A DNA stretch of 64,000 bases from Faecalibacterium prausnitzii (GTDB taxonomy: Bacteria; Bacillota; Clostridia; Oscillospirales; Ruminococcaceae). The stretch spans positions 1 through 64,000 of the forward strand of contig NZ_PXUP01000017.1 of assembly GCF_003324185.1 (NCBI RefSeq), given 5' to 3'. Positions 1-64,000 of this stretch are shown in pieces (the stretch's first letter is position 1; every line of letters begins with the position of its first letter). The notes under the pieces are model-generated. The model was not told the DNA's origin and searched no databases. It saw nothing but the letters and a program-made list of their open reading frames with translations. Position numbers and translations under genes: made by a program.

Positions 1-173
1 AAATTTTTGGCAACGTACAAAAACACCTCTTGCAGTACATCTTCTGCCAGATACGAATCGCCCATAATTTTGTAAGCAGTATGGTAGACCAGCCGCTTGT
101 AGGTATTGTATACATCTACAAATTGTTCTTCACCGCTCTGGTCATCCAGAACTGCCAGATACATTGCCAGCAT
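1..173 (-). CDS. ECF-type sigma-70 family RNA polymerase sigma factor, N-terminal part (runs off window)
   Basis: Reading the minus strand from an ATG at 173 gives 57 residues that remain open to the window edge. They begin MLAMYLAVLDDQ and contain a typical sigma region 2 stretch ending in a LAEDVLQEVF motif, the core-polymerase-binding helix of ECF factors. A purine-rich site (AGAGGG) lies about 11 bases upstream of the ATG. A 31-bp near-palindrome (198-228) sits just upstream and could be its control site. The rest of the gene is outside the window, so region 4 cannot be checked. It may belong to the mobile module to its right or to the neighbouring sequence; this cannot be decided here. 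Confidence 0.75.
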   Translation of the reverse strand, partial: MLAMYLAVLDDQSGEEQFVDVYNTYKRLVYHTAYKIMGDSYLAEDVLQEVFLYVAKN

Positions 174-197
174 TTTCGCTCACATCCCTCTTATCGG

Positions 198-228
198 GAG
201 GAATTATGTCAATTTGACACAATTCCTC
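198..228. promoter_or_regulatory. 31-bp near-perfect palindrome between two sigma-factor genes
   Basis: Two 15-base arms (GAGGAATTATGTCAA and the complement of GAGGAATTGTGTCAA) flank a single central T at 213, with 14 of 15 positions paired. The minus-strand arm contains TTGACA. There is no T-run, so it does not look like an intrinsic terminator. Its position just upstream of the ECF sigma start (173) and downstream of the sigma-like gene (ends 238) suggests a dimeric-regulator operator. That role is inference. Confidence 0.5.
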
Positions 229-237
229 TCTGCCCAT

Positions 238-903
238 TCATATAAACCACCACGGCAGTTCCAGCCACAGGTTATCCATAGCTTGTTCCTCCGTCTTTTT
301 GGCGCGGCCTTTCGTCAGGTGAAAGTATATCGCCGCGCCAATCAGCGGATGTTCCTCGCCATCGGTAAAGCCATAACGATACAGCAGATAGGTCTGCTCG
401 CGCTGGGTCAGCCGTTTCAGGCCATCGTACAGTTCCCGGCGCGATTCCTGTTCCTCCATAATGGTCTGCGGCTGCATGGCGTAGGGGTCGGCTATGGCTT
501 CGATGCGCCGCAGCTGCTCTTCTCCCGGCAGAACATCGTCCAGCGAAACGCGCTGGTAGCAGATACCATCCTTGTCCTCTGTCACCATCCGCTGCTCAAA
601 AGCAGTAAAGGCATCCCGCGCCATGTCCATCATGGCGTTACGGATGGCAGGAGCCGCGTAGGTCAGGAACTTTATGCCACGGGCTGCATCGAACTTCGGC
701 ACGGCCTTCCATAAGCCCAGATTGCCCGCCTGTTTCAAATCATCCGTGTCAAGGTTCAAGCCAGACTGTGCCAGATTCATGCTGCGGAAAAGGTCATTTG
801 CCACCTTGCCAATAAAGGACTTGTTGTTGTCGATCAAGCTGTCCAACGCGGCAGCATCGCCTTTCTGTGCCAGCGCACAAAGCCGTTCATTCGTCTGCTT
901 CAT
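238..903 (-). CDS. Sigma-70 region 2-like protein of a mobile element
   Basis: 221 residues. The region around residues 45-95 (DDLKQAGNLGLWKAV, then F.TYA.PAIRN) matches sigma-70 region 2, which binds core RNA polymerase and the -10 element. Around residues 160-205 (LTQREQTYLLYRYGF) there is a weak region 4-like start, but the helix-turn-helix is not convincing and the C-terminus diverges, ending in WLELPWWFI. Its ATG at 903 lies inside the 3' end of the XRE gene (which stops at 887), so the two are translationally coupled. Such sigma-like proteins occur on clostridial integrative and mobilisable elements, where they probably drive element genes. No promoter targets can be named. Confidence 0.7.
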   Translation of the reverse strand: MKQTNERLCALAQKGDAAALDSLIDNNKSFIGKVANDLFRSMNLAQSGLNLDTDDLKQAGNLGLWKAVPKFDAARGIKFLTYAAPAIRNAMMDMARDAFTAFEQRMVTEDKDGICYQRVSLDDVLPGEEQLRRIEAIADPYAMQPQTIMEEQESRRELYDGLKRLTQREQTYLLYRYGFTDGEEHPLIGAAIYFHLTKGRAKKTEEQAMDNLWLELPWWFI

Positions 904-1717
904 GGGCGTTTTCCTGCTCTGCGGCGGACTGCAAGATTCCCAGCAGCCCGCTCCGCAGCTGTTCCAGTGCTTCCGGCGTGGCTCCCTCCATGCCCGAAAC
1001 GCTGTTCAACATTGCATCCGTCAACTGCTCTGCCGTGATCGTTGGGTGCCGCACATCCTGCCCCTTGGTCAATTCGGTGAACATCTTCTCTGCCACTTTC
1101 TTGCTCATGGCTTCCTGTTCGGCGTAATGGCTCCCGATGCCCTTTTTGATTTCCTTGACCGCCGCCATGAAGTACATCTCGATATCATCAAGGTCACCTT
1201 GGTATACTGGCTTTCTCCGAAGGCTGATGTCCTTTGCGGCTTTGGCTGCTTCCGGGGTCTTGACCTTTGTGCGCAGCAGGGTGCTCAATGTCGTGAACAT
1301 GGCATTCTGTGCTGCGATACCGGATGCGAAGGTATCATCAAAATACTGCGCTATGCGGTATGTAAGCTCTGCAAAGCGGGCGTTTTCCAACAGCAGGTTG
1401 ACCACCTCTGCATTGACACGCCCTGTGTAGAGGTTCTTTGCAGCCTCTACGGACAAGCCCAGTTCGACAATGTCGTAATTCTTGCGGTCGGGGATGTTGG
1501 TTTCTCCAAGCAAAAAATCCGTAGACACGTTGAACAGCCTTGCGATCTTTAGCACCTGCTCATGGGTCAGGGTTCCTTTCGCACCGCTGATGAAGCGGCT
1601 GATGGTGCTCTTGGAGCAGCCGATCTCCTTGGCAAGTTCTGGTTGGCTGATGTTATGCTCTTTCATCAAGTCCGCAAGACGGATGTTGGATGGTGCGGGC
1701 AGATATTCCCGTGCCAT
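887..1717 (-). CDS. XRE-family helix-turn-helix regulator
   Basis: 276 residues. Residues about 13-70 form a classic Cro/C1-type HTH (LMKEHNISQPELAKEIGCSK, then STISRFISGAK). The remaining 200 residues are helical and I do not recognise a domain. The start is an ATG at 1717, 8 bases after AGGAGGG. A strong minus-strand promoter lies upstream at 1750-1778. The gene overlaps the sigma-like gene by 17 bp, so regulator and sigma-like protein form one operon, probably controlling the mobile module. The family usually represses mobile-element genes; activation cannot be excluded. Confidence 0.8.
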   Translation of the reverse strand: MAREYLPAPSNIRLADLMKEHNISQPELAKEIGCSKSTISRFISGAKGTLTHEQVLKIARLFNVSTDFLLGETNIPDRKNYDIVELGLSVEAAKNLYTGRVNAEVVNLLLENARFAELTYRIAQYFDDTFASGIAAQNAMFTTLSTLLRTKVKTPEAAKAAKDISLRRKPVYQGDLDDIEMYFMAAVKEIKKGIGSHYAEQEAMSKKVAEKMFTELTKGQDVRHPTITAEQLTDAMLNSVSGMEGATPEALEQLRSGLLGILQSAAEQENAHEADE

Positions 1718-1749
1718 GTGGTCGGCCCTCCTTTTTGATCTTTTTCCTC

Positions 1750-1778
1750 ATTATAATACGCTCTGCCGTTTTGTTCAA
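1750..1778 (-). promoter_or_regulatory. Promoter of the XRE/sigma-like operon
   Basis: On the minus strand there is TTGAAC (1773-1778), a 17-base spacer and a perfect TATAAT (1750-1755). It lies about 35 bases upstream of the XRE ATG, with AGGAGGG in between. Confidence 0.75.
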
Positions 1779-2050
1779 TATACGGTTTTCTCTCCGCCCT
1801 TGCTGTTGCAACTCTGCAACCAGTAAGGGCTTTTTTCTTTTTCCGTTGCAGTTCTGCCGCTTTTTCGCCCTTTCTGCAAAATTTTCCGTATATTCAGGCA
1901 GGAAGCAAAAAACACCAGAGTTCCCACTTTGGGGTCTCTGTTGCAGTACATAACATCTACCTGCCCGGTGGCCGCAGGGTGCGGGGTTTTGTAGGCATCG
2001 AGCCGCTTGTCCACCCCTGCCCGTAAAAAGTGCATTTTTTCACGGAAGAA

Positions 2051-2204
2051 GTTCGTACAACCTGTACGGTCTGTACTTGTACGCATCTGTACGGCGAATT
2101 GAAGAAAATTAAAACGAATTGTCGTTTATATTTCAAATTTCCGTACGTCGTACGAACCGTACAGGTTATTTGAAGTCCGTACGCAATTTTTTCAGATGCG
2201 TACG
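2051..2204. repeat. Cluster of about ten GTAC-core repeats with long inverted arms
   Basis: About ten GTAC cores, most as CGTAC or GTACG, lie in 154 bases. They include an exact 12-bp inverted pair, AACCTGTACGGT (2059-2070) and ACCGTACAGGTT (2156-2167), and a second pair, ACGCATCT (2081-2088) and AGATGCGT (2194-2201). The arrangement is symmetrical about 2113. This looks like a multi-site protein-binding array (iteron-like or a relaxosome/regulator target). Confidence 0.6.
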
Positions 2205-2211
2205 GAGCGAT

Positions 2212-2303
2212 CAAGTTCGCATTGTGCGAACTTGTCGGGGCGAGGCCCCTCCATCTTGCTAGCGCAAGACCGTTCGGTCACTTAAAAGCCCCACTGGGGC
2301 TTT
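2212..2303. other. Chain of five hairpins, candidate oriT
   Basis: Successive stem-loops: CAAGTTCGCA/TGCGAACTTG (2212-2234, 3-base loop), GGGGC/GCCCC (2237-2249), CTTGC/GCAAG (2255-2268), ACCG/CGGT (2269-2278) and AAAGCCCC/GGGGCTTT (2285-2303). The first, a 10-bp perfect stem, is the best candidate for the relaxase recognition hairpin. It lies about 260 bases upstream of the MobV-type relaxase, where oriT is usually found in that family. The nick site cannot be assigned by eye. Confidence 0.5.
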
Positions 2304-2375
2304 CATTGCTTCGCAAACGTGAACTCGATTAGCTCTCCCGCAGGAGACGTTCCCCCTCGGAGAGTCCTCGAAGAG

Positions 2376-2442
2376 CCCACTACACTTTGCAGCCCATAGG
2401 GATGAAAGTGTCATAGTGGGTTATTACACTTCCGAAGAAGTG
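2376..2442 (+). promoter_or_regulatory. Structured leader of the relaxase gene
   Basis: A long stem pairs CCCACTACACTTT (2376-2388) with AAAGTG-TCA-TAGTGGG (2405-2420, three bases bulged). A second hairpin follows (CACTTC 2427-2432 with GAAGTG 2437-2442, loop CGAA). No T-run follows either. They lie 50-120 bases before the relaxase start and may control its translation or form part of the transfer origin. Confidence 0.4.
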
Positions 2443-2493
2443 CATCTTCGTTCCCCGTCACCTCTCGATGAACCTTGAAAGGAGGGATGCCCT

Positions 2494-3759
2494 TTGGCAA
2501 GAAACGATGGCGTTGACCGCACCAGTGTCCGAAATCTCGCCGTTTCGGACAAGGCCGTTGGCAACACCCAGCAGCACAATGAGCGTGAAAAGGACAGCTA
2601 TCGGAACCCCGATATTATCCCCCAGCGCACTGCATGGAACATCCACTTCAAAAAGCCAACCGCCAGCTACACCGACCTGTTCTCCCAACTGGAAACCGCT
2701 GGCACGATTTCAACGCGCGGCCTAAAGCCGGATGCAACCCATTATTGCGAGCTTGTCTTTGATGTCAACTCGGCCTACTTTGATAATCACGGCGGCTACG
2801 AGTTCGCCAAGCAGTTCTATGAGGATGCCTACCAAGCTGCCGTTCAAATCGTGGGCGGTGAGCAGTATATCCTCTCGGCAGTCATGCACGCCGATGAGAT
2901 CAACCGTGCCATGACCGAAGCATTAGGCCGTGAAGTCTACCACTATCATCTCCATGTGGTCTATGTGCCCGTGGTGGAAAAGCAGATTCTCTGGTCGAAA
3001 CGCTGCAAGGACAAGGCGTTGGTCGGTACCGTCAAGGAGACCGTCATGCAGGTCAGCCGGAGCAAGAAGTGGGCTTCCAAGCCCCTGCTGGACGATGCTG
3101 GAAAGCCTGTCCTGCAAAAGAGCGGCAAGCCAGTCCTGAAGAAGTCGTACAGTGTCCTGCAAGACGATTTCTTCCACTATATGCGCAATGCCGGGTACAC
3201 GGATGTAGAGCGCGGTGAGCGCGGCAGCACCGAAGAACACCTGACCGTCACCCAGTTCAAAGTCCAGCGGGAGCAGGAGCGACTGGACGCCCTGACCGCC
3301 CAAGCCGACCAAAAGGCACAGTCGCTTGCCAAAACCAGTCAGACCCTCTCCAAAAAGGAGAAGGAACTTGCCGCTGTGCAGAAAAAGACCACGCTCACGA
3401 AAGAAGCCCTCATTCATGCGCGTGATCTGGATTATATCGGCAAGCGCACCTTCCTCGGCAACTACTCGCTGACCGAAGAAGAATTTTCCAAGCTGAAAAA
3501 GCAAGCCGACCACGGCTATATGATGGACGTGGAGAACCGCCGCTTGAAAGAAGAACTTTCCACCGCCAAGAAGGAGGCCGTTCGTTGGAGCAACAAGTAC
3601 CACGACCTGTGGTACGACGTGAAACCCTATCTGGATGCTCTCCACCGTGCGCCCGAACTGGTGCGTGGCTTTCTGGAAAAGATTCTTGCCCCCAAGCAGG
3701 AGCACACCATGAATGTGCCGCAGCAAAACCGTAAGCGTGGGCAGGATATGGAACTTTGA
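2494..3759 (+). CDS. MobV/Pre-type plasmid recombination (relaxase) protein
   Basis: 421 residues. The N-terminal half carries the MobV signature in an expanded form: HADE at 132-135 and, after a 14-residue insertion, the histidine triad YHYHLHVV at 149-156. In the family these residues bind the metal and nick single-stranded DNA at oriT. The C-terminal half (about 255-380) is a coiled coil rich in Lys, Glu and Gln, as is common in Pre proteins. The start is TTG at 2494, chosen because GGAGGG sits 7 bases upstream; the ATG at 2487 is out of frame. It is the only transfer enzyme here. No integrase or coupling protein is visible, so the element is at most mobilisable from what can be seen. Confidence 0.85.
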   Translation: MARNDGVDRTSVRNLAVSDKAVGNTQQHNEREKDSYRNPDIIPQRTAWNIHFKKPTASYTDLFSQLETAGTISTRGLKPDATHYCELVFDVNSAYFDNHGGYEFAKQFYEDAYQAAVQIVGGEQYILSAVMHADEINRAMTEALGREVYHYHLHVVYVPVVEKQILWSKRCKDKALVGTVKETVMQVSRSKKWASKPLLDDAGKPVLQKSGKPVLKKSYSVLQDDFFHYMRNAGYTDVERGERGSTEEHLTVTQFKVQREQERLDALTAQADQKAQSLAKTSQTLSKKEKELAAVQKKTTLTKEALIHARDLDYIGKRTFLGNYSLTEEEFSKLKKQADHGYMMDVENRRLKEELSTAKKEAVRWSNKYHDLWYDVKPYLDALHRAPELVRGFLEKILAPKQEHTMNVPQQNRKRGQDMEL

Positions 3760-3776
3760 TTTTCGGAGGATACCAT

Positions 3777-3953
3777 TTGAATAAAAAGAAGAAGTCAAAC
3801 AAATCCGGCTACCCGGATGAAGCAATCAAGACCCTTGCACGTTGCTTTTATCCCTCCATGGTTGAGTTTTTCAACAGCGAGGAAGGCCAGCGTGAATATG
3901 AGGAATGGCTGAAAGAACAGGAAGCTCTACAAGCCTTGCCTGTTGCAGCATAA
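3777..3953 (+). CDS. Small hypothetical protein of the mobile module
   Basis: 58 residues starting at TTG 3777, chosen because CGGAGGA lies 7 bases upstream. A longer frame from TTG 3756 would overlap the relaxase stop and has no such site. The protein opens with a basic NKKKKSNKSG run, then a compact helical segment (YPDEAIKTLARCFYPSMVEF) and an acidic EEGQREYEEWLKEQE tail. I do not recognise a domain. It directly follows the relaxase and is probably cotranscribed with it. Confidence 0.6.
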   Translation: MNKKKKSNKSGYPDEAIKTLARCFYPSMVEFFNSEEGQREYEEWLKEQEALQALPVAA

Positions 3954-3958
3954 AAACA

Positions 3959-4046
3959 GCAGGACGCTCCCAGTAAAGGGAACGCCCTGCCTTACATAGA
4001 TGTATCTCACCGAGGTGTGTCCAGTTGGGCACACCTCTTATTTTTT
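3959..4046 (+). terminator. Hairpin followed by intrinsic terminator after the relaxase operon
   Basis: An imperfect stem (3959-3971 with 3978-3990, 11 of 13 paired) is followed by GAGGTGTG (4012-4019) and CACACCTC (4030-4037), then TTATTTTTT. The second is a good Rho-independent terminator for the plus-strand genes. Confidence 0.75.
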
Positions 4047-4051
4047 GGGCC

Positions 4052-4303
4052 TTAATCTTCTAACCCATGGCTCCCGGCCACATTCTTCAAATATTCCTCC
4101 GGATCGCCATTCAGAATCAAATCCGCATAGCCCAGTGGATCATTATAGATAAGGTAGTCCAATTCCGTCTGCTGTTCCATAGTCACATTCAGAGCATCCT
4201 CAACCCCGGTGCAGCCGATGGAAATCTTTCTCCCATCCCGGAGCAGCAGCTCCACGCAGCCGGTGTCCATATTAAACTTGCAGGCTCTTTCATCGTACTT
4301 CAT
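4052..4303 (-). CDS. DUF6061-like small protein
   Basis: 83 residues. It begins MKYDERACKFNMDTGCVELL and ends in a segment with ELDYLIYNDPLGYADLIL and a GDPEEYLK motif. This resembles the DUF6061 family of small proteins, common on mobile elements of gut clostridia and without known function. The start is ATG 4303, 8 bases after GGAGG; a TTG 15 bases further upstream (4318) overlaps that site and is unlikely. It faces the relaxase operon and shares the terminator zone with it. The family assignment is from memory of the conserved core. Confidence 0.65.
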   Translation of the reverse strand: MKYDERACKFNMDTGCVELLLRDGRKISIGCTGVEDALNVTMEQQTELDYLIYNDPLGYADLILNGDPEEYLKNVAGSHGLED

Positions 4304-4400
4304 AATCGCATCCTCCAATTCTCGTTATCGGCTTACGGTCTATGACAAGGCATCAGAGTTTTGCGCCGTCCACGGGAGCCTTCATTGTTGTACCCGAAGA

Positions 4401-4447
4401 AAACGAAAAATCCGAACCCTTCTCCAATCGGAAATAGGTTCGGATTT
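4401..4447 (-). terminator. Terminator of tRNA-Tyr
   Basis: AATCCGAACC (4409-4418) pairs with GGTTCGGATT (4437-4446). Minus-strand transcripts read a T-rich tail (TTTTTCGTTT) right after the stem. It lies 9 bases past the tRNA 3' end. The stem is also followed by TTTTTC on the plus strand, so it may work both ways. Confidence 0.75.
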
Positions 4448-4455
4448 TTCTTGTT

Positions 4456-4540
4456 TGGTGGGCGCGGGTGGATTCGAACCACCGAAGCTGAAAGCAGCAG
4501 ATTTACAGTCTGTCCCCATTGGCCACTCGGGAACACGCCC
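4456..4540 (-). tRNA. tRNA-Tyr (GTA)
   Basis: The minus strand reads GGGCGTG for the 5' acceptor arm, an anticodon loop CTGTAAA with anticodon GTA, a long variable arm typical of bacterial tRNA-Tyr, the GGTTCGAATCC T-arm and an encoded CCA end. Acceptor pairing is complete with one G-T pair. It marks the return to chromosomal sequence after the mobile module. No duplicated tRNA end is visible here, so integration at this tRNA is unproven. Confidence 0.95.
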
Positions 4541-4655
4541 ATATTCATTTTTGCAGTCGTTTGGACTGCCTGTATATGTTACCACTGAAAGCGCAATTTG
4601 TCAACCCATAATTTGGGCTGGGCGCAAAAAAAGAAGAAATAAAGGCAGAGATCAC

Positions 4656-4707
4656 AAAAGCCCTCCCGCTCGGGTGCGCTTTACAGCGTCCGGGCGGGAG
4701 GGCTTTT
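4656..4707 (-). terminator. Terminator downstream of the phosphofructokinase pair
   Basis: AAAAGCCCTCCCGC (4656-4669) pairs with GCGGGAGGGCTTTT (4694-4707). It lies 30 bases past the stop of the second phosphofructokinase and is symmetric, so it can stop transcription from either side. Confidence 0.8.
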
Positions 4708-4736
4708 CAGCCTGACAAAAACAGGTCAGGAGAAAA

Positions 4737-5969
4737 TCACTTCTGGTTCTTCATGTAGATGTGGTGCGGCAGACCGGCGATGTACAGCGGGGTCAGCTCG
4801 GCCTGAATCAGCGGACGGGCGTAGTCCAGGAAATCCTCGGTCATCTGGGTATGGTTGTTGTTCATCCAGCTCAGGGGAACCTTCTTTTCCAGGTTGGCGA
4901 CCTCGCTGATGGGATGCAGCTCGGTGGTGCACTGGTAAGGATTGTTGGAGATGCGCTTCAGGGCAACCATCTGGCCGGTAACACCCTCAAAGGCTGCCTT
5001 GGCGGCAGCACCACCCACCTGATAGGCCTCGGTGATGTCGGTGCGGCTGGTCAGGTGACCGGCGCAGCGCTGCAGGGTGGAAAGCTCGATGCAGCGGGTC
5101 TTGGTGTCCAGATTGCGGGCCACCACATTGGCCAGATACCGTGCGGTACCGGTCAGCGCCTTGTGACCGAAAGCATCCACGGCGTGCACGTCGTCCGCCA
5201 GCTCACAGACATAGCGGCCATCCTCCAGCTTAACGCCCTCGGACACGGCAATAACGATGCTGGGCTTCTTTTCCTGCATCACACGCACCTTTTCCACAAA
5301 GCGCTCCACGTTGAAGGGAACCTCGGGCAGGCAGATCATGTCCACGCCCTCGCAATCATCGCTCTTGGCCAGTGCGGCGGCAGCGGTCAGCCAGCCGGCA
5401 TTGCGGCCCATGATCTCCACCACGGTAACGTACTTGGTGCCGTACACGGTGGCATCGCGGATGATCTCTTTCATCACAACGCCAATGTACTTGGCGGCAG
5501 AGCCATAGCCGGGGGTGTGGTCGGTGACCATCAGGTCGTTGTCGATGGTCTTGGGCACGCCCATAAAGCGGATGTCACTGCCAACGCGCTGACCGTAGTC
5601 AGCCAGCTTACCGATGGTGTCCATGGAGTCGTTGCCGCCGATATAGAAGAAGTAACCGATGTTCAGCTTTTCCAGAATGGCGAACAGCTTTTTGTACACT
5701 GCCTCGTCGTCCCGCCAGTCGGGAAGCTTATAGCGGCAGCTGCCCAGAAAGCTGGACGGGGTGCGCTTGAGCAGCTCGATGTCCAAGTCATCGGTCAGCA
5801 GGGTGGAAAGATCCACCACCCGCTCCTCCAGCAGACCGGCAACACCGTTGCACATACCGTACACGATGTCTGCGCCGCGGTTCTTGCAGCTTTCAAAGAC
5901 ACCCGCCAGACTGGCATTGATGACAGAGGTGGGGCCGCCGGACTGACCGACGATTGCATTTTTTCCCAT
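4737..5969 (-). CDS. Pyrophosphate-type 6-phosphofructokinase (copy 1)
   Basis: 410 residues; catalyses fructose-6-phosphate to fructose-1,6-bisphosphate in glycolysis. The sequence shows GQSGGPTSVIN at 8-18, GGNDSM at 111-116 and PKTIDND at 139-145. The Asp of GGND and the Lys of PKTIDND are the residues that distinguish PPi-dependent enzymes from ATP-dependent ones (which have GGDGS and PGTIDND). MGRNAGW follows as the substrate-binding loop. Length fits the family. The start is ATG 5969 behind AAGGAG. It is the second gene of a tandem pair, 84 bases after its paralogue, with a terminator downstream. The phosphoryl donor is inferred from motifs, not proven. Confidence 0.9.
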   Translation of the reverse strand: MGKNAIVGQSGGPTSVINASLAGVFESCKNRGADIVYGMCNGVAGLLEERVVDLSTLLTDDLDIELLKRTPSSFLGSCRYKLPDWRDDEAVYKKLFAILEKLNIGYFFYIGGNDSMDTIGKLADYGQRVGSDIRFMGVPKTIDNDLMVTDHTPGYGSAAKYIGVVMKEIIRDATVYGTKYVTVVEIMGRNAGWLTAAAALAKSDDCEGVDMICLPEVPFNVERFVEKVRVMQEKKPSIVIAVSEGVKLEDGRYVCELADDVHAVDAFGHKALTGTARYLANVVARNLDTKTRCIELSTLQRCAGHLTSRTDITEAYQVGGAAAKAAFEGVTGQMVALKRISNNPYQCTTELHPISEVANLEKKVPLSWMNNNHTQMTEDFLDYARPLIQAELTPLYIAGLPHHIYMKNQK

Positions 5970-6053
5970 GATGATTTCTCCTTTTTTGTTTTTTCTGTTT
6001 CGGCTATAAAAACGTGCAGTCGCACGAAAACAGACGCGGAAGGGAAAGGCGGA

Positions 6054-7277
6054 TCACAAACGGATGTGGCGGGGGGTACCGTTCACATAAACGGGGGTCA
6101 CCTCATCCAAAATCAGCGGACGGGCATACTCCTCAAAGGCTTCGGTCACCTGCATCCCGTCCGGAGTGATCCATTCCAGCGGGACCTTCTTTTCCAAATT
6201 TGCCACCTGCTGCACATCCACAGACTCGGTGATGCACTGGTACGGGTAGTTGGAGACCCGCTTGAGGGCGATCATGCGGCCGCTCTCACCGGCAAAGGCG
6301 GCAGCGGCGGCGGCACCGCCAACGGCGTAGGCCTCGTTCACATCCGTGCGGCTGGCCAAATGGCTGGCGCAGCGCTGCAGGGTGGAGAACTCAATGGCAC
6401 GGCTCTTGCACTGCAGCTTGTCGTGGATGAGCTCCGAAAGGTAACGGCTGGTGCCGCTGAGGATGGCCTTGTGGCCAAAAGCGTCCAGCTGGCCGGCGGT
6501 GGACACCAGATCGCACAGGTAAGTACCGTCTGCGGTCTTTACGCCCTCGCTGGCTGCGATGATAACGTTGGACTTTACCCGCTGCAGCTCGTCCACCCGG
6601 GCAAGGAACTTGTCCTGATCAAAGGGCACTTCCGGCAGCAGGATCAGGTCGGGGCCTTCGCAGTCCTCGCCGCCTGCCAGACAGGCCGCACCGGCCAGCC
6701 AGCCTGCGTGGCGGCCCATGATCTCGGCCACCGTCACGCTGCGGATGTTATACACCGAGGAGTCGCGGATGACTTCCTTTAAGATGGTAGCAATGTACTT
6801 TGCGGCAGAGCCGTAGCCGGGGGTGTGGTCGGTGAGGCACAGATCGTTGTCGATAGTCTTGGGCACACCGATAAACCGCACATTGCTGCCCACCTGCTGC
6901 CCGTAGCGGGACAGTTTTGCGATGGTATCCATCGAGTCGTTGCCGCCGATGTAGAACACGGCACAGATGTCGTACTTGTCAAACAGGGTGAACAGCTTGA
7001 CGAACGGGGTGGCATCGGTGTCCGGGTCGGGCAGCTTGAAGCGGCAGCTGCCCAGATAGCTGGACGGAGTACGCTTGAGCAGCTCGATGCTCATGCGGTC
7101 ATCCAGCAGAACGTTGAGCTCCAGCAGCTCTTCCTTGAGCAGACCCTCGATGCCGTACTTCATGCCGTACACCTTGTCTGCACCCAGACTGCGGGCAGCT
7201 TTGTATACGCCTGCAAGGCTGGAGTTGATCACGGCGGTAGGGCCGCCGCTCTGACCAATGATGATATTCTTGGCCAT
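6054..7277 (-). CDS. Pyrophosphate-type 6-phosphofructokinase (copy 2)
   Basis: 407 residues starting MAKNIIIGQSGGPTAVIN. The start is ATG 7277, placed behind AAGGAGGTTTCC; a longer open frame to 7505 has no such site and would add an unrelated 76-residue head. It has the same GGNDSM, PKTIDND and MGR(H)AGW motifs as the downstream copy, so the PPi-type prediction applies here too. The two proteins are clear paralogues with similar length and collinear motifs. Many clostridia carry two PFKs with different kinetics or donors, so one could have drifted in function. It is the first gene of the operon; an inverted repeat upstream (7424-7472) may control it. Confidence 0.9.
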   Translation of the reverse strand: MAKNIIIGQSGGPTAVINSSLAGVYKAARSLGADKVYGMKYGIEGLLKEELLELNVLLDDRMSIELLKRTPSSYLGSCRFKLPDPDTDATPFVKLFTLFDKYDICAVFYIGGNDSMDTIAKLSRYGQQVGSNVRFIGVPKTIDNDLCLTDHTPGYGSAAKYIATILKEVIRDSSVYNIRSVTVAEIMGRHAGWLAGAACLAGGEDCEGPDLILLPEVPFDQDKFLARVDELQRVKSNVIIAASEGVKTADGTYLCDLVSTAGQLDAFGHKAILSGTSRYLSELIHDKLQCKSRAIEFSTLQRCASHLASRTDVNEAYAVGGAAAAAAFAGESGRMIALKRVSNYPYQCITESVDVQQVANLEKKVPLEWITPDGMQVTEAFEEYARPLILDEVTPVYVNGTPRHIRL

Positions 7278-7423
7278 GGAAACCTCCTTCAGATCATAAT
7301 AAAATGTGTCCGCTGCCGGGCAAACGGCTTTCCGCACCGTCCAGTAAAGTGGTCTGTCGGCCCTGCACTGCCAACGGACCGGGACGGCAAAACAGACGTC
7401 TGCCGCAACTGACACAAAAATAT

Positions 7424-7472
7424 TTGCAGCTTGTGTATTTGCTTTTTGTAAAATGTGCAAAATAAGCTGCAA
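7424..7472 (-). promoter_or_regulatory. Inverted repeat in the leader of the PFK operon
   Basis: TTGCAGCTT (7424-7432) and AAGCTGCAA (7464-7472) are exact 9-bp inverse copies with 31 AT-rich bases between them, about 150 bases upstream of the first PFK start. This may be a regulator site or part of the promoter. No clear -35/-10 pair stands out. The rest of 7278-7510 shows nothing else I can name. Confidence 0.35.
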
Positions 7473-7516
7473 TTCTATTGTACCCGTTTTGCCTGTTGTA
7501 TGCAAGACCCAATTGG

Positions 7517-7545
7517 TTGCACAGGCAAAAAAAATATGATAAAAT
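7517..7545 (+). promoter_or_regulatory. Promoter of the SGNH hydrolase gene
   Basis: TTGCAC (7517-7522), a 17-base spacer and TAAAAT (7540-7545) on the plus strand. Transcription would start near 7552, which rules out the ATG at 7544 and supports the ATG at 7619 as the translation start. Confidence 0.6.
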
Positions 7546-7618
7546 GGGTGCGCACTCCAAAATTACCGGGCAGAAGCACCTGCCTGTTGGGATAAATGCA
7601 GAAAGCTGGACAGAAAAT

Positions 7619-8635
7619 ATGGGCATTTCACACGAGTATCATTCGGCACCCCGGCGGCGCACACGCGGGGGCATCAGCGGCAAGCTGCGGCTGGCGGGGG
7701 TCATTGTGGCCATCCTGCTGGTCGCCTATGCGGTGACCGCCATCTTGGAAAAAGGGACTGTGGAGGAAGAAAGCACCCCGCAGACCGGCGCAGGCGGCAT
7801 TGCACAGAACATTCTGGCACCGCTGCCCATGCAGGGCGAGGCGGCTTCCGGCAGCGGCAGCGAGGGTGCAGCCGATAGCAGCGGCACAGCGCAGGCGGTA
7901 CAGCTGGAAAGCTTCGGCCCGGCCCGGCAGACCGATGGCGCTTATACCATTAAGGCGTATGACGCCAGTGTTATCCGGCAGCCGGCCTGCGGTCAGGTAG
8001 ACCTGAGCTATTTTTCGGACGCCGCCTTTCTGGGCGACAGCCTGACGGTGGGCTTCTCGGACTATCAGATCAATCTAAGCGGCGCGCTCATCTGCGGCTA
8101 TACGGGTGTGGGGCCGGACGCCATCGTCAACCGCGCCGCCGTCAAGAGCCCCACTCGCGGGCAGGAGGTGGCGCTGGATGTGCTGGCAGCGGCGCAGCCC
8201 AAAAAGCTGTATATCCTGCTGGGCACCAACACCTTGACCACCTTGGGGGCCTCTGACCGTTTTCTGGCCTACTACGGCCAGATGCTGGACGAGCTGCGCC
8301 AGACGCTGGGCGAGGACTGCATTATTTATGTGCAGTCCATCCCGCCGGTACGGCCTGCGGCAGCGGAAAAGAAGCCGGGGCTTGCCTCGGACGTGCTGCG
8401 CGGCGTGAACGAGCAGCTGGCACAGCTGGCTGCAAGCAAGGGCTGCGTCTATCTGGACCTGTGGGAGGCGCTGGCTGACGGCGAGGGCAACCTGAAAGAG
8501 ATGATCGCCGCACCAGACGGCGTGCACCTCTCGGCCGGCAACGGCTACGGCGCATGGGTCACCTACCTGCGCAACCACGCAAAATATTCCGCAAGTAACC
8601 CGTGGATCATGGGCAGCGCTTACAGCGCAGAATAA
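7619..8635 (+). CDS. Membrane-anchored SGNH/GDSL-family hydrolase
   Basis: 338 residues. A basic N-terminus (PRRRTRGG) precedes one membrane segment (about residues 25-45), then a Ser/Gly/Ala-rich linker and an SGNH domain. Block I is GDSLTVGF, block III is LLGTNTLT and block V is DGVHLS, giving the Ser, Asn and Asp-x-x-His of the family. It is therefore predicted to be an esterase or deacetylase acting outside the membrane, perhaps on cell-wall or polysaccharide acetyl groups; the substrate is unknown. The start at ATG 7619 follows from the promoter position, although its ribosome-binding site (AGCTGGA) is weak. It stands alone between a promoter and a strong terminator. Confidence 0.8.
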   Translation: MGISHEYHSAPRRRTRGGISGKLRLAGVIVAILLVAYAVTAILEKGTVEEESTPQTGAGGIAQNILAPLPMQGEAASGSGSEGAADSSGTAQAVQLESFGPARQTDGAYTIKAYDASVIRQPACGQVDLSYFSDAAFLGDSLTVGFSDYQINLSGALICGYTGVGPDAIVNRAAVKSPTRGQEVALDVLAAAQPKKLYILLGTNTLTTLGASDRFLAYYGQMLDELRQTLGEDCIIYVQSIPPVRPAAAEKKPGLASDVLRGVNEQLAQLAASKGCVYLDLWEALADGEGNLKEMIAAPDGVHLSAGNGYGAWVTYLRNHAKYSASNPWIMGSAYSAE

Positions 8636-8646
8636 AAAACAAAAAG

Positions 8647-8709
8647 CAGGTGCACCGCCTTTTCAAAAGCCAACGCTTTTGATAAAGATGCGGTGCACCT
8701 GTTTTTTTG
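8647..8709 (+). terminator. Terminator of the SGNH hydrolase gene
   Basis: CAGGTGCACCGC (8647-8658) pairs with GCGGTGCACCTG (8690-8701), followed by seven T. A second short stem (TCAAAAGC/GCTTTTGA) sits in the loop. Confidence 0.85.
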
Positions 8710-8711
8710 TA

Positions 8712-8870
8712 TTACTTTTTATCCTGTGGGTCATCCAGCCCTTTGAACATCACCATGCCCAGATTTGCAAAGCTGGCACCCAGCACAAAACCCACTGTCC
8801 CCAGCGACACACTGAACAAAACGCCCATGGCAATGCCGAACAGGATGCCCGCGATTTGACTTTTCTTCAT
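8712..8870 (-). CDS. Small membrane protein at the end of the GntR-ABC operon
   Basis: 52 residues from ATG 8870: MKKSQIAGILFGIAM and on, with one or two hydrophobic helices (about 7-42) and a charged GLDDPQDKK tail. The stop of the ABC permease (8872-8874) lies one base upstream of this ATG, so translation is coupled. No domain is recognised. Its place suggests an accessory subunit or immunity-like component of the exporter. Confidence 0.65.
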   Translation of the reverse strand: MKKSQIAGILFGIAMGVLFSVSLGTVGFVLGASFANLGMVMFKGLDDPQDKK

Positions 8871-8871
8871 C

Positions 8872-9513
8872 TTACTGCTCTGCCTTTCCGTACCATGCAA
8901 CGGACAGCCGCCACGAGAGAGCATACAGCGCCAGCGCCGCCGCCAGCACGACCACTCCCACCAGCGCAGAGCCATGGGCGGGTAGGATGCTGTTCAGCAG
9001 AATCCCACCGGAGGACACCGTAATGCCCATCAAGGCTCCCAGCATACCAATGCAAAGATAATACACATATTTTGCCTTCTCGTAGCCAAAGCGGTAGGTC
9101 AACGGCAGCAGGATGATGTTGCCCAGCAGGGTCAGCATCGCCACCTGAAGCAGGGTCGCCACGGTGATCTGCACCGTCACCGCACCCCAGAGCAGCTGTG
9201 CCGCTGCCAGCGCTGCCATGCTCAGCAGCTCCGCCAGCACCATACCGCACAGTCCGATGAGGTATTTGCCGCCCACGATCTGCTCTTTTGTCACCGGCAG
9301 GGCGGCGCTGTAAGCGCTGAACCGGCTGTTCTGGTCGTACGCCAACAATGTCATGGGCGACATTCCCAGCATAAGCCCGCTGTACAGCATAAAGAAATTA
9401 GACCCTTCCTTCATGAAAAACGTTCCCATCAGCATCATAGCCACCGACATCAGAATGATCCATCTGGTGTAGCTCCACATCTGATAGGCATCCTTCAATA
9501 ACAGACCTTTCAT
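8872..9513 (-). CDS. ABC-2 type exporter permease
   Basis: 213 residues starting MKGLLLKDAYQMWSYTRW, with six hydrophobic segments in the ABC-2 permease pattern. The start is ATG 9513, whose ATGA overlaps the stop of the ATPase gene; a longer frame to 9690 lies within the ATPase gene and is a shadow. It should form the membrane channel with the ATPase encoded upstream. YtrA-type operons export or remove membrane-active compounds in Bacillus; the substrate here is unknown. Confidence 0.8.
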   Translation of the reverse strand: MKGLLLKDAYQMWSYTRWIILMSVAMMLMGTFFMKEGSNFFMLYSGLMLGMSPMTLLAYDQNSRFSAYSAALPVTKEQIVGGKYLIGLCGMVLAELLSMAALAAAQLLWGAVTVQITVATLLQVAMLTLLGNIILLPLTYRFGYEKAKYVYYLCIGMLGALMGITVSSGGILLNSILPAHGSALVGVVVLAAALALYALSWRLSVAWYGKAEQ

Positions 9514-10355
9514 TGCACGTTCTCCCCTTTCACCATCAGTACAAACAATTCCTCGATGCTCACCGGGGTAAGCTCTGCTCCGGCGGGCATTGCATCCCGT
9601 CGCACAAGTGCCTCGGCACCGTAGGGGGTGACCCGCTTGCCGTACACCTGTGCATCCAGTGCCGCCAGCTGCGCCGCCGTGCCGTGCCACAGAGCGTATT
9701 CCTCCCGCAGGGCGTCCTTCTCCTCACAGAGCAGCAGCCTGCCCTTGTGCAGGAAGGCGATGGTATCGCACAGCTTTTCCAAGTCGCTGACGATGTGGGA
9801 GGAGATGAGAATGGAGTGGTTTTCATCCCGGGCAAAGTCCAGCAGCAGGTCGGTCACCTCGTCCCGCACCACCGGGTCCAGCCCGTTGGTGGCTTCGTCC
9901 AACAGCAGCAGCTTCGGGTGGTGCGCCAGTGCCACGGCGATGCACAGCTTCATCTTCATGCCGGTGGAGTAGTCCTTGTACTGCTTTTTGTCCGACAGGC
10001 CGAACTTTTGGCACAGCTCCGCATAGGCGGCAGCGTCCCAGTTGCGGTAGATGCCTGCCATTACCTTGCCCGCCTGCACCGCGTTCAGGCACAGGGGGAT
10101 GCCCTCGCTGCCCAGCACCACGCCGATTTCCTCCTTGGCACGGACAGAAGCGGTGCGGCTGTCCCTGCCAAGAATGGTCACGGTGCCGCCGTCCCGCTGC
10201 ACCATGTCTAAGATCAGCCGGATGGTGGTGCTTTTGCCCGCTCCGTTTTCACCAATCAGGCCGCAGATGGTGCCCCCGGACAGGGTCAGGTCCAGCGGCC
10301 CAAGGGTAAAGCCCTTATAGTGTTTTGTAAGTCCCTGCAGTTCCAGTGCGTTCAT
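9510..10355 (-). CDS. ABC transporter ATP-binding protein
   Basis: 281 residues. Walker A is GENGAGKST (about 36-44), the signature is degenerate (YSTGMKMKL) as in many ABC-2 exporters, and Walker B is LLLLDEATNGLDP. A 70-residue tail after the H-loop region is typical for this exporter class. The start is ATG 10355, behind GGGAGGGC; a GTG 15 bases upstream also exists. It begins 3 bases before the end of gntR (stop 10358-10360) and overlaps the permease start by ATGA, so the three genes are tightly coupled. Confidence 0.9.
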   Translation of the reverse strand: MNALELQGLTKHYKGFTLGPLDLTLSGGTICGLIGENGAGKSTTIRLILDMVQRDGGTVTILGRDSRTASVRAKEEIGVVLGSEGIPLCLNAVQAGKVMAGIYRNWDAAAYAELCQKFGLSDKKQYKDYSTGMKMKLCIAVALAHHPKLLLLDEATNGLDPVVRDEVTDLLLDFARDENHSILISSHIVSDLEKLCDTIAFLHKGRLLLCEEKDALREEYALWHGTAAQLAALDAQVYGKRVTPYGAEALVRRDAMPAGAELTPVSIEELFVLMVKGENVQ

Positions 10356-10357
10356 GT

Positions 10358-10729
10358 TCAGCCCTCCCACAGCAGTTCCAGCATCTCCCGCAGTTCTTCC
10401 CTGCTCAGCCCGCAGGATGCGGACAGGCGGACGGCCTCGGTAAGATGCTCTTCAATCTTTTTCAGGTTTTCTTCCCGTAGCAACTCGGTGTTTTTCGGGG
10501 CTACAAAAAAGCCCTTTGCCGGTACTGCGTAAAGAAAGCCCTCTTTTTCCAGTTCATCGTAGGCGCGCTTGGTAGTAATGACGCTGATGCGCAGATCCCG
10601 TGCCAGCCCCCGGATGGATGGCATGGCCTCGTCCGGCTGCAAAGCCCCGCTGATGATCTGCTGCTTGATCTGGTTGTAGATCTGGTCATAGATAGGCGCG
10701 CCGCTTTTGTTGTTGATAAACAGTTCCAT
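10358..10729 (-). CDS. GntR-family regulator, YtrA type
   Basis: 123 residues. Residues about 12-78 form the GntR winged helix (IYDQIYNQIKQQIISG, then AMPSIRGLARDL and TTKRAYDELEKEGFL). The short C-terminal part (about 45 residues, no ligand-binding domain) is the mark of the YtrA subfamily, which represses adjacent ABC exporters. The start is ATG 10729 behind AAAGGAG. Its promoter overlaps a perfect inverted repeat (10759-10781), so autorepression is the straightforward reading. Confidence 0.88.
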   Translation of the reverse strand: MELFINNKSGAPIYDQIYNQIKQQIISGALQPDEAMPSIRGLARDLRISVITTKRAYDELEKEGFLYAVPAKGFFVAPKNTELLREENLKKIEEHLTEAVRLSASCGLSREELREMLELLWEG

Positions 10730-10758
10730 CGGCTGCTCCTTTAACGATTGCGTCTTGT

Positions 10759-10799
10759 CTGTATATGCACAGTATATACAGTAGATACAGATTTGTCAA
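10759..10799 (-). promoter_or_regulatory. Promoter and operator of the GntR-ABC operon
   Basis: The minus strand has TTGACA (10794-10799), a 17-base spacer and TATACT (10771-10776). CTGTATAT (10759-10766) and ATATACAG (10774-10781) form a perfect inverted repeat that covers the -10 box. A bound GntR dimer there would block RNA polymerase. Confidence 0.8.
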
Positions 10800-10808
10800 G
10801 AGGGTGCG

Positions 10809-10850
10809 CAAAAAAAATACACCCGCCGCCCAAAACGGACAGCGGGTGCA
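10809..10850 (-). terminator. Terminator of the dapF-dapL operon
   Basis: The minus strand reads CACCCGC, a 15-base loop, then GCGGGTG (10820-10848) followed by T-A-T8. It sits 14 bases past the dapL stop. Confidence 0.8.
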
Positions 10851-10863
10851 ATTTTTATGGGTT

Positions 10864-12051
10864 TTACAGTGCCTTGATGGCGGTCTTGATGCGCTCGGCG
10901 GCAAGCTTGGTCTTTTCCGCATCGCCGAAGGCGGTCAGGCGGAAGTAGCCCTCGCCACACTCGCCGAAGCCCACACCGGGGGTGCCCACAACGCCGCAGT
11001 TTTCCAGCAGCCAGTCAAAGAACTCCCAGCTCTTCATGTTGCCGGGGCAGCGCAGCCAGATGTAGGGGCTGTTCTTGCCGCCGCAGTACCACACGCCGCA
11101 CTCGTCCAGTGCATCGGCAATGACCTTTGCGTTGCGGCGGTAGTAGTCCAGATTGGACTGGATCTCGGCCATGCCGCTCTCGGTGAACACGGCGGCAGCG
11201 GCGCGCTGTACCACATAAGGCACGCCGTTGAACTTGGTGGTCTGACGGCGCAGCCACAGCTTGTTGATGTTCATGCCCTCGCGCTCCAGTTCCTTGGGCA
11301 CGACGGTGTAGCCGCAGCGGGTGCCGGTAAAACCTGCGATCTTGGAGAAGGAGCAGATCTCCACGGCACACTGGCGTGCACCCTCGATCTCGAAGATGCT
11401 GCGGGCAAGCTCACCCTCCGAGATGAAGCACTCGTAGGCGGCATCGTACAGGATGATGGCATCATTCTTGCGGGCGTAATCCACCCATGCTTTCAGCTGT
11501 GCGCGGGTGTAGGCAGCGCCGGTGGGATTGTTGGGGCTGCAGATATAGATGATGTCTGCCTTCACGCTCTCGTCCGGCATGCCAAGGAAGCCGTTTTCCT
11601 GCCCGGTACGGCTGTAAATGATCTTGCGGCCATCAGTGACGTTATCGTCCACATAGGTGGGGTACACGGGGTCCGGTACCAGCACGGTGTTGTCCACATC
11701 GAACAGCCCAAGCAGATTTGCAAGGTCGCTCTTTGCGCCGTCCGAGATAAAGATCTCGTCCTCGGCGATCTGGGTGCCGCGGCCGGCGTAGTAGCCCTGA
11801 ATGGCCTGCTTGAGAAAGGGGTAGCCCTGCTCCGGGCCGTAGCCGTGGAAGCCCTCTTTGGTGCCCATCTCCGCAGCGGCGTCGCGCATGGCCTGCACCA
11901 CGCACTTTGCCAGTGGCTGGGTCACATCGCCGATGCCCAGACGGATGATCTCCTTTTCCGGGTGTGCTTCCTGATACGCAGCCACCTTGTGGGCAATGTC
12001 CACGAACAGGTAGCTGGCCTTCAGCTCGTTGTAATGCTTGTTCATCTTCAT
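10864..12051 (-). CDS. dapL: LL-diaminopimelate aminotransferase
   Basis: 395 residues. It converts tetrahydrodipicolinate directly to LL-diaminopimelate, with glutamate as donor, in lysine and cell-wall synthesis. Motifs are GDVTQPL at 41-47 (diagnostic of DapL), SPNNPTG at 172-178, D203 in LYDAAYE and the PLP lysine K237 in SFSKIAGFTGTR. Its partner dapF lies upstream in the same direction, separated by a 114-base gap filled by a palindromic repeat. The start is ATG 12051; a second ATG two codons later is possible. Confidence 0.95.
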   Translation of the reverse strand: MKMNKHYNELKASYLFVDIAHKVAAYQEAHPEKEIIRLGIGDVTQPLAKCVVQAMRDAAAEMGTKEGFHGYGPEQGYPFLKQAIQGYYAGRGTQIAEDEIFISDGAKSDLANLLGLFDVDNTVLVPDPVYPTYVDDNVTDGRKIIYSRTGQENGFLGMPDESVKADIIYICSPNNPTGAAYTRAQLKAWVDYARKNDAIILYDAAYECFISEGELARSIFEIEGARQCAVEICSFSKIAGFTGTRCGYTVVPKELEREGMNINKLWLRRQTTKFNGVPYVVQRAAAAVFTESGMAEIQSNLDYYRRNAKVIADALDECGVWYCGGKNSPYIWLRCPGNMKSWEFFDWLLENCGVVGTPGVGFGECGEGYFRLTAFGDAEKTKLAAERIKTAIKAL

Positions 12052-12079
12052 GATACTTTCCCTCGCTTCTATATTGTGG

Positions 12080-12160
12080 AACCCTCTCAGGCATCTCGCG
12101 TCCGCTCGATGCCAGCTCCCCCGAAGGGAGAGCTGGCGCCGTCAGGCGACTGAGAGGTTT
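12080..12160. repeat. Palindromic intergenic repeat, copy A
   Basis: The outer arms are AACCCTCTCAG (12080-12090) and CTGAGAGGTT (12150-12159). Inside are GGCATC/GATGCC and AGCTCCCCC-GAA-GGGAGAGCT stems. The same building blocks recur at 47041 and 61937. It fills the dapF-dapL gap and would fold in the mRNA. Confidence 0.75.
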
Positions 12161-12165
12161 CTTAT

Positions 12166-13005
12166 TTACACTTCGGTCGTGCCCTCGCACACGGTCTCGG
12201 CTGCACCGGTCATGAGCAGCTGCTTGCCGGGCAGCACCCGGATGGTCAGCTCGCCGCCGCGCAGCTGCACATGGACGTCCTCCCCGGCGGGGCAGATGCC
12301 CAGCTCGGTCAGGGCTGCCACGGTGGCACAGGTGCCGGTACCGCAGGCCCATGTCTCGCCGCTGCCGCGCTCCCACACGCGCATCTTCAGGTGGGTGGCA
12401 TCCACCACCTGCACAAACTCGGTGTTGATGCGCTCCGGGAAGTTTTCGTGGTGCTCAAAGCCCGGGCCGATCTGCTCCAGCTTCAGGCTGTCCACCTCCG
12501 GTACAATGGTCACGCAGTGGGGGTTGCCCACGCTGATGCAGGTCACCCGCCACAGGTTCTCTTCCACCTGAAGGGGCAGATCCACCAGTGGCCCTTCACC
12601 CATGTTCACGGCTGGCAGCGCCGCCGCCATGGCGGTGTAGGTACCCATCTCTACCTGCCACAGCCCTTCGCCCATGCGGGAAACGGTCTTTAAGCCGCTC
12701 AGGGTGTCGATGGCAAGCTTCGGCTTTGCCATGCCGTGGGTGTACAGCCACTCGGCCACGCAGCGGATGCCGTTGCCGCACATCTTGCCCTCGCTGCCGT
12801 CCGCATTGAAGATGCGCATCATGGCGTCTGCCCCGGCTGTGACCGGTGCGCAGATGCAGATAATACCGTCCGCGCCGATGGAAAAGTGCCGCCGGGACAA
12901 GCGCTCTGAAAGCGCAGCGATCTCCTGCGGCACACCGGAGGTGCGGCAGTCCAGATAAATATAATCGTTGGCGCAGCCCTGCATTTTGGTGAATGAAAGC
13001 TTCAT
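12166..13005 (-). CDS. dapF: Diaminopimelate epimerase
   Basis: 279 residues. It interconverts LL- and meso-diaminopimelate, the step after DapL. Both catalytic cysteines are visible: C76 in MCGNGIRC and C221 in WACGTGTCA. Length and the two-half architecture match the family. The gene is first in the dapF-dapL operon and has its own promoter at 13062-13090. Confidence 0.95.
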   Translation of the reverse strand: MKLSFTKMQGCANDYIYLDCRTSGVPQEIAALSERLSRRHFSIGADGIICICAPVTAGADAMMRIFNADGSEGKMCGNGIRCVAEWLYTHGMAKPKLAIDTLSGLKTVSRMGEGLWQVEMGTYTAMAAALPAVNMGEGPLVDLPLQVEENLWRVTCISVGNPHCVTIVPEVDSLKLEQIGPGFEHHENFPERINTEFVQVVDATHLKMRVWERGSGETWACGTGTCATVAALTELGICPAGEDVHVQLRGGELTIRVLPGKQLLMTGAAETVCEGTTEV

Positions 13006-13061
13006 GCTTATCGCTCCTTATAAAAGGGACTGGTCAGTCCCTGTAAACTCATTACTTTATA

Positions 13062-13090
13062 ATGATAAAAAAACCGGCACGAGATGTCAA
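13062..13090 (-). promoter_or_regulatory. Promoter of dapF-dapL
   Basis: The minus strand has TTGACA (13085-13090), a 17-base spacer and TATCAT (13062-13067), ahead of dapF. It diverges from the acyl carrier protein promoter 50 bases away. Confidence 0.7.
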
Positions 13091-13140
13091 GGGAAAAAAC
13101 AGCTTTCAGACAATTTTCTTCAGTTGCTGCAAAACAGGGC

Positions 13141-13169
13141 TTGACAATACGCACTGCATGGGATATAAA
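13141..13169 (+). promoter_or_regulatory. Promoter of the acyl carrier protein gene
   Basis: TTGACA (13141-13146), a 17-base spacer and TATAAA (13164-13169) on the plus strand, about 105 bases upstream of the ATG. Confidence 0.8.
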
Positions 13170-13282
13170 AAAAGAGAGCGCTTTGTACAGCAGGCAAGGC
13201 TGTGCCGGATACCGGAGGCTTTTTCCGGGGCACGGCGGGCTGTACGCGTATGCAATACAACTGCAAAAAGGAGACCACAGGA

Positions 13283-13519
13283 ATGGATACTTTTGAAAAA
13301 ATCCGTGCATTGCTGGCTGAGCAGCTGGACGTTGACCCGGCAAAAATCACGCTGGAAAGCGATATCATGAGCGATTTTGAGGCTGACAGTCTGGATATCG
13401 TAGACATGGTGATGACGCTGGAAGACGAGTTCGGCATCGAGGTGCCGGACGACGCCATCGAGTCCCTGCGCACCGTAGGCGATGTGGTAAACTTTGTGGA
13501 CAGCCACGCGCAGAACTGA
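13283..13519 (+). CDS. acpP: Acyl carrier protein
   Basis: 78 residues, a normal ACP length. The phosphopantetheine attachment serine is S36 in EADSLDIV, followed by the usual acidic helix (DMVMTLEDEFGIEVPD). It carries growing acyl chains in fatty-acid synthesis. The start is ATG 13283 behind AAAGGAG; the upstream frame from 13202 is not part of it. The gene stands alone between its promoter and a strong terminator, away from fab genes, so it could also serve another acyl pathway. Confidence 0.92.
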   Translation: MDTFEKIRALLAEQLDVDPAKITLESDIMSDFEADSLDIVDMVMTLEDEFGIEVPDDAIESLRTVGDVVNFVDSHAQN

Positions 13520-13529
13520 TTTTTTAGGC

Positions 13530-13586
13530 AAAAGCCCCGCCTTTGCAGTGCGGCACACGGCCGTGCAGGCAGACGGGGCTTTATTA
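13530..13586 (+). terminator. Terminator between acpP and proS
   Basis: AAAGCCCCG (13531-13539) pairs with CGGGGCTTT (13574-13582), followed by ATTAT. The G/C-rich loop forms further pairs. It separates acpP from proS. Confidence 0.75.
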
Positions 13587-13641
13587 TGGTTCGTGCGGAA
13601 CGTAAAGCGTTTGGCGCACGGCCTTGGGAGGATATAACAAA

Positions 13642-15081
13642 ATGGCAAAAGACAACAAGAAGCTCGTGCAGGCGATCACCAGTCAGGAAGAAAACTTTGC
13701 ACAGTGGTACACCGACATCTGCGTAAAAGCAGAGCTGGTGGAGTATTCCAGTGTGAAGGGCTTTATCATCCTGCGCCCCTATGGTCAGGCCATCTGGGAA
13801 CTGATCCAGAAGGATCTGGACGCCCGGTTCAAGGCTACCGGCCATGAGAATGTGGCTATGCCGGTGCTGATTCCGGAGAGCCTGCTGCAGAAGGAAGGCG
13901 AGCTCGTCAATGGCTTCGCGCCGGAGGTGGCGTGGGTCACGATGGGCGGCTCCGACAAGCTGGAGGAGCGTCTGGCAGTACGTCCCACCAGCGAGACCAT
14001 GTTCTGCGACCACTGGTCCCGCGTGCTGCACAGCTACCGCGAGCTTCCCATGAAGTACAACCAGTGGTGCAGCGTAGTGCGCTGGGAAAAGACCACCCGT
14101 CCCTTCCTGCGCAGCCGCGAGTTCTGGTGGCAGGAGGGTCACACCATCCATGAGACCGCTGCCGAGGCCGAGGCTGAGACCCAGCAGCAGCTGAACTGCT
14201 ATGCAGACACCTGCGAGCAGGATCTGGCGATCCCCGTGGTGAAGGGCCGCAAGACCGACAAGGAAAAGTTTGCCGGTGCCGAGGCCACCTACACCATCGA
14301 AGCCATGATGAAGGACGGCAAGGCTTTGCAGAGCGGCACCAGCCACTACTTTGGCGACAAGTTCAGCAAGGCTTACGATGTCACCTTTACCGGCCGCGAC
14401 AACCAGCTGCATCATCCGTTCCAGACCAGCTGGGGCGTTTCCACCCGTCTGGTGGGTGCTATCATCATGACCCACGGCGATGACGACGGCCTGATCCTGC
14501 CCCCGGCCATTGCCCCCATTCAGGTGGTGGTGGTGCCCATTGCCGCCCACAAGCCCGGCGTTTCCGAAAAGGCTGCCGAGCTGGCCGAGAAGATCAGCAA
14601 GTACGCCCGCGTGAAGCTGGACGACAGCGACAACGCCCCCGGCTGGAAGTTTGCCCAGTGGGAGATGAAGGGCGTACCCCTGCGCCTGGAGATCGGCCCC
14701 AAGGATCTGGAAAAGAATCAGTGCGTGCTGGTGCGCCGCGACACCCGCGAGAAGGTCTTTGTGAGCTTGGACGAGCTGGAGACTGCCATTCCCGCCCAGC
14801 TGGAAGCTCTGCGCAAGGACCTGTACCAGCGTGCACTGGAAAACCGCGAAAAGCGCACCTGGGCTGCCACCACCATGGACGAGGTGAAGGAGCTGGCCAA
14901 GGCCAACACCGGCTACATCAAGACCATGTGGTGCGGCGACCTTGCCTGCGAGATGAAGATGAAGGAAGAGGCCGGACTTTCCAGCCGCTGCATGCCCTTT
15001 GAGCAGGAGCAGCTCAGCGATGTGTGCCCCTGCTGCGGCAAGCCCGCCAAGGCCATGGTCTACTGGGGCGTTGCTTACTAA
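13642..15081 (+). CDS. proS: Prolyl-tRNA synthetase, short (type 3) form
   Basis: 479 residues; charges tRNA-Pro. The class II signature motifs are visible: motif 2 is the [16 protein letters not shown] stretch and motif 3 the THGDDDGL loop. The protein lacks the editing insertion of the common bacterial form and ends in a Cys-rich tail ([18 protein letters not shown]), features of the archaeal/eukaryote-like type found in many clostridia. The start is ATG 13642 with GGGAGG 10 bases upstream. No T-box leader is present in the 60 bases between the preceding terminator and the gene. Confidence 0.95.
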
Positions 15082-15177
15082 GCAGCTGCTTTTCTGAGCC
15101 TCTGCGCGGGACGATCTGAAATGGCCGCCGCGTGCGCTTTGGCCATCTTCAGTGGAAAGAATATTTTATAGTTCGGA

Positions 15178-15216
15178 ACAGCGGAACGCCTGCGGGCGTT
15201 CCGCTGTCCCCTTTTT
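15178..15216 (+). terminator. Terminator of proS
   Basis: ACAGCGGAACGCC (15178-15190) pairs with GGCGTTCCGCTGT (15195-15207), then CCCCTTTTT. Confidence 0.85.
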
Positions 15217-15295
15217 ACAGGAGGGGTCACAGAGGGAAACAGCTGTCCTATTGCTGGCAACCTGCACATTCTCTGCTATGGCACTCTCAGCAAAA

Positions 15296-15334
15296 AAGAA
15301 CCGTCACCCTGGCCGGTGACGGTTCTTAGTTTTT
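15296..15334 (+). terminator. Second terminator between proS and the epimerase-like gene
   Basis: AAGAACCGTCACC (15296-15308) pairs with GGTGACGGTTCTT (15315-15327), then AGTTTTT. It is a strong plus-strand terminator 80 bases after the first. The 15217-15295 stretch between them holds no gene that I can support. A weaker stem follows at 15419-15446 (AGCACGC/GCGTGCT plus T-run). Confidence 0.8.
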
Positions 15335-15449
15335 AAGAACTTACATCAAAAGGGCTGACCGCTTGTCGCAGTGCCTTTTCTATTTACAGTACACCCACTT
15401 TTGAGGTTTCTGTCAAGAGCACGCCGTTTCGTTTCTGCGTGCTTTTTTC

Positions 15450-16331
15450 TTACCGGTCAAAGGTGGTGCTAAGGGTGGTCTGCCAGCTTTCGCCGGGGGC
15501 AAGGCAGGCGGCTGCGGCGCGCTGCTCCCAGTCCTGCGGGTCGGTGGCAGCGGCGGGCAGGCTATGCCACGGCTCAATGCACACAAAGCGCACCGGCTTT
15601 GCGGGAGCCGACCAGATGAGCGAATAGGGGTAGCCCTCCACCCGGCAGGTGATATTGCGGCCGGTGTCCTTTTCGCAGATGCCAATGGTGCCGGTGCGCA
15701 GGCCTGCCATGCAGAAGCTGTCGTTGGCAAACAGGTCATCGGTCAGCTGGATCGCCTGCTGGTTCTTCCACTGGTAATAGCTCTTGCCGCTCAGCAAGCC
15801 GTTGGGGCTGGCATCGAGGATGACCGGGCTTTCCGGCCGGTCAAAACGGAACTCGTAGTCGGTGGTGGTGTGCTTGGCGTCAAACGGCACATTGAACGCC
15901 GGGTGGAAGCCGATGCCGAAGCGCAGCTCCTCGGTGCCGGGGTTCGTCACCTGCAGGGTATGGTGCACGGTCTTGCCCTCCAGACGGAAGGTGCTGGTAA
16001 GCACAAAATCATAGGGAAAACGCTCTGCCTTGATGGCATCGTCTGCGCGCAGCTCCAGCTGGATGGTATCCCCTTCTGCCCGCAGCAGGGTGTGCTCCAG
16101 ATCCCGGGCAAAGCCGTGCTGACCGCCCTTCCATGTTTTGCCCTTGGCGGTAAAGGTGCCGTCCACCAGCTTGCCCGTCCACGGGAACAGGATGGGTGCG
16201 TGGCGCTTCCAGATGGCAGGGTCGGCCTGCCAGAGCATCTCTTCGCCTGCGGCATTCTTCAGGCTGACGGCCTCTGCACCGTGGGTGTCCACGGTCAGGG
16301 TCAGGAATTCGTTGTGAATGGTTGCCTGCAT
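15450..16331 (-). CDS. Aldose 1-epimerase family protein
   Basis: 293 residues. The sequence shows the galactose-mutarotase-like fold: LFPWTGKLVDG near the N-terminus, GGQHGFARD, and GFHPAFNVPF with the conserved catalytic-type His. The subfamily (LacX-like) often has unknown sugar specificity. Its role would be interconversion of sugar anomers or recognition of a sugar phosphate. The start is ATG 16331 behind AAGGAGA; the longer open frame to 16541 has no ribosome-binding site. It is a single gene between two terminators. Confidence 0.8.
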   Translation of the reverse strand: MQATIHNEFLTLTVDTHGAEAVSLKNAAGEEMLWQADPAIWKRHAPILFPWTGKLVDGTFTAKGKTWKGGQHGFARDLEHTLLRAEGDTIQLELRADDAIKAERFPYDFVLTSTFRLEGKTVHHTLQVTNPGTEELRFGIGFHPAFNVPFDAKHTTTDYEFRFDRPESPVILDASPNGLLSGKSYYQWKNQQAIQLTDDLFANDSFCMAGLRTGTIGICEKDTGRNITCRVEGYPYSLIWSAPAKPVRFVCIEPWHSLPAAATDPQDWEQRAAAACLAPGESWQTTLSTTFDR

Positions 16332-16443
16332 TTTCAGTATCTCCTTTGTCCTTCTTATTTTCCGGGGCCTGCTGCTTCCAGTATACTCCCCCGTGTGCCA
16401 AAAATAAAGCCCCTTCCCATGCTTGCACAAATCGTCACTGGGC

Positions 16444-16475
16444 AAAAGGCTTCCCCGACCGGGGGAAGCCTTTAT
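16444..16475 (-). terminator. Terminator of the two-component operon
   Basis: AAAGGCTTCCCC (16445-16456) pairs with GGGGAAGCCTTT (16462-16473). The minus strand exits through TTTTGCC, a short T-run. Confidence 0.6.
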
Positions 16476-16506
16476 TCGGAAGCACGATTTCCATGCTCTG
16501 CTTGCT

Positions 16507-17655
16507 TCAACAGGGCTGTGCCAGCGGCAGGGTGACGGCAAATGTAGTACCGTTTTCGCTGCTGCTCTCCACGGTCACGCTGCCGCCGTGCAGTACGGCG
16601 ATCTCCCGCACAAGGGCAAGCCCAAGCCCCACGCCGCCCATCTCCCGGCTGCGGGACTTATCCACCCGGAAAAAGGGCTGGAAGATGCTCTCCCGGCAGT
16701 CTGCGGGGATGCCGGGGCCGGTATCTGCAACGCGCAGCACAGCGGCCTGCTTTTCCTGCCGCAGGGTGACGCGCACTGCCCCGCCGGGACGGTTATACTT
16801 GATGCCGTTTTCCACCAGATTGAACACCAGCCGGTAGATCAGCGCATCACTACCCACCATGCCCAGCTCCGCGCAGTCCTGCTGCAAGGAGATATTGTTT
16901 TTCTGAGCAAGAGAGGTCAGGTCGGTCAAGATTTCCTCTACCAGCGGTGCAAGGGCGATCTGGTCGGTGCGGGAGACCGATTGCAGATTGCTCATTTCCA
17001 GCAAAGTGCGCACAAGGGCGGTCAGGCGGTCCAGCTGCTCCCGCACAGAGCTGACCAGCCCGGCGGTCTCGGCATCCATGGCCGGGTGCTCCTCTGTAAA
17101 CAGCTCCAGCTTTGTCTGCAAAATGGCCAGCGGGGTGCGCAGCTCGTGGGCGGCGTTGCCCGCAAACTGCCGCTGCAATTCAAAGGACTGTGCCAGACCA
17201 TCCAGCATCCGGTTCACCGACCGGCTCAGCTGCCCGAATTCCTGCACGGTATCTTCGTCCAGACGGACGGTGGCGATGCTGTCCTGATCGACCCGCTGCG
17301 CCTGCTGCGCAAGCTGCTGCAAAGGCTTCAGCGCTCTGCCGCTGACAAAATAAGCGATGGCTGCGCTGAGGATGGTGACCACGGCAGTGATACACCAGCC
17401 CTTGCGGCCAAAAACCACCTTTGCATCGTAGACTTCCTGTGAAAAATGCGCCAGCAGGCTGGACATTTCCTCCTGCGGGATCTCGATGGTCAACGAATCT
17501 GCACTGCCGGGCTGATACTGCATCATAAAGCCGTTGAGGGCATCCATGCCGGTAACGCCGGTGCGGTATAAAAGCAGGTTCATACACACGCAGGCGCAGG
17601 CGATGAGCAGCGCCGTCAGCAGGGTGATGCGCCATTGCAGGGATAAATGCTTCAT
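16507..17655 (-). CDS. Sensor histidine kinase
   Basis: 382 residues. Two membrane helices (about 8-30 and 86-106) bracket a short extracytoplasmic loop of some 55 residues. HAMP follows, then the dimerisation helix with the phospho-accepting His in AAHELRTPLA. The ATPase domain has N box NLVENGIKYN, G1 DTGPGIP and G2 GVGLGLALV. The start ATG 17655 overlaps the regulator stop as ATGA. The signal is unknown. It probably works with the regulator on the divergent redox cluster, because that cluster shares the 18330-18477 control region. Confidence 0.9.
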   Translation of the reverse strand: MKHLSLQWRITLLTALLIACACVCMNLLLYRTGVTGMDALNGFMMQYQPGSADSLTIEIPQEEMSSLLAHFSQEVYDAKVVFGRKGWCITAVVTILSAAIAYFVSGRALKPLQQLAQQAQRVDQDSIATVRLDEDTVQEFGQLSRSVNRMLDGLAQSFELQRQFAGNAAHELRTPLAILQTKLELFTEEHPAMDAETAGLVSSVREQLDRLTALVRTLLEMSNLQSVSRTDQIALAPLVEEILTDLTSLAQKNNISLQQDCAELGMVGSDALIYRLVFNLVENGIKYNRPGGAVRVTLRQEKQAAVLRVADTGPGIPADCRESIFQPFFRVDKSRSREMGGVGLGLALVREIAVLHGGSVTVESSSENGTTFAVTLPLAQPC

Positions 17656-18329
17656 TGCGCCTCGCCTCCGATCTCGTAACCTTCCCCGATGCGGTTGCGG
17701 ATGGGGTCGTAGCCCAGCGCCGCCCGCAGCTTTTTGCGCAGGGCAGAGATATGTACCCGGATGGAGTTGCTGAAGCTGTCCACGCTGCCGTCCCAGACGT
17801 GCTCAATCAGCTCTTCCTGACTGACCGGGCGTCCCTGATGCAGCAGCAAATATTCCAGTACGCCGCTCTCCTTCCGCGTCAGCGCAAGAGTCTGACCGTC
17901 CACCGTGGCAACGCGGCTGCGGGTGTTGAAGCTGAGCCGCCCGCAGCACAGGCAGACATCCTGCTGGATGAACTTGCGCCGGGTCAGGCTGCGCACCCGG
18001 GCCTCCAGCTCTGCAAGATGGAAGGGCTTGGAAAGATAATCGTTTGCCCCGGCATCCAGCCCCTCCACCTTATCCGCGATCTCGCTGCGCGCCGATAAGA
18101 TCAGCACACAGGTCTCAAGGTCGTGCTGCCGTAAGCTGCGCAGCACCTGCATCCCGTCCACCTTGGGCAGGTTGAGGTCCAGCAGTACAAGGTCGTACCG
18201 CTCTGCCGCCAGTGCTTCCAGCGCGGCTTCGCCATCTGCACAGGCATCCACCTCGTACCCGGACAGCCGCAGCTTCCGGGCAATGTCCTCCCGCAGGGAG
18301 TGCTCGTCCTCTACCACCAAAAGACGCAT
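17652..18329 (-). CDS. OmpR-family response regulator
   Basis: 225 residues. The receiver has acidic pocket residues in VVEDEHS, the phospho-Asp in LVLLDLNLPKVDG and the conserved Lys in LSKPFHL. The output domain is a winged helix with SFSNSIRVHISALRKKL. The start is ATG 18329. The gene is first in the operon with the kinase. Its upstream region carries two 12-bp direct repeats (18392-18415), the usual arrangement for OmpR-family sites, between it and the divergent CXXC gene. Confidence 0.92.
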   Translation of the reverse strand: MRLLVVEDEHSLREDIARKLRLSGYEVDACADGEAALEALAAERYDLVLLDLNLPKVDGMQVLRSLRQHDLETCVLILSARSEIADKVEGLDAGANDYLSKPFHLAELEARVRSLTRRKFIQQDVCLCCGRLSFNTRSRVATVDGQTLALTRKESGVLEYLLLHQGRPVSQEELIEHVWDGSVDSFSNSIRVHISALRKKLRAALGYDPIRNRIGEGYEIGGEAQ

Positions 18330-18391
18330 CTTATTTTCCACCCTTTCCGTATTATTGCTTTTTTCTTCATTATAACAGATTATAGCAGACG

Positions 18392-18415
18392 GTGTTAAGA
18401 TTCGTGTTAAGATTT
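18392..18415. promoter_or_regulatory. Tandem 12-bp direct repeats in a divergent promoter region
   Basis: GTGTTAAGATTC (18392-18403) is followed directly by GTGTTAAGATTT (18404-18415). On the minus strand, TATAAT (18369-18374) lies 17 bases from a TAACAC that falls in the first repeat. On the plus strand, TATACT (18445-18450) serves the CXXC gene but has no good -35. Direct repeats placed upstream of a promoter that lacks a -35 box suggest activation by the adjacent regulator. Confidence 0.6.
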
Positions 18416-18477
18416 TCTTAGCAGAAATTTTATCTCCCATGGTGTATACTGGTGCCATCAAACAACAGGAGGCTATG

Positions 18478-18621
18478 ATGTTCATGACAAAAAAACAGGC
18501 GCAGCTACTTTTGCTTGCCGCCGGGGTGCTGATGCTGCTGTTCGGCGTATGGCGGGGCGAGGCAGACACCGTATTTTCAAAGGCCATCCGGCTGTGTATG
18601 GAGTGTGTAGGCATTGGATAA
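18478..18621 (+). CDS. CD1871A-family CXXC small membrane protein
   Basis: 47 residues. A hydrophobic helix (QLLLLAAGVLMLLFGVW) is followed by a short charged stretch and the ending CMECVGIG, with the CxxC pair at the C-terminus. This matches the small CD1871A-type family found next to ferredoxin-like membrane proteins in clostridia. The start is one of three in-frame ATGs (18475, 18478, 18484); 18478 has AGGAGG 5 bases upstream and 18484 has it 11 bases upstream. Its stop overlaps the next start. It is probably a thiol or Fe-S partner in membrane electron transfer. Confidence 0.8.
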   Translation: MFMTKKQAQLLLLAAGVLMLLFGVWRGEADTVFSKAIRLCMECVGIG

Positions 18622-19498
18622 GAAAAAATTAAATCCCCTCGCCCGGTTCCGGGGCTTTATACAGGCCGGGGCGACCCTTTTAACCAATCTCCACCTGCCC
18701 AACTTTGCCAAAGGGACACTGTATCAGGGCAGTGGCAAATACGTCTGCGTACCGGGGCTGAACTGCTATTCCTGCCCGGGCGCTGCCGGTGCCTGCCCGG
18801 TGGGGGCATTTCAGGCGGTGATAGGCTCTTCCAAATTCCGCTTTTCCTACTACATCACCGGCATCCTCATCCTCTTCGGAGTGCTGCTGGGACGGTTCAT
18901 CTGCGGCTTTCTGTGCCCGTTCGGCTGGTTTCAGGAGCTTTTGCACAAGATTCCCTCCCCCAAGCTTTCCACCAAGAAACTGAAGCCGCTGCGCTATTTA
19001 AAGTATGCTGTGCTTCTGGTCATGGTGGTACTGCTGCCATTGCTGGCGGTCAACGAGCTGGGCATGGGCGACCCGTTCTTCTGCAAGTATCTCTGCCCGC
19101 AGGGCGTGCTGGAAGGTGCCATTCCCCTCTCCCTGACAAATGCGGGTATCCGCGCCGCGCTGGGCAAGCTGTTTACATGGAAGGCCTGCATTCTGTTGGC
19201 AGTCATTGTGGGCAGCGTGGTGTTCTACCGTCCTTTCTGCAAGTGGCTGTGCCCACTGGGCGCGTTCTATGCGCTGCTGAACAAGGTCTCGCTGTTCCAG
19301 ATGCGCGTAGACACTCACAAATGCGTCTCCTGCGGTGCCTGTGCAAAGGCTTGCAAGATGGACGTAGACATTACCAAGACCCCCAACCACGCCGAATGTA
19401 TCCGCTGCGGGATGTGCATGAAAGCCTGCCCTACGGATGCCATCCAGTATAAATTCGGGCTGGGAGACAAATCAAACACTGAAACAACAAAGGAGTAA
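18614..19498 (+). CDS. NapH/CcoG-like membrane 4Fe-4S protein
   Basis: 294 residues with about five membrane helices. CPFG (101-104), CPQG (161-164) and CPLG (213-216) are the CPxG-type motifs of NapH/RdxA-like proteins. Two complete 4Fe-4S motifs follow at 237-247 (CVSCGACAKAC) and 262-272 (CIRCGMCMKAC). It is likely to pass electrons across the membrane from a cytoplasmic donor. The start is TTG 18614, which overlaps the CXXC gene stop by 8 bases. The next gene is an exported thioredoxin-like protein, which would be a natural electron acceptor. Confidence 0.88.
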   Translation: MDKKKLNPLARFRGFIQAGATLLTNLHLPNFAKGTLYQGSGKYVCVPGLNCYSCPGAAGACPVGAFQAVIGSSKFRFSYYITGILILFGVLLGRFICGFLCPFGWFQELLHKIPSPKLSTKKLKPLRYLKYAVLLVMVVLLPLLAVNELGMGDPFFCKYLCPQGVLEGAIPLSLTNAGIRAALGKLFTWKACILLAVIVGSVVFYRPFCKWLCPLGAFYALLNKVSLFQMRVDTHKCVSCGACAKACKMDVDITKTPNHAECIRCGMCMKACPTDAIQYKFGLGDKSNTETTKE

Positions 19499-19502
19499 AA
19501 CT

Positions 19503-20378
19503 ATGAAGCTTAACCGTGTAACCGCACTTTTTCTTGGCCTTGTGCTGGCCTTCAGCCTTGCCGCCTGCGGGCAGGGCGCATCCTCTGCCTCTGCCTCTTC
19601 TTCCGCTTCCTCTGCGGCAGCGGAAGCCAAGACCGAGGAGCAGCTGCTGGCCGAGGAAAACGAGATCCTTTCCGCAAACGATGCCCTGTGGGAGAAGGTG
19701 TTCTCCTCCATGGACAAAAACGTGACTGAGACCACCCTCAGCACGAACTACGGCGATTTTCTGCTGAGTGCCGTGGAAAAGGCAAAGGACCAGTTCTCGG
19801 ACGAGGAGTACAAGACCCTGACCACCGATGCCGAAAAGATTCGTGCCATCGAGGAGCAGATTGCCGCCCTTGCCCCCGCAGAGGATGCCGCTTCCGGTGC
19901 TGCCGCACAGGGCACCGCCTTCCCCCAGTTTGAGGGCAGCGATTTAGAGGGCAACCCGGTGGACAACAGCCTGTTTGCGGGCAACGCCTTTACGGTGGTG
20001 AACTTCTGGTTCAACGGCTGCAAGCCCTGCGTGGAGGAACTGGACGACCTGAACGCCCTGAACGAGAAGATCAAGGCACAGGGTGGCGAGGTAGTCGGCA
20101 TCAACACCGAGACCTTGGATAGCAACCAGCAGGGCATTGATGCCGCCAAAAAGCTGCTGGCTGCAAAGGGCGCAAGCTACCGCAACATCTACTTTGCCTC
20201 CGGCAGCGAGGCCGGTAAGTTCGCACTGAACATCATGGCTTTCCCCACCACCTACGTCTTTGACCGGGACGGCAACGTTGTGGGCCAGCCCCTGCTGGGC
20301 GGCATTGACAAGGAAGAAAACCTTGCCGCCCTGCAAAAAAATATTGACGCCGCCCTTGCCAAGGACAGCGCCAAATAA
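19503..20378 (+). CDS. TlpA-family thioredoxin-like lipoprotein
   Basis: 291 residues. A signal peptide ends in the lipobox LAAC (C22). A Ser/Ala-rich linker and an unassigned helical segment (about 44-125) follow, then a thioredoxin fold with NGCKPC (C173, C176). The start is ATG 19503 behind AAAGGAG. It is predicted to be a membrane-anchored disulfide reductase on the outer face. With the NapH-like and CXXC proteins it forms a three-gene redox relay; its protein targets are unknown. Confidence 0.88.
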   Translation: MKLNRVTALFLGLVLAFSLAACGQGASSASASSSASSAAAEAKTEEQLLAEENEILSANDALWEKVFSSMDKNVTETTLSTNYGDFLLSAVEKAKDQFSDEEYKTLTTDAEKIRAIEEQIAALAPAEDAASGAAAQGTAFPQFEGSDLEGNPVDNSLFAGNAFTVVNFWFNGCKPCVEELDDLNALNEKIKAQGGEVVGINTETLDSNQQGIDAAKKLLAAKGASYRNIYFASGSEAGKFALNIMAFPTTYVFDRDGNVVGQPLLGGIDKEENLAALQKNIDAALAKDSAK

Positions 20379-20390
20379 GCTTTCTACCCT

Positions 20391-20412
20391 GCCGCCTACG
20401 GGCGGCTTTTTT
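20391..20412 (+). terminator. Terminator of the redox cluster
   Basis: GCCGCC-TACG-GGCGGC followed by six T, 13 bases past the tlpA-like stop. Confidence 0.85.
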
Positions 20413-20503
20413 GTTTGCTACGGGCATTGCCATGCACGCCCGGGCACCGGACGGAATACGCTGGGGCAGAAGCATACTTTTACCAGCAAAGGAGCGTATC
20501 TCC

Positions 20504-23116
20504 ATGAAAAACACCGGAACTCTCCGCATCCAGGCCTTTGCGGCACGCCAGTCTGCCCCCGTGGAGGGGGTGACCGTTGCGGTGCAGGGGGACGGCTTTA
20601 CCCTGCACCGCATCACCGATGCCACCGGCAGCGCCGCCGATATTCCCGTTGAAGCCCCTGCCTGCGCCCTCTCTCTGGACGAGGACAACACTACCCGCCC
20701 CTACGCCATTGTCAGCCTGACCGCTGCAAAGCCCGGCTACCGCACCGTGCGCATTGAGGGCATCCAGATCTTTGCCGGGCAGGTAACGCTGGCACAGCCC
20801 CAGATGCTGCCCGACACCGAGGAGGGCCGGGACATCCCGAACGCGCCCATCATCATCCCGCCGCACGCTTTGTTTGCGGGCAGCGGCGGCAGCGGCCCGC
20901 AGCCGGCGCTGCACTGCACGCCCCGGGTGCTGGATCAGGTCATCATCCCCAAAAATATCACGGTGCATCTGGGCAAACCGGCAGCTTCCGCCCGCAACGT
21001 GACCGTCTCCTTCCGGGATTATATTGCCAACGTAGCCTCCAGCGAGGTGTATCCCACCTGGCCGGAGCAGGCACTGCGGGCGAATATCCACTGCCAGATC
21101 TCGTTGGCGCTGAACCGCATCTATACCGAGTGGTACCCCAGCAAGGGCTACACCTTCAACATCACCAACTCCACCAGCTACGACCAGTACTACGTCCACG
21201 GACGCACGGTGTTTGAGGTGATGGTGCGCATTACGGACGATATCTTTAACACCTATCTGCGCAAGCGTGGCACGGTGAACCCCTATTATTCCGAGTACTG
21301 CGATGGCAAGTCAGTCACCTGCCCGGGGCTCAAGCAGTGGGGCACGGTTACGCTGGCCAACAACGGACGCAGCGCCTTGCAGATCTTACGCTACTACTAC
21401 GGCAGCAGCATCGAGATCGTGCGCACCAAAAATATCCGCTCTATCCCGCAAAGCTATCCCGGCACGCCGCTGCGGCAGGGCAGCCGCGGCGCGGCGGTAT
21501 TCACTCTGCAAAGGCAGCTGAACCGCATCACCAAGGACTATCCCTTCCTTGGCAAACTGACGGTAGACGGCGTATTCGGCAGCCGGATGGCCGCAACGGT
21601 GCGGGCGTTCCAGAAGCAGTTCAACCTGACCGCCGACGGCGTGGTGGGGCGGCAGACATGGTACAAGATCAGCTACATCTATGTATCGGTAAAGGACCTC
21701 GCCGAGCTGACCAGCGAGGGTGAGACTTCCACCGGCACCCTGTCCAACGGCACATGGAACGGCACGGTGCTGAGCACCGGTGCTTCTGGCAGCGCGGTGG
21801 AGCAGGTACAGTTCTGGCTGAACACGCTGGCGCAGTACGACAGCGCCATCCCCTCCGTAACGGTGGACGGCGTATACGGCACTGCCACCGCCAATGCGGT
21901 GCGCGCCTTCCAGCGCAAGTACGGCCTCACGGTGGACGGCATAGTGGGGCAGACCACTTGGAAAGAACTGTACGATGAGTTTTTGAGCATCCAGTCCGAC
22001 AACGGCACCCCCAACGCCTACCCCGGCACGCCGCTGCGGGAGGGTGCCTCCGGGCAGAATGTGCGGCTGGTGCAGTTCTGGCTGAAGATCGCACGCACCG
22101 TGTACACGAGCCTTGAAAGCGTGACCGTGGACGGAAAATTCGGCGCGGGCACGGCGGCAGCTGTGCGGCGGTTCCAACGCTACTTCGGGCTGACAGCAGA
22201 CGGGGTGGTGGGGCGCACCACATGGCAAAAGCTGTACGAGGTGTACAACGATATTGCCAACCGGCTGCTCTCCTCTTCCCTGCGCCCCGGCGAGTACCCG
22301 GGCGTGCTGCGCAGCGGCTCCACCGGCACGGCGGTGCGGGAGCTGCAATTCTATCTCTACCTCATGAGCGCCTACGAGAGCAGTATCCCGCCGGTAAGCA
22401 TTGACGGCAAGTTCGGCGCGGATACCGAGCGGGCGGTGCGGGCGTACCAGCGGTTTGCAGGGCTTACCGTGGACGGCGTAGTGGGGCGCACCACATGGAA
22501 CTCCCTTTATGGCCGCGCCAGCCAGCTGCGCTCTTCCGGCCCGGTGGTCACCTTAAAGCGTCTGCCCTACCCCGGCACCCCGCTGACGGTGGGCAGCAGC
22601 GGCAAGGCGGTGCTGTACTACAATCTGCTTTTGCTGCGCATCGCCTATTATTTTTCCAGTGTGGAAGCCCCGCCCCTTGCCGACCGTTATACCGACGAAA
22701 CTGCCACAGCCACCCGCAGCGCCCAGCAGCTTTTGGTGCTGGAGCAGACCGGCATTGCCGATGCCGACACATGGACGGCGGTGGAGGCGCTGAGCTTGCA
22801 GCTGGCCGCCCATGCCCCGAACCCCGATAGAGACACCCCTCCCGGCATCGCTTACCCGGGACGCGCCATCGCCGAAGGCAGCGCCGGGCAGGAGGTGGGG
22901 CAGGTGGAGCGCTGGCTCAACCGCCGGGCACAGCTTTCCTGCGGCGAGGGATATGTGGCCGATAACAACCGCTTTGGCGCGTCAGACGCCGCTGCCGTGC
23001 GGGCTGTCCAGCAGCAGGCGGGGCTGCAGCCGGTAAACGGCATCGTGTACCGGGAAACATGGCACGCCTTGCAAGCCCAGTGTACTGACCCCTGCGGCTG
23101 CGAGAAGGAGGAATGA
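20504..23116 (+). CDS. SleC-like multi-repeat peptidoglycan-binding protein
   Basis: 870 residues. An N-terminal prefix (about 1-150) resembles a carboxypeptidase-regulatory or pro-domain. A core (about 165-310) has SSEVYPTWPEQALRANI and YCDGKSVTCPGLKQWGTV, which I recognise from clostridial SleC-type cortex-lytic enzymes and their relatives. Six peptidoglycan-binding-1 repeats follow, each opening YPG or GxSG and closing DGVVGxxTW. The last two are degenerate (DGxxG lost). No signal peptide is visible, as in other SleC-like proteins. The start is ATG 20504 behind AAAGGAG. It is coupled to the next cell-wall gene. The exact bond cleaved is uncertain. Confidence 0.75.
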   Translation: MKNTGTLRIQAFAARQSAPVEGVTVAVQGDGFTLHRITDATGSAADIPVEAPACALSLDEDNTTRPYAIVSLTAAKPGYRTVRIEGIQIFAGQVTLAQPQMLPDTEEGRDIPNAPIIIPPHALFAGSGGSGPQPALHCTPRVLDQVIIPKNITVHLGKPAASARNVTVSFRDYIANVASSEVYPTWPEQALRANIHCQISLALNRIYTEWYPSKGYTFNITNSTSYDQYYVHGRTVFEVMVRITDDIFNTYLRKRGTVNPYYSEYCDGKSVTCPGLKQWGTVTLANNGRSALQILRYYYGSSIEIVRTKNIRSIPQSYPGTPLRQGSRGAAVFTLQRQLNRITKDYPFLGKLTVDGVFGSRMAATVRAFQKQFNLTADGVVGRQTWYKISYIYVSVKDLAELTSEGETSTGTLSNGTWNGTVLSTGASGSAVEQVQFWLNTLAQYDSAIPSVTVDGVYGTATANAVRAFQRKYGLTVDGIVGQTTWKELYDEFLSIQSDNGTPNAYPGTPLREGASGQNVRLVQFWLKIARTVYTSLESVTVDGKFGAGTAAAVRRFQRYFGLTADGVVGRTTWQKLYEVYNDIANRLLSSSLRPGEYPGVLRSGSTGTAVRELQFYLYLMSAYESSIPPVSIDGKFGADTERAVRAYQRFAGLTVDGVVGRTTWNSLYGRASQLRSSGPVVTLKRLPYPGTPLTVGSSGKAVLYYNLLLLRIAYYFSSVEAPPLADRYTDETATATRSAQQLLVLEQTGIADADTWTAVEALSLQLAAHAPNPDRDTPPGIAYPGRAIAEGSAGQEVGQVERWLNRRAQLSCGEGYVADNNRFGASDAAAVRAVQQQAGLQPVNGIVYRETWHALQAQCTDPCGCEKEE

Positions 23117-23119
23117 GGG

Positions 23120-23812
23120 ATGGCACGCCTTTTGATCTATGACGCCTACGAAAACAAGGTGTACACCTACGCAAACCTGAACGAGAACGATCCCATGCCT
23201 TACAGCACCCTGACCACCCTGCGGCTGCGGGAGTTCCGGGGCAAATCGGCCAGTCCTACCCTATGGACCACCATTGCCGCCATGGAAGCGTGGAACCTGA
23301 CCCGCCGCAAATACGGCAGGGGCATCCCGGTAGGGTACGCTTTCCGCCGCATCTGGGAGGGCGGCCACGGCACCCGCAGCCAGCACTACGCCGGGGTGTC
23401 GTTCGATGTGGGGCAAAGCCTTGACCAGCGTCAGCGCACCGCCATTTACAACGCCGCCCGCGCTACCGGCGCATGGGGCTATGTGGAACCGCTGAGCCAG
23501 ACCCCCACATGGGTGCACTTTGACCGCCGCTATGGCACCCCGGCCTGCAGCGGCACCACCGCCGGTTACCCCACCCTGCGCCGGGGCAGCCGGGGCTGCT
23601 ATGTCATGATCTTGCAGGACGCACTTTCCACCCTTGGCTACCAGACCGGCACCCGCATCGACGGCATCTTTGGTGCCCGCACCGAGCAGGCTCTGCGCGG
23701 CTACCAGAAGCGCACCAGCCTGCGGGTGGACGGCGTGTGCGGCTGCGACAGCTGGAAAAAGATCTCCACCGCCGTCATCGGCATCGGGCGCACCAAAACC
23801 ACCATTGACTAG
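23120..23812 (+). CDS. M15-type peptidase with C-terminal peptidoglycan-binding repeat
   Basis: 230 residues. SQHYAGVSFD (H89, D96) and WVHFD (H133) give the His-Asp-His zinc pattern of M15 D-Ala carboxypeptidases and L-Ala-D-Glu endopeptidases. A single peptidoglycan-binding-1 repeat (about 148-215) closes with DGVCGCDSW. There is no signal peptide, as in the upstream neighbour. It starts 3 bases after that gene's stop, with GGAGG overlapping the stop region. The pair probably trims peptidoglycan, one cutting glycan or cross-links and the other stem peptides. Confidence 0.75.
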   Translation: MARLLIYDAYENKVYTYANLNENDPMPYSTLTTLRLREFRGKSASPTLWTTIAAMEAWNLTRRKYGRGIPVGYAFRRIWEGGHGTRSQHYAGVSFDVGQSLDQRQRTAIYNAARATGAWGYVEPLSQTPTWVHFDRRYGTPACSGTTAGYPTLRRGSRGCYVMILQDALSTLGYQTGTRIDGIFGARTEQALRGYQKRTSLRVDGVCGCDSWKKISTAVIGIGRTKTTID

Positions 23813-23838
23813 CGTTTGTCCTATATAGCTTATACAGA

Positions 23839-23879
23839 AAGAGCGACCGCACAAAACAATGTGCGGTCGCTCTTTTTTC
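23839..23879. terminator. Bidirectional terminator between cell-wall and flavodoxin genes
   Basis: AGAGCGACCGCACA pairs with TGTGCGGTCGCTCT across a 6-base loop. T-rich tails lie on the plus side (TTTTTTCTC). Converging genes meet here. Confidence 0.85.
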
Positions 23880-24371
23880 TCACTTTACGGCCTGTTTCAG
23901 CTGTTCCAGATCTGCGACGTCCGGGTGGGAGAGCGCCTTATCGAAGTTTTCGATCAGGGCATCCAGATTGGGGATGTGCAAAGGCTTTGCCTTCATGGCC
24001 TCGTACCGCTGCCGGACGGACACCGGCATTTTGCCCTGACACATAAAGCTGCCAATGACGGTGTTGCTGCCATCCAGCGCCTTCCGGGTAGCGGCAAGGA
24101 TCTTTTCAAAGTAGGGTGCACTGCCACCAAAGCCTGCGGTGCCGAACAGGAATACCCGCTTGCCGTGCAGCTGCTGCAAAAATTCCAGCGTGTCGGCGTC
24201 CGCCTTACCCTTGTCCGTCCAGAAGCCCACATATAAAGTATCCGCTGCCAGCGCGGCAGCGTCCGGTGCGCCGAAATAGCAGCAGTCTGCCTGCGGCAGC
24301 TGCTCCTGCAGGGTCTGTGCCAGCAGTGCGGTGTTGCCGGTTTTGCTGCTGAATACGATGGCGTAACTCAT
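23880..24371 (-). CDS. Flavodoxin family protein (BilS-like)
   Basis: 163 residues. The FMN-binding loop is SSKTGNTALLA near the N-terminus. YVGFWTDKG and LFGTAGFGGS follow, the flavin-contacting loops of this flavodoxin subfamily. It resembles BilS, the flavodoxin encoded beside bilirubin reductase BilR, but no bilR is nearby, so only the family is safe. It is probably a small electron carrier. The start is ATG 24371 behind AGGGAGG. It stands alone, 125 bases from the dehydrogenase gene upstream. Confidence 0.78.
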   Translation of the reverse strand: MSYAIVFSSKTGNTALLAQTLQEQLPQADCCYFGAPDAAALAADTLYVGFWTDKGKADADTLEFLQQLHGKRVFLFGTAGFGGSAPYFEKILAATRKALDGSNTVIGSFMCQGKMPVSVRQRYEAMKAKPLHIPNLDALIENFDKALSHPDVADLEQLKQAVK

Positions 24372-24496
24372 TTTTACCTCCCTCAGAGCAGCGGCAAAGC
24401 TGCCGGATGCTCTTGTGCATACGTTATTTTTACGGCAGTTCCTTTGCCGGGAGAGCATGAAATCATGGAACAGTATAGTACAGTGCCCTGCCAAAA

Positions 24497-25459
24497 TCAA
24501 GGGTTGACGATATTCTCGCCTTTCCCGGCCAGAAAGCTGCGCAGATTGCCGGTAGTGATATCCATCAGCCGCTGCAATGCTTCCTTGGTGGTCCATGCGA
24601 TATGCGGGGTGAGCACCGCGCCCGGCAGACTGCGCAACCGGCTTTGGGGCGGCAGTGGCTCGGTGGCAAAGGCATCGGCACCGTAAAAGGCAAGCTTGCC
24701 ACTTTCCAGCGCATCGGCTACGGCTTCCTCGTCCACCAGTGCGCCCCGGGCAGTGTTCAGCAGAATGGCACCGGGCTTCATTTTTGCAAGGGCTTCCCGG
24801 CTGATCAGCCCGCGGGTTTCCGGGGTGGCCGGGCAGTGCAGGCTGAGCACATCGCTGCGGGCAAGCAGGGTGTCAAAGTCCACGAATTCCACCCCATCGG
24901 CGGCGTACTCCGGGCGCACCGTGCGGGTGCACACCAGCACCTCCATGCCAAAGGCCTTTGCAATGCGGGCGGTTTGGCGGCCGATGCTGCCGTAGCCGTA
25001 GATGCCAAAAGTCTTGCCCAGCAGCTCCACCTGCGGCAGCAGACCGTACTCTGCCGGGATGCCCAGCTGCCAGTATCCGGCCTTTACTGCCCGGTCGTAC
25101 CGCTGGGCGCACTGGCAGATGGCCAGCAGCAGACTGAAGGTCATCTGTGCTACACTGTAAGTAGAGTACCCCGGCACGTTGGCCACTGCCACCCCATGGC
25201 GGCGGCAGGCTTCAAGGTCGATATTATCCGTACCGGTGGCGATGATGCCCACCCACTTGAGGTTCGGGCACTGCGCCAGCACTGCCTCGTCAATGCGGCA
25301 CTTGTTGATGAACACCAGTTCTGCATCCCCGATGCGGGGCGCGATGTCGGCGTAGTCGGTACGCACATAACTGGTGGTGTCCGGCACCAGTGCCTTTACC
25401 CCGGACCAGTCCAAGTCCCCTTCTTCCATCACATAGCTTTCCAGAATCACTGCCTTCAT
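24497..25459 (-). CDS. D-2-hydroxyacid dehydrogenase (NAD-type)
   Basis: 320 residues. The Rossmann motif is GYGSIGRQ in the middle. The catalytic triad of the family is visible as Arg in NTARGALVD, Glu in ATEPL and His in TPHIAW. It reduces 2-keto acids such as hydroxypyruvate or glyoxylate, or runs in reverse. A glycerate kinase gene 5 kb away in the same strand could use its product, but they are not in one operon. It follows a GNAT-like gene by 27 bases. Confidence 0.88.
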   Translation of the reverse strand: MKAVILESYVMEEGDLDWSGVKALVPDTTSYVRTDYADIAPRIGDAELVFINKCRIDEAVLAQCPNLKWVGIIATGTDNIDLEACRRHGVAVANVPGYSTYSVAQMTFSLLLAICQCAQRYDRAVKAGYWQLGIPAEYGLLPQVELLGKTFGIYGYGSIGRQTARIAKAFGMEVLVCTRTVRPEYAADGVEFVDFDTLLARSDVLSLHCPATPETRGLISREALAKMKPGAILLNTARGALVDEEAVADALESGKLAFYGADAFATEPLPPQSRLRSLPGAVLTPHIAWTTKEALQRLMDITTGNLRSFLAGKGENIVNP

Positions 25460-25486
25460 AATTTCTCATTCCCTCTCTGGTTTACG

Positions 25487-26116
25487 TTATTCCGTTTCTT
25501 TCAGCGGATAAAGTGCCAGCGCAAGGCTGCCGCCGTAGGGGCGGCTGTCCAGCGCGGCATAGCCCTTTGCCAGCAGCCGCGCCAGCTGTACCCTGTCCTC
25601 CAGCGGCACCCACACCGGTGCAGTGCGGACGGGCGCGCAGCCGGTGCACAGCAAAAAGCAGGGCGCAAGGCTTTCCAGCGGGCGCAGCGCCCGCAGCCCG
25701 AAGCCCTGCCGAAAATACAGCGGCAACAGCGCTGCCGCCGTTTCGGTGCACTCTACCACCGCCCATACCGTGCCCTTGCGGCGCAGCCGGTCTGCCCGGG
25801 CTGCGGCAATTTCCACCAGCCGGGCGGGCAACTCCTCGCCGGTACGCACCAGCGGGGTGAGCAGACAGCCGCCCTCCAGCTGCCGGCGTCCCAGCCAGCT
25901 GCGCAGTGCCGCTGCGGCGGCGGTATCGGCGGTAAGGGGCAGCACCAGCAGCGCTGCCCCGGCTGTGCCCCACGCCTCGCCTGCGATCAGCATCCGCAGC
26001 ACCTCGGAGCAGGGGCGGTAAAACCCCGCCCCGCCACAGCGCACCAATGTAAAAAATTCCTCGGCGGAAAGCCGCCGTACCTGCCGCTGACGCGGCGGGT
26101 CGCATACCTGGATCAT
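25487..26116 (-). CDS. GNAT-like hypothetical protein
   Basis: 209 residues. The middle (about 95-150) has the shape of a GNAT fold: LVEIAAARADRLRRKG, a VWAVVE strand and LYFRQGFGLRALRP, like the acetyl-CoA-binding and C-terminal helix-strand elements. The canonical Q/RxxGxG/A loop is not clear, so activity is doubtful. The start is ATG 26116 behind CGGAGGAAC. Another frame over the same DNA (25482-26105) is a shadow without such a site. It is probably cotranscribed with the dehydrogenase. Confidence 0.6.
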   Translation of the reverse strand: MIQVCDPPRQRQVRRLSAEEFFTLVRCGGAGFYRPCSEVLRMLIAGEAWGTAGAALLVLPLTADTAAAAALRSWLGRRQLEGGCLLTPLVRTGEELPARLVEIAAARADRLRRKGTVWAVVECTETAAALLPLYFRQGFGLRALRPLESLAPCFLLCTGCAPVRTAPVWVPLEDRVQLARLLAKGYAALDSRPYGGSLALALYPLKETE

Positions 26117-26207
26117 TTGCAGTTCCTCCGTTCTGATGTTCTTTCCATCAGCATACGGAAAACTGCGCGCGAACCGGCGCGAAACAGCGCGCCTTACAGT
26201 GCAAAAA

Positions 26208-26930
26208 TCAGTCCAGCGAGATGTCCTCGCTCAGCACTTGCCCGATGGGCTTTGCGATGCACAGGTCGGCAGAAGCATCAGCCCCGGTGGGCTGCATGTT
26301 GATGACCACCAAATTATCGCCCCGGAAGTACCGGATGAGCCCGGCGGCGGGGTACACCACCAGACTGGTGCCGCCGATGATAAGGGTATCGGCATGGCGG
26401 ATGGCATCCACCGCGCCGGACAGCACCTCCTCGTCCAAGCCCTCCTCGTAAAGCACCACGTCCGGCTTTACGATGCCGCCGCACTCGGTGCAGCGGGGCA
26501 CACCGGTGCTGTTTGCGATGAAATCCACATCGTAGAATCTGCCGCAGCGGGTGCAGTAGTTGCGCAGGGTGCTGCCGTGCAGCTCGTACACGGTTTTGCT
26601 GCCCGCCGCCTGATGCAGGCCGTCAATGTTCTGGGTGACCACAGCCCGCAGCTTGCCCTGCTGCTCCAGCTTTGCCAGCCGCAGATGGGCGGCGTTGGGC
26701 TTTGCACCCTTTACGATCAGCTTGTCGCGGTAAAAACGGTAAAATTCCTCCGGGTTTTCCTCCCAGAAGGTATGGCTGAGGATGGTTTCGGGCGGGTAGT
26801 CGTATTTCTGGTGGTACAGGCCGTCCACGCTGCGGAAATCCGGGATGCCGCTCTCCGTAGAAACGCCCGCGCCGCCAAAAAAGACGATGCTGCTGCTTTT
26901 TGCAATGATGTCTTCCAGTGCCTTGACCAT
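26208..26930 (-). CDS. cobB: Sir2-type NAD-dependent protein deacylase
   Basis: 240 residues. Motifs are GAGVSTESGIPDFRS (20-34), TQNIDGLH (99-106), the catalytic H118 in ELHG, zinc cysteines C126/C129/C147/C150, and GTSLVVYPA. It removes acetyl groups from lysines using NAD. The NPEEFYRFYRDK segment lacks the Tyr-x-x-Arg pair of desuccinylating sirtuins, so deacetylation is the better guess. It diverges from the methyltransferase gene; the 87-base gap has no promoter that I would assign with confidence. Confidence 0.92.
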   Translation of the reverse strand: MVKALEDIIAKSSSIVFFGGAGVSTESGIPDFRSVDGLYHQKYDYPPETILSHTFWEENPEEFYRFYRDKLIVKGAKPNAAHLRLAKLEQQGKLRAVVTQNIDGLHQAAGSKTVYELHGSTLRNYCTRCGRFYDVDFIANSTGVPRCTECGGIVKPDVVLYEEGLDEEVLSGAVDAIRHADTLIIGGTSLVVYPAAGLIRYFRGDNLVVINMQPTGADASADLCIAKPIGQVLSEDISLD

Positions 26931-27017
26931 AGTTGAAACGCCCCTTTCCTCACGGAAATTTTTGTGTTAAGATAATACCAGTATAGCACATTCTTGCAGG
27001 AAAGGAAGAGGCCGGTT

Positions 27018-27488
27018 TTGAACGTCTGGTACATCAACAGCATCCTTGGTGCCATCTGTCTGGAGGAGGAAAACGACGCGCTGTGCGGGGTACATTTTTG
27101 CCCGGACGGTGCGCCGGAGCTGGAACCTCTGCCCCGCAGGGTGGTGGAAACGCCCCTGTTACAGGAAGCCGAGGAGCAGCTGAACGAATATTTTGCCGGG
27201 GTGCGCCGGGAGTTCGACCTGCCGCTGGCGGCAAAGGGCACGGCCTTTCAGCAGGCGGTATGGGCGCAGCTGCGCAAGATTCCCTATGGGGAGGTGCGCA
27301 CCTACGGGCAACTGGCGGCGGCGCTGGGCAAACCCAAGGCAAGCCGCGCCGTAGGCAGCGCCTGCCACCGCAACCCGCTGTGCATCGTGGTGCCATGCCA
27401 CCGGGTCATCGGCGCAGACGGCAGCCTGACCGGCTACGCCGAGGGACTGGAGATCAAGGAATATCTGCTGGAGCTGGAACGATTTTAA
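27018..27488 (+). CDS. ogt: Methylated-DNA-protein-cysteine methyltransferase
   Basis: 156 residues. It repairs O6-alkylguanine by transferring the alkyl group to its own cysteine, C127 in VVPCHRVI. The helix-turn-helix region GTAFQQAVWAQLRKIPYGEV and YxQLA are standard. The start is TTG 27018, chosen because GGAAGAGG lies 6 bases upstream; a TTG at 26994 would add eight residues. It is a single gene ended by a strong hairpin. Confidence 0.92.
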   Translation: MNVWYINSILGAICLEEENDALCGVHFCPDGAPELEPLPRRVVETPLLQEAEEQLNEYFAGVRREFDLPLAAKGTAFQQAVWAQLRKIPYGEVRTYGQLAAALGKPKASRAVGSACHRNPLCIVVPCHRVIGADGSLTGYAEGLEIKEYLLELERF

Positions 27489-27497
27489 GAGAATGAT

Positions 27498-27540
27498 AAA
27501 GGCTGCTGCGCATCGTTTGCGCAGCAGCCTTTGGCGTTTT
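27498..27540. terminator. Terminator between ogt and the orphan regulator
   Basis: AAAGGCTGCTGCGCA (27498-27512) pairs with TGCGCAGCAGCCTTT (27518-27532), followed by GGCGTTTT. It is symmetric and can serve both converging genes. Confidence 0.8.
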
Positions 27541-27548
27541 ATGCAGTT

Positions 27549-28394
27549 TTAAAAGCCCGTGGGCGGGACGTAATAGCTTGGGATAGACCCGCTTTTGGGC
27601 ATAGCTGCGGCCTGCTGGCGCAGCGCCGAGCGGGTAACCTCTGCCCAGGAATACTGGGTCATATACTCGCCCCGGTAGGAGTTGAAGGCTGAGCGGTCTC
27701 CCCGCAGGAAGTTATAATAATCGCAGTCCACCTTGCTGGTATCCAGCGCCAAGGTGCTGCGGCCGCGTACCAGCAGCCCGTTGACCCCTGCATCCTCCAG
27801 CGTATGGCTGAGGTCAAAGATCAAATTGCGCAGGTGGCTGTGCAGCGAGGCGGTGTCGGGCTTATCCTCCCACAGGACAGCCAGCATCTCGCCGTTGGTA
27901 CAGGTGGCGCCGTTGCGGTCCACAAGGTAGGCCAGCAGCTCCTTGCTTTTGCTGCGCTTGAAGGAGAGCGGACGTCCGCCCACAAAGATCTCAAAGTTGC
28001 CGAAGCACTGGATCTTGATGCCCACAGGTGCCGTTTCCGGCGGGTAGCGCAGATTTTCCAGCACATTGCGCACATCGGCCTCGTTGGCGGGCTTGAGCAG
28101 AAAACCGCTGACGAAGATCTGCAATGCTTCCAGTGCATACTCCGGGTGCTCGGTGACCACGATGATATTGCAGCGGGGCTGCAATTTCTGAATCATGCGG
28201 GCAAGGGCAAGGCCATTCATGCCCGGCATTTCCAGGTTCAAAAAGGCAGCATCCATCGGGCCCTGCCGCATCCACGTCAGGGCATCGTCAGTCGTCATGG
28301 CACTGATATAGTCACAGTCCGGTGCCACCCGGCACAGGATGCGGATCAGCGAATTGATCGCAAGCTGACCGTCATCCACAACCAGTATTTTCAT
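27549..28394 (-). CDS. Orphan response regulator with atypical receiver (Asn at the phospho-site)
   Basis: 281 residues. The receiver keeps the acidic pair D7/D8, T81 and K101, but the expected phospho-aspartate is Asn53 (FLNLEMPGMNG; the codon is AAC). It is therefore unlikely to be switched by phosphorylation. The C-terminal part (about 125-225) is a winged-helix, SARP-like transcription domain (SFKRSKSKELLAYLV). No kinase is adjacent. Family members with such pseudo-receivers respond to ligands or partners; its targets are unknown. About 270 bases upstream (28395-28669) hold no gene, only an AT-rich region with a TTGATATATCAA palindrome at 28601-28612. Confidence 0.82.
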   Translation of the reverse strand: MKILVVDDGQLAINSLIRILCRVAPDCDYISAMTTDDALTWMRQGPMDAAFLNLEMPGMNGLALARMIQKLQPRCNIIVVTEHPEYALEALQIFVSGFLLKPANEADVRNVLENLRYPPETAPVGIKIQCFGNFEIFVGGRPLSFKRSKSKELLAYLVDRNGATCTNGEMLAVLWEDKPDTASLHSHLRNLIFDLSHTLEDAGVNGLLVRGRSTLALDTSKVDCDYYNFLRGDRSAFNSYRGEYMTQYSWAEVTRSALRQQAAAMPKSGSIPSYYVPPTGF

Positions 28395-28669
28395 AGCTTC
28401 ATCCCCCTATCTGCTTACGCAAAACAATTCCCCGCTGTTAGTTTAGCACGCTGCAAACTTTTAGGCAAGTTTTTTTCCGGAAAAGCCCAAAAAAGAAACG
28501 TTTTCGCCCAGATATCTGTCCATCTTCTCCTGTCTCTTCAAGTCATTTCCGCAGCTTCGGTCGCCTTTTTCGACGAAATACCGGAGCATTGCGCGCTCAA
28601 TTGATATATCAAATCAGCGCTCATTTGTCCCTGCTTCCCGCCGGAAGGCACGGCTTTTCCCCGACAAAC

Positions 28670-28706
28670 ACAAGGCCACTGCACCGGTCTTGTGCAGCGG
28701 CCTTGT
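28670..28706 (-). terminator. Terminator of the SPFH-RHH operon
   Basis: ACAAGGCCACTGCAC (28670-28684) pairs with GTGCAGCGGCCTTGT (28692-28706) with one mismatch. The minus strand exits through GTTTGT. Confidence 0.65.
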
Positions 28707-28764
28707 GAATAATTTGCGTTTGGCGTGCTCTGCGGCGCGCTCCAAACGTTTTTTCACGGGTTCT

Positions 28765-28965
28765 TCAATGGAGATCCAGCTCCGGCGGGACATCCAGCTG
28801 GTCGGAGACATATTTCCCGTTCTTTTTGCGCTGACGCACACACTCGGTAAGCAGATATTCGATCTGCCCGTTCACCGAGCGGAAGTCATCCTCTGCCCAA
28901 GCGGCAAGAGCATCGTAGAGCTTGGCGTTCAGGCGCAGGGGCACCTGTTTTTTCGGCTCTGCCAT
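28765..28965 (-). CDS. Arc-like ribbon-helix-helix protein
   Basis: 66 residues. [20 protein letters not shown] followed by [14 protein letters not shown] is the strand-helix-helix pattern of Arc/MetJ-type DNA-binding proteins. The tail is charged. Its ATG is one base from the stop of the SPFH gene, so the two are translationally coupled. It may autoregulate the operon. A toxin partner is not present. DNA binding is inferred from the fold. Confidence 0.75.
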
Positions 28966-28966
28966 A

Positions 28967-30004
28967 TCAGTACAGGCTGCCGCTGTTCACGATGGGCTGG
29001 GCATCCCGGTTGCCGCACAGCACCACCAGCAGATTGGATACCATTGCCGCCTTGCGCTCATCGTCCAGTTCCACTACCTTGTTCTCGTTCAGACGATCCA
29101 GCGCCATTTCCACCATGCCCACAGCGCCGTCCACGATCATCTTGCGGGCATCAATGATGGCGCTGGCCTGCTGGCGCTGCAGCATGACCGCTGCAATTTC
29201 CGGTGCATAGGCCAGATAGGTGATGCGGGCCTCCACCACCTCGATACCTGCCTCTGCCACGTTCTTCTGGATCTCGTCCCGGATGCGGGCAGCCACCACC
29301 TCAGAAGAGCCGCGCAGGCTGCCCTCATCGGCTACGCCGTCGCCGGTGGTGTCCACGTTGGGAGAAACATCATAGGGGTACACCCGCACCACGTTGCGCA
29401 GGGCGCTGTCGCACTGCAGGGAGAGGTATTCCTTATAGTTATCCACGTTGAACACAGCCTTGGCGGTATCGGTCACGCGCCAGATGACTGCAATGCCGAT
29501 CTCCACCGGGTTGCCCAGACAATCGTTGATCTTCTGGCGGGAGTTGTTCAGGGTCATCATCTTGAGCGAGATCTTTTTGCTCATGGACTCGGCGCTCATC
29601 TGAGCATTCTGGCCGTTATTGCCAAACAGCGCAGCCACGCTGTTCTCCTTGCTGTTCACATCTCCGCTCTGGCTCAGGCGGGTGCCGGCAGCGGGGTTGA
29701 CGGCGGTACAGAAGGGGTTCACCCAGTAAAAACCCTGTCCCTTCAGGGTGCCGATGTAATCACCAAACAGGGTGAGCACCAGCGCCTCCTGCGGCTTTAA
29801 CACCTTAAGACCGCAGAACAGGAAAATGCCTGCGATCCAATACGCAATGGACAAAATCAGCAGCGGCACGCCCAGAAGCATCCGGTCTGCATTCAGCAGG
29901 GTGATGCTGTAAATGAACAGGGCAATGGCCACCACATAGCCCAGCAGGGTGAGCAGCAGCGCGGCCATGCCGTTTTTGCGGGTATTCAAAATTTTCTCTT
30001 CCAT
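28967..30004 (-). CDS. SPFH/band-7 domain membrane protein
   Basis: 345 residues. Two hydrophobic segments near the N-terminus (about 14-65) anchor it. [28 protein letters not shown] opens the SPFH (stomatin/flotillin) domain, and [19 protein letters not shown] is the helix common to the family; a short coiled tail follows. Such proteins form membrane scaffolds or control proteases. The start is ATG 30004 behind AAGGAGGG. Its promoter is at 30054-30082. It forms an operon with a ribbon-helix-helix protein, as in related clostridia. Confidence 0.88.
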
Positions 30005-30053
30005 AACAAGTCCCTCCTTATCAGGGTCGGAAGTGTTTCTTTCTGATATCAAA

Positions 30054-30082
30054 ATCATATCATTTTGCAGAAGAACTGTCAA
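30054..30082 (-). promoter_or_regulatory. Promoter of the SPFH-RHH operon
   Basis: The minus strand has TTGACA (30077-30082), a 17-base spacer and TATGAT (30054-30059), about 50 bases before the ATG. Confidence 0.8.
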
Positions 30083-30092
30083 GTATTTTCAA

Positions 30093-30125
30093 CAAAAAAA
30101 CCCGCCTGCCCGGGTAAAGCGGGCA
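30093..30125 (-). terminator. Terminator of the glycerate kinase gene
   Basis: On the minus strand a GC-rich hairpin (CCCGC paired with GCGGG around ACCCGGGC) is followed by seven T. It sits about 50 bases past the kinase stop. Confidence 0.65.
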
Positions 30126-30173
30126 AAGCGGGGTCAAATGTTATAGGAGCACCGCGCACCGGGCAAGCAGGGT

Positions 30174-31424
30174 TCAGGCGTCTGCCTGCACTTCTCCCCC
30201 GATCAGCACCACGGCAACATCATTGACGTTGGTACCAGTAGCGCCTGTGATGATAAGCCCATCCACCGCCTGCAAGGCGTGGTAGGCATCGTTGTTTTGC
30301 AGGGTGTCGAACACGTTCCAGCCCTTTGCCGCCAGTGCTGCGGCGGTGTCGCCGTCCACATAGCCGCCGGCGGCATCGGTAGGGCCGTCGGTGCCGTCAC
30401 TGCCCACCGAGAACACCGCCGCGTTTTGTCCGGCCAGTGCCGGGGCTGCGGCCAGCGCCAGCTCCTGATTGCGCCCGCCCAGCCCTTTGCCGGTCAGGTG
30501 CACCACGGTTTCCCCGCCCGCGATAAAGGCTAGCTTTTTTCCTTGTCCCGCATGGGTGCGGGCGATGGCCCCCAGAAAGCTGCCTGCCTCCTTGGCTTCG
30601 CAACAGAGCCGGTCGGTGAGGAGGATGGGCTCATATCCCAGCTCCCGGCAGGCTTTAGCGGCAGCGGTGCACAGCTCTCGGACGCTGCCAGTGATCTGCG
30701 CGGTCACGTTGTCAAGGGCTTTCGGCGTTTCCTGCGCCAGCAGCGCCTTTGCCTGTTCTGACAGGTCCAGGTGGTATTTTTCCGCAATGGCAAAAGCCTG
30801 CGCACAGGTGGAGCTATCCGGCACCGCCGGGCCGCTGGCGATCATATCCAGCGGATCGCCCAGAATATCGCTGAGCACGATGCTGAACACCCTTGCGGGC
30901 GCGCAGTGCTGTGCGAACCGACCGCCCTTGACAGCGGACAACCGCTTGCGGATGGTATTCATCTCCACGATATCGGCTCCGCTGGCAAGGAGCTGATTGG
31001 TGATGTCCTGCAATTCCCCGCCGGGGACAAGCGGCTTTTCAAACAGGGCGCTGCCGCCGCCGGAAAGCAAAAACAGCACCGTGTCCTCTGCGGTCAGCCC
31101 CTGTACCAGCGCCAAAGCTTTTTCGGTGGCTGCAAAGCCGTTGGCATCCGGTACGGGATGACCTGCCTCATAACAATTTACACCAGGGATTCTGCCTTTT
31201 ACATGGCCATACTTAGTCACCACCACGCCGCCGTCCACGCGCCCCAGTGTCTGCACGGCGGCGTATGCCATCTGCCAAGCGGCCTTGCCTGCCGCCACCA
31301 GCAGCACTCTGCCGCCTCCGGGCTGAAAGTCCTCCAGCGCGCGGCACACGGCTTTATCCGGCAGAACCGCCTGAATGCTGGAACAGATGATCTCATCCGC
31401 ATCCCGCCGCAATGTGGTATTCAT
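30174..31424 (-). CDS. Glycerate kinase, MOFRL (type 2) family
   Basis: 416 residues. It phosphorylates glycerate, probably at the 2-position, feeding lower glycolysis. Motifs are FLLSGGGSALF, SDILGDPLDMIASGP, GGRNQELALA and SDGTDGPTDAAGGYVD, all marks of the DUF4147/MOFRL family. Length fits. The start is ATG 31424 just downstream of an AGGAGG-type site. It is a single gene. The 2-hydroxyacid dehydrogenase at 24497 could make its substrate from hydroxypyruvate. Confidence 0.9.
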   Translation of the reverse strand: MNTTLRRDADEIICSSIQAVLPDKAVCRALEDFQPGGGRVLLVAAGKAAWQMAYAAVQTLGRVDGGVVVTKYGHVKGRIPGVNCYEAGHPVPDANGFAATEKALALVQGLTAEDTVLFLLSGGGSALFEKPLVPGGELQDITNQLLASGADIVEMNTIRKRLSAVKGGRFAQHCAPARVFSIVLSDILGDPLDMIASGPAVPDSSTCAQAFAIAEKYHLDLSEQAKALLAQETPKALDNVTAQITGSVRELCTAAAKACRELGYEPILLTDRLCCEAKEAGSFLGAIARTHAGQGKKLAFIAGGETVVHLTGKGLGGRNQELALAAAPALAGQNAAVFSVGSDGTDGPTDAAGGYVDGDTAAALAAKGWNVFDTLQNNDAYHALQAVDGLIITGATGTNVNDVAVVLIGGEVQADA

Positions 31425-31501
31425 AATACAGTCCTCCTAACAGAGTTTGCCCATTCTCGATCCGAATGACCTGCTGCGCAATTTCCGAGTGATGCAGGGC
31501 T

Positions 31502-31853
31502 TTACGCGGTCAGGTCTTTTTTGCCGGGGTTCAGGACGAGCCACACGCCCTCACCTTCACGGCTGCGGTTTTCGTGGCTGCCATAGTAGACATAGAGCTT
31601 GCTCAGGGATACCGCACCGATCTCTTCCGCAGTGGGGGCGGCGGCAGTCAGGGCTTCGGCGGTGACTGCGCCGTTCTCGGCTTCGCTCACGTCTGCCCAT
31701 GCGGTCTCGTTGGCGTAGACAGCCAGCATCTTGCCGTTGGCATCGTAGTAGCGCAGCTGGTAGCCGCGTGCCAGCAGGCTGCCAGCACCGCAAGTGCTGC
31801 CAGCAATAGCAACAGGCTGAAAAGCGCTTTTTTGCTTTTTTCAGTTGCTACAT
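31502..31853 (-). pseudogene. Frameshifted small exported protein
   Basis: The C-terminal 75 residues (LAVYANETAWADV on to WLVLNPGKKDLTA) are open from 31502, and this frame extends upstream through a plausible LLARGYQLRYYDANGK. The N-terminal membrane or lipoprotein signal (ATEKSKKALFS, then LLLLLAALAVLAAC) is in another frame, so a shift must lie near 31780-31800. In addition the ATG that sits 8 bases after GGAGG (31851-31853) is followed at once by TAG. So the gene has two lesions. Sequence error is possible, but other genes in this island are also damaged. Confidence 0.6.
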
Positions 31854-31883
31854 TTTGTATTCCTCCAAAGCGCAACCCCAAAG

Positions 31884-33068
31884 TTATGCTTCAAACATTT
31901 TCCAGCTGACACAGCCGTCCAGCCAGAATTTTCCGTTTCCAGAGGTCATGCGCACCTTATTCTGTGCATCCAGATCGTTAAAGTGCCACCACTCCGAGGC
32001 CAGCGGTGTCATGCCTGCATTGGTACAGTACCCCTGCAGCCGCCGCGCACCGTCTGTCATGGATGCCGATGCAGTGGCCCGCTTCCATGCGGTGGCCGAA
32101 TTAGAAGTTACCGGGCCGGTAAAGCAGGCCGCCGCACTGCTCAGCTCGTGCATGGCAGAGGGCATGGCGTATTCCTCACCGGTCACCTGTACAAAGGGAC
32201 ACCCCGCCATGCTGTGCTCTGTCTGCTCAGTGATGCGCAGCAGGGTCGTGTCCATTGCCACACCGCGCTGATGGTTGGAAAGAGACGTTGCAATAAACCA
32301 GCCGATATTCCACGCGCCCTTGTTCAGTGCCGTCATCAGTTCCTTGTCCATCCTTGCCTTGGCGTACACTGCATCCTTTACCAGCATCTGCACCTCATAG
32401 GGCCGGAATGTCTCTATGATCTTCAGACAATCGCCCGCCTTCAAAGCGTTTTTCTGCGCTGCACCAACCTTTTTTGCCATAGCGTAATTGATAGGCATTA
32501 GATACTCATCCCGCCCAAGGCGCTGGTTGTAGAACAGGCCGTCATACAGTTTCTGTCCCGTAATGCCTTCAATATCCTTTCCGCAGGTTTTAAAGATCGA
32601 TGCCTTGGCATTGGGGTTTTCGTATACGATGGAAGGCAGAACATCGGGCAGATTGATCATACACAGTTCATTTTCCAACCAGCCCACGGTGCCGTCCAGC
32701 AGGCAGACCTGCCAATATGCGCCAGACTCCTGCCGGATATAAAACATATCTCCCGCTGCAAGTCTGCGCAGTACCGTACTGGTCCCATCCGGTCTCTCGT
32801 ACAGCAGCATCACAGCCGCCCCTGCAAAGCCTGTTGAACCTTCCAACGGCAGTTCGAAGTTCTGGGGAACGCGGATGCCATCCCGCAGAACTGCATTGTC
32901 GTCCAGTGCTGCATTCCACATCGGTCCGGTTTCAGAGACCGGATCACTGACTTCCTGCTGCTGCCAGCTGACAGCCCGCTCTTCCACTGTGGGGTTCTGG
33001 CAGCCCGTCAGAAGCCATGCGCATGCCATGGCCGAAAGGCACAGAAAATCACGTCTTGTTGTTTTCAT
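31884..33068 (-). CDS. VanX-like D-Ala-D-Ala dipeptidase lipoprotein with SH3-type domain
   Basis: 394 residues. The N-terminus has both a twin-arginine-like TRRDFL and a lipobox LTGC (C23), so it is exported and anchored. Residues about 75-140 look like an SH3 wall-binding domain (GDMFYIRQESGAYWQVC). The C-terminal half is M15D-like: SNHQRGVAMD gives H266 and D273, and EWWHF gives E359 and H362, the VanX zinc and base residues. It should cleave D-Ala-D-Ala or similar dipeptides outside the cell. The start ATG overlaps the stop of the repeat protein as ATGA. This is a wall-remodelling role rather than proof of glycopeptide resistance. Confidence 0.8.
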   Translation of the reverse strand: MKTTRRDFLCLSAMACAWLLTGCQNPTVEERAVSWQQQEVSDPVSETGPMWNAALDDNAVLRDGIRVPQNFELPLEGSTGFAGAAVMLLYERPDGTSTVLRRLAAGDMFYIRQESGAYWQVCLLDGTVGWLENELCMINLPDVLPSIVYENPNAKASIFKTCGKDIEGITGQKLYDGLFYNQRLGRDEYLMPINYAMAKKVGAAQKNALKAGDCLKIIETFRPYEVQMLVKDAVYAKARMDKELMTALNKGAWNIGWFIATSLSNHQRGVAMDTTLLRITEQTEHSMAGCPFVQVTGEEYAMPSAMHELSSAAACFTGPVTSNSATAWKRATASASMTDGARRLQGYCTNAGMTPLASEWWHFNDLDAQNKVRMTSGNGKFWLDGCVSWKMFEA

Positions 33069-34207
33069 GTATTTTCCGTCCCTTCTTCCTGCTGTTCCTG
33101 TGCCGGAGTTTCCGGCGCTGTCGGTGCCTTCAATGCGGTCTCCTGCTCTGCCGCCGATCCCTCCGGCGACTGCGTCGGCTGTTGTGCCGCCGGGGCAGTC
33201 TGCCCCGCTTCCGTTGTTTCGGTCTGTGTCGGCTGCGCTTCCAGCAGTTCTTCCTCCGGCGGTTCGCCCTCGGCATCCTCTGCAAGATCGTCCTCCGGTG
33301 CCTGATTCCCAACCGGCTGAACACTGCCGCTGCCGTTCAGGTTGCTGCTAAGTGCGCCCTCCCCGAATGTGCCCGACTGACTGACGCCGTTGATAAAATA
33401 GTAGCTTTTTTCATGGGAATGATCCCATCCCTGCTTCAGTTCACCATTTGTCCCAAAAGCATAGGGCTGGCCGTCGATCACACACCATCCGGTCATCTGA
33501 TTTCCGTTGCCGTCCAAATAGCGCGTGCCCGCATCCGTTTCAACCCAGCCGGCCTGACTGACACCGTCCACAAAGAAATAATCCTTTCCATCGATCTCTG
33601 TCCAGCCCTGTGCCGGTGCGCCGCTGTTGTTGTAGTATTTCAGGACGCCGTCCGTTTTTTTCCAACCGTTCAGTCGGTTTTTGACCCGTCCATCGCTATC
33701 CAGTTCCCAGACCTTTCCGTCCTCCTGATAAGTACCGGTGCGCGGATGTCCGGTTTCGTCAAAGCAGTACTGCACTCCGTCCAGCATGATCCAGCCGGTG
33801 TACAACTGGCCGGTCTCCGGTTGGAAATAGTAGTATTTTCCGTCTATCTTCGCTTCGCCCTGGGTGAGCTCTCCATCTGCGTTGGCATAGCCGACATAGC
33901 CGTTCTCTTCGATCCAGCCGGTCTTCAAAAAGTTGTTGCTGCCAAAATAGTAGAGCTTATAGTTGATCTCATACAGCCCCTGCGCACGGGTGCCGGTAGT
34001 CGGCGAGATATAGTAGCGATGCAGTCCTTCGCCGTGCCACCCCGTAGTCTTACTCTGGATCGCTTTGTAAACTCCAAAAGCGACCCCTGTGAGCAGACAC
34101 AGGCACACCAGTACTACACCGACGGCTTTCAGCGGCCTTGCCGCCCTTCTTCTGCGCGTATTCTGCGTCACGCTAAACCGATATCGTTTGATCTTCTGGC
34201 GTTTCAT
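33065..34207 (-). CDS. Cell-wall-binding (choline-binding type) repeat protein
   Basis: 380 residues. One membrane anchor (about 28-50) follows a basic head. Then come about nine repeats of roughly 20 residues with the GW...DG.YYF pattern (for example TGWIMLDGVQYCF and QGWTEIDGKDYFF). The last 110 residues are a Pro/Glu/Thr/Gln-rich tail. Such repeats bind choline or related teichoic-acid groups in other Firmicutes; the ligand here is unknown. ATG 34207 is preferred to ATG 34213 because the GGGAAG site directly abuts the latter. It is translationally coupled to the VanX-like gene. Confidence 0.8.
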   Translation of the reverse strand: MKRQKIKRYRFSVTQNTRRRRAARPLKAVGVVLVCLCLLTGVAFGVYKAIQSKTTGWHGEGLHRYYISPTTGTRAQGLYEINYKLYYFGSNNFLKTGWIEENGYVGYANADGELTQGEAKIDGKYYYFQPETGQLYTGWIMLDGVQYCFDETGHPRTGTYQEDGKVWELDSDGRVKNRLNGWKKTDGVLKYYNNSGAPAQGWTEIDGKDYFFVDGVSQAGWVETDAGTRYLDGNGNQMTGWCVIDGQPYAFGTNGELKQGWDHSHEKSYYFINGVSQSGTFGEGALSSNLNGSGSVQPVGNQAPEDDLAEDAEGEPPEEELLEAQPTQTETTEAGQTAPAAQQPTQSPEGSAAEQETALKAPTAPETPAQEQQEEGTENT

Positions 34208-34267
34208 TCTCATCTTCCCATATAAAGATTCAGCCCCCGGTGGAATGCCAGAGGCCGAATTTCATGT

Positions 34268-34834
34268 TTAATAGGCGTCCTGTACCGTCTCTTTACCGTT
34301 TTCACGGTAGGTCGTCACAGTAAAGCCGTTGTAATACAGCAGGCCATCCTCGCCATCACCGATGCAGCTGGAAGCATACTCCGAACTGTTCGGCTTGCCA
34401 ATAGCGGCATACAGCTTGGAAACGTCTTTGCCCACATACTTCAGGGCAGTTTCCAGGCTGGCAGTTTCTGCCGGAGCAGTCTCTGTAACGGGCTTGCTTT
34501 CCACAGGCTCCGTCTTTTCTTCTTTGGAGGAAGCAGCCGTCTCCTGCTTTGCAGGCTTAGATTTTGCCGCAGTCTCGGCCTTGGATTCTGCCTTGGATTC
34601 TGTCGGTTTCTCCGATGCCGCCTCGCTTACCGCAGAAGAAGCTTCGGAAACTGCCTCCGAGACCGCCTCGCTTTCCGGCACAGCCTCCGACGAAGCAGCC
34701 TCCAATGCCACAACGGAAACCGATTCGGATTCCACAGCCGAGGAAGCGGTCGTTTCTGCTTTTGCCCCGCATCCCGATGCCAGAAGCATCGCACCGCAGA
34801 GCACTACACCCATCATCTTATAGTTTACATTCAT
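34268..34834 (-). CDS. Ser/Ala/Glu-rich lipoprotein
   Basis: 188 residues. The signal ends in the lipobox ASGC. A low-complexity stretch (about 28-125) of Ser, Ala, Glu, Val and Lys follows, likely a spacer through the wall. The C-terminal 60 residues (LETALKYVGKDVSKLYAAIG, then a YYNGFTVTTY strand) form a small folded domain that I do not recognise. It lies between the AlgX/J-like gene and the repeat protein in one run of minus-strand genes, so a role at the same surface structure is inferred. Confidence 0.75.
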   Translation of the reverse strand: MNVNYKMMGVVLCGAMLLASGCGAKAETTASSAVESESVSVVALEAASSEAVPESEAVSEAVSEASSAVSEAASEKPTESKAESKAETAAKSKPAKQETAASSKEEKTEPVESKPVTETAPAETASLETALKYVGKDVSKLYAAIGKPNSSEYASSCIGDGEDGLLYYNGFTVTTYRENGKETVQDAY

Positions 34835-34862
34835 TTTTTGTTCCTTCTTTCTATTCTTTCAG

Positions 34863-36218
34863 TCAGTCGGCCAGGGCGCAAAAAACCCATTCACCGTCCG
34901 ACAGAAATGCTGCTTTTAGTTGCTGCTCCCGCACATTCTGCGGAAGATACGCCGTAAACGGCTGTGTTCCCTCTCCGCAGGGGGAAGCTTCGTAGGTTTC
35001 GGTCTCTGCCAGAATGTAGATCGGAGAGTCGTCATCCACACGCTGCCCGCTCAGATTGCCTGTCAGGCAGAAAGTCCCCTCCATTCGGCTGTCCTTCCGT
35101 TGTGCCTTCGCACTTGTACCGGTATCTGCTGCCGGGACTGCCGTGCGTTCCGGAGCAGGCATTTCCGGGGCGCGTTCCAGCAGCCAGTTCAGGTTGCGTT
35201 CCACCAGTTCCACCAGCAGCACATCGGGCTGCTCTTCTGTAACAGCCGTCAAAAGGTAGGGCATATTCCGGGAGAAACAGGCGTTGCCGTAGCTCTGTGC
35301 CAGAAAAGGATGCAGATTGATGCCAAAGGAATCGCGGTATACAAAAATGCTTTCGTCTGCCGCCGAATTTTCCGTGTGGATCGTGATATCATCTGCCGAG
35401 TGGAATTTTTCGTCATACTGACAGGTAAAGTCGTATGCCGTATCCTGTTCCGTCTCGTTTCCGGCAGGGTACACCATCTCATACAGGTCGCCGGTATGCG
35501 GGGATGTTTTTCCATTGATGCAGGAATCAAACTCCGCTTCAGAGCCTTTCAGTTCTTTCAGCAAAGTCTGTGCTGCCAGCTGTGCGCCCCGCATATTCCA
35601 GTGGCTGTCCCGACGGTAATACAGCTGCTCTTCGTGGTCAGACAGTGTTTTGAACAGATCCACATACCGGACGTTCTGCTGTTCCATTTGCTGCTGAAGC
35701 AGTTGGGCGTTCCGTACGGAGGCTGCCGTATATCGTGCCGGCATCTGACCGCTATACAGGGAATTTTTATTGGGTGCGATGGTAAAGCAGAACCCAATGC
35801 CGTTCTCTTCGCAGTATTCCTGCATCAGACCCAGTACATGAGCGGCCGCATAACTCTGCCGGGCTGTAAAGAGTTCTGCGCCGGTATAGTCCGCAAGGGT
35901 GCTTTTATAGAACAGCCAATCGTCTTTTCCCAACAGCACACTGCTGCTGTCCAGCGTTTTGAGCACGGTTCCGGTAAGCTGATCGTTCAAGGTGATCATC
36001 TCATGACGGAGCCCGAAATGATCCGCAAAATAATCCGAAAACTCATTCAGGATACCGGTATTGAAGCTGCCATCCTCTTTCCGTAATTCAGGAAAGGATG
36101 CAAGCTGCTCATTGCCCACCGCTTTTTCCGTCTGCCAAGGCATCACAGCCACAGGCAAAATGCAAATTGTGGCAATGACCCCCACAAACAGGATATATCC
36201 TAATTTTTTCACTTGCAT
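34863..36218 (-). CDS. AlgX/AlgJ-like (DHHW-type) acetylation protein
   Basis: 451 residues. One N-terminal membrane helix (about 7-27) anchors an extracellular SGNH-like domain. LGKDDWLFY, D204-S-H206-W-N and RDSFG (around D296, S297) are the family's catalytic segments, giving Asp, His and Ser. Partners of this type receive acetyl groups from an MBOAT protein and transfer them to a polysaccharide. The MBOAT gene lies 9 bases upstream. A charged tail (about 350-451) has no known match. The acceptor polymer is unknown. Confidence 0.85.
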   Translation of the reverse strand: MQVKKLGYILFVGVIATICILPVAVMPWQTEKAVGNEQLASFPELRKEDGSFNTGILNEFSDYFADHFGLRHEMITLNDQLTGTVLKTLDSSSVLLGKDDWLFYKSTLADYTGAELFTARQSYAAAHVLGLMQEYCEENGIGFCFTIAPNKNSLYSGQMPARYTAASVRNAQLLQQQMEQQNVRYVDLFKTLSDHEEQLYYRRDSHWNMRGAQLAAQTLLKELKGSEAEFDSCINGKTSPHTGDLYEMVYPAGNETEQDTAYDFTCQYDEKFHSADDITIHTENSAADESIFVYRDSFGINLHPFLAQSYGNACFSRNMPYLLTAVTEEQPDVLLVELVERNLNWLLERAPEMPAPERTAVPAADTGTSAKAQRKDSRMEGTFCLTGNLSGQRVDDDSPIYILAETETYEASPCGEGTQPFTAYLPQNVREQQLKAAFLSDGEWVFCALAD

Positions 36219-36227
36219 TTTTCCACC

Positions 36228-37658
36228 TCAGAACTGGAAATAGATAAAAGGCACATAGGATGCAGCCGACAGATGCAGGATATCCACCAGCAAAAGCGCC
36301 AGCGCCCCTGCATAACTCAGTGCCTGAAGGCATGCATACACGCTTCCGGTCTGCTGCTCTGCTTTACGGCAGACCAGCGGCAAAACCGGCGTACTGCCCA
36401 CAAGGCCAACCGCCAGTGCAAACAGGGTCAGCGGGGTCAGACACTGCGCCAGCAGCAGCCCTGTCTGCGCAGAGGCAGAGCCACCGGAAAACATGGCTCC
36501 TATCATTGAGAAGGCCTGCCCCATGTTGTCTGCACGGAAGATCACAAAGCCAACCAGCACCACAAGCAGTGTGTACAAATGTTTCAGCACCACACACGCA
36601 GGGTTCCGCCCGCCTTTGCCATGTTTTTCCAGCCCGAACAGCTTTTTAACGGCGTCCTCTGCCACGATAAAGAAGCCATGCCACAGGCCCCAGACGATAA
36701 AGGTCCAGTTTGCACCATGCCACAGCCCCGTGCAGAAAAACACGATCAGCTTGTTCCAGTAAGTCTTTGCCTTGCCCTTCCGGTTGCCGCCCAGTGGGAT
36801 ATACAGGTATTCCCGGAACCAGGTGGAAAGGGAGATATGCCATCTGCGCCAGAATTCCTGAATACTGGCCGAGACGTACGGATAATTGAAGTTTTCCTTG
36901 AAGTGGAACCCAAAGCACAAGCCCAGACCGATGGCCATATCGCTGTATCCGCTGAAGTCGAAATAGATCTGCATCAGATAGCACACCGCGGCCAGCCAAG
37001 CCGTCCGGCTGTCCAGCACAGAGCGGTCGGCGTTGTAGATCAGTGCTACAACATTGCCGCAGATATCGGCGATCAGCAGCTTCTTGCTCAGGCCCACAAT
37101 AAACCGGCGCAGGCCTTTTGCCAGCTGCTCCAGCGTATTTCGGCGGCTATGTATCTCATCTGCCACGTCCTCATAGCGGATGATCGGTCCTGCCACCAAC
37201 TGTGGAAACAGAGCAATGTACAGCAGTACATCCCGGAAATGAGTGCTCTTCAGGCGTTCATTCCGGTATACATCGATCACATAACTCAGCCCTTGAAAGG
37301 TGAAGAACGAGATACCCACCGGCAGAACGATGGAAGGCACCGGGATCGTCACGCCCGGCAGCCGGTCTACCGTCTGTACCAGAAAAGTCAGATACTTGAA
37401 AATACCCAAGATTCCCAGATTAACGGCCACAGCGGCATAGAGCACGCTCTTTCTCCCGGAGACGAACAGACCGGCCAGATAATTGCAGAACACAGAGAAC
37501 AACAGCAGCAGAACATACCACAGCCCGCTGAAGGCATAGAACAGCAGACTGGCTGCGACGAGCCAGAGATTTTTTGCTTCCCGCCCGGGCAAAAGATAAT
37601 AGCATCCCAGCACGATGGGCAAAAACAGAAACAAGAAAATTACGGAACTAAAAACCAT
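36228..37658 (-). CDS. MBOAT-family membrane O-acyltransferase (AlgI/DltB-like)
   Basis: 476 residues with many membrane helices. RRWHISLSTWFREYLYIPLGG includes H274, and H314 in GLWHGANW is the invariant MBOAT catalytic histidine. It moves acyl, most often acetyl, groups across the membrane. No DltA or DltC gene is present, and the neighbour is AlgX/J-like, so polysaccharide O-acetylation is preferred to D-alanylation. It follows the transglutaminase gene by 19 bases. Confidence 0.9.
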   Translation of the reverse strand: MVFSSVIFLFLFLPIVLGCYYLLPGREAKNLWLVAASLLFYAFSGLWYVLLLLFSVFCNYLAGLFVSGRKSVLYAAVAVNLGILGIFKYLTFLVQTVDRLPGVTIPVPSIVLPVGISFFTFQGLSYVIDVYRNERLKSTHFRDVLLYIALFPQLVAGPIIRYEDVADEIHSRRNTLEQLAKGLRRFIVGLSKKLLIADICGNVVALIYNADRSVLDSRTAWLAAVCYLMQIYFDFSGYSDMAIGLGLCFGFHFKENFNYPYVSASIQEFWRRWHISLSTWFREYLYIPLGGNRKGKAKTYWNKLIVFFCTGLWHGANWTFIVWGLWHGFFIVAEDAVKKLFGLEKHGKGGRNPACVVLKHLYTLLVVLVGFVIFRADNMGQAFSMIGAMFSGGSASAQTGLLLAQCLTPLTLFALAVGLVGSTPVLPLVCRKAEQQTGSVYACLQALSYAGALALLLVDILHLSAASYVPFIYFQF

Positions 37659-37677
37659 TTTTCGGCTACCTCAGCAA

Positions 37678-38417
37678 TCACGGAAACTGGTAGCTGAACA
37701 CCGTTTTATTCAGCGGCATTTTATACATATTATATTCTGCATGGCCGTATCTGCCGGCACGATAGCCCCACTCCAGTTCCACATCATAGATATAGGGAAC
37801 TCCGTTCTCGCAGATCATGACCCATGCATGGTCCGAGTCCTTGCGGCCCACACCGCCAGACACTACATAGGCATTGTAGCCCAGCCGCCGGGCCATATAA
37901 AGGAACTGGCCTGCAAAGCAGTAGCAGTTGCCCTTTTTGTGTTCAAACATGAACAAAGCGCTCTCTTCTGCCCAAGCCGTTGTGCCTCTTGCCTGATGCG
38001 GACGGGCAAGGTATGCGCCGTAATCCCGGACATACAAATAGGCGGCGCGCAGCTTTTGCGCCTTCGTCATGCCAGAGTTTGTGCACGCAGCCAGTGCCTG
38101 ATCCACATAGCTGTCCAGCGTTGCATTGCCAGAGGTATAGCGGCCATTCGCATCAAAAGTAAGGTATTCTACCGCGCTGTTCGTCAGGAACGAGCCATCC
38201 TCTTTGACATAGTACATTCCTCCGTCGATCTCGTGCAAACCCTTGGCGTACCGATCGATGGCATAGCCATTCTTCGAAACATGATACAGCTTGCCGTCAA
38301 TCGTCACAAAGCCACCTGTGCCGGTGCGTCTACTGACTGCACCGCGTATGCAGTCGGCACCAGAAGCATGGCCGACATTGCAAGAATAACAGCCGTTACA
38401 CTAAGTTTTTTCAGCAT
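37678..38417 (-). pseudogene. Exported transglutaminase-like protein with wall-binding repeat, frameshifted
   Basis: The intact body (from about 38330 down, 209 residues if begun at GTG 38307) has two wall-binding motifs (GFVTIDGKLYHV, HEIDGGMYYV) and a transglutaminase-like core: Cys in KKGNCYCFAG, His in SDHAWVM and an Asp in YDVELEW. Its signal peptide (MLKKLSVTAVILAMSAM through PTAYA) is in a different frame from ATG 38417, which has AAGGGG upstream. That frame meets TGA at about 38307, so the frames switch between about 38310 and 38335. As written, the protein would not be exported. Either a real lesion or a sequence error. Confidence 0.65.
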
Positions 38418-38474
38418 TTTTTCATACCCCTTAATCGATTGATTTTTATTGATACTCGTTCCAGATCTGTTCCT

Positions 38475-38588
38475 TCAGCTTTTTTCCTGCCTGCGCAGGA
38501 TCCATGCTGAAATGACTGCCGCAACAGCCGAAACGATCATGCCAACGATTCCAACCACACAAAAGATTTGTCCGGTAGACGCAGGTAT
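38475..38588 (-). pseudogene. Possible small membrane protein with lost start codon
   Basis: A frame of 37 residues with one strong membrane helix (IFCVVGIVGMIVSAVAAVI) and a basic tail (ILRRQEKS) lies between the TPR and transglutaminase genes. AAGGAGGG is followed by ATA where an ATG would be expected; the next in-frame ATG is inside the helix. It may be a gene with a mutated start, consistent with decay next to it, or chance. Confidence 0.35.
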
Positions 38589-38595
38589 TCCCTCC

Positions 38596-39345
38596 TTATT
38601 TGAGCCATCCGCTGGTGCGGAGCTGGTCGATCAGAAGATAGGCCATCTGCATATCAAAACGATAATCCGATGGATACTGCTCCTGCAGATCTTTCAAAAC
38701 CTTTTCAGCTTCACTGTACTGATCCAATGCCTGCAGTACAGTTGCCAGATTCAACCGGGTGGCAATAGTATCGTAGCCGCTGTCCACCAGTTCCTCCAGC
38801 AGCTGCTGCGCTTCAGCATAGTATTCTTCTGCATTTTCTTTGTCAGATGCTGCCTGCTGCATCATAAGATCCGCAAGCATCTCCTTTTGAAGCACAGCCT
38901 GACCTTCCGGAAGATTCTGGCATCCCTGTTTCAGAATGCGCACAGCCTTTTCCATATCGTCCTGATTCAGCGCTGCATTTGCGGCTGACAGGTAAGCATG
39001 GCTCAGGAGCTGCGGGTCCTCCACCTCATTGAACACTTTTATGTAAAGCGCAAGCGCCTGATCATAGTTCTTTTGCAAGGACAGAATCTCTGCCGCAACC
39101 AGATCACAGTCACCGAAGGAAGCGCCTTTTTTCTGCAATGTATCCAGCTCCTGCTGTGCCTCTTCCAGCTTTCCATCATTGGCAAGTGCAATAGCAAGAC
39201 CCCCGATAGCTTTCAGTACCTGCTCCCTGTAACCGGACGGCCGCCTGCAGTTCCAGCACCGCATTGGCGTAATCCTTATCATAATACTTAAAGATCGAGC
39301 AGATCGTAGAGTACCCCACTCTACAGCCACTATTCTTTTTTAGAT
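38596..39345 (-). pseudogene. TPR-repeat protein, 5'-truncated and frameshifted
   Basis: The open frame gives about 215 convincing residues with tetratricopeptide pairs (GLAIALANDGKLEEAQQELD; LNLATVLQALDQYSEAEKVL). Upstream of 39240 the natural continuation (FKYYDKDYANAVLELQAA) is in another frame, so a shift lies near 39230-39255. That frame closes at a stop near 39345 without a start or signal peptide. The 5' end was probably lost when the adjoining integrase-bearing sequence changed. TPR proteins usually scaffold complexes; no function is assigned. Confidence 0.6.
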
Positions 39346-39511
39346 TTTACAGCTAATTCCGCAATCGGTCAATGAAAAACACTCCAAAATCCAATTTTTT
39401 TGGGAGGGGAAAAAAATTGTTTGACGTAATCGACAGTATTGCCAAAAACCTGACAATTTGATTGTATGCTCCGTCAAACAGGCCCATTAAACAAAAGGAA
39501 TTGTATCGCCG

Positions 39512-39655
39512 ATGCAGGCGTTGGGCGTGGATATTCAGACCATCCAGAGCATCGTAGGCCACGCCGACACCGAGATGACTGAGCATTATCTCCATGTTCA
39601 GGAATCCATTCGGCAGAGTGCGATCCAGTTGTTCAGCGAGGCATTTTCGGCCTGA
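39512..39655 (+). pseudogene. C-terminal remnant of a tyrosine-recombinase integrase
   Basis: 47 codons read MQALGVDIQTIQSIVGHAD, then TEMTEHYLHVQESIRQS and stop. IVGHADTEMTEHY is the family's box II, with the His and the catalytic Tyr in correct spacing. The first Arg box and everything upstream are missing (a stop lies 24 bases before the ATG), so it is a dead fragment. It lies about 135 bases from the 3' end of tRNA-Pro, a usual integration target, and marks an old element junction. Confidence 0.75.
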
Positions 39656-39701
39656 AAATTGGACGGAACGGCACTAATTAGACCAGATAAAATCTTTGGC
39701 A

Positions 39702-39725
39702 TTGTGGTCAAAATTGTGGTCAAAA
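39702..39725. repeat. Exact 12-bp tandem repeat beside the integrase remnant
   Basis: TTGTGGTCAAAA occurs twice in direct contact (39702-39713, 39714-39725), between the integrase stop and the tRNA-Pro terminator. It is placed where arm-type integrase sites of an attachment region would be. Confidence 0.6.
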
Positions 39726-39746
39726 CCAAATGAGGCCAGCCTATAA

Positions 39747-39788
39747 ACAAAAAAATCCAACGATTTCTAACGTGAAATCGTTGGATTT
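39747..39788 (-). terminator. Terminator of tRNA-Pro
   Basis: AAATCCAACGATTTC (39753-39767) pairs perfectly with GAAATCGTTGGATTT (39774-39788). On the minus strand a T7 run follows. Confidence 0.85.
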
Positions 39789-39789
39789 A

Positions 39790-39867
39790 TGGTCCGAGTG
39801 GCGAGAATCGAACTCACGGCCTCTTGAACCCCATTCAAGCGCGCTACCAAAACTGCGCTACACCCGG
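39790..39867 (-). tRNA. tRNA-Pro (GGG)
   Basis: The minus strand gives a CCGGGTG acceptor arm, a GTAGCGCAG...GGTAGCGC D-arm and a CTTGA/TCAAG anticodon stem around a loop with anticodon GGG. The T-arm has GTTCGATTC and the CCA end is encoded. Its 3' end faces the island with the integrase scar. Confidence 0.93.
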
Positions 39868-40017
39868 ATATCTGTTTGCGTTTTCCGCTCACAGCTTGAT
39901 TAGTATACCCGACTTTTCCCGTTTTGTCAAGCGCTTTTTCCAAATTTCTTATGCCGTTTTTACATTTTGCTTTCCCGGCCTTTGCCCGCCGAAGGGATGC
40001 GCGAAAGAGCGTTATTT

Positions 40018-40812
40018 TCAAAAATCGCTATATGCATCTTCCTCGTCATCCTCGCAGATCGGGGTGGTGTCGTCCGGCGGTGCGCCAAACTCTACCGTGG
40101 CAAAGGCCAGCGCGAACACGCTGTCTGCCCCGGCATGGAGCAGTGCCTGTGCGCAGGCGGCAGCGGTCGTGCCGGTGGTGATCACGTCATCTACCAGCAG
40201 GATGCGCTTGCCCTCCACCTGCTGCGGCTGTGCCGCCCGGAACGCGCCTGCTACGTTGGCCATGCGCTGCTCCAGCGGCAGACCAGCCTGATGCCGTTTG
40301 GCGCGGGTGCGCACCAGCGCCTGCGGTTCCAGCGGCACCTCCATGGCTTTTGCCAGCGGCAGCGCCATCAGTTCCGGCACGTTGTAGCCGCGCTTTTTGC
40401 CGGAGGCCGGCACCGGCACGATCAGGTCGTACCCGATAGCTGCCCACGGCACCGGCTGCGGGAGCAGCTCGCCGTACTGTACGGTCAGTTCTCCGCCAAA
40501 GGCCAGCTGCACCAGACGGTTGCCCATCTCCACAGCCCGCCACGGCTTGCCCTGATACTTTGTGTTCAGGATGCCGCGCCGCACACAGCCGCTGTAGCGG
40601 TAGGGCGCAGCTGCACCGGCCAGATTGCTGATATAGTGCTGCGCCGGGTCCAGCCGGATACCCGGCTTGCGGCGCAGCGCTTCCAGCTGCTCTGCGCAGT
40701 CCGGGCAATCCCGTACATCTCCCAGCACCCGGCCGCAGAAGGGGCACTCACGCGGGTAGAGCAGCTGCCGTACCGCCCGCAGCGCCCTGCGCCGGGGGTC
40801 ATAGTAGTCCAT
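40018..40812 (-). CDS. comF: ComF-family phosphoribosyltransferase-like protein
   Basis: 264 residues. A zinc-finger-like head (C23, C26, C36, C39) is followed by a type I PRTase fold with the PRPP loop ILLVDDVITTGTT. ComF takes part in DNA uptake and processing in competent bacteria, but is widespread in clostridia without proven competence. Its ATG overlaps the SLH-protein stop (TGATG), so it is the last gene of the exporter operon. The acidic tail (EDDEEDAYSDF) is unremarkable. Confidence 0.88.
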   Translation of the reverse strand: MDYYDPRRRALRAVRQLLYPRECPFCGRVLGDVRDCPDCAEQLEALRRKPGIRLDPAQHYISNLAGAAAPYRYSGCVRRGILNTKYQGKPWRAVEMGNRLVQLAFGGELTVQYGELLPQPVPWAAIGYDLIVPVPASGKKRGYNVPELMALPLAKAMEVPLEPQALVRTRAKRHQAGLPLEQRMANVAGAFRAAQPQQVEGKRILLVDDVITTGTTAAACAQALLHAGADSVFALAFATVEFGAPPDDTTPICEDDEEDAYSDF

Positions 40813-42953
40813 CAGTCCTTTTTGACTGCCACGATCACCCGCACGCGCTTGCCTGCTGCGCAGCCAAAGTTATCGTACCAGCCGGTCAGGTAGTAGCCCT
40901 CGGAGCTCACCTCGGAAAGCTTGGTGGCATAATACTGACCCTTGTACCACAGGTACACCTGCATATCGTCAGCCGTCTCGTAGCGGGTGCCGTTGCTCAT
41001 CACCGATGCTGCGCCCACCTTGTCGATCTTCATGGGCATCAGCTGGATCATGGCCTTTACCGTGCCGTTCACGTTCTGCCGCACTGCCAGACCGCCCGCC
41101 AGCACCGGATACTTGACGGAGGTGGAAAAGCTGGCCTGACTGCCGTTGACGTAACAGATATAAGTAGCGCCGCCGCCCACAAAGTTGAGGATGGTGCTCA
41201 TGGGCTGACCAGTGATATCGGCCAGCTGCTTGAGACCGATGCTCAGCAGCGAACCGGAGCTGCTGGTGATGCGGTTCCAGACCGTGCTCAGCAGCGAGCC
41301 GTCAATGACGCCCCACAGGATCTCGCTGGTGGTGGGCACCAGTACATCGCGCAGATCATCCGTCACCGTCGTGGTGTTGGTGGTACTGCCGGTGCTGCCG
41401 GAGCTGGAAGAGCTGTTCCCGGAGGAACTGCTCCCCGAACCGGAGGAGCCGCTGCCGGTCAGGGTGCCCAGAATGGAGCCGGCGTTGACGGCCAGATTCT
41501 TCACATCGTCCAGCACGCCGTATTTCCACAGGTCGCCGGTGACATCGTTCAGGATCAGGCGGTCGATCTGTCCCTGCTCATTCAGCGTATAGTAACGCAC
41601 GGTCAGGGCATTCAGCTTTGTCCCCGCTATTCGGCTGGGACGAACCGTCCCAGCCAACCCCTCCGATGTCGTTTCCAAAATTTGTACGTCATCGGCCAGA
41701 GCATAGTCCCCCAGCGCGGTGGCGGTGTCGTTGATGGTACCGCTGACCGATTTGGACTCGATGGCGGTCACCTGCTCCCCTTCGGGTGTCACGCTGATCT
41801 CTACCAGCCAGCCGGTGGGATAGTTCAGGCTTTTGTCGATGTTCACGGTGCGGGTGATGCCGTCGGTGCACATCACCGAGATCTTTTGCAGCACGTCTGC
41901 GCCGTTATCCTCTACAAGACTGCGGTTGGCGGTCTGCACCACGCCGTAGAACACGCTGTCGGCTTCCTCGCCGGTGATCACATCGGCTACCTCGTTGTCC
42001 ATGCCCAGCAGCAGGGTGACTATTTCGCCCACGCCGCCGCCGTTCAGGGAGGAGATCTTGGACGCCACCGCAGAGCTGCCCAGACTGTAGGTGCTGCCCG
42101 CCACAGTCAGTGCTGTAGGTGCGCTGGCACTGGGCGATACCGCGGTAATGCGGCCTGCGGCGCGGCGGGTGTAGATCCACACCGTCTGCAGGCTTTCGCT
42201 GTAATAGTACACATCGTACTTGTTCAGCTCTGCCGAAGCGGAGGTCTTATCGTTGCGGTAGACGCTCACCGGTGTAAAGGGCAGCTGGGTGCCCTCCTCC
42301 GCCACAAAGGGACCCTTGCGGCTCTTGAGCAGCACCGAGGAGGTATCCACCTGACCGTTGGACACCGTAAAGCCCAGCGAGCTGCCGTAGGCGCTGCCGC
42401 TTGCGGTGTTGGCGCGCAGGGCGTTGTACAGCAGCAGGGTGCACTGCTCGTAGGTCATAGCCTGACCCTGCGTACAGGTCAGCTGATCCCGCAGACCGAT
42501 CTGCTGCGCCTTGTTCAGCTGTGCCTGCGGGAAGGAGCCGGTCAGGTCGGTGGTCTTATAGCTCAGCAGCTTCAGCACCGCTGCACAGGCTTCCTCCAGC
42601 GTGACGGTGTTGTCCGGGCGGAAGGAGCCGTCGGTGTAGCCGTTCATCCAGCCCTGCTGCACCGCAATGCGGATGTAGGGTGCCCACTGGGAGGTGCCGG
42701 GCACATCCCGGTACAATGTGCCCACAGTTCCCTGCGCGTCCACACTCTCCCGGTAGGTGGAAAAGGACACCAGCATTTTGGCAAAGGCACCGCGGGTAAC
42801 GTTGGCGCCAAGCTCCTGACCGGTGGGCACAGCGCCCAGAGTGATAGCCGTCTGCAGAGCCGTATTGTTGATGCTGGCCGCCGAGACCGGCAGCACCAGC
42901 ACCGACACCGCAATGCTGACCGCCAGCAGAAATGCGAGAATCCGTTTTTTCAT
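40812..42953 (-). CDS. S-layer-homology (SLH) domain exported protein
   Basis: 713 residues. The signal peptide is MKKRILAFLLAVSIAVSVLV with a VSA cleavage region. SLH repeats occupy about residues 30-185 (for example YRDVPGTSQWAPYIRIAVQQ followed by YTDGSFRPDNTVT). SLH domains attach proteins to secondary wall polymers. The following 430 residues are beta-rich without a recognised domain and contain a Ser/Gly linker (about 520-545). ATG 42953 is chosen since it starts the signal peptide. It sits between an exporter and comF with 40-base and overlapping junctions, so it may be that exporter's partner or cargo. Confidence 0.85.
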   Translation of the reverse strand: MKKRILAFLLAVSIAVSVLVLPVSAASINNTALQTAITLGAVPTGQELGANVTRGAFAKMLVSFSTYRESVDAQGTVGTLYRDVPGTSQWAPYIRIAVQQGWMNGYTDGSFRPDNTVTLEEACAAVLKLLSYKTTDLTGSFPQAQLNKAQQIGLRDQLTCTQGQAMTYEQCTLLLYNALRANTASGSAYGSSLGFTVSNGQVDTSSVLLKSRKGPFVAEEGTQLPFTPVSVYRNDKTSASAELNKYDVYYYSESLQTVWIYTRRAAGRITAVSPSASAPTALTVAGSTYSLGSSAVASKISSLNGGGVGEIVTLLLGMDNEVADVITGEEADSVFYGVVQTANRSLVEDNGADVLQKISVMCTDGITRTVNIDKSLNYPTGWLVEISVTPEGEQVTAIESKSVSGTINDTATALGDYALADDVQILETTSEGLAGTVRPSRIAGTKLNALTVRYYTLNEQGQIDRLILNDVTGDLWKYGVLDDVKNLAVNAGSILGTLTGSGSSGSGSSSSGNSSSSSGSTGSTTNTTTVTDDLRDVLVPTTSEILWGVIDGSLLSTVWNRITSSSGSLLSIGLKQLADITGQPMSTILNFVGGGATYICYVNGSQASFSTSVKYPVLAGGLAVRQNVNGTVKAMIQLMPMKIDKVGAASVMSNGTRYETADDMQVYLWYKGQYYATKLSEVSSEGYYLTGWYDNFGCAAGKRVRVIVAVKKD

Positions 42954-42993
42954 TGGTCGTACCTCTTGTTCTTTGTTTATCACGCCGCCGCGC

Positions 42994-44205
42994 TCAATCG
43001 TAGCGCAATGCTTCAATGGGGTTCAGCCGGGCTGCGCGCCGTGCCGGCAGATAACCGAACAGCACGCCGATGCCCACCGAGATGCCAAAGGCCACCACAA
43101 TGGAGTTAAAGGAGGGGCTTACCGTAACGGTGGTATCAGTCATGAACATGGGCAGCACCCTGTTCGCCACCATGGACATTACATAGCCCAGCGCAATGCC
43201 TAAAACGCCGCCCAGCGCAGAGGTGGTAGCTGCCTCCACCACGAACTGCGCCAGAATGGTGCGTTCCTTTGCGCCCAGCGCCTTGCGGATGCCGATCTCT
43301 CGGGTGCGCTCGGTGACCGACACCAGCATGATGTTCATAATGCCGATGCCGCCCACCAGTAGCGAGATGCTGGCGATGCCGGTAAGTATCACGATGACCA
43401 TGTTGATCATCTTGTTCATTTCCTCCAGCCACTCGCTGGCACTGTACACATAGTAGCCGTTTTCACTTTTGAGAAGCGCCTGCAGTTCTTCCTCCATGGT
43501 CGCTTTCGTCTCGTTGGCAAGGCTTTCGTCGGCCATCATGGCAGTGTAGCAGTCCACCATGCTCTGGCTGGAAAGCCGCATCACGGTGGTGTAGGGCAGA
43601 TAAACACAGTCATCGTCGCTGCCCTGCTGCATGGTAGGGTCGCTGACCTTGGCAGACAGCACGCCTACAACGCGGAACTTGTTGGCACCGATCTTGAGGG
43701 TCTGTCCCACGCCGTTGCCGCCAAAGGCCACGCGGTTGAGGTAATCGCCGATGACGCAGACCTGCTTATTGTCCTGCATATCCATGTACTGCAGGCCGCG
43801 TCCCTGAACGATCTGGTAGTTTTTCATTTCGGTAAAGTTTTCGTCCACACCGCTTATGTTGGACCAGCGGTAGCTGGTGGTGCCGATCTTCAGCGTACCG
43901 CTGGCGTTGCCGCCGAGGTTGACCTGCGGCGACACCGCCTTGATCAGATTGGAATGCCGCTGGCAGATATCGTACATCTCCTCCACCGGCACGGTGCGGG
44001 AGCCATAGCCCCACACCTGAATGCTGAGGGTGTTGGTGCCCAGTGCGGAAAAGCTGTCCCGCATACTTTTGGTCATACCGTTGCCCAGACCCACGATGAC
44101 GATGACCGCCATCACGCCGATGATGATGCCCAGCATGGTCAGAAAGGTGCGCAGCTTGTTGCTCCACACGTTCTGGATGGCCTGCCGGAAGGTTTCAAAG
44201 ATCAT
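42994..44205 (-). CDS. MacB-like ABC exporter permease
   Basis: 403 residues. One N-terminal membrane helix (LRTFLTMLGIIIGVMAVIVI), a large extracytoplasmic MacB-PCD domain, then three helices of the FtsX type with GIGIMNIMLVSVTERTREIG and the ending RLNPIEALRYD. These are the standard marks of mechanotransmission exporters such as MacB. ATGA couples it to the ATPase gene. The substrate may be a peptide, lipid or antibiotic. Confidence 0.92.
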   Translation of the reverse strand: MIFETFRQAIQNVWSNKLRTFLTMLGIIIGVMAVIVIVGLGNGMTKSMRDSFSALGTNTLSIQVWGYGSRTVPVEEMYDICQRHSNLIKAVSPQVNLGGNASGTLKIGTTSYRWSNISGVDENFTEMKNYQIVQGRGLQYMDMQDNKQVCVIGDYLNRVAFGGNGVGQTLKIGANKFRVVGVLSAKVSDPTMQQGSDDDCVYLPYTTVMRLSSQSMVDCYTAMMADESLANETKATMEEELQALLKSENGYYVYSASEWLEEMNKMINMVIVILTGIASISLLVGGIGIMNIMLVSVTERTREIGIRKALGAKERTILAQFVVEAATTSALGGVLGIALGYVMSMVANRVLPMFMTDTTVTVSPSFNSIVVAFGISVGIGVLFGYLPARRAARLNPIEALRYD

Positions 44206-44951
44206 GCCTGTTCCTCCTTTTCCGGCGTTTCGGGCAGCAGGGTGGGCTGCACCATGGCCTCCGGTGCGTGGGAGTCGCCGTCATACACCACCTGACCGTC
44301 CTCCAGCCGGATGATGCGGTCGGCCTGCACGGCAATGGAGTTGTCGTGGGTGATCAGCACTACGGTGTGTCCCTGCTTGTGCAGCTGCTGCAAAAGCCCC
44401 AGCACCTCGCGGCCGGTATGGGAGTCCAGCGCGCCGGTGGGCTCGTCTGCCAGAATGACCGGCGGGTTGCGCACCAGTGCCCGCGCAATGGACACACGCT
44501 GCTGCTGACCGCCGGAAAGCTGGTTAGGGCGGTTTTTCAGCTTGTCGCCAAGCCCCACCTGCTCCAGCACCTCCCGGGCGCGGATGTGGCGGTCGGCGCG
44601 GGAGATGCCCGCATACACCAGCGGCACCTCCACGTTTTCCATCAGGTTCAGCTTGGGCAGCAGATTGTACTGCTGGAAGATAAAGCCCAGCATCTCGTTG
44701 CGGATGGCGGCCAGCTCGTTGCGGTTCATCTTGCCCACATCCCGGCCGTTGAGCCGGTAGGTGCCATAGGTAGGCACATCCAGACAGCCGATGATGTTCA
44801 TGCAGGTGGATTTGCCCGAACCGGACTGGCCCACGATGGCCACGAACTCGCCTTTTTCGATTTTCATGGTGATGTGGTCGGCAGCCTTTACCGTGGTATC
44901 GCCCATCTGGTAATACTTGCACACCGCATCAAACTCGATCAGAGCGCTCAT
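44202..44951 (-). CDS. MacB/LolD-type ABC ATPase
   Basis: 249 residues. Walker A is GQSGSGKST, the signature LSGGQQQR and Walker B VILADEPTGALD. LLPKLNLMENVEVPL is the Q-loop region of the MacB/LolD family. It powers the adjacent permease, and the HlyD-like adaptor gene precedes it by 14 bases. All three proteins form a MacAB-like tripartite exporter as found in Gram-positive bacteria, without an outer-membrane part. Confidence 0.95.
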   Translation of the reverse strand: MSALIEFDAVCKYYQMGDTTVKAADHITMKIEKGEFVAIVGQSGSGKSTCMNIIGCLDVPTYGTYRLNGRDVGKMNRNELAAIRNEMLGFIFQQYNLLPKLNLMENVEVPLVYAGISRADRHIRAREVLEQVGLGDKLKNRPNQLSGGQQQRVSIARALVRNPPVILADEPTGALDSHTGREVLGLLQQLHKQGHTVVLITHDNSIAVQADRIIRLEDGQVVYDGDSHAPEAMVQPTLLPETPEKEEQA

Positions 44952-44965
44952 TCATCCCTCCTGCG

Positions 44966-46759
44966 TCAATTCACCACAACTGCACCGGTCTCAGCGGGGT
45001 CAATGCCTTCTGCCGGCTCTTCAGCGTCCGCTGCGGGTTCTTCGGCGTTTTCCGTCTCTTCCGGCAGCATTTCCTCGCCGCCCGCGGCAGCATCTGCGGC
45101 GTTTTCGGTACCGCCGATCACTTCACCGTCGGAGTAGTCGTAGCCGCCGTCGTCATAGTAGCTGTCGCTGCTCACAGAGCTGGGGTCGTAGGCGATGGTA
45201 TCACTCTCGGACAGGCCGCTGGTCACCTGCGTATAGTTGTCATCACTGACGCCGGTCTTGACCTTGACGTACACATAACCCTCCGGTGCGCTCATGGAAG
45301 CATCAGCGTTCACGGCGCTGGGAGAATCCTGCCGCACCAGCACATAGCTGCCCCGCACAATGGCGGCGTTAGGCACGGTAAGCGCATTTTTGGCCTGTGC
45401 CACCACGATCTCGGCGTTGGCGTTCATACCCGGGCGCAGACCGGTGGTCTCGTCAATGCGCACGGTCACCGGGTAGGTGGTGGTACCGCCGCTGGTATCA
45501 CCCTTCATGGACACACGGGTGACCAGACCCTCGTAGGTCTTATCCTTCACGGCGTCTGCGGTCACCTGTACGGACTGCCCCACCTTCAGGCTGCTGACCT
45601 GCAGCTCGTCCACTTTGATAGTCATTTCCAGATAGCTCAGGTCGTAGATGGTGCACAGGTCGCTGCCGGTGCTCAGGGCATCGCCCACCTTGGCATTTTT
45701 CTCGATGATGGTGCCGCTGATGGGCGAGGTGATGGTGTAGTTATCCATGGTGTCCTGCATATTCTGCATGGACAGTTCCGCACCGCGCAGGGTCTCGGAG
45801 GCAGACTGGATGGACTCGGTCAGTTCCTCACCGCTGAGGGTCAGGATGATGTCGTCCTTGTTCACGTTGCCGCCCTCCCGCACATTGATGGCGGTGACAG
45901 TACCGGAAGTCAGCGCAGTCAGGGTGCGCTCGGCCTGATACTGGAAGTTGGCTGCCGCAATGGAACTGACCCCGTTGACAGTAGCCGTAGCAGCCTGTGC
46001 CGTGGTCAGACCGCCCGCGTTGGACACCGAGAGGGTCACAGTGCGGGTAAGCAGGTTGCCGGTGCTCAGGGCATCGGTGCCGGTCACGGCGGTAATGGTG
46101 CCGGGCAGCACCTCAAAGGTGCCGTCCAGCGTGACCTCGGCGGTCTGCCCTACCGAGAAGTTGGCAGCATCCGCAGCCGGGAACTCCAGCACCAGATTCA
46201 TCTTGGAGCTGTCCCGCACCACGGCCACCTCCTGCCCGCTCTTTACCTCATCGCCCTTGTTCACCTTCAGGCTGCTGACGACGCCCGCCACCTCAGCACG
46301 GACATACTGGCGGTCTACGGTCTTATCGTAGCTGCGCTGCGCCTGCTGCAGGGTGATGGCTGCCTGCTCCACCTTGGTGGTAGCGTCGGAGGAATCCACC
46401 GTGTACAGCACAGTGCCCTCTTCCACGATATCGCCCTCTTCAAAGCTGCCGGTCAGCACCTTGCCGGACACCAGCGATTTGACACTGTAAGTATTGGCAG
46501 GCTTCAGCGTACCAGTGCCGCTGAGCGTGTTGGAGACATCCCGGGTCTCCGGCACTGCTTCTGTATAGGAAGTATCCACGTTGGCGGGCTTTGCACCCTT
46601 GGGCTTCAGCAGCCACCAGCCGCCTGCCAGCACCACGATGGCCACCGGCACCAGCCACTTCCAGTTCTTTCGGGCAAAGGCTGCCGCACCGCCTTTTTTG
46701 GGTGCAGCCGCTGCGTCCTGCTGCGGGTCGGCGGGCTGTTTAGACTTGTTCCAGATCAT
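44966..46759 (-). CDS. HlyD/MacA-like membrane fusion protein
   Basis: 597 residues. A basic head and one membrane helix (about 35-52) anchor it. Two biotinyl-lipoyl-like half motifs (GKVLTGSFEEGDIVEEGTVL and GTIIEKNAKVGDALSTGSDL) flank an extended middle, and a beta-barrel follows (LEMTIKVDELQVSSLKVGQ). A second lipoyl-like set (about 270-300) makes it longer than usual MacA. The final 90 residues are very acidic (Glu/Asp/Ala), perhaps a wall spacer. It is the first gene of the operon through comF. Confidence 0.9.
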   Translation of the reverse strand: MIWNKSKQPADPQQDAAAAPKKGGAAAFARKNWKWLVPVAIVVLAGGWWLLKPKGAKPANVDTSYTEAVPETRDVSNTLSGTGTLKPANTYSVKSLVSGKVLTGSFEEGDIVEEGTVLYTVDSSDATTKVEQAAITLQQAQRSYDKTVDRQYVRAEVAGVVSSLKVNKGDEVKSGQEVAVVRDSSKMNLVLEFPAADAANFSVGQTAEVTLDGTFEVLPGTITAVTGTDALSTGNLLTRTVTLSVSNAGGLTTAQAATATVNGVSSIAAANFQYQAERTLTALTSGTVTAINVREGGNVNKDDIILTLSGEELTESIQSASETLRGAELSMQNMQDTMDNYTITSPISGTIIEKNAKVGDALSTGSDLCTIYDLSYLEMTIKVDELQVSSLKVGQSVQVTADAVKDKTYEGLVTRVSMKGDTSGGTTTYPVTVRIDETTGLRPGMNANAEIVVAQAKNALTVPNAAIVRGSYVLVRQDSPSAVNADASMSAPEGYVYVKVKTGVSDDNYTQVTSGLSESDTIAYDPSSVSSDSYYDDGGYDYSDGEVIGGTENAADAAAGGEEMLPEETENAEEPAADAEEPAEGIDPAETGAVVVN

Positions 46760-47040
46760 TCTTGCCGTTCCTCCTAGGTTCTTTTATGACAAGGTGCTTT
46801 TTGCAAAAGCACCCGTCAGAAACTCTTATTTGTAGTGTATCGCATTTTGCCCCGATAAACAAGCGTCCATTTTTCGTTTCACGGCATTTCCACAAAGTTT
46901 CAGACTTTTTTAACAAAGAATGGCTTTCTTTGTGCGCCGCTGAGCAGCTGCATATCCTTTATAATACGATTCAATCCGCCTCTTCCCTGCTCATCTTCCT
47001 GTGAAAAAAGAGATTCTCTGCAACTATCGGCTCACGCTAA

Positions 47041-47092
47041 AAAGCTCCCCCTTCGGGGGAGCTGGCATCGCACAGCGATGCCTGAGAGGGTT
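47041..47092. repeat. Palindromic intergenic repeat, copy B
   Basis: AGCTCCCCC-TTC-GGGGGAGCT (47043-47063) is followed by GGCATCG/CGATGCC and the end sequence TGAGAGGGTT. It shares its blocks with copies A and C but lacks their other outer arm. Confidence 0.7.
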
Positions 47093-47111
47093 CTTTTGCC
47101 GTTTTTTCCTC

Positions 47112-47155
47112 AAAAAGAAAATCAGCCGGACCCGAAGGCCCGGCTGATTTATTCT
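47112..47155 (-). terminator. Terminator of the flavoprotein/NusG-II operon
   Basis: AAATCAGCCGG (47119-47129) pairs with CCGGCTGATTT (47140-47150). The minus strand exits through TCTTTTTG. Confidence 0.8.
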
Positions 47156-47158
47156 TTT

Positions 47159-47560
47159 TTACCCTGCGTCTGTGATGGGCTCTACCACCACATACACCTC
47201 TGCGGGCACACAGGCGGCCCATGCGCCGTCCTTGTCCAGCCAGCCGAATTGCTCACAGACATGGTCCGGGCACTGGCTGTCCAAAAACGCGATGGCACCA
47301 TCCTTCACCTGCAGGTGCACGATGTAGTCCCCTACCTCGTACAGGTAATCGTGATCCTGCGCAAGGGGCAAAGTCTCGGTAACGCCGTCACCGAAATCCA
47401 CAACAGCCTGTAAGCCGCTGCCCTTGGCGGGGTGCTGCGCCCGCACCGCAAGAAAAATACCTGCGGCCAGTGCCAGCACCACCAGTGCAAAGATCACATT
47501 TTTCTTCCACGCGCTGCCCTTGGGGGCGGCGGTGTCAGAGTTTTTTGGCTTTATGCTCAT
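47159..47560 (-). CDS. NusG domain II-containing membrane protein
   Basis: 133 residues. One membrane helix (about 22-41) is followed by an exported NusG-II-type domain with CPDHVCEQFGWLDKDGAW and CVPAEVYVVVE. The pattern of Cys and Trp is typical of this family. Despite its name the family is not a transcription factor when membrane-bound. Its ATG overlaps the reductase stop as ATGA, so it is probably a partner of that flavoprotein, perhaps in flavin or electron delivery. Confidence 0.82.
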   Translation of the reverse strand: MSIKPKNSDTAAPKGSAWKKNVIFALVVLALAAGIFLAVRAQHPAKGSGLQAVVDFGDGVTETLPLAQDHDYLYEVGDYIVHLQVKDGAIAFLDSQCPDHVCEQFGWLDKDGAWAACVPAEVYVVVEPITDAG

Positions 47561-49473
47561 GCAGCGTACTTGCTGGCAGCTGCACCGGCAATGCGGCCAA
47601 AGACGGTAAAGTCGGCCACAGCGTTGCCGCCCAGACGGTTTGCACCGTGCACGCCGCCGGTCACCTCACCTGCTGCGAACAGGCCGGGGATCACAGAGCC
47701 GTCAGCCTTCAGCACCTCGGTGTTGGTGTTGATCTTCAGGCCGCCCATGGTGTGGTGCACACCTGCGGTGACCTTGATAGCATAGTAGGGAGCGGTATCC
47801 AGAGCCTTTGCAAAGCTGGTACGGCCAAAGTCGGGGTCGTTCTTGGCGGCAACGTAGCCGTTCCAGGTCTTCATGGTCTCGGCAAAAGCAGCCTCGTCCA
47901 CGCCCATAGCCTTTGCCAGTTCCTCGTAGGTCTGGCCGGTCACGGTGTAGCCCTTCTTGATGTAGCCCTGAATGACGCTGGAGGCATCGACCATAGCCTG
48001 ATCCACCACCAGCCAGCTGTAGCTGCCGGTCTGAGCGATCTCAGCGGCAGAAACCACGTCACGGGTGCCCACTTCGTCGATGAAGCGCTTGCCCTCGGCG
48101 TTGATCAGCACAGCGCCGTCGCCGCGCAGACCCTCGGTGATCAGAGCAGCGGTGTTAGCCTCCACGGTGGGGTGGATCTGGATCTGATCCATGTCCACAG
48201 TGTCAGCGCCCACAGCGGTAGCCATCTCAATGCCCTGACCCTGTGCGCCTGCGGCGTTGGTGGTCATAAAGCCCTTCAGCTCGGGCTTGTACTCGGTGAC
48301 CATGTCCAGATTTGCGCCGAAGCCGCCGGTGGTCAGCACCACAGCCTTGGCATTCACGGTGATGGTCTCGCCGGTGGAACCGGTAGCCTTCACGCCCACA
48401 ACAGCGCCGTTTGCATCGGTCAGCAGCTCGGTAGCGGTGGTGTTCAGCAGGGTCTGCACGCCGGCCTTGTCGCAGTTCTCCTGCAGCAGGGGGATCATGT
48501 AGGAGCCCACAGAAAGGGTCTTGCCCTCAGCATCCACGGGGCGATGGATACGCTTGACGGATGCGCCGCCGAAGCTGGAAACGCTGTGCAGGGTGATGCC
48601 GTGCTCGTCCAGCCAGTCGATGGCGTCAGCGCTGTTAGAGCACAGAGTCTCCACCAGAGCGGGGTCGTTGATGCCCTTGCCGCCGATCATGGTGTCCAGC
48701 TCCATCAGCTCCACAGAGTCGAAGTAGCCCTTGGGGTCTGCCTGATAAGCTGCCCACTGCTCAGAGACGGTCTTAGCCAGAGCGGTGATGGTAGCGTTGT
48801 CAGCGTACTTTTCAGCAGCGGTCTTCAGGGTCTTTTCCACGCCTGCGGACTCGCCGAACTCGTTCTCATCCTGATACACGGTCTTGCCGGCGTTCATGCC
48901 GCCGGTAGCGCGCACGGAGTTGCCGCCCACCATGGGCTGGCTCTCCAGAATGACCACGCTCTTGCCCTCGGCAGCAGCCGTGATGGCAGCAGTCATACCT
49001 GCACCGCCTGCACCCACGATGGCAATGTCTGCATCAATGGTGGAGTCCTCGGCCTTGTTTTCCTCGGCCTTGACCTCGGTCTTGTAGTCGTCAGCGTTCA
49101 GGCCGGCTGCGACCAGAGCGGCAGCAGCAGCTTCCTTGATGGCGTCGGAGGTGATAGTTGCAGTGGCCACGCCGTCCACGGCAATGCTGCCGCTCTCGGC
49201 AATCGCGCCGGGCAGCTGCTCCAGAGCCATGGTGCCGATGCCGGGGGTCTCATCCTTGCCCTCGGCGGTACAGCCGGTGATCTTGCCGTCGGTCAAAGTC
49301 AGAGTGACGGTAACATCGCCGCCCATGCCCTTGGCCGTACCGGTGAACTCGCCGGACACGCCTGCGGTGGAGGAGGCAGACTTGCTGCCGCAGCCGTAGC
49401 CCAGCAGGCTGACGCTTACAACAGCCGCCATGGCCAGCGCAGCCACGCTCTTGCGGATCTGATTCTTTTTCAT
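47557..49473 (-). CDS. Exported FMN-binding FAD-dependent reductase (fumarate/urocanate reductase type)
   Basis: 638 residues. Signal peptide with lipobox-like GYGC (C28). Residues about 35-125 are an FMN-bind domain; the covalent-FMN Thr is probably T106, in DGVATATITS. The family's usual SGAT is ATAT here. The rest is a flavocytochrome-c-like FAD domain: GAGGAGM at 154-160, GGNSVRATGGMNA, TEGLRGDGAVLIN and GVHHTMGGLKI, which hold the FAD and substrate-binding residues. It should reduce an enoate such as fumarate or a related acceptor outside the cell. ATG 49473 starts the signal peptide. Confidence 0.88.
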   Translation of the reverse strand: MKKNQIRKSVAALAMAAVVSVSLLGYGCGSKSASSTAGVSGEFTGTAKGMGGDVTVTLTLTDGKITGCTAEGKDETPGIGTMALEQLPGAIAESGSIAVDGVATATITSDAIKEAAAAALVAAGLNADDYKTEVKAEENKAEDSTIDADIAIVGAGGAGMTAAITAAAEGKSVVILESQPMVGGNSVRATGGMNAGKTVYQDENEFGESAGVEKTLKTAAEKYADNATITALAKTVSEQWAAYQADPKGYFDSVELMELDTMIGGKGINDPALVETLCSNSADAIDWLDEHGITLHSVSSFGGASVKRIHRPVDAEGKTLSVGSYMIPLLQENCDKAGVQTLLNTTATELLTDANGAVVGVKATGSTGETITVNAKAVVLTTGGFGANLDMVTEYKPELKGFMTTNAAGAQGQGIEMATAVGADTVDMDQIQIHPTVEANTAALITEGLRGDGAVLINAEGKRFIDEVGTRDVVSAAEIAQTGSYSWLVVDQAMVDASSVIQGYIKKGYTVTGQTYEELAKAMGVDEAAFAETMKTWNGYVAAKNDPDFGRTSFAKALDTAPYYAIKVTAGVHHTMGGLKINTNTEVLKADGSVIPGLFAAGEVTGGVHGANRLGGNAVADFTVFGRIAGAAASKYAA

Positions 49474-49521
49474 TGTTTCATCCTTCTTATTTTGGGTTGC
49501 TTGTGTTCGGATATCTATCAG

Positions 49522-49563
49522 CAAAAAAAGGGGAGCTGCTCATTCGGAAAGCAGCTCCCCCTC
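49522..49563 (-). terminator. Terminator of the GGGtGRT operon
   Basis: GGGGAGCTGC (49530-49539) pairs with GCAGCTCCCC (49551-49560). The minus strand exits through T7. Confidence 0.85.
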
Positions 49564-49582
49564 GCTGAAACTTAGGAAAGAC

Positions 49583-50581
49583 TTAGGCGTTGGCCTGAGC
49601 TGCAGCAACAGCGCAGGCAACGGTAGCGCCGACCATGGGGTTGTTGCCCATGCCGATCAGACCCATCATCTCAACGTGTGCGGGCACAGAAGAGGAGCCT
49701 GCGAACTGAGCATCGCCGTGCACGCGGCCCAGAGAGTCGGTCAGGCCGTAGCTTGCGGGGCCTGCAGCCACGTTATCGGGGTGCAGGGTACGGCCGGTGC
49801 CGCCGCCGGAAGCAACGGAGAAGTACTTCTTGCCGTTCTCGATAGCCCACTTCTTGTAGGTACCGGCAACCAGATGCTGGAAGCGGACGGGGTTGGTGGA
49901 GTTGCCGGTGATGGAGCACTGCACGTCCTCCTTCTTCATGATGGCAACGCCTTCCATAACGTCGTTAGCGCCGTAGCACTTAACGGCTGCGCGCTCACCC
50001 TCGGAGAAGGGGATCTCCTTGACCACAGTCAGGGTCTGGGTGGGGATATCGTACTCGGTCTGCACATAGGTGAAGCCGTTGATACGGGAAATGATGTAAG
50101 CTGCGTCCTTGCCCAGGCCGTTCAGGATGACGCGCAGGGGGGTCTTGCGGACCTTGTTTGCAGTGCGGGCGATGCCGATAGCACCCTCAGCAGCAGCAAA
50201 GGACTCGTGGCCTGCCAGGAAAGCGAAGCAGGTGGTGTCCTCGCTCAGCAGACGAGCGCCCAGGTTGCCGTGACCCAGACCGACCTGACGCTGCTCAGCA
50301 ACAGAGCCGGGGATGGTGAAAGCTTCCAGACCCTCACCGATAGCAGCTGCGCACTCGGCAGCGTCGGTCAGGCCGCGCTTCACAGCGATAGCGGTGCCCA
50401 GAGTGTAAGCCCAGACAGCGTTATCAAAGCAGATGGGCTGCACGCCGCGGACGATCTTGTCGCAGTCGATGCCCTTAGCGAGGAGCATCTCGTTGCAAGC
50501 GTCCAGAGACTCCAGACCGTTAGCCTTCAGGCATGCCTCGATTTTAGGCATACGGCGATCCATAGATTCAAAAGTTGCCAT
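49583..50581 (-). CDS. GGGtGRT protein (function unknown)
   Basis: 332 residues. The naming motif GGGTGRT is at 259-265. Other conserved-looking blocks are GLGHGNLGAR (101-110), FLAGHESFAAAEGA with H125, and NGLGKDAAYIIS. Eight cysteines occur (17, 29, 40, 51, 77, 118, 202, 222). No known enzyme fold is evident to me. The family is always described by its motif and is found next to an IscU-like protein, as here. The ATG lies 18 bases after the stop of that partner. The pair may build or use a metal or Fe-S centre; this is inference. Confidence 0.85.
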   Translation of the reverse strand: MATFESMDRRMPKIEACLKANGLESLDACNEMLLAKGIDCDKIVRGVQPICFDNAVWAYTLGTAIAVKRGLTDAAECAAAIGEGLEAFTIPGSVAEQRQVGLGHGNLGARLLSEDTTCFAFLAGHESFAAAEGAIGIARTANKVRKTPLRVILNGLGKDAAYIISRINGFTYVQTEYDIPTQTLTVVKEIPFSEGERAAVKCYGANDVMEGVAIMKKEDVQCSITGNSTNPVRFQHLVAGTYKKWAIENGKKYFSVASGGGTGRTLHPDNVAAGPASYGLTDSLGRVHGDAQFAGSSSVPAHVEMMGLIGMGNNPMVGATVACAVAAAQANA

Positions 50582-50599
50582 TGAGTTGTTCCTCCTCTC

Positions 50600-51301
50600 T
50601 TATTCCTCACGCGGGTCGATGTACTTCACAGCGCCCTGCTCCTTGCTGAAGCGGCCGTAAGTACCCACGTTCTTCTCGTAAGCCTCGTTGGGGGTCTTGC
50701 CGTGACGGATATCCTCCATCATCTTGCCCAGCTTAACGAACTGATAGCCGATGACCTCATCGTTAGCGTCCACTGCCAGCTTGTTGATGTAGCCCTCGGT
50801 CAGCTCCAGATAGCGCACGCCCTTCTCCTTGGTGGAGAAGATGGTGCCGGTCATGGAGCGCAGACCCTTGCCCAGGTCGTCCAGACCTGCGCCGATGGGC
50901 AGACCGTCCTCAGAGAAAGCGGTCTGGCTGCGACCGTAGACGATCTGCAGGAACAGCTCGCGCATAGCCACGTTGATAGCGTCGCACACCAGGTCGGTGT
51001 TCAGAGCTTCCAGAATGGTCTTGCCGGGCAGGATCTCGCCTGCCATAGCAGCAGAGTGGGTCATGCCGGAGCAGCCGATGGTCTCCACCAGAGCCTCTTC
51101 GATGACGCCGTTCTTGATGTTCAGGGACAGCTTGCAGGTGCCCTGCTGGGGTGCACACCAGCCCACACCATGGGTGTAGCCGCTGATGTCCTTGATCTCA
51201 TAGGCCTTGACCCATGCGCCCTCTTCGGGGATGGGAGCCGGACCATGCTTAGGACCTTTGGTGATCGGGCACATATTCTGTACTTGCTGCGAATAGGTCA
51301 T
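50600..51301 (-). CDS. IscU/NifU-like iron-sulfur scaffold-type protein
   Basis: 233 residues. The core resembles IscU: C56 in GTCKLSLNI, C77 in TIGCSGMTHSAAMAGE and C106 in NTDLVCDAIN, with GKTILEAL between the last two. Additional cysteines are C11 and C49. The C-terminal third (about 150-233) is an extension not found in IscU and ends in KYIDPREE. ATG 51301 is chosen because GGAG lies 9 bases upstream, whereas ATG 51307 is only 3 bases away. No sufS or sufB is nearby, so this is a specialised scaffold rather than the housekeeping one. It is paired with the GGGtGRT gene. Confidence 0.8.
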   Translation of the reverse strand: MTYSQQVQNMCPITKGPKHGPAPIPEEGAWVKAYEIKDISGYTHGVGWCAPQQGTCKLSLNIKNGVIEEALVETIGCSGMTHSAAMAGEILPGKTILEALNTDLVCDAINVAMRELFLQIVYGRSQTAFSEDGLPIGAGLDDLGKGLRSMTGTIFSTKEKGVRYLELTEGYINKLAVDANDEVIGYQFVKLGKMMEDIRHGKTPNEAYEKNVGTYGRFSKEQGAVKYIDPREE

Positions 51302-51631
51302 AATCATACTCTCCTTTTGACAAAATGTCGCTTTGGCAGCATAAAACCGCCGCCGCGCCCTGCCGGCACAGCTGCTGCTCCATACTGCTTGCATCCGAAC
51401 CGGGTGCGCTGCTCTCTTTCAGCGCCTGCACCGGTACTACCACGCATGATTTTATTATAGAGAAAACGGACGAATTTTGCAAGTCATTTCCTGCAAAAAG
51501 TACAGCCGGGTTTTACGGTCATCCGGCGCTAACTGTCATTTCCACCGCTTTATACAAATCAGTCGTCAAGTTTTTGTCAATTCTGCCGTAAGCACCGGCA
51601 AACTTTTTATAGTCTTTTCTTTTTGCGCGTT

Positions 51632-52825
51632 TCAGCGCGGGTCTTTCTGCACCGGATGCAGCGCCCAAATGGCTGCAAAACCCGCCGCCGCACCGGCCAT
51701 AGCAAGCAGGTGCCGCCCATTTTCCAGCGCCAGCAGGTTGGCTGCAAAGGGGAACGCAAGACTGCCCACGCTCTGCCCCAGCGCCAGAAAGCCGTAGTTC
51801 ACCCCCGCGTGGGGCAGGCCGAACAGGTCGGTGGAAAGGGCAGGCAGCACCGCCGCCAGCGCTGAGTAGCAGAAGGTGAGTCCGGCGTAGCACACCACCA
51901 CCCACCAACCCCGCGCCGCCCAGAACGCCGCCGACAGCCCAAGCGAAGCTGCAAACAGCCCAAGGTCGGTGGCGCGGCGGCCGATATGGTCGCTGAGCAT
52001 GGGCATCAGCATCCGTCCTGCGGCGCTGCCCACACTGCCCAGTACGATGCTCCACAGCGCAGCGGTCTCGTCCAGTCCGCGCTCCATGCCCAGTTTTAAG
52101 ATGATAGGGCTGAACAGCAGCACCGCCGGGGTGGAAAAGCACACCGCGCCCGCGCACAGCCAGTACTGCTTTGTGCGCAGCATCTGCCCCGGGGAGAGAT
52201 CGAGGGTGTTTTTGCCGCTTGGCTGCTGTTTTTTCTGCGGCGGGTCGCTGAGTACCGCACTGCCCGCAAGGCACACTGGCAGGGTGAGCGCACCAAGCGC
52301 CCAGAACGCGCCCCGGATTCCCTGCACCGGGCCAAAGCCCCGCAGCGCCGCCCGGACGAACAGGGTAAGGAACGCGCCGGAAAGTCCCACCGCTCCGCCG
52401 ATGACCCCGGTCGCCAATCCCTTGCGGCCTGCATACCACTTTTGAGCGCAGGACTGGATAGAGGGGTACAAAAAGGCTGTGCCCAGCCCCGCCGGGATGC
52501 TGAAGGCCAGAAAGAACCCCCACCCTGCCCAGCCCGGCAGAAAGGCCGCTGCAAAAAAGCCGCCGCAGAGCAGGGCGGTGCCCCACAGCGCCGCACAGCG
52601 CGGGCCCTTTTTGTCCTGCAAAAAGCCGCCCAGCACACACCCCACCCCAAAGGAGGCAATAAGCAGGGCAAAGGCGTAACCCGCCCCCTGCTCAGAAAGG
52701 CCGTATTCCTCCATGACCGGCTGCTGAAAAACGCCCCAAGCCGCCGGTAAGCCGGTAAGCACCTGAATGGCTGCCCCCGCAGCCAGAATCGTCCACGGGT
52801 GTTTTGCTGCAAACTGCTGTTTCAT
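51632..52825 (-). CDS. MFS transporter, oxalate/formate antiporter-like (OFA) family
   Basis: 397 residues with 12 predicted membrane helices. WGVFQQPVMEEYGLS after helix 1 and GxxxDKKGPR between helices 2 and 3 are typical of OFA-family carriers, as is SDHIGRRATD in the second half. The substrate is likely a carboxylate, but is not proven. It is a single gene that ends about 240 bases before the Fe-S scaffold gene start; 51308-51631 holds no gene. Its start region diverges from hisS. Confidence 0.82.
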   Translation of the reverse strand: MKQQFAAKHPWTILAAGAAIQVLTGLPAAWGVFQQPVMEEYGLSEQGAGYAFALLIASFGVGCVLGGFLQDKKGPRCAALWGTALLCGGFFAAAFLPGWAGWGFFLAFSIPAGLGTAFLYPSIQSCAQKWYAGRKGLATGVIGGAVGLSGAFLTLFVRAALRGFGPVQGIRGAFWALGALTLPVCLAGSAVLSDPPQKKQQPSGKNTLDLSPGQMLRTKQYWLCAGAVCFSTPAVLLFSPIILKLGMERGLDETAALWSIVLGSVGSAAGRMLMPMLSDHIGRRATDLGLFAASLGLSAAFWAARGWWVVVCYAGLTFCYSALAAVLPALSTDLFGLPHAGVNYGFLALGQSVGSLAFPFAANLLALENGRHLLAMAGAAAGFAAIWALHPVQKDPR

Positions 52826-52874
52826 ACCTTCACCTCAAAGATTTGTGCAATTTGCGATAGTGTGCCCATTTGGA

Positions 52875-52902
52875 TTGACAATCCGGCATTATCCTTTATA
52901 AT
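52875..52902 (+). promoter_or_regulatory. Promoter of hisS
   Basis: TTGACA (52875-52880), a 16-base spacer and TATAAT (52897-52902). The leader to the ATG at 52988 has one hairpin (CCCGCCC with GGGCGGG, about 52930-52956) but no T-box. Confidence 0.85.
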
Positions 52903-52987
52903 GGTAAAGTACTGAGTTAAAAACGCTCCCGCCCCTTTTCAGGCATCGAGGGCGGGTACAATTTACAGATAGAGAGGAATTACTATT

Positions 52988-54229
52988 ATGAAAACACAGG
53001 CTTTGAAGGGCATGCGCGACCTGCTGCCCGCCGAACAGACCCTGCGCGACTACATTCAGGGCAAGATTCTGGAGACCTACCGCTCTGCCGGTTTTGAGCG
53101 CATCTCCACCCCCATGCTGGAGGATATGGAAAATCTGGACAAATCCGAGGGCGGCGACAACCTGAACCTGATCTTCAAGGTGCTCAAGCGCGGCGATAAG
53201 CTGACCGCTGCCCTGAACACCGGCGATCCCAAGCAGCTGTCCGATATGGGTCTGCGCTACGACCTCACCCTGCCGCTGAGCCGCTACTACGCCGCCAACA
53301 AGGACAAGCTGCCCAACCCCTTCAAGGTGATCCAGACCGACCGGGTGTTCCGCGCTGAGCGCCCGCAAAAGGGCCGTCTGCGCGAGTTCGTGCAGTGCGA
53401 TATCGACATTCTGGGCGACGCTTCCCCCAACGCCGAGGTGGAGCTGATCGACGTGACCACCCGCGCACTGCTGAACATCGGCTTTACCGGCTTTACCGTC
53501 AACATCAACGACCGCCGCATCCTGCGCGGGATGCTGGAAAGCATGGGCTTTGCCGCCGACACGCTGGACTCCGTCTGCATTACCTTTGACAAGATGGACA
53601 AGATCGGTGCCGAGGGCGTGAAAGCTGAGCTGACCGAGAAGCAGCTGCCGGAAAGCGCCATCCAAGCACTGGCAAACTTTATTGCCGCCGGGGACGTGAC
53701 GCTGGACGCCGTAGCTGCCCGCTGCGCCGACCCCGCCATCGCCGATGACCTGAAGTATGTGCTGGCCACCGCCAACACGCTGGCTGCAGGCCGTTATCAG
53801 GTAGCCTACTGCCCCAGTCTGGTGCGCGGTCAGGGCTACTACACCGGCATGGTGTTCGAGGTGACCTGCCCGCAGTTCAGCGGTGCTGTGGCCGGCGGCG
53901 GACGCTACGATAACATGGTGGGCAAGTTCCTTGGCGTACAGGTGCCCGCCGTTGGCTTCTCCATCGGCTTTGAGCGGGTGTGCGGCATTCTGCTGGAGCA
54001 GGGCTACCAGATCCCCGGCGCAAAGCAGAAGATCGCCCTGCTGTACGGCAAGGACACCGACTTCCCTGCCGTGCTGCGCAAGGCTGCCGCGCTGCGCGAG
54101 CAGTACAACGTCACCGTACTGCCGCAGGGCAAAAAGCTGGGCAAGCAGCTGGGTCAGCTGGAAGCCGCAGGCTTTGCAGGCGCAGCCTTTATGGACAAGG
54201 ACGAGGTAAAGATCTTCGCCCAGCAGTAA
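52988..54229 (+). CDS. hisS: Histidyl-tRNA synthetase
   Basis: 413 residues; charges tRNA-His. Motif 2 is RVFRAERPQKGRLREFVQCD, and the histidine-binding loops are LVRGQGYYTG and GGGRYD. The C-terminal anticodon-binding domain starts near 320. Length is normal. ATG 52988 follows AGAGAGGAAT. It is a single gene with its own promoter and two terminators. Confidence 0.96.
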   Translation: MKTQALKGMRDLLPAEQTLRDYIQGKILETYRSAGFERISTPMLEDMENLDKSEGGDNLNLIFKVLKRGDKLTAALNTGDPKQLSDMGLRYDLTLPLSRYYAANKDKLPNPFKVIQTDRVFRAERPQKGRLREFVQCDIDILGDASPNAEVELIDVTTRALLNIGFTGFTVNINDRRILRGMLESMGFAADTLDSVCITFDKMDKIGAEGVKAELTEKQLPESAIQALANFIAAGDVTLDAVAARCADPAIADDLKYVLATANTLAAGRYQVAYCPSLVRGQGYYTGMVFEVTCPQFSGAVAGGGRYDNMVGKFLGVQVPAVGFSIGFERVCGILLEQGYQIPGAKQKIALLYGKDTDFPAVLRKAAALREQYNVTVLPQGKKLGKQLGQLEAAGFAGAAFMDKDEVKIFAQQ

Positions 54230-54256
54230 CCTGCCCGCCTGACGATTTTAAATTTT

Positions 54257-54298
54257 GTGGCTCAGAAACGTCTGCGGATGTTTCCGGGCCACTTTTTT
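54257..54298 (+). terminator. Terminator of hisS
   Basis: GTGGC...GAAAC pairs with GTTTC...GCCAC (54257-54292, a few mismatches), followed by six T. Confidence 0.75.
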
Positions 54299-54313
54299 CA
54301 GGCGTCACAACGC

Positions 54314-54355
54314 AAAAAAGCAGCCCCGCCGGTGCTCTGGCGGGGCTGCTTTTTG
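54314..54355. terminator. Bidirectional terminator between hisS and glyS
   Basis: AAAAAGCAGCCCCGCC pairs with GGCGGGGCTGCTTTTT around an 8-base loop. It is symmetric and serves the converging genes, most clearly glyS. Confidence 0.85.
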
Positions 54356-54371
54356 CGTAACAGTGTATTTT

Positions 54372-55793
54372 TTAGAACTCGATCTTGCTCTCGATGTAGC
54401 TCTTCAGCTCGCTGATGGGCATACGCACCTGCTCCATGGTGTCGCGGTCACGGACGGTGACGCAGTTGTCGGCAGCAATGCCCTTGGCCTCGTCGCCCAC
54501 AGTGTCAAAGTCCACAGTGACGCAGAACGGAGTGCCGATCTCGTCCTCGCGGCGGTAACGCTTGCCGATAGAACCGGTATCGTCGTAGTCCACCATGAAG
54601 TACTTGCTCAGCTCGTTGCGGATCTCCATGGCCTTCTCGCCCAGTTTCTTGCTCAGGGGCAGCACGGCGCACTTGTAGGGAGCCAGAGCAGGATGCAGAC
54701 GCAGCACGGTGCGGACATCCTCCTTGCCCTTGCTGTCGGTCAGGTGCTCCTCGTCGTAGGCCTCGCACAGGAAGGCCAGCGCCACGCGGTCGCAGCCCAG
54801 AGAAGGCTCGATGACGTAGGGGATGTAGTGCTCGTTGGTCTCGCTGTCGAAGTACTCCAGACTCTTGCCGGAAGCCTCCTGATGGCGGGTCAGGTCGTAG
54901 TTGGTACGGTCTGCAATGCCCCACAGCTCGCCCCAGTCGGTGAACGGGAAGGCATACTCGATATCAGTGGTAGCGCGGCTGTAGAAGGCCAGCTCTGCAG
55001 GCTCGTGGTCACGCAGGCGCAGGTGCTCCTTCTTGATGCCAAGGCTCAGCAGCCAGTTCTCGCAGTAGTCCTTCCAGTAAGCGAACCAGTCCAGATCGGT
55101 GCCGGGCTTGCAGAAGAACTCGCACTCCATCTGCTCGAACTCGCGGGTGCGGAAGGTGAAGTTGCCCGGGGTGATCTCGTTGCGGAAGGCCTTGCCCACC
55201 TGACACACACCGAAGGGCAGCTTGCGGCGGGTGGTGCGCTGGATGTTGGCAAAGTTGACAAAGATGCCCTGTGCGGTCTCGGGACGCAGATAGCAGGTAG
55301 AGGAGCTATCCTCGGTCACGCCGATAGCGGTCTTGAACATCAGGTTGAACTTGCGGATGGGGGTAAAATCGTGCTTGCCGCACACGGGGCAGACGATATC
55401 CTCGTGCTCTGCGATGAAAGCGTCCATCTCGTCAAAGCTCATGGCATCAACGTTCACCTCGGGGTGCTCCTCCCCGATCAGCTTGTCGGCGCGGTGGCGT
55501 GCCTTGCAGGCGCGGCAGTCCAGCAGGGGGTCCGAGAAGCTGGACACATGGCCGGTGGTCACCCATGTCTGGGGGTTCATGATGATGGCAGCATCCAAGC
55601 CCACGTTATAGGGGCTTTCCTGCACAAACTTTTTCAGCCATGCCTTTTTGACGTTGTTCTTGAACTCCACGCCAAGGGGGCCGTAGTCCCAGCTGTTGGC
55701 CAGACCGCCGTAGATCTCGGAACCGGGGAACACATAACCACGGTTCTTGCAGAGATTGACGATCATGTCAAGGGTCTTTTCGCTCTGTTCCAT
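54372..55793 (-). CDS. glyS: Glycyl-tRNA synthetase (single-chain, dimeric type)
   Basis: 473 residues; charges tRNA-Gly. The archaeal/eukaryote-like single-chain form is shown by [14 protein letters not shown] at the start, [12 protein letters not shown], the motif 2 region [11 protein letters not shown] and [13 protein letters not shown] zinc site is suggested by CRAC and CPVC. The start is ATG 55793 behind AAAGGATG; the open frame to 55895 is not translated. The leader has two hairpins but no T-box. Confidence 0.95.
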
Positions 55794-55848
55794 TGTAGTA
55801 CATCCTTTCCGTCCGCGGCTGGTTTGCCGTGTCGTATCGTGTTGTGTT

Positions 55849-55933
55849 CCGGCGGCTTTCCCACCGCCGGGCGTGCTTGCGGCTTGCACAAGCACAGTAT
55901 ATTTACTGTACCATGTTTTGCCCCGCTTGTAAA
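55849..55933 (-). promoter_or_regulatory. Promoter and hairpin leader of glyS
   Basis: The minus strand has TTTACA (55928-55933), a 17-base spacer and TACAGT (55905-55910). Two hairpins follow in the leader: GTGCTTG/CAAGCAC (55873-55895) and CCGGCGG/CCGCCGG (55849-55870). No T-run follows either one. Confidence 0.5.
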
Positions 55934-55947
55934 GCCCGGCAGACAGT

Positions 55948-58152
55948 TCAGCTGCGCTCTGTCAGGTATTTTACCAGCAGGCGGTACAGGGCATCCGGGT
56001 CGATGGGCTTGGGCAGGTGCTCGTTCATGCCGGACTCCAGTGCCTTGCGGCGATCCTCTGTAAAGGCGTTTGCCGTCATGGCAAAAATGGGGATGGTCTT
56101 TGCGTCCGGGCGGTCCATGGCGCGGATGGCGCGGGTAGCCTCGTGGCCGTCCCGCACCGGCATCATCACGTCCATCAGGATGGCGTCAAAGCCGCCCACC
56201 GGCGAGGCTGCAAAGGCTTCCACCGCCTGCTGTCCATCGGCGGCTTTGGTCACCTTTATGCCCACCTCGTTCAGCAAAAACTCCATGATCTCCATGTTCA
56301 GGGCATTGTCCTCGGCCAGCAGCACCCGCTGACCCTGCAGCACAGCAAGGTCTGTCTGCTGCTGCTCCGGCTCTGCGGCTTCGGTGCTGTCGATGACAAA
56401 GGGCAGGGTGATGGTGTAGGTGGTGCCCACGCCCTGCCGGCTTTCCACCCCGATGGTGCCGCCCATTTTATCCACAAGGCTTTTGGTAATGGACATACCA
56501 AGGCCGGTGCCGCCGTATACCGAACGCGCCCCGGCATTCTCCTGCGTGAAGGGTTCAAACATCCGCTTCTGGAACTCTTCGCTCATGCCGATGCCGGTGT
56601 CCGCGCAGACAAAGCAGATCTGCACCTTGTCCCCGGTGCAGCTCAACTCAAAGCAGTCCAGCATCACACGACCCTTGTCCCGGTTATACTTGATGGCGTT
56701 GCTGAGCACATTCATCAGCAGCCGCTTGACGTGCAGCGGGCTGCCCACCAGCCGGGGATGCGGCAGCTTTCCGTATTCCCGGTGCAGCACGATGCCGCGC
56801 TCTGCCGCCTGTTTTTCCAGCACGTCCGTGATCTCGTGCATCAGCTCGGGCAGATCAAAGGGCACGCTTTCCATCACGACCTCGCCGGACTCCAGCTTGC
56901 CCATGTCCAGCACCTCGTTCACCAGCTCCAGCAGCAGGGTGGATGCCTCCCAGATCTTTTTGCGGCAGTCGGCCTGCCGTGCCATATCCTCCGGGCAGCG
57001 GTCACCGATCTCCACCATGCCCCGGATGCCGTTGATGGGGGTGCGGATATCGTGGCTCATGCGCTGCAAAAACTCGGTCTTGGCAAGGTTTGCGCTCTCC
57101 GCCTTCAGCGCAGCCGCCTTGAGGGTCTTTTGGTACTCCTGCTCCCGGCGCAGCTGCTGCTCCCGGTAGCGCTGGTCGGTCTTGCCGCGCAGCAATTGCA
57201 GCAAAAACAGGAGAACCATGTAGGTAAAGGCAGCCATGCTCACATTGCGCATGGTAGAGACATATACCTCCTGCTCCGGGCGGTAGACATAGATGTAAAA
57301 ACTGCGCCCCTGCCCCACGATGCCGTAAGCGTACTGCTGCCCGGTGGTGCTGTGCACATGGATCATGCCGCCGTCGGTGCTGCGCGCTTTTAAGGCAGAA
57401 AGGGTGGGGTTATCGTCCACGGTGGTATCCAGCAAAGAGGTGTCGTTGCTGGCCACGATGCGGTCGCCCCGGGTCACCACGATGGTGCCGTCCACGGCGG
57501 GGTTATAGCCCTGCACGCAGTTCTGGTAGGAAAGGTTGTAATTGCGTACATATTCTGCCGTGGTGCGGTAGTACACCACAAGCACCCCGTCCCCGTCCTT
57601 CCGGGCGCAGGCTGCGGTGTCTACATAGGAGCCATCCTCATTTTCCGACCGTCCGGCGTAGACCTGCTCCGGGTGGTCGGCCACCTTCAGCACGATAGAA
57701 CCGGCCAGCTGCGCTTCCATCTGTTCCCGGACCTGCAGGTCAGCCGTCCGGCCATCCTGTGAGGCTGCGCACAAAATTTTGCCCTCTGTTGAAAGCACCA
57801 GTGCGCCGCTGAGGGTATAGTCCCGCAGATATTCCGCCATAGCGGCATCGTCCAGCACCCGCCCGGGGTCATCCTGCCGGTCGTGCGCGATCTCTCTGCA
57901 CAGATGCTGGGCGTTTTCCATCATCCGCATCAGGCTTTTGGTCTCCGTGGCAAGGTTCAGGTTATCGTAGCCAGTGCACTGCTCCTTAACATAGCTGATG
58001 GTATCCTCAAACTGCTTTTCTGCATTTTGCAGGTCGCTGTGCGCCGAGACCCCCAGCACGCCGCCCAGCAGCAACAGTCCCGCAAGTGCACACACCATGA
58101 TGAACTGCTTCCGGTTGAAAATACTCTGGCTCTTTTCCATTCCGTCATGCAT
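55948..58152 (-). CDS. Hybrid sensor histidine kinase/response regulator
   Basis: 734 residues. Two membrane helices (about 16-35 and 305-325) enclose a large extracytoplasmic sensor (about 270 residues, Cache-like in size). The kinase has the phospho-His in [13 protein letters not shown] box [10 protein letters not shown], and [12 protein letters not shown] loops. A C-terminal receiver has the phospho-Asp in [12 protein letters not shown] and PKPID with the Lys. There is no DNA-binding domain, so an output partner lies elsewhere. ATG 58152 is chosen because GGAGG lies 9 bases upstream. It overlaps the solute-binding gene by 8 bases, suggesting a joint sensor. Confidence 0.9.
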
Positions 58153-58981
58153 GGGTGCTGTCCTCCAGTCCATCCAGATAGTGCTCGGGGTCGTCCAGAT
58201 AGCGGCTCACGATCTGCCGGACGGTGCCATCTGCCAGCATCTCCTGAAAAACCTCCGTCAGCTGCTGCGGCAGGTCATCGCCGCGCTCTTTGGCAAAGGC
58301 AACGCCCAGCCGCGCCGTCATCAGCGGCTCGTCCAGAATGCGGTATTCAACGCTGTAATCCTTCATGAACTGCCGGATGGCGCTTTCGTGGGCGGCTAAG
58401 GCGTCCGCGTAGCCTTTGAGCAGGGTGGTGTAGAGCAGATCCCGGTTCTGCAGGGAATACAGCCTGCGCAGCCGGGGCAGACCATTCTGCTCCGCATTCA
58501 AAAACAGTTCCTCCGGCTTTGTGGTGGACTGCACCGCCACCACCTTGTCGGCCAGATCCTGCAGGGTGCGGATGTCGCTATCGGAGCGCACCGCCACCAC
58601 CTGACGACTGTACAGATACGGCCCTGCCCATTGGTATTCTTCCTCGCGGCCATCCATGGAAAAGCTGCCCCAGATGCAGTCGATGGTGTCGTTTTCCACC
58701 AGTTCCTTCTTCTTTTCCCAGTCGATGGTCACAAATTTTGCCCGGTAGCCCAGCCGCCCGAACGCCTCGGTGGCCAGCTCCACGTCAATGCCGGTGGGTG
58801 CACCGTCTGTGCCCATATAGTTGAAGGGCGGGTAGTTATCGCTGCCCACCACGATGACCGGCATTGCAGCCGTATAGTCATCCGTTTTTCCGGTACGCCC
58901 GCAGCTGCAAAGCAGCGCCGCGCACATCGCCAGCGTCAGCAAACAGGCCGCCAGCCGCAGTCCTCTTCTGTGTTTTTTCAT
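58145..58981 (-). CDS. Solute-binding lipoprotein (amino-acid type, SBP_bac_3)
   Basis: 278 residues. The lipobox is LCSC. VIVVGSDNYPPFNYMGTDGAPTG opens the periplasmic-binding-protein type 2 fold, with GIDVELATEAFGRLGY and the WGSFSMDGREEEY ligand loop. No ABC permease or ATPase gene accompanies it. The next gene is a membrane hybrid kinase that overlaps its stop, so a sensory role is more likely than transport. The ligand may be an amino acid or a similar small solute. Confidence 0.85.
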   Translation of the reverse strand: MKKHRRGLRLAACLLTLAMCAALLCSCGRTGKTDDYTAAMPVIVVGSDNYPPFNYMGTDGAPTGIDVELATEAFGRLGYRAKFVTIDWEKKKELVENDTIDCIWGSFSMDGREEEYQWAGPYLYSRQVVAVRSDSDIRTLQDLADKVVAVQSTTKPEELFLNAEQNGLPRLRRLYSLQNRDLLYTTLLKGYADALAAHESAIRQFMKDYSVEYRILDEPLMTARLGVAFAKERGDDLPQQLTEVFQEMLADGTVRQIVSRYLDDPEHYLDGLEDSTHA

Positions 58982-59105
58982 GGTTCTTCCATCCTGTGTT
59001 TTTTGCTGCTTTTTGTAATAGAATGCTCCACGCTATCAGTATAATAAAAACTGCTCCAAAAGAAAAGAAGAAAATTACTTTTCCGGCAGATTCTACACTT
59101 TTCCG

Positions 59106-59146
59106 CAAAAAGGGCTCCCGGAGCGCCTGCGAACGCTCCGGGAGCC
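59106..59146 (-). terminator. Terminator of the topoisomerase IV-rlmH run
   Basis: GGCTCCCGGAGCG (59113-59125) pairs perfectly with CGCTCCGGGAGCC (59134-59146). The minus strand exits through CTTTTTG. Confidence 0.85.
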
Positions 59147-59158
59147 GAAAAAGCCATT

Positions 59159-59644
59159 TTACTTGTGGTACTTCATGCCCGCATTGATGGTGCAGGCGCG
59201 GTAGATCTGCTCCGTGAGCACCAGCCGCGCCAGCTGATGGGGCATGGTGATGCGCCCCATGCTGAACTTAAGGGCAGCGGCCTTTTTCACCTCTTCGGAC
59301 AGGCCATGGGACGAGCCGATAACAAAGGCCACGTCCCCTGCCCCGCTGCCGGCACGCTGTGCCAGAAACTGCGCCAGCTCGTCGGAGGAGATCTGTTTGC
59401 CCTCGATGCACATGGCTACGATGGCAGCCCCCTTGCGCACATTGGAAAGGATGGCTTTTCCCTCCTTATCCAACGCCTTTTTTACCACCGCGTCCGAGGC
59501 GTTTTTCTCCTCGATCTTTTCCTCCGGCAGTTCAATGATGCGAAAGGCGGCAAAAGCCGCCAGACGCTTCTGGTACTCTGCCACGCCCTCGGCAAAATAT
59601 TTGGCGTTCAGCTTGCCCACACAGATCAGGTCGATATTTTGCAT
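59159..59644 (-). CDS. rlmH: 23S rRNA (pseudouridine1915-N3)-methyltransferase
   Basis: 161 residues, the family's length. FVIGSSHGLSEEV and the end LTEQIYRACTINAGMKYHK are the SAM-binding knot and the conserved C-terminus of RlmH. It methylates 23S rRNA in the decoding-centre helix 69. It lies 19 bases after parC and is probably cotranscribed. Confidence 0.95.
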   Translation of the reverse strand: MQNIDLICVGKLNAKYFAEGVAEYQKRLAAFAAFRIIELPEEKIEEKNASDAVVKKALDKEGKAILSNVRKGAAIVAMCIEGKQISSDELAQFLAQRAGSGAGDVAFVIGSSHGLSEEVKKAAALKFSMGRITMPHQLARLVLTEQIYRACTINAGMKYHK

Positions 59645-59663
59645 AACAGCTTCCTCTTTTCAT

Positions 59664-61913
59664 TTACAGCAGGCTCATCTGCTCGCCCTCGTCCTCGGCG
59701 CGGATCAGCGCACCGGTGGCGGGCAGGCTGCGCACGCGGTAGCGGTGGGGATTTGCCAGCTCCAAGGTATCTGCCGGCACCACCGAGGCGATGGTCTGGT
59801 TCTTTTTCAGGGTGACCACCGCCACGCCCTGACTGTCGCGGGTGGTCTTGGCAGCGATCTGCGCCGTACCTACCAGCAGCATCCGGCTGGCGCTGGTGCG
59901 GATGGCAAGCTCGGTCTCCTCCGGCAGGTAGAGCATCAAGGCAAGCGGTTCCTTATCGCTGTACGCCTTCAGCAGCTTGCGGCGGTTCTGCTTGGTGGCG
60001 TAGGAGCTGAGGGGGATCTTTGCGCACTTGCCGCTGGCAAAGAAAAACAGCATAAAACCGCTGTAATCGCCGGTAATGACCATGCTCAGCACGTTTTCGC
60101 CCTCGTCCATGCCCAGCCGCCCCGGGATGAAGATGCCCATCTGTGCTACCTTGCCGTCCTCCAATTCTGCCAGACGCACCTTGTACACCTGCTGCTTGTC
60201 GGTGAAGAACAGCGCTTCTACGTTGTTTCGGGTCTCCAGCTGCTGGATGATCTCGTCCCCCTCCTTCAGCTTGTGGGCACCGGCGGTGCGCAGGCTCTGG
60301 GGCGGGATCTTTTTAAAGTAGCCCTCCCGGGTAAAGAACACGGTCACCGGGTAGTCCGGCACAGCTTCTTCCTCGGCGGCAGCGTCCTCCTCGGGCAGGT
60401 CGTACAAAATCTCACTGCAGCGGGGCTTGCCGTATTTTTTCGCTACATCGTTCAGTTCATTGATAATGATGCGGCGGATACGGGCAGGTTTTGCCAGCAC
60501 ATCGTTCAGGTCGGCAATGTCCTTTTCCAGCTGCTCGATCTCACCGGTGCGCTTGAGGATGTATTCCCGGTTCAAATGGCGCAGCTTGATTTCTGCCACA
60601 TAGTCTGCCTGCACTTCATCAATGCCAAAGCCGATCATCAGGTTGGGCACCACCTCGGTCTCCTCCTCAGTAGTGCGGATGATATGGATGGCCTTGTCGA
60701 TATCCAGCAAAATGGCGGCAAGACCCTGCAGCAGGTGCAGGCGCTTTTCCTTGCCGTGCAGGTCGTAGTAGGTACGGCGGCGCACGCACTCCACGCGGAA
60801 GGCCGTCCACTCCTTCAAAATCTCCCGCACACCCATGACCCGGGGCTGACCGGACACCAGAATGTTGAAGTTGCAGCTGAAGCTGTCCTCCAGCGGGGTG
60901 GCCTTGAACAGCTTTGCCATCAGCTTGTCGGCATCCACGCCGCGCTTGAGATCCAGCGTCAGCTTCAGGCCGTTCAGGTCGGTCTCATCGCGCATATCGC
61001 TGATCTCCTTGACCTTGCCGGTCTTGACCAGCTCTGCGATCTTGTCCATGATGGCCTCCACCGTGGTGGTGGGCGGGATCTGGGTGACCTCGATCATATT
61101 TTCGCCGGGCACTGCGTTGTAACGGGCGCGTACTTTTACGCTGCCGCGGCCGTTCTCGTAAATTTCACGCATCTGCGCTTCATCATACAAAATCTGGCCG
61201 CCGCCCACAAAGTCCGGGGCGGGCATGGTGGTGCCGATATCGTGGTGCTCGTCCTTCATCAGCGCCACGGTGGTGGCGCACAGCTCTGCCAGATTGAAGG
61301 AACAGATGTTGCAGGCCATGCCCACCGCGATGCCCAGCGTATTGTTTGCCAGAATGGTGGGGAAAGTGACCGGCAGCAGGGTGGGCTCGGTGGTGGTGCT
61401 GTCGTAGTTGGGCACAAAGTCCACGGTCTCTTTGTCGATATCCCGGAACAGCTCCTCGCACACGCCTTCCAGCTTTGCCTCGGTGTAACGGGCAGCAGCG
61501 CAGGACATATCGCGGCTGTATGCCTTGCCAAAGTTGCCCTTGCTGTCCACAAAGGGCACCAGCAGGCTCTCGTTGCCGCGGCCCATGCGCACCATAGTGT
61601 CGTAGATGGCGGCATCGCCGTGGGGGTTCAGGTGCATGGTGCTGCCCACGATGTTGGCAGATTTAGTGCGTGCGCCCTTGAGCAGACCCATCTCGTACAT
61701 GGTGTACAGCAGCTTGCGGTGCGCCGGCTTGAAGCCGTCGATCTCCGGCAAAGCGCGGCTGACGATGACGCTCATGGCGTAGGGCATATAGTTCGTTTCC
61801 AGCGTGCGGGTAATGGGATCTTCCAGCACACTGCCTGCATTTAAAATTTCAACGCCGTCGCCCAGCTGCGGGCGCACCGGCTTTAAGGTTTTCTTGGTCG
61901 ATTTTTTTGCCAT
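59664..61913 (-). CDS. parC: DNA topoisomerase IV subunit A-like (GyrA/ParC family)
   Basis: 749 residues. The catalytic tyrosine is Y143 in AARYTEAKL. NPHGDAAIYD (97-106) is the quinolone-resistance region; the position equivalent to GyrA Ser83 is Ala101. The C-terminal domain has loose beta-propeller blades (for example EGYFKKIPPQSLR) and lacks a clear GyrA-box, so topoisomerase IV is preferred to gyrase. It separates daughter chromosomes with the ParE partner encoded upstream. ATG 61913 follows GAGGAACT. Repeat copy C fills the gap to parE. Confidence 0.88.
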   Translation of the reverse strand: MAKKSTKKTLKPVRPQLGDGVEILNAGSVLEDPITRTLETNYMPYAMSVIVSRALPEIDGFKPAHRKLLYTMYEMGLLKGARTKSANIVGSTMHLNPHGDAAIYDTMVRMGRGNESLLVPFVDSKGNFGKAYSRDMSCAAARYTEAKLEGVCEELFRDIDKETVDFVPNYDSTTTEPTLLPVTFPTILANNTLGIAVGMACNICSFNLAELCATTVALMKDEHHDIGTTMPAPDFVGGGQILYDEAQMREIYENGRGSVKVRARYNAVPGENMIEVTQIPPTTTVEAIMDKIAELVKTGKVKEISDMRDETDLNGLKLTLDLKRGVDADKLMAKLFKATPLEDSFSCNFNILVSGQPRVMGVREILKEWTAFRVECVRRRTYYDLHGKEKRLHLLQGLAAILLDIDKAIHIIRTTEEETEVVPNLMIGFGIDEVQADYVAEIKLRHLNREYILKRTGEIEQLEKDIADLNDVLAKPARIRRIIINELNDVAKKYGKPRCSEILYDLPEEDAAAEEEAVPDYPVTVFFTREGYFKKIPPQSLRTAGAHKLKEGDEIIQQLETRNNVEALFFTDKQQVYKVRLAELEDGKVAQMGIFIPGRLGMDEGENVLSMVITGDYSGFMLFFFASGKCAKIPLSSYATKQNRRKLLKAYSDKEPLALMLYLPEETELAIRTSASRMLLVGTAQIAAKTTRDSQGVAVVTLKKNQTIASVVPADTLELANPHRYRVRSLPATGALIRAEDEGEQMSLL

Positions 61914-61936
61914 TACAGTTCCTCTCCATAGGGAAA

Positions 61937-62072
61937 AACCCTCTCAGGCTGCTGCGCAGCCAGCTCCCTCGAGGGAGGGAGCTTTTGGGGTCGTCCCGCA
62001 AAGTTTCCCTCTTGTGCCAAGCCTCTCCCCTTCGGGAGAGGTGGCATCGCGTCAGCGATGACGGAGAGGGTT
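61937..62072. repeat. Palindromic intergenic repeat, copy C (compound)
   Basis: AACCCTCTC (61937-61945) and GAGAGGGTT (62064-62072) are the outer arms. Between them lie GGCTGC/GCAGCC, AGCTCCCTC/GAGGGAGGGAGCT and CCTCTCCCC-TTC-GGGAGAGG, with GGCATCG/CGATGAC close to the end. It looks like two units in opposite orientation and fills the parE-parC gap. Confidence 0.75.
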
Positions 62073-62073
62073 C

Positions 62074-64000
62074 TCAGCTCACGTCCAGATCATCCAGATA
62101 CTCTGCGCCATGCTGGGCGATATGCTCCTTGCGGCCTGCCAGATTGTCGCCCAGCAGGATATCAAACACCTGCGCGGTCTGCACCACATCGGTGGGCATT
62201 ACTTTGATCAGACGGCGGCTCTCCGGGTTCATGGTAGTCAGCCACATCATCTCAGGGTCGTTCTCGCCCAAGCCTTTGGAGCGCTGGATGGTGTATTTTT
62301 TGTCCCCGATCTTTTCCAGAAAAGCGGCCTTTTCCGGCTCGGTATAGGCGAAATAAGTGCGATCCTTCGTTGTGATCTCGTACAAAGGCGACTCTGCGAT
62401 ATACACATAGCCCTTGTTGATCAGGGTAGGGGTAAGGCGGTAGAGCATGGTCAGCACAAGGGTGCGGATCTGGTAGCCGTCCACGTCGGCATCGGTACAG
62501 ATGACGATCTTATTGAACCGCAGGTTTTCGAGGTTAAAGGTAGCCAGCTCCTTGTTGTGCTTGCCGCCCAGCTCCACACCGCAGCCCATCACCTTGATGA
62601 GGTCCACGATGACGTCCGACTTGAAGATGCGGGCATAATCTGCCTTCAGACAGTTCAGGATCTTGCCGCGGATGGGCATGATGGCCTGATATTCACTGTC
62701 CCGGCTGGACTTGACCGCGCCCATAGCCGAGTCACCCTCTACGATATACAGCTCGCGGCGGGCGGAATCCCGGGTGCGGCAGTCCACGAATTTCTGCACG
62801 CGGTTGGCTAAGTCGATTTGCGTAGAGAGCGTCTTTTTGATGCTCTGGCGCGTTTTTTCCGCGTGCTCGCGGCTCTGCTTGTTCACCAGCACCTGCTGGC
62901 AGATCTTCTGGGCCTCTTCCGGCTTTTCCAGAAAATACACTTCCAGATAATGCTTGAGGAAGTCGGTCATAGCCTGCGAGACAAATTTATTGGTGATGGC
63001 CTTTTTGGTCTGGTTTTCGTAGCTGGTGCGGGTGGAAAAGCTGGAGGACACATACACCAGACAGTCCTGCACGTCCTGAAAGCTGATGGTGCTCTCGCCC
63101 TTTTTGTACAGGTTCTTTTCCTTCAGGTACTTGTTGATCTGGTAGACAAAGGCGGTGCGCACTGCGTGCTCCGGGCTGCCGCCGTGCTCCAGCCACGAAG
63201 AGTTGTGGTAGTATTCCAGCAGCTGTACCTTATTAGAGAAACAAAAAGCCGCACTCATGCGCACCTTGTAGTCCGGCTGATCCTCGCGGTCCCGGCCCAC
63301 AGCCTCGCTCTCGCAGCTGAACACGGGGGTCAGGGTGTCTTCCCCTGCTACTTCTGCCACATAGTCCGCGATGCCGTTCTGGTAGCACCAGCTTTCGTGC
63401 CACGGCTTGCCGGTGGCGGGGTCTTTTTCCTTTTCATCGGTAAAGTTGAGGGTAAGCCCCGCGTTGACCACGGCCTGACGGCGCAGCACATCCTTATAGT
63501 AGCTGCCGGGCACATCGATATCGGTAAACACCTCATCGTCCGGTTTCCAGTGGATGATACTGCCGGTACGGCGTCCCTTGTAGGGCTCCTTTTGCAGGCC
63601 GCCCACGTTCTCGCCCTTTTTAAAGTCCAGATGGTAGTGATAGCCGTCGCGGTAGATATCGGCGGTCATCCATGCCGAGGCGTACTGGGTGGCGCACAGA
63701 CCCAGACCGTTCAGGCCAAGGCTGAACTCGTAGTTATCCTCGCCTTCGCCGTACTTGCCGCCCGCGTACATCTCGCAGAACAGCAGCTCCCAGTTGAAGC
63801 GTCCCTCGCCGTTGTTCCAGTCCACGGGCATACCGCGGCCAAAGTCCTCCACAATGACGCTGCCGTCCTTGCAGCGGGTCACGTTGATGGTATCGCCGTG
63901 GCCGTCGCGGGCTTCATCGATAGAGTTGGACACGATCTCAAAGATCGAGTGGGCACAGCCCTCCACACCGTCTGAGCCAAAGATGACTGCCGGGCGCTTG
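62074..64000 (-). CDS. parE: DNA topoisomerase IV subunit B-like (GyrB/ParE family), 5' end outside the window
   Basis: 641 codons are visible; the frame stays open to the window edge (KRPAVIFGSDG before the GTG at 63966), so the start is beyond 64000. The GHKL ATPase shows SNSIDEARDG, EDFGRGMPVDW and LGLNGLGLCATQ. The TOPRIM domain has ELYIVEGDSAMGAVKSSR and CTDADVDGYQIRTL, holding the Mg-binding acids. The end (EHIAQHGAEYLDDLDVS) is typical. It supplies ATP-driven strand passage with ParC. Confidence 0.9.
   Translation of the reverse strand, partial: KRPAVIFGSDGVEGCAHSIFEIVSNSIDEARDGHGDTINVTRCKDGSVIVEDFGRGMPVDWNNGEGRFNWELLFCEMYAGGKYGEGEDNYEFSLGLNGLGLCATQYASAWMTADIYRDGYHYHLDFKKGENVGGLQKEPYKGRRTGSIIHWKPDDEVFTDIDVPGSYYKDVLRRQAVVNAGLTLNFTDEKEKDPATGKPWHESWCYQNGIADYVAEVAGEDTLTPVFSCESEAVGRDREDQPDYKVRMSAAFCFSNKVQLLEYYHNSSWLEHGGSPEHAVRTAFVYQINKYLKEKNLYKKGESTISFQDVQDCLVYVSSSFSTRTSYENQTKKAITNKFVSQAMTDFLKHYLEVYFLEKPEEAQKICQQVLVNKQSREHAEKTRQSIKKTLSTQIDLANRVQKFVDCRTRDSARRELYIVEGDSAMGAVKSSRDSEYQAIMPIRGKILNCLKADYARIFKSDVIVDLIKVMGCGVELGGKHNKELATFNLENLRFNKIVICTDADVDGYQIRTLVLTMLYRLTPTLINKGYVYIAESPLYEITTKDRTYFAYTEPEKAAFLEKIGDKKYTIQRSKGLGENDPEMMWLTTMNPESRRLIKVMPTDVVQTAQVFDILLGDNLAGRKEHIAQHGAEYLDDLDVS

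What the first reader, a model, noticed from the sequence alone, without database searches (positions are those of the whole stretch)
49583..51301. GGGtGRT protein with an IscU-like partner: undescribed metallo-system candidate
The pair is compact, has its own terminator and lies beside an exported reductase. The scaffold keeps three IscU-type cysteines and has a unique C-terminal extension; the GGGtGRT protein has eight cysteines and a glycine-rich motif of unknown use. A dedicated scaffold with one client suggests a special Fe-S or metal enzyme not yet described.
Basis: partly seen in the sequence, partly recalled or inferred. Interest (0 to 1): 0.62.

Follow-up and report, generated by a model that had tools for sequence, protein, structure and literature searches.

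The report
Iron-responsive GGGtGRT and IscU-like pair
Two neighbouring genes in a Faecalibacterium gut bacterium make a protein of unknown function and a relative of the cell's iron-sulfur cluster builder; the two almost never occur apart in the genomes examined and other studies show that they follow iron supply, so they probably act together in an iron-dependent job that has not been identified.

Summary
The pair is real: GGGtGRT (PF14057, 49583-50581 -) and, 18 bp upstream, a divergent IscU-fold protein (50600-51301 -), with a terminator. In 196 genomes of the class each gene is in 91; 90 share both, and by eye 89 of those have them adjacent. Bacteroidota, Actinomycetota and Vibrio loci keep the order. 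The genome also has an ordinary NifS-NifU, so this is a second protein. Published tables show both proteins higher with iron in Clostridium and Bacteroides. The scaffold has three invariant cysteines (C49, C77, C106) and H44; the first is not at IscU's C37 position, and LPPVK is absent in 92 of 92 rows. Most likely: a two-subunit iron-sulfur enzyme or complex whose cluster stays on the IscU-derived subunit. Rivals: dedicated cofactor delivery to GGGtGRT, an iron-sulfur store, a biogenesis helper. Metal content and function are untested.

The parts
49583..50581 (-). GGGtGRT protein gene, 332 aa; six invariant His (H104, H125, H236, H267, H288, H302), nine Cys of which none is invariant
   Evidence: PF14057 E 3.1e-184; invariance in 96 rows, 93 distinct; Cys/His positions
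50600..51301 (-). divergent IscU/NifU-fold protein, 233 aa; invariant H44, C49, C77, C106 (C56 in 90 of 92 rows); extra C-terminal part of about 108 residues
49787..49807 (-). codons of the invariant GGGTGRT loop (residues 259-265), at the edge of the least confident stretch of the model
   Evidence: sequence; invariant; pLDDT under 50 at 260-276
49527..49563 (-). intrinsic terminator-like hairpin, 15 pairs, followed by a T run, closing the unit (pattern match)
51454..51482 (-). sigma-70-like promoter TTGCAA-17-TATAAT upstream of the pair (consensus match only)
49583..49675 (-). last 30 codons of GGGtGRT (V303 to end) plus stop; the corresponding stretch is duplicated downstream in five other genomes by inserted elements

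Best explanation
A two-subunit iron-sulfur enzyme or redox complex. The smaller protein is an IscU-derived subunit that keeps the IscU fold and three invariant cysteines but has lost the C37 position and the LPPVK motif and has an added C-terminal part; it holds the cluster itself instead of handing it on. GGGtGRT, with a Rossmann-like core and six invariant histidines but no invariant cysteine, binds the substrate and supplies acid-base or metal-binding histidines at the interface. Cells make both when iron is plentiful and less when it is scarce. Shown: the two genes, their near-perfect co-occurrence and adjacency, the predicted IscU fold, residue conservation, and (by others) the iron response. 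Inferred: physical complex, a bound cluster, catalysis.
For: 90 genomes have both genes, 1 only the scaffold (G205, fragment, genome 85% complete), 1 only GGGtGRT (G346, fragment at a contig start, genome 83% complete), of 196; by reading the two lists, 89 of 90 are on one contig and strand next to each other (G336 with a gap of about 0.8 kb), and G319 is split over contig ends. Scaffold directly upstream on the same strand in 93 of 95 sequences with a GGGtGRT match, the two others having no upstream DNA. Same order in Vibrio, Persicobacter, Parabacteroides, Collinsella, Bacteroides. No other gene is regularly beside them. No invariant Cys in GGGtGRT, six invariant His. Separate NifS-NifU in the genome; 14 of 91 GGGtGRT genomes have no NifU_N hit better than 1e-6, some of them incomplete genomes, yet keep the pair. 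Iron response: GGGtGRT 7.1-fold (early) and 2.2-fold (late) higher at Fe+, partner 2.4 and 3.7-fold early in C. pasteurianum; BT0173-74 down 12.8 to 11-fold on depletion.
Against: No cluster, metal, complex or activity has been measured. Three invariant Cys, not four, leave an open site as in true scaffolds (C56 is missing in 2 of 92 rows; H44 could be the fourth ligand or not). Two GGGtGRT cysteines are nearly invariant (C118 93 of 96, C202 89 of 96), so most members could use them. The scaffold model is weak (pLDDT 68, pTM 0.48). GGGtGRT has no convincing solved relative (no Foldseek hit at E <= 1e-3; VIA Z <= 8.9). No recurring pathway gene points to a substrate. In the paper with the Bacteroides result the word GGGtGRT does not occur for the two other species tested (one occurrence in all).
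Confidence: 0.4

Rival explanations
1. Dedicated scaffold and single client: the IscU-like protein builds an unusual iron-sulfur or other metal cofactor and delivers it to GGGtGRT, which binds it through histidines and acidic residues, in most members perhaps also C118 and C202.
For: IscU fold and three invariant Cys; strict pairing; all six GGGtGRT histidines invariant, C118 in 93 and C202 in 89 of 96 rows; a second, ordinary NifU in the same genome.
Against: No invariant Cys in the client; LPPVK is absent in 92 of 92 rows and present in 13 of 16 canonical sequences; IscU's C37 position is Gln.
Confidence: 0.27
2. Iron-sulfur store or buffer: the pair takes up surplus iron and sulfide when iron is plentiful.
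For: Both rise strongly with iron in two phyla; GGGtGRT is reported as highly expressed in chicken caecum; a ferritin hit of E <= about 1e-15 (my own cut, chosen after seeing the list) is in 32 of 91 GGGtGRT-positive against 56 of 105 negative genomes, odds ratio 0.47, p 0.014, not corrected for kinship.
Against: The window genome itself has a ferritin; at E <= 0.001 the ferritin profile hits 187 of 196 genomes and tells nothing; 119 of 332 positions invariant in 96 rows suggests catalysis; iron-rich expression is also shown by ordinary iron enzymes in the same table.
Confidence: 0.15
3. Auxiliary iron-sulfur biogenesis or repair system serving many clients, with GGGtGRT as sulfur or electron donor.
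For: In Collinsella the pair lies just downstream of sufB-sufD-sufS-sufU; in Parabacteroides beside OsmC, TlpA and a ferredoxin-nitroreductase.
Against: These neighbours are not among the gene families that recur in the Clostridia loci; no association with SufB/D (38 of 91 against 38 of 105, p 0.46) or with canonical NifU (77 of 91 against 96 of 105, p 0.18).
Confidence: 0.12

Closest known systems
GGGtGRT protein family, Pfam PF14057
   Same: Whole-length match, E 3.1e-184; a member, not a new family
   Different: Sequence searches find no solved relative and the papers found hold no study of its function; the invariant histidines and the fixed partner are what this report adds
IscU/NifU-type scaffold (PF01592; human ISCU, A. 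fulgidus IscU, clostridial NifU)
   Same: Predicted fold of residues 40-125; C77 aligns with IscU's C63; a cysteine, C106, at the start of the last helix
   Different: Below the Pfam cut-off (18.5 against 22 bits) and far below the NCBIfam cut-offs; C37 position is Gln53, with C49 and C56 on either side; no LPPVK; about 108 extra C-terminal residues; fixed partner
HydF or NifEN-type dedicated cofactor scaffolds (recalled, not compared)
   Same: Idea of a special assembly protein for one client
   Different: No sequence relation tested; no maturase gene is among the recurring neighbours

Membership tests
PF14057 GGGtGRT | Full-length profile match above cut-off | tested here: met
   611.8 bits against 27, positions 1-326 of 327
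PF14057 GGGtGRT | Conserved GGGTGRT loop | tested here: met
   Residues 259-265 invariant in 96 rows
IscU/NifU scaffold family (PF01592) | Profile match above curated cut-off | tested here: not met
   18.5 bits against 22; 19.2 in the genome search, where the canonical NifU scores 163.7
IscU/NifU scaffold family (PF01592) | IscU fold | tested here: met
   Foldseek E 1.8e-4, prob 1.00; VIA Z 9.2, rmsd 2.2, 86 aligned to 8rmc_D; the model is of moderate to low confidence
IscU/NifU scaffold family (PF01592) | Cys at IscU C37 with Asp39 (positions recalled) | tested here: not met
   hhalign aligns NPKCGD of L109 with APQQGT; C49 lies four residues before Gln53 (the 16 canonical sequences were picked by a CGD motif out of 26 loci)
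IscU/NifU scaffold family (PF01592) | Cys at IscU C63 | tested here: met
   C77 in IGC aligned with FGC, in 92 of 92 rows
IscU/NifU scaffold family (PF01592) | Cys at IscU C106 | tested here: inconclusive
   hhalign stops at residue 102; VIA end points put C106 at or one residue from it, if the last helix is ungapped
IscU/NifU scaffold family (PF01592) | LPPVK motif for the HscA-type chaperone (role recalled) | tested here: not met
   0 of 92 rows; 13 of 16 canonical sequences have it
IscU/NifU scaffold family (PF01592) | Assembles and transfers an iron-sulfur cluster | not testable with these tools
   Needs anaerobic biochemistry
FtsZ/tubulin GTPases | Homology beyond the GGGTG loop | tested here: not met
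   hhalign score 20.9, probability 0.8%; column-shuffled controls reach 26.1 in 40 runs
Dinucleotide-binding Rossmann enzymes | Rossmann fold with GxGxxA/G turn | tested here: inconclusive
   GLGKDA (155-160) lies at a strand-helix turn; VIA Z up to 8.9 with many unrelated Rossmann-like chains

The most novel reading that the evidence does not exclude
An IscU scaffold was turned into the permanent cluster-bearing subunit of a new iron-sulfur enzyme: the cluster on the IscU-like protein and the histidine-rich, nucleotide- or phosphate-binding GGGtGRT protein form one active site between them, a widespread enzyme of gut anaerobes, also found in Vibrio and Persicobacter, whose reaction is unknown.
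Probability: 0.3. Interest if true: 0.82.

Novelty: new variant of a known kind. Interest (0 to 1): 0.55.

Why it matters
Nearly half of the class genomes sampled (91 of 196) carry this pair, and several metaproteome papers list it, yet no function was found in the held papers. If the IscU-like protein is a permanent catalytic subunit, a scaffold fold has been reused as an enzyme part, and an iron-dependent activity of gut bacteria is missing from metabolic maps. The pair is simple to test because it is only two genes.

Tried and rejected
Obligatory cysteine-ligated metal site in GGGtGRT: rejected, no invariant Cys, though C118 and C202 are in 93 and 89 of 96 rows. Four invariant Cys in the scaffold (my reading): withdrawn, C56 is Ala in Vibrio and Val in L010. 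Internal duplication of the scaffold's NifU-like half in its C-terminus: not supported, hhalign score 13.1 against shuffled mean 11.1, maximum 19.4 of 60. Kinship of GGGtGRT with FtsZ, suggested by the top VIA row and the GGGTG loop: not supported; a second loop, GMGNNPMVG, resembles FtsZ's GAGANPEIG but in reverse order and within noise. Link with the flanking reductase, NusG_II protein or MFS transporter: in the 99 records, reductase and NusG_II relatives lie only in the window's genus, an MFS relative also in L020; against this stands a different FAD_binding_2 flavoprotein 0.5 kb downstream in Collinsella. Replacement of SUF or of NifU: no association. FeFe hydrogenase profile uninformative, 186 of 196. 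Fur-like and one IscR-like pattern upstream: 2 and 0 of 83, shuffled means 0.6 and 0.2 (the patterns are recalled); only -10-like words and a strong ribosome site stand out. Rfam at gathering scores: two tRNAs in the window, nothing at the pair. PADLOC: no match. PDB sequence searches: best E for GGGtGRT 0.23 and 0.042, taken as chance. No solved fold was listed for residues 1-111 of GGGtGRT, a part which the VIA list barely tests. The neighbours of the pair in Vibrio and Persicobacter that Pfam names (biopterin hydroxylase, cupin, lycopene cyclase, chloride channel, histidine kinase, RimK) suggested no shared pathway. PF14057 as a search word gave Plasmodium and other papers that look unrelated from the listing. 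PMC7671984 (passages) gave nothing on the pair.

Full report
What is there. On the minus strand lie two ORFs, 50600-51301 (233 aa) and 49583-50581 (332 aa), 18 bp apart, in this order of transcription. A sigma-70-like site lies upstream (51482-51454, 10 of 12) and a 15-pair terminator-like hairpin downstream (49563-49527) (consensus scans only). The window most likely belongs to a Faecalibacterium: the closest named record in the scan is Faecalibacterium sp. I4-1-79, 100% at the GGGtGRT protein.

The second protein is PF14057 from end to end (E 3.1e-184). The first scores only 18.5 bits against the NifU_N cut-off of 22, but its predicted fold is IscU: Foldseek's best rows are human ISCU (E 1.8e-4), VIA gives Z 9.2, rmsd 2.2, 86 aligned residues to 8rmc_D, and hhalign against 16 canonical NifU sequences (picked by a CGD motif from 26 loci) gives 95.4%. 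The model is of moderate to low confidence (pLDDT 68, pTM 0.48). About 108 residues follow the aligned part.

A two-gene unit. In 95 sequences with a GGGtGRT match, the IscU-like gene is directly upstream on the same strand in 93; the other two (L013, L014) begin inside the gene (WIN and L001 are both the window). Beyond the pair, the families found in six or more of the 99 records were an ABC protein in 13 (3 of them within 400 bp), an integrase and a SecA-like protein in 6 each, and an antisense ORF of the pair itself (names other than integrase are recalled from the sequences); many flanks are short. In an even sample of 196 genomes of the class, GGGtGRT is in 91 and the scaffold, searched with alignment A3 at E 1e-15, in 91: 90 shared, one each way unshared, both fragments in incomplete genomes (G205 85%, G346 83%). 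Read by eye from the two lists, 89 of the 90 have the genes next to each other on one contig; G319 has pieces on two contigs. In the phylum sample 10 of 199 genomes, the window's own included, have PF14057. Outside the phylum, the pair stands in the same order in Collinsella (Actinomycetota), Parabacteroides, Bacteroides and Persicobacter (Bacteroidota) and Vibrio (Gammaproteobacteria); in Parabacteroides a 63-aa ORF lies between. Of fourteen control genomes one rings, Bacteroides ihuae.

Not the housekeeping scaffold. The genome has an ordinary NifU with a cysteine desulfurase-like ORF next to it on another contig (the desulfurase is my reading of the sequence) and no SufB/D match at E 0.001. 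Fourteen of 91 GGGtGRT-positive genomes, some incomplete, have no NifU_N hit better than 1e-6. There is no association with SufB/D (p 0.46) or canonical NifU (p 0.18); a ferritin hit of E <= about 1e-15 is somewhat rarer in positives (32 of 91 against 56 of 105, p 0.014), with a cut chosen afterwards and no correction for kinship.

Residues. In 96 GGGtGRT rows (93 distinct; lowest identity to the window 63%) 119 positions are invariant, among them all six histidines of the protein and the GGGTGRT loop; none of its nine cysteines is, but C118 is in 93 and C202 in 89 rows. In 92 scaffold rows (90 distinct) H44, C49, C77 and C106 are invariant, C56 is in 90. C77 is IscU's C63; at IscU's C37 the scaffold has Gln53; C106 lies at or beside IscU's C106 at the start of the last helix (end points only). 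LPPVK is in 13 of 16 canonical sequences and in 0 of 92 scaffold rows.

Fold of GGGtGRT. The AlphaFold model is good (pLDDT 84.7, pTM 0.85) except the loop 260-276. No solved chain matches at E 1e-3; VIA lists many Rossmann-like chains over residues 112-320, best Z 8.9, with ties. A GLGKDA turn (155-160) would suit a dinucleotide or phosphate ligand; this is a lead only. Kinship with FtsZ was tested and not supported.

Published data. In Clostridium pasteurianum 2-D gels (PMC5395762, section with Table 2 read) GGGtGRT (F502_05012) is 7.1-fold higher with iron in the early phase, the highest early Fe+ value that I find in that table as printed in plain text, and 2.2-fold late; the NifU-related protein with the next tag (F502_05017) is 2.4 and 3.7-fold higher early, 1.6 and 2.9 late. 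In Bacteroides thetaiotaomicron (PMC10434189, passages) BT0173-74 fall 12.8 to 11-fold on iron depletion, P 0; the word GGGtGRT occurs only there, so nothing is said for the two other species. PMC11204068 (passages) reports high expression in vivo and calls the protein poorly characterised. PMC12014591 (passage) lists both proteins with consecutive locus tags. PMC7035244, PMC9942572, PMC13041051, PMC12101220 and PMC12643325 (passages) name it; the first and third also name a NifU protein. Searches for GGGtGRT, BT0173, NifU phrases and PF14057 listed no study of its function; most subscription papers are not in the library.

Mechanism. I favour a two-subunit iron-sulfur enzyme with the cluster kept on the IscU-derived subunit (0.4), because the partner offers no invariant cysteine, the pairing is fixed, features of IscU tied to transfer are altered, and expression follows iron. 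Delivery of a special cofactor to GGGtGRT (0.27), storage (0.15) and a helper of iron-sulfur biogenesis (0.12) remain open. None of the chemical steps is shown.

A side finding. The last 30 or so codons of the GGGtGRT gene look like an attachment site: in five genomes (L136-L139, and L140 with L141) a second copy beginning within residues 301-304 lies downstream on the same strand at 1.8 to about 49 kb; a sixth genome (G370) has such a piece on another contig. A tyrosine integrase follows the gene directly in L137, L138, L011 and L013; the ORFs tested in L136 and L141 are not integrases, and L139 and L140 were not tested.

Noticed in passing
L136-L141, L011, L013; window equivalent 49583-49675: The 3' end of the GGGtGRT gene looks like a recurrent integration site: five genomes carry a downstream duplicate starting within residues 301-304 and ending at or past the stop, and tyrosine integrases (PF00589) sit right behind the gene in four loci. 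Viral contigs L015-L018 and phage records H14-H16 carry only the end part of the gene at a record edge.
   Followed up: partly
L138 515-3606: The 15-kb element behind the GGGtGRT gene of G216 carries a Schlafen/AlbA_2 protein and a TIR/SEFIR protein, which recalls mobile defence islands.
   Followed up: no
window 47159-49524: An FMN_bind plus FAD_binding_2 reductase (TIGR01813 flavocytochrome c subfamily), with a lipoprotein-like start by eye, is followed by a NusG_II protein; relatives lie beside the pair only in Faecalibacterium among the 99 records compared.
   Followed up: partly
L145 1-9024: In Collinsella aerofaciens the pair lies about 1.9 kb downstream of sufB-sufD-sufS-sufU, with a transposase between, and an FAD_binding_2/Succ_DH_flav_C flavoprotein follows 0.5 kb further on.
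   Followed up: no
G238 C4 and C66: One genome of the class sample carries two complete copies of the pair.
   Followed up: no
L144 5800-5991: A 63-aa ORF without a Pfam family above cut-off lies between the scaffold and GGGtGRT in Parabacteroides.
   Followed up: no
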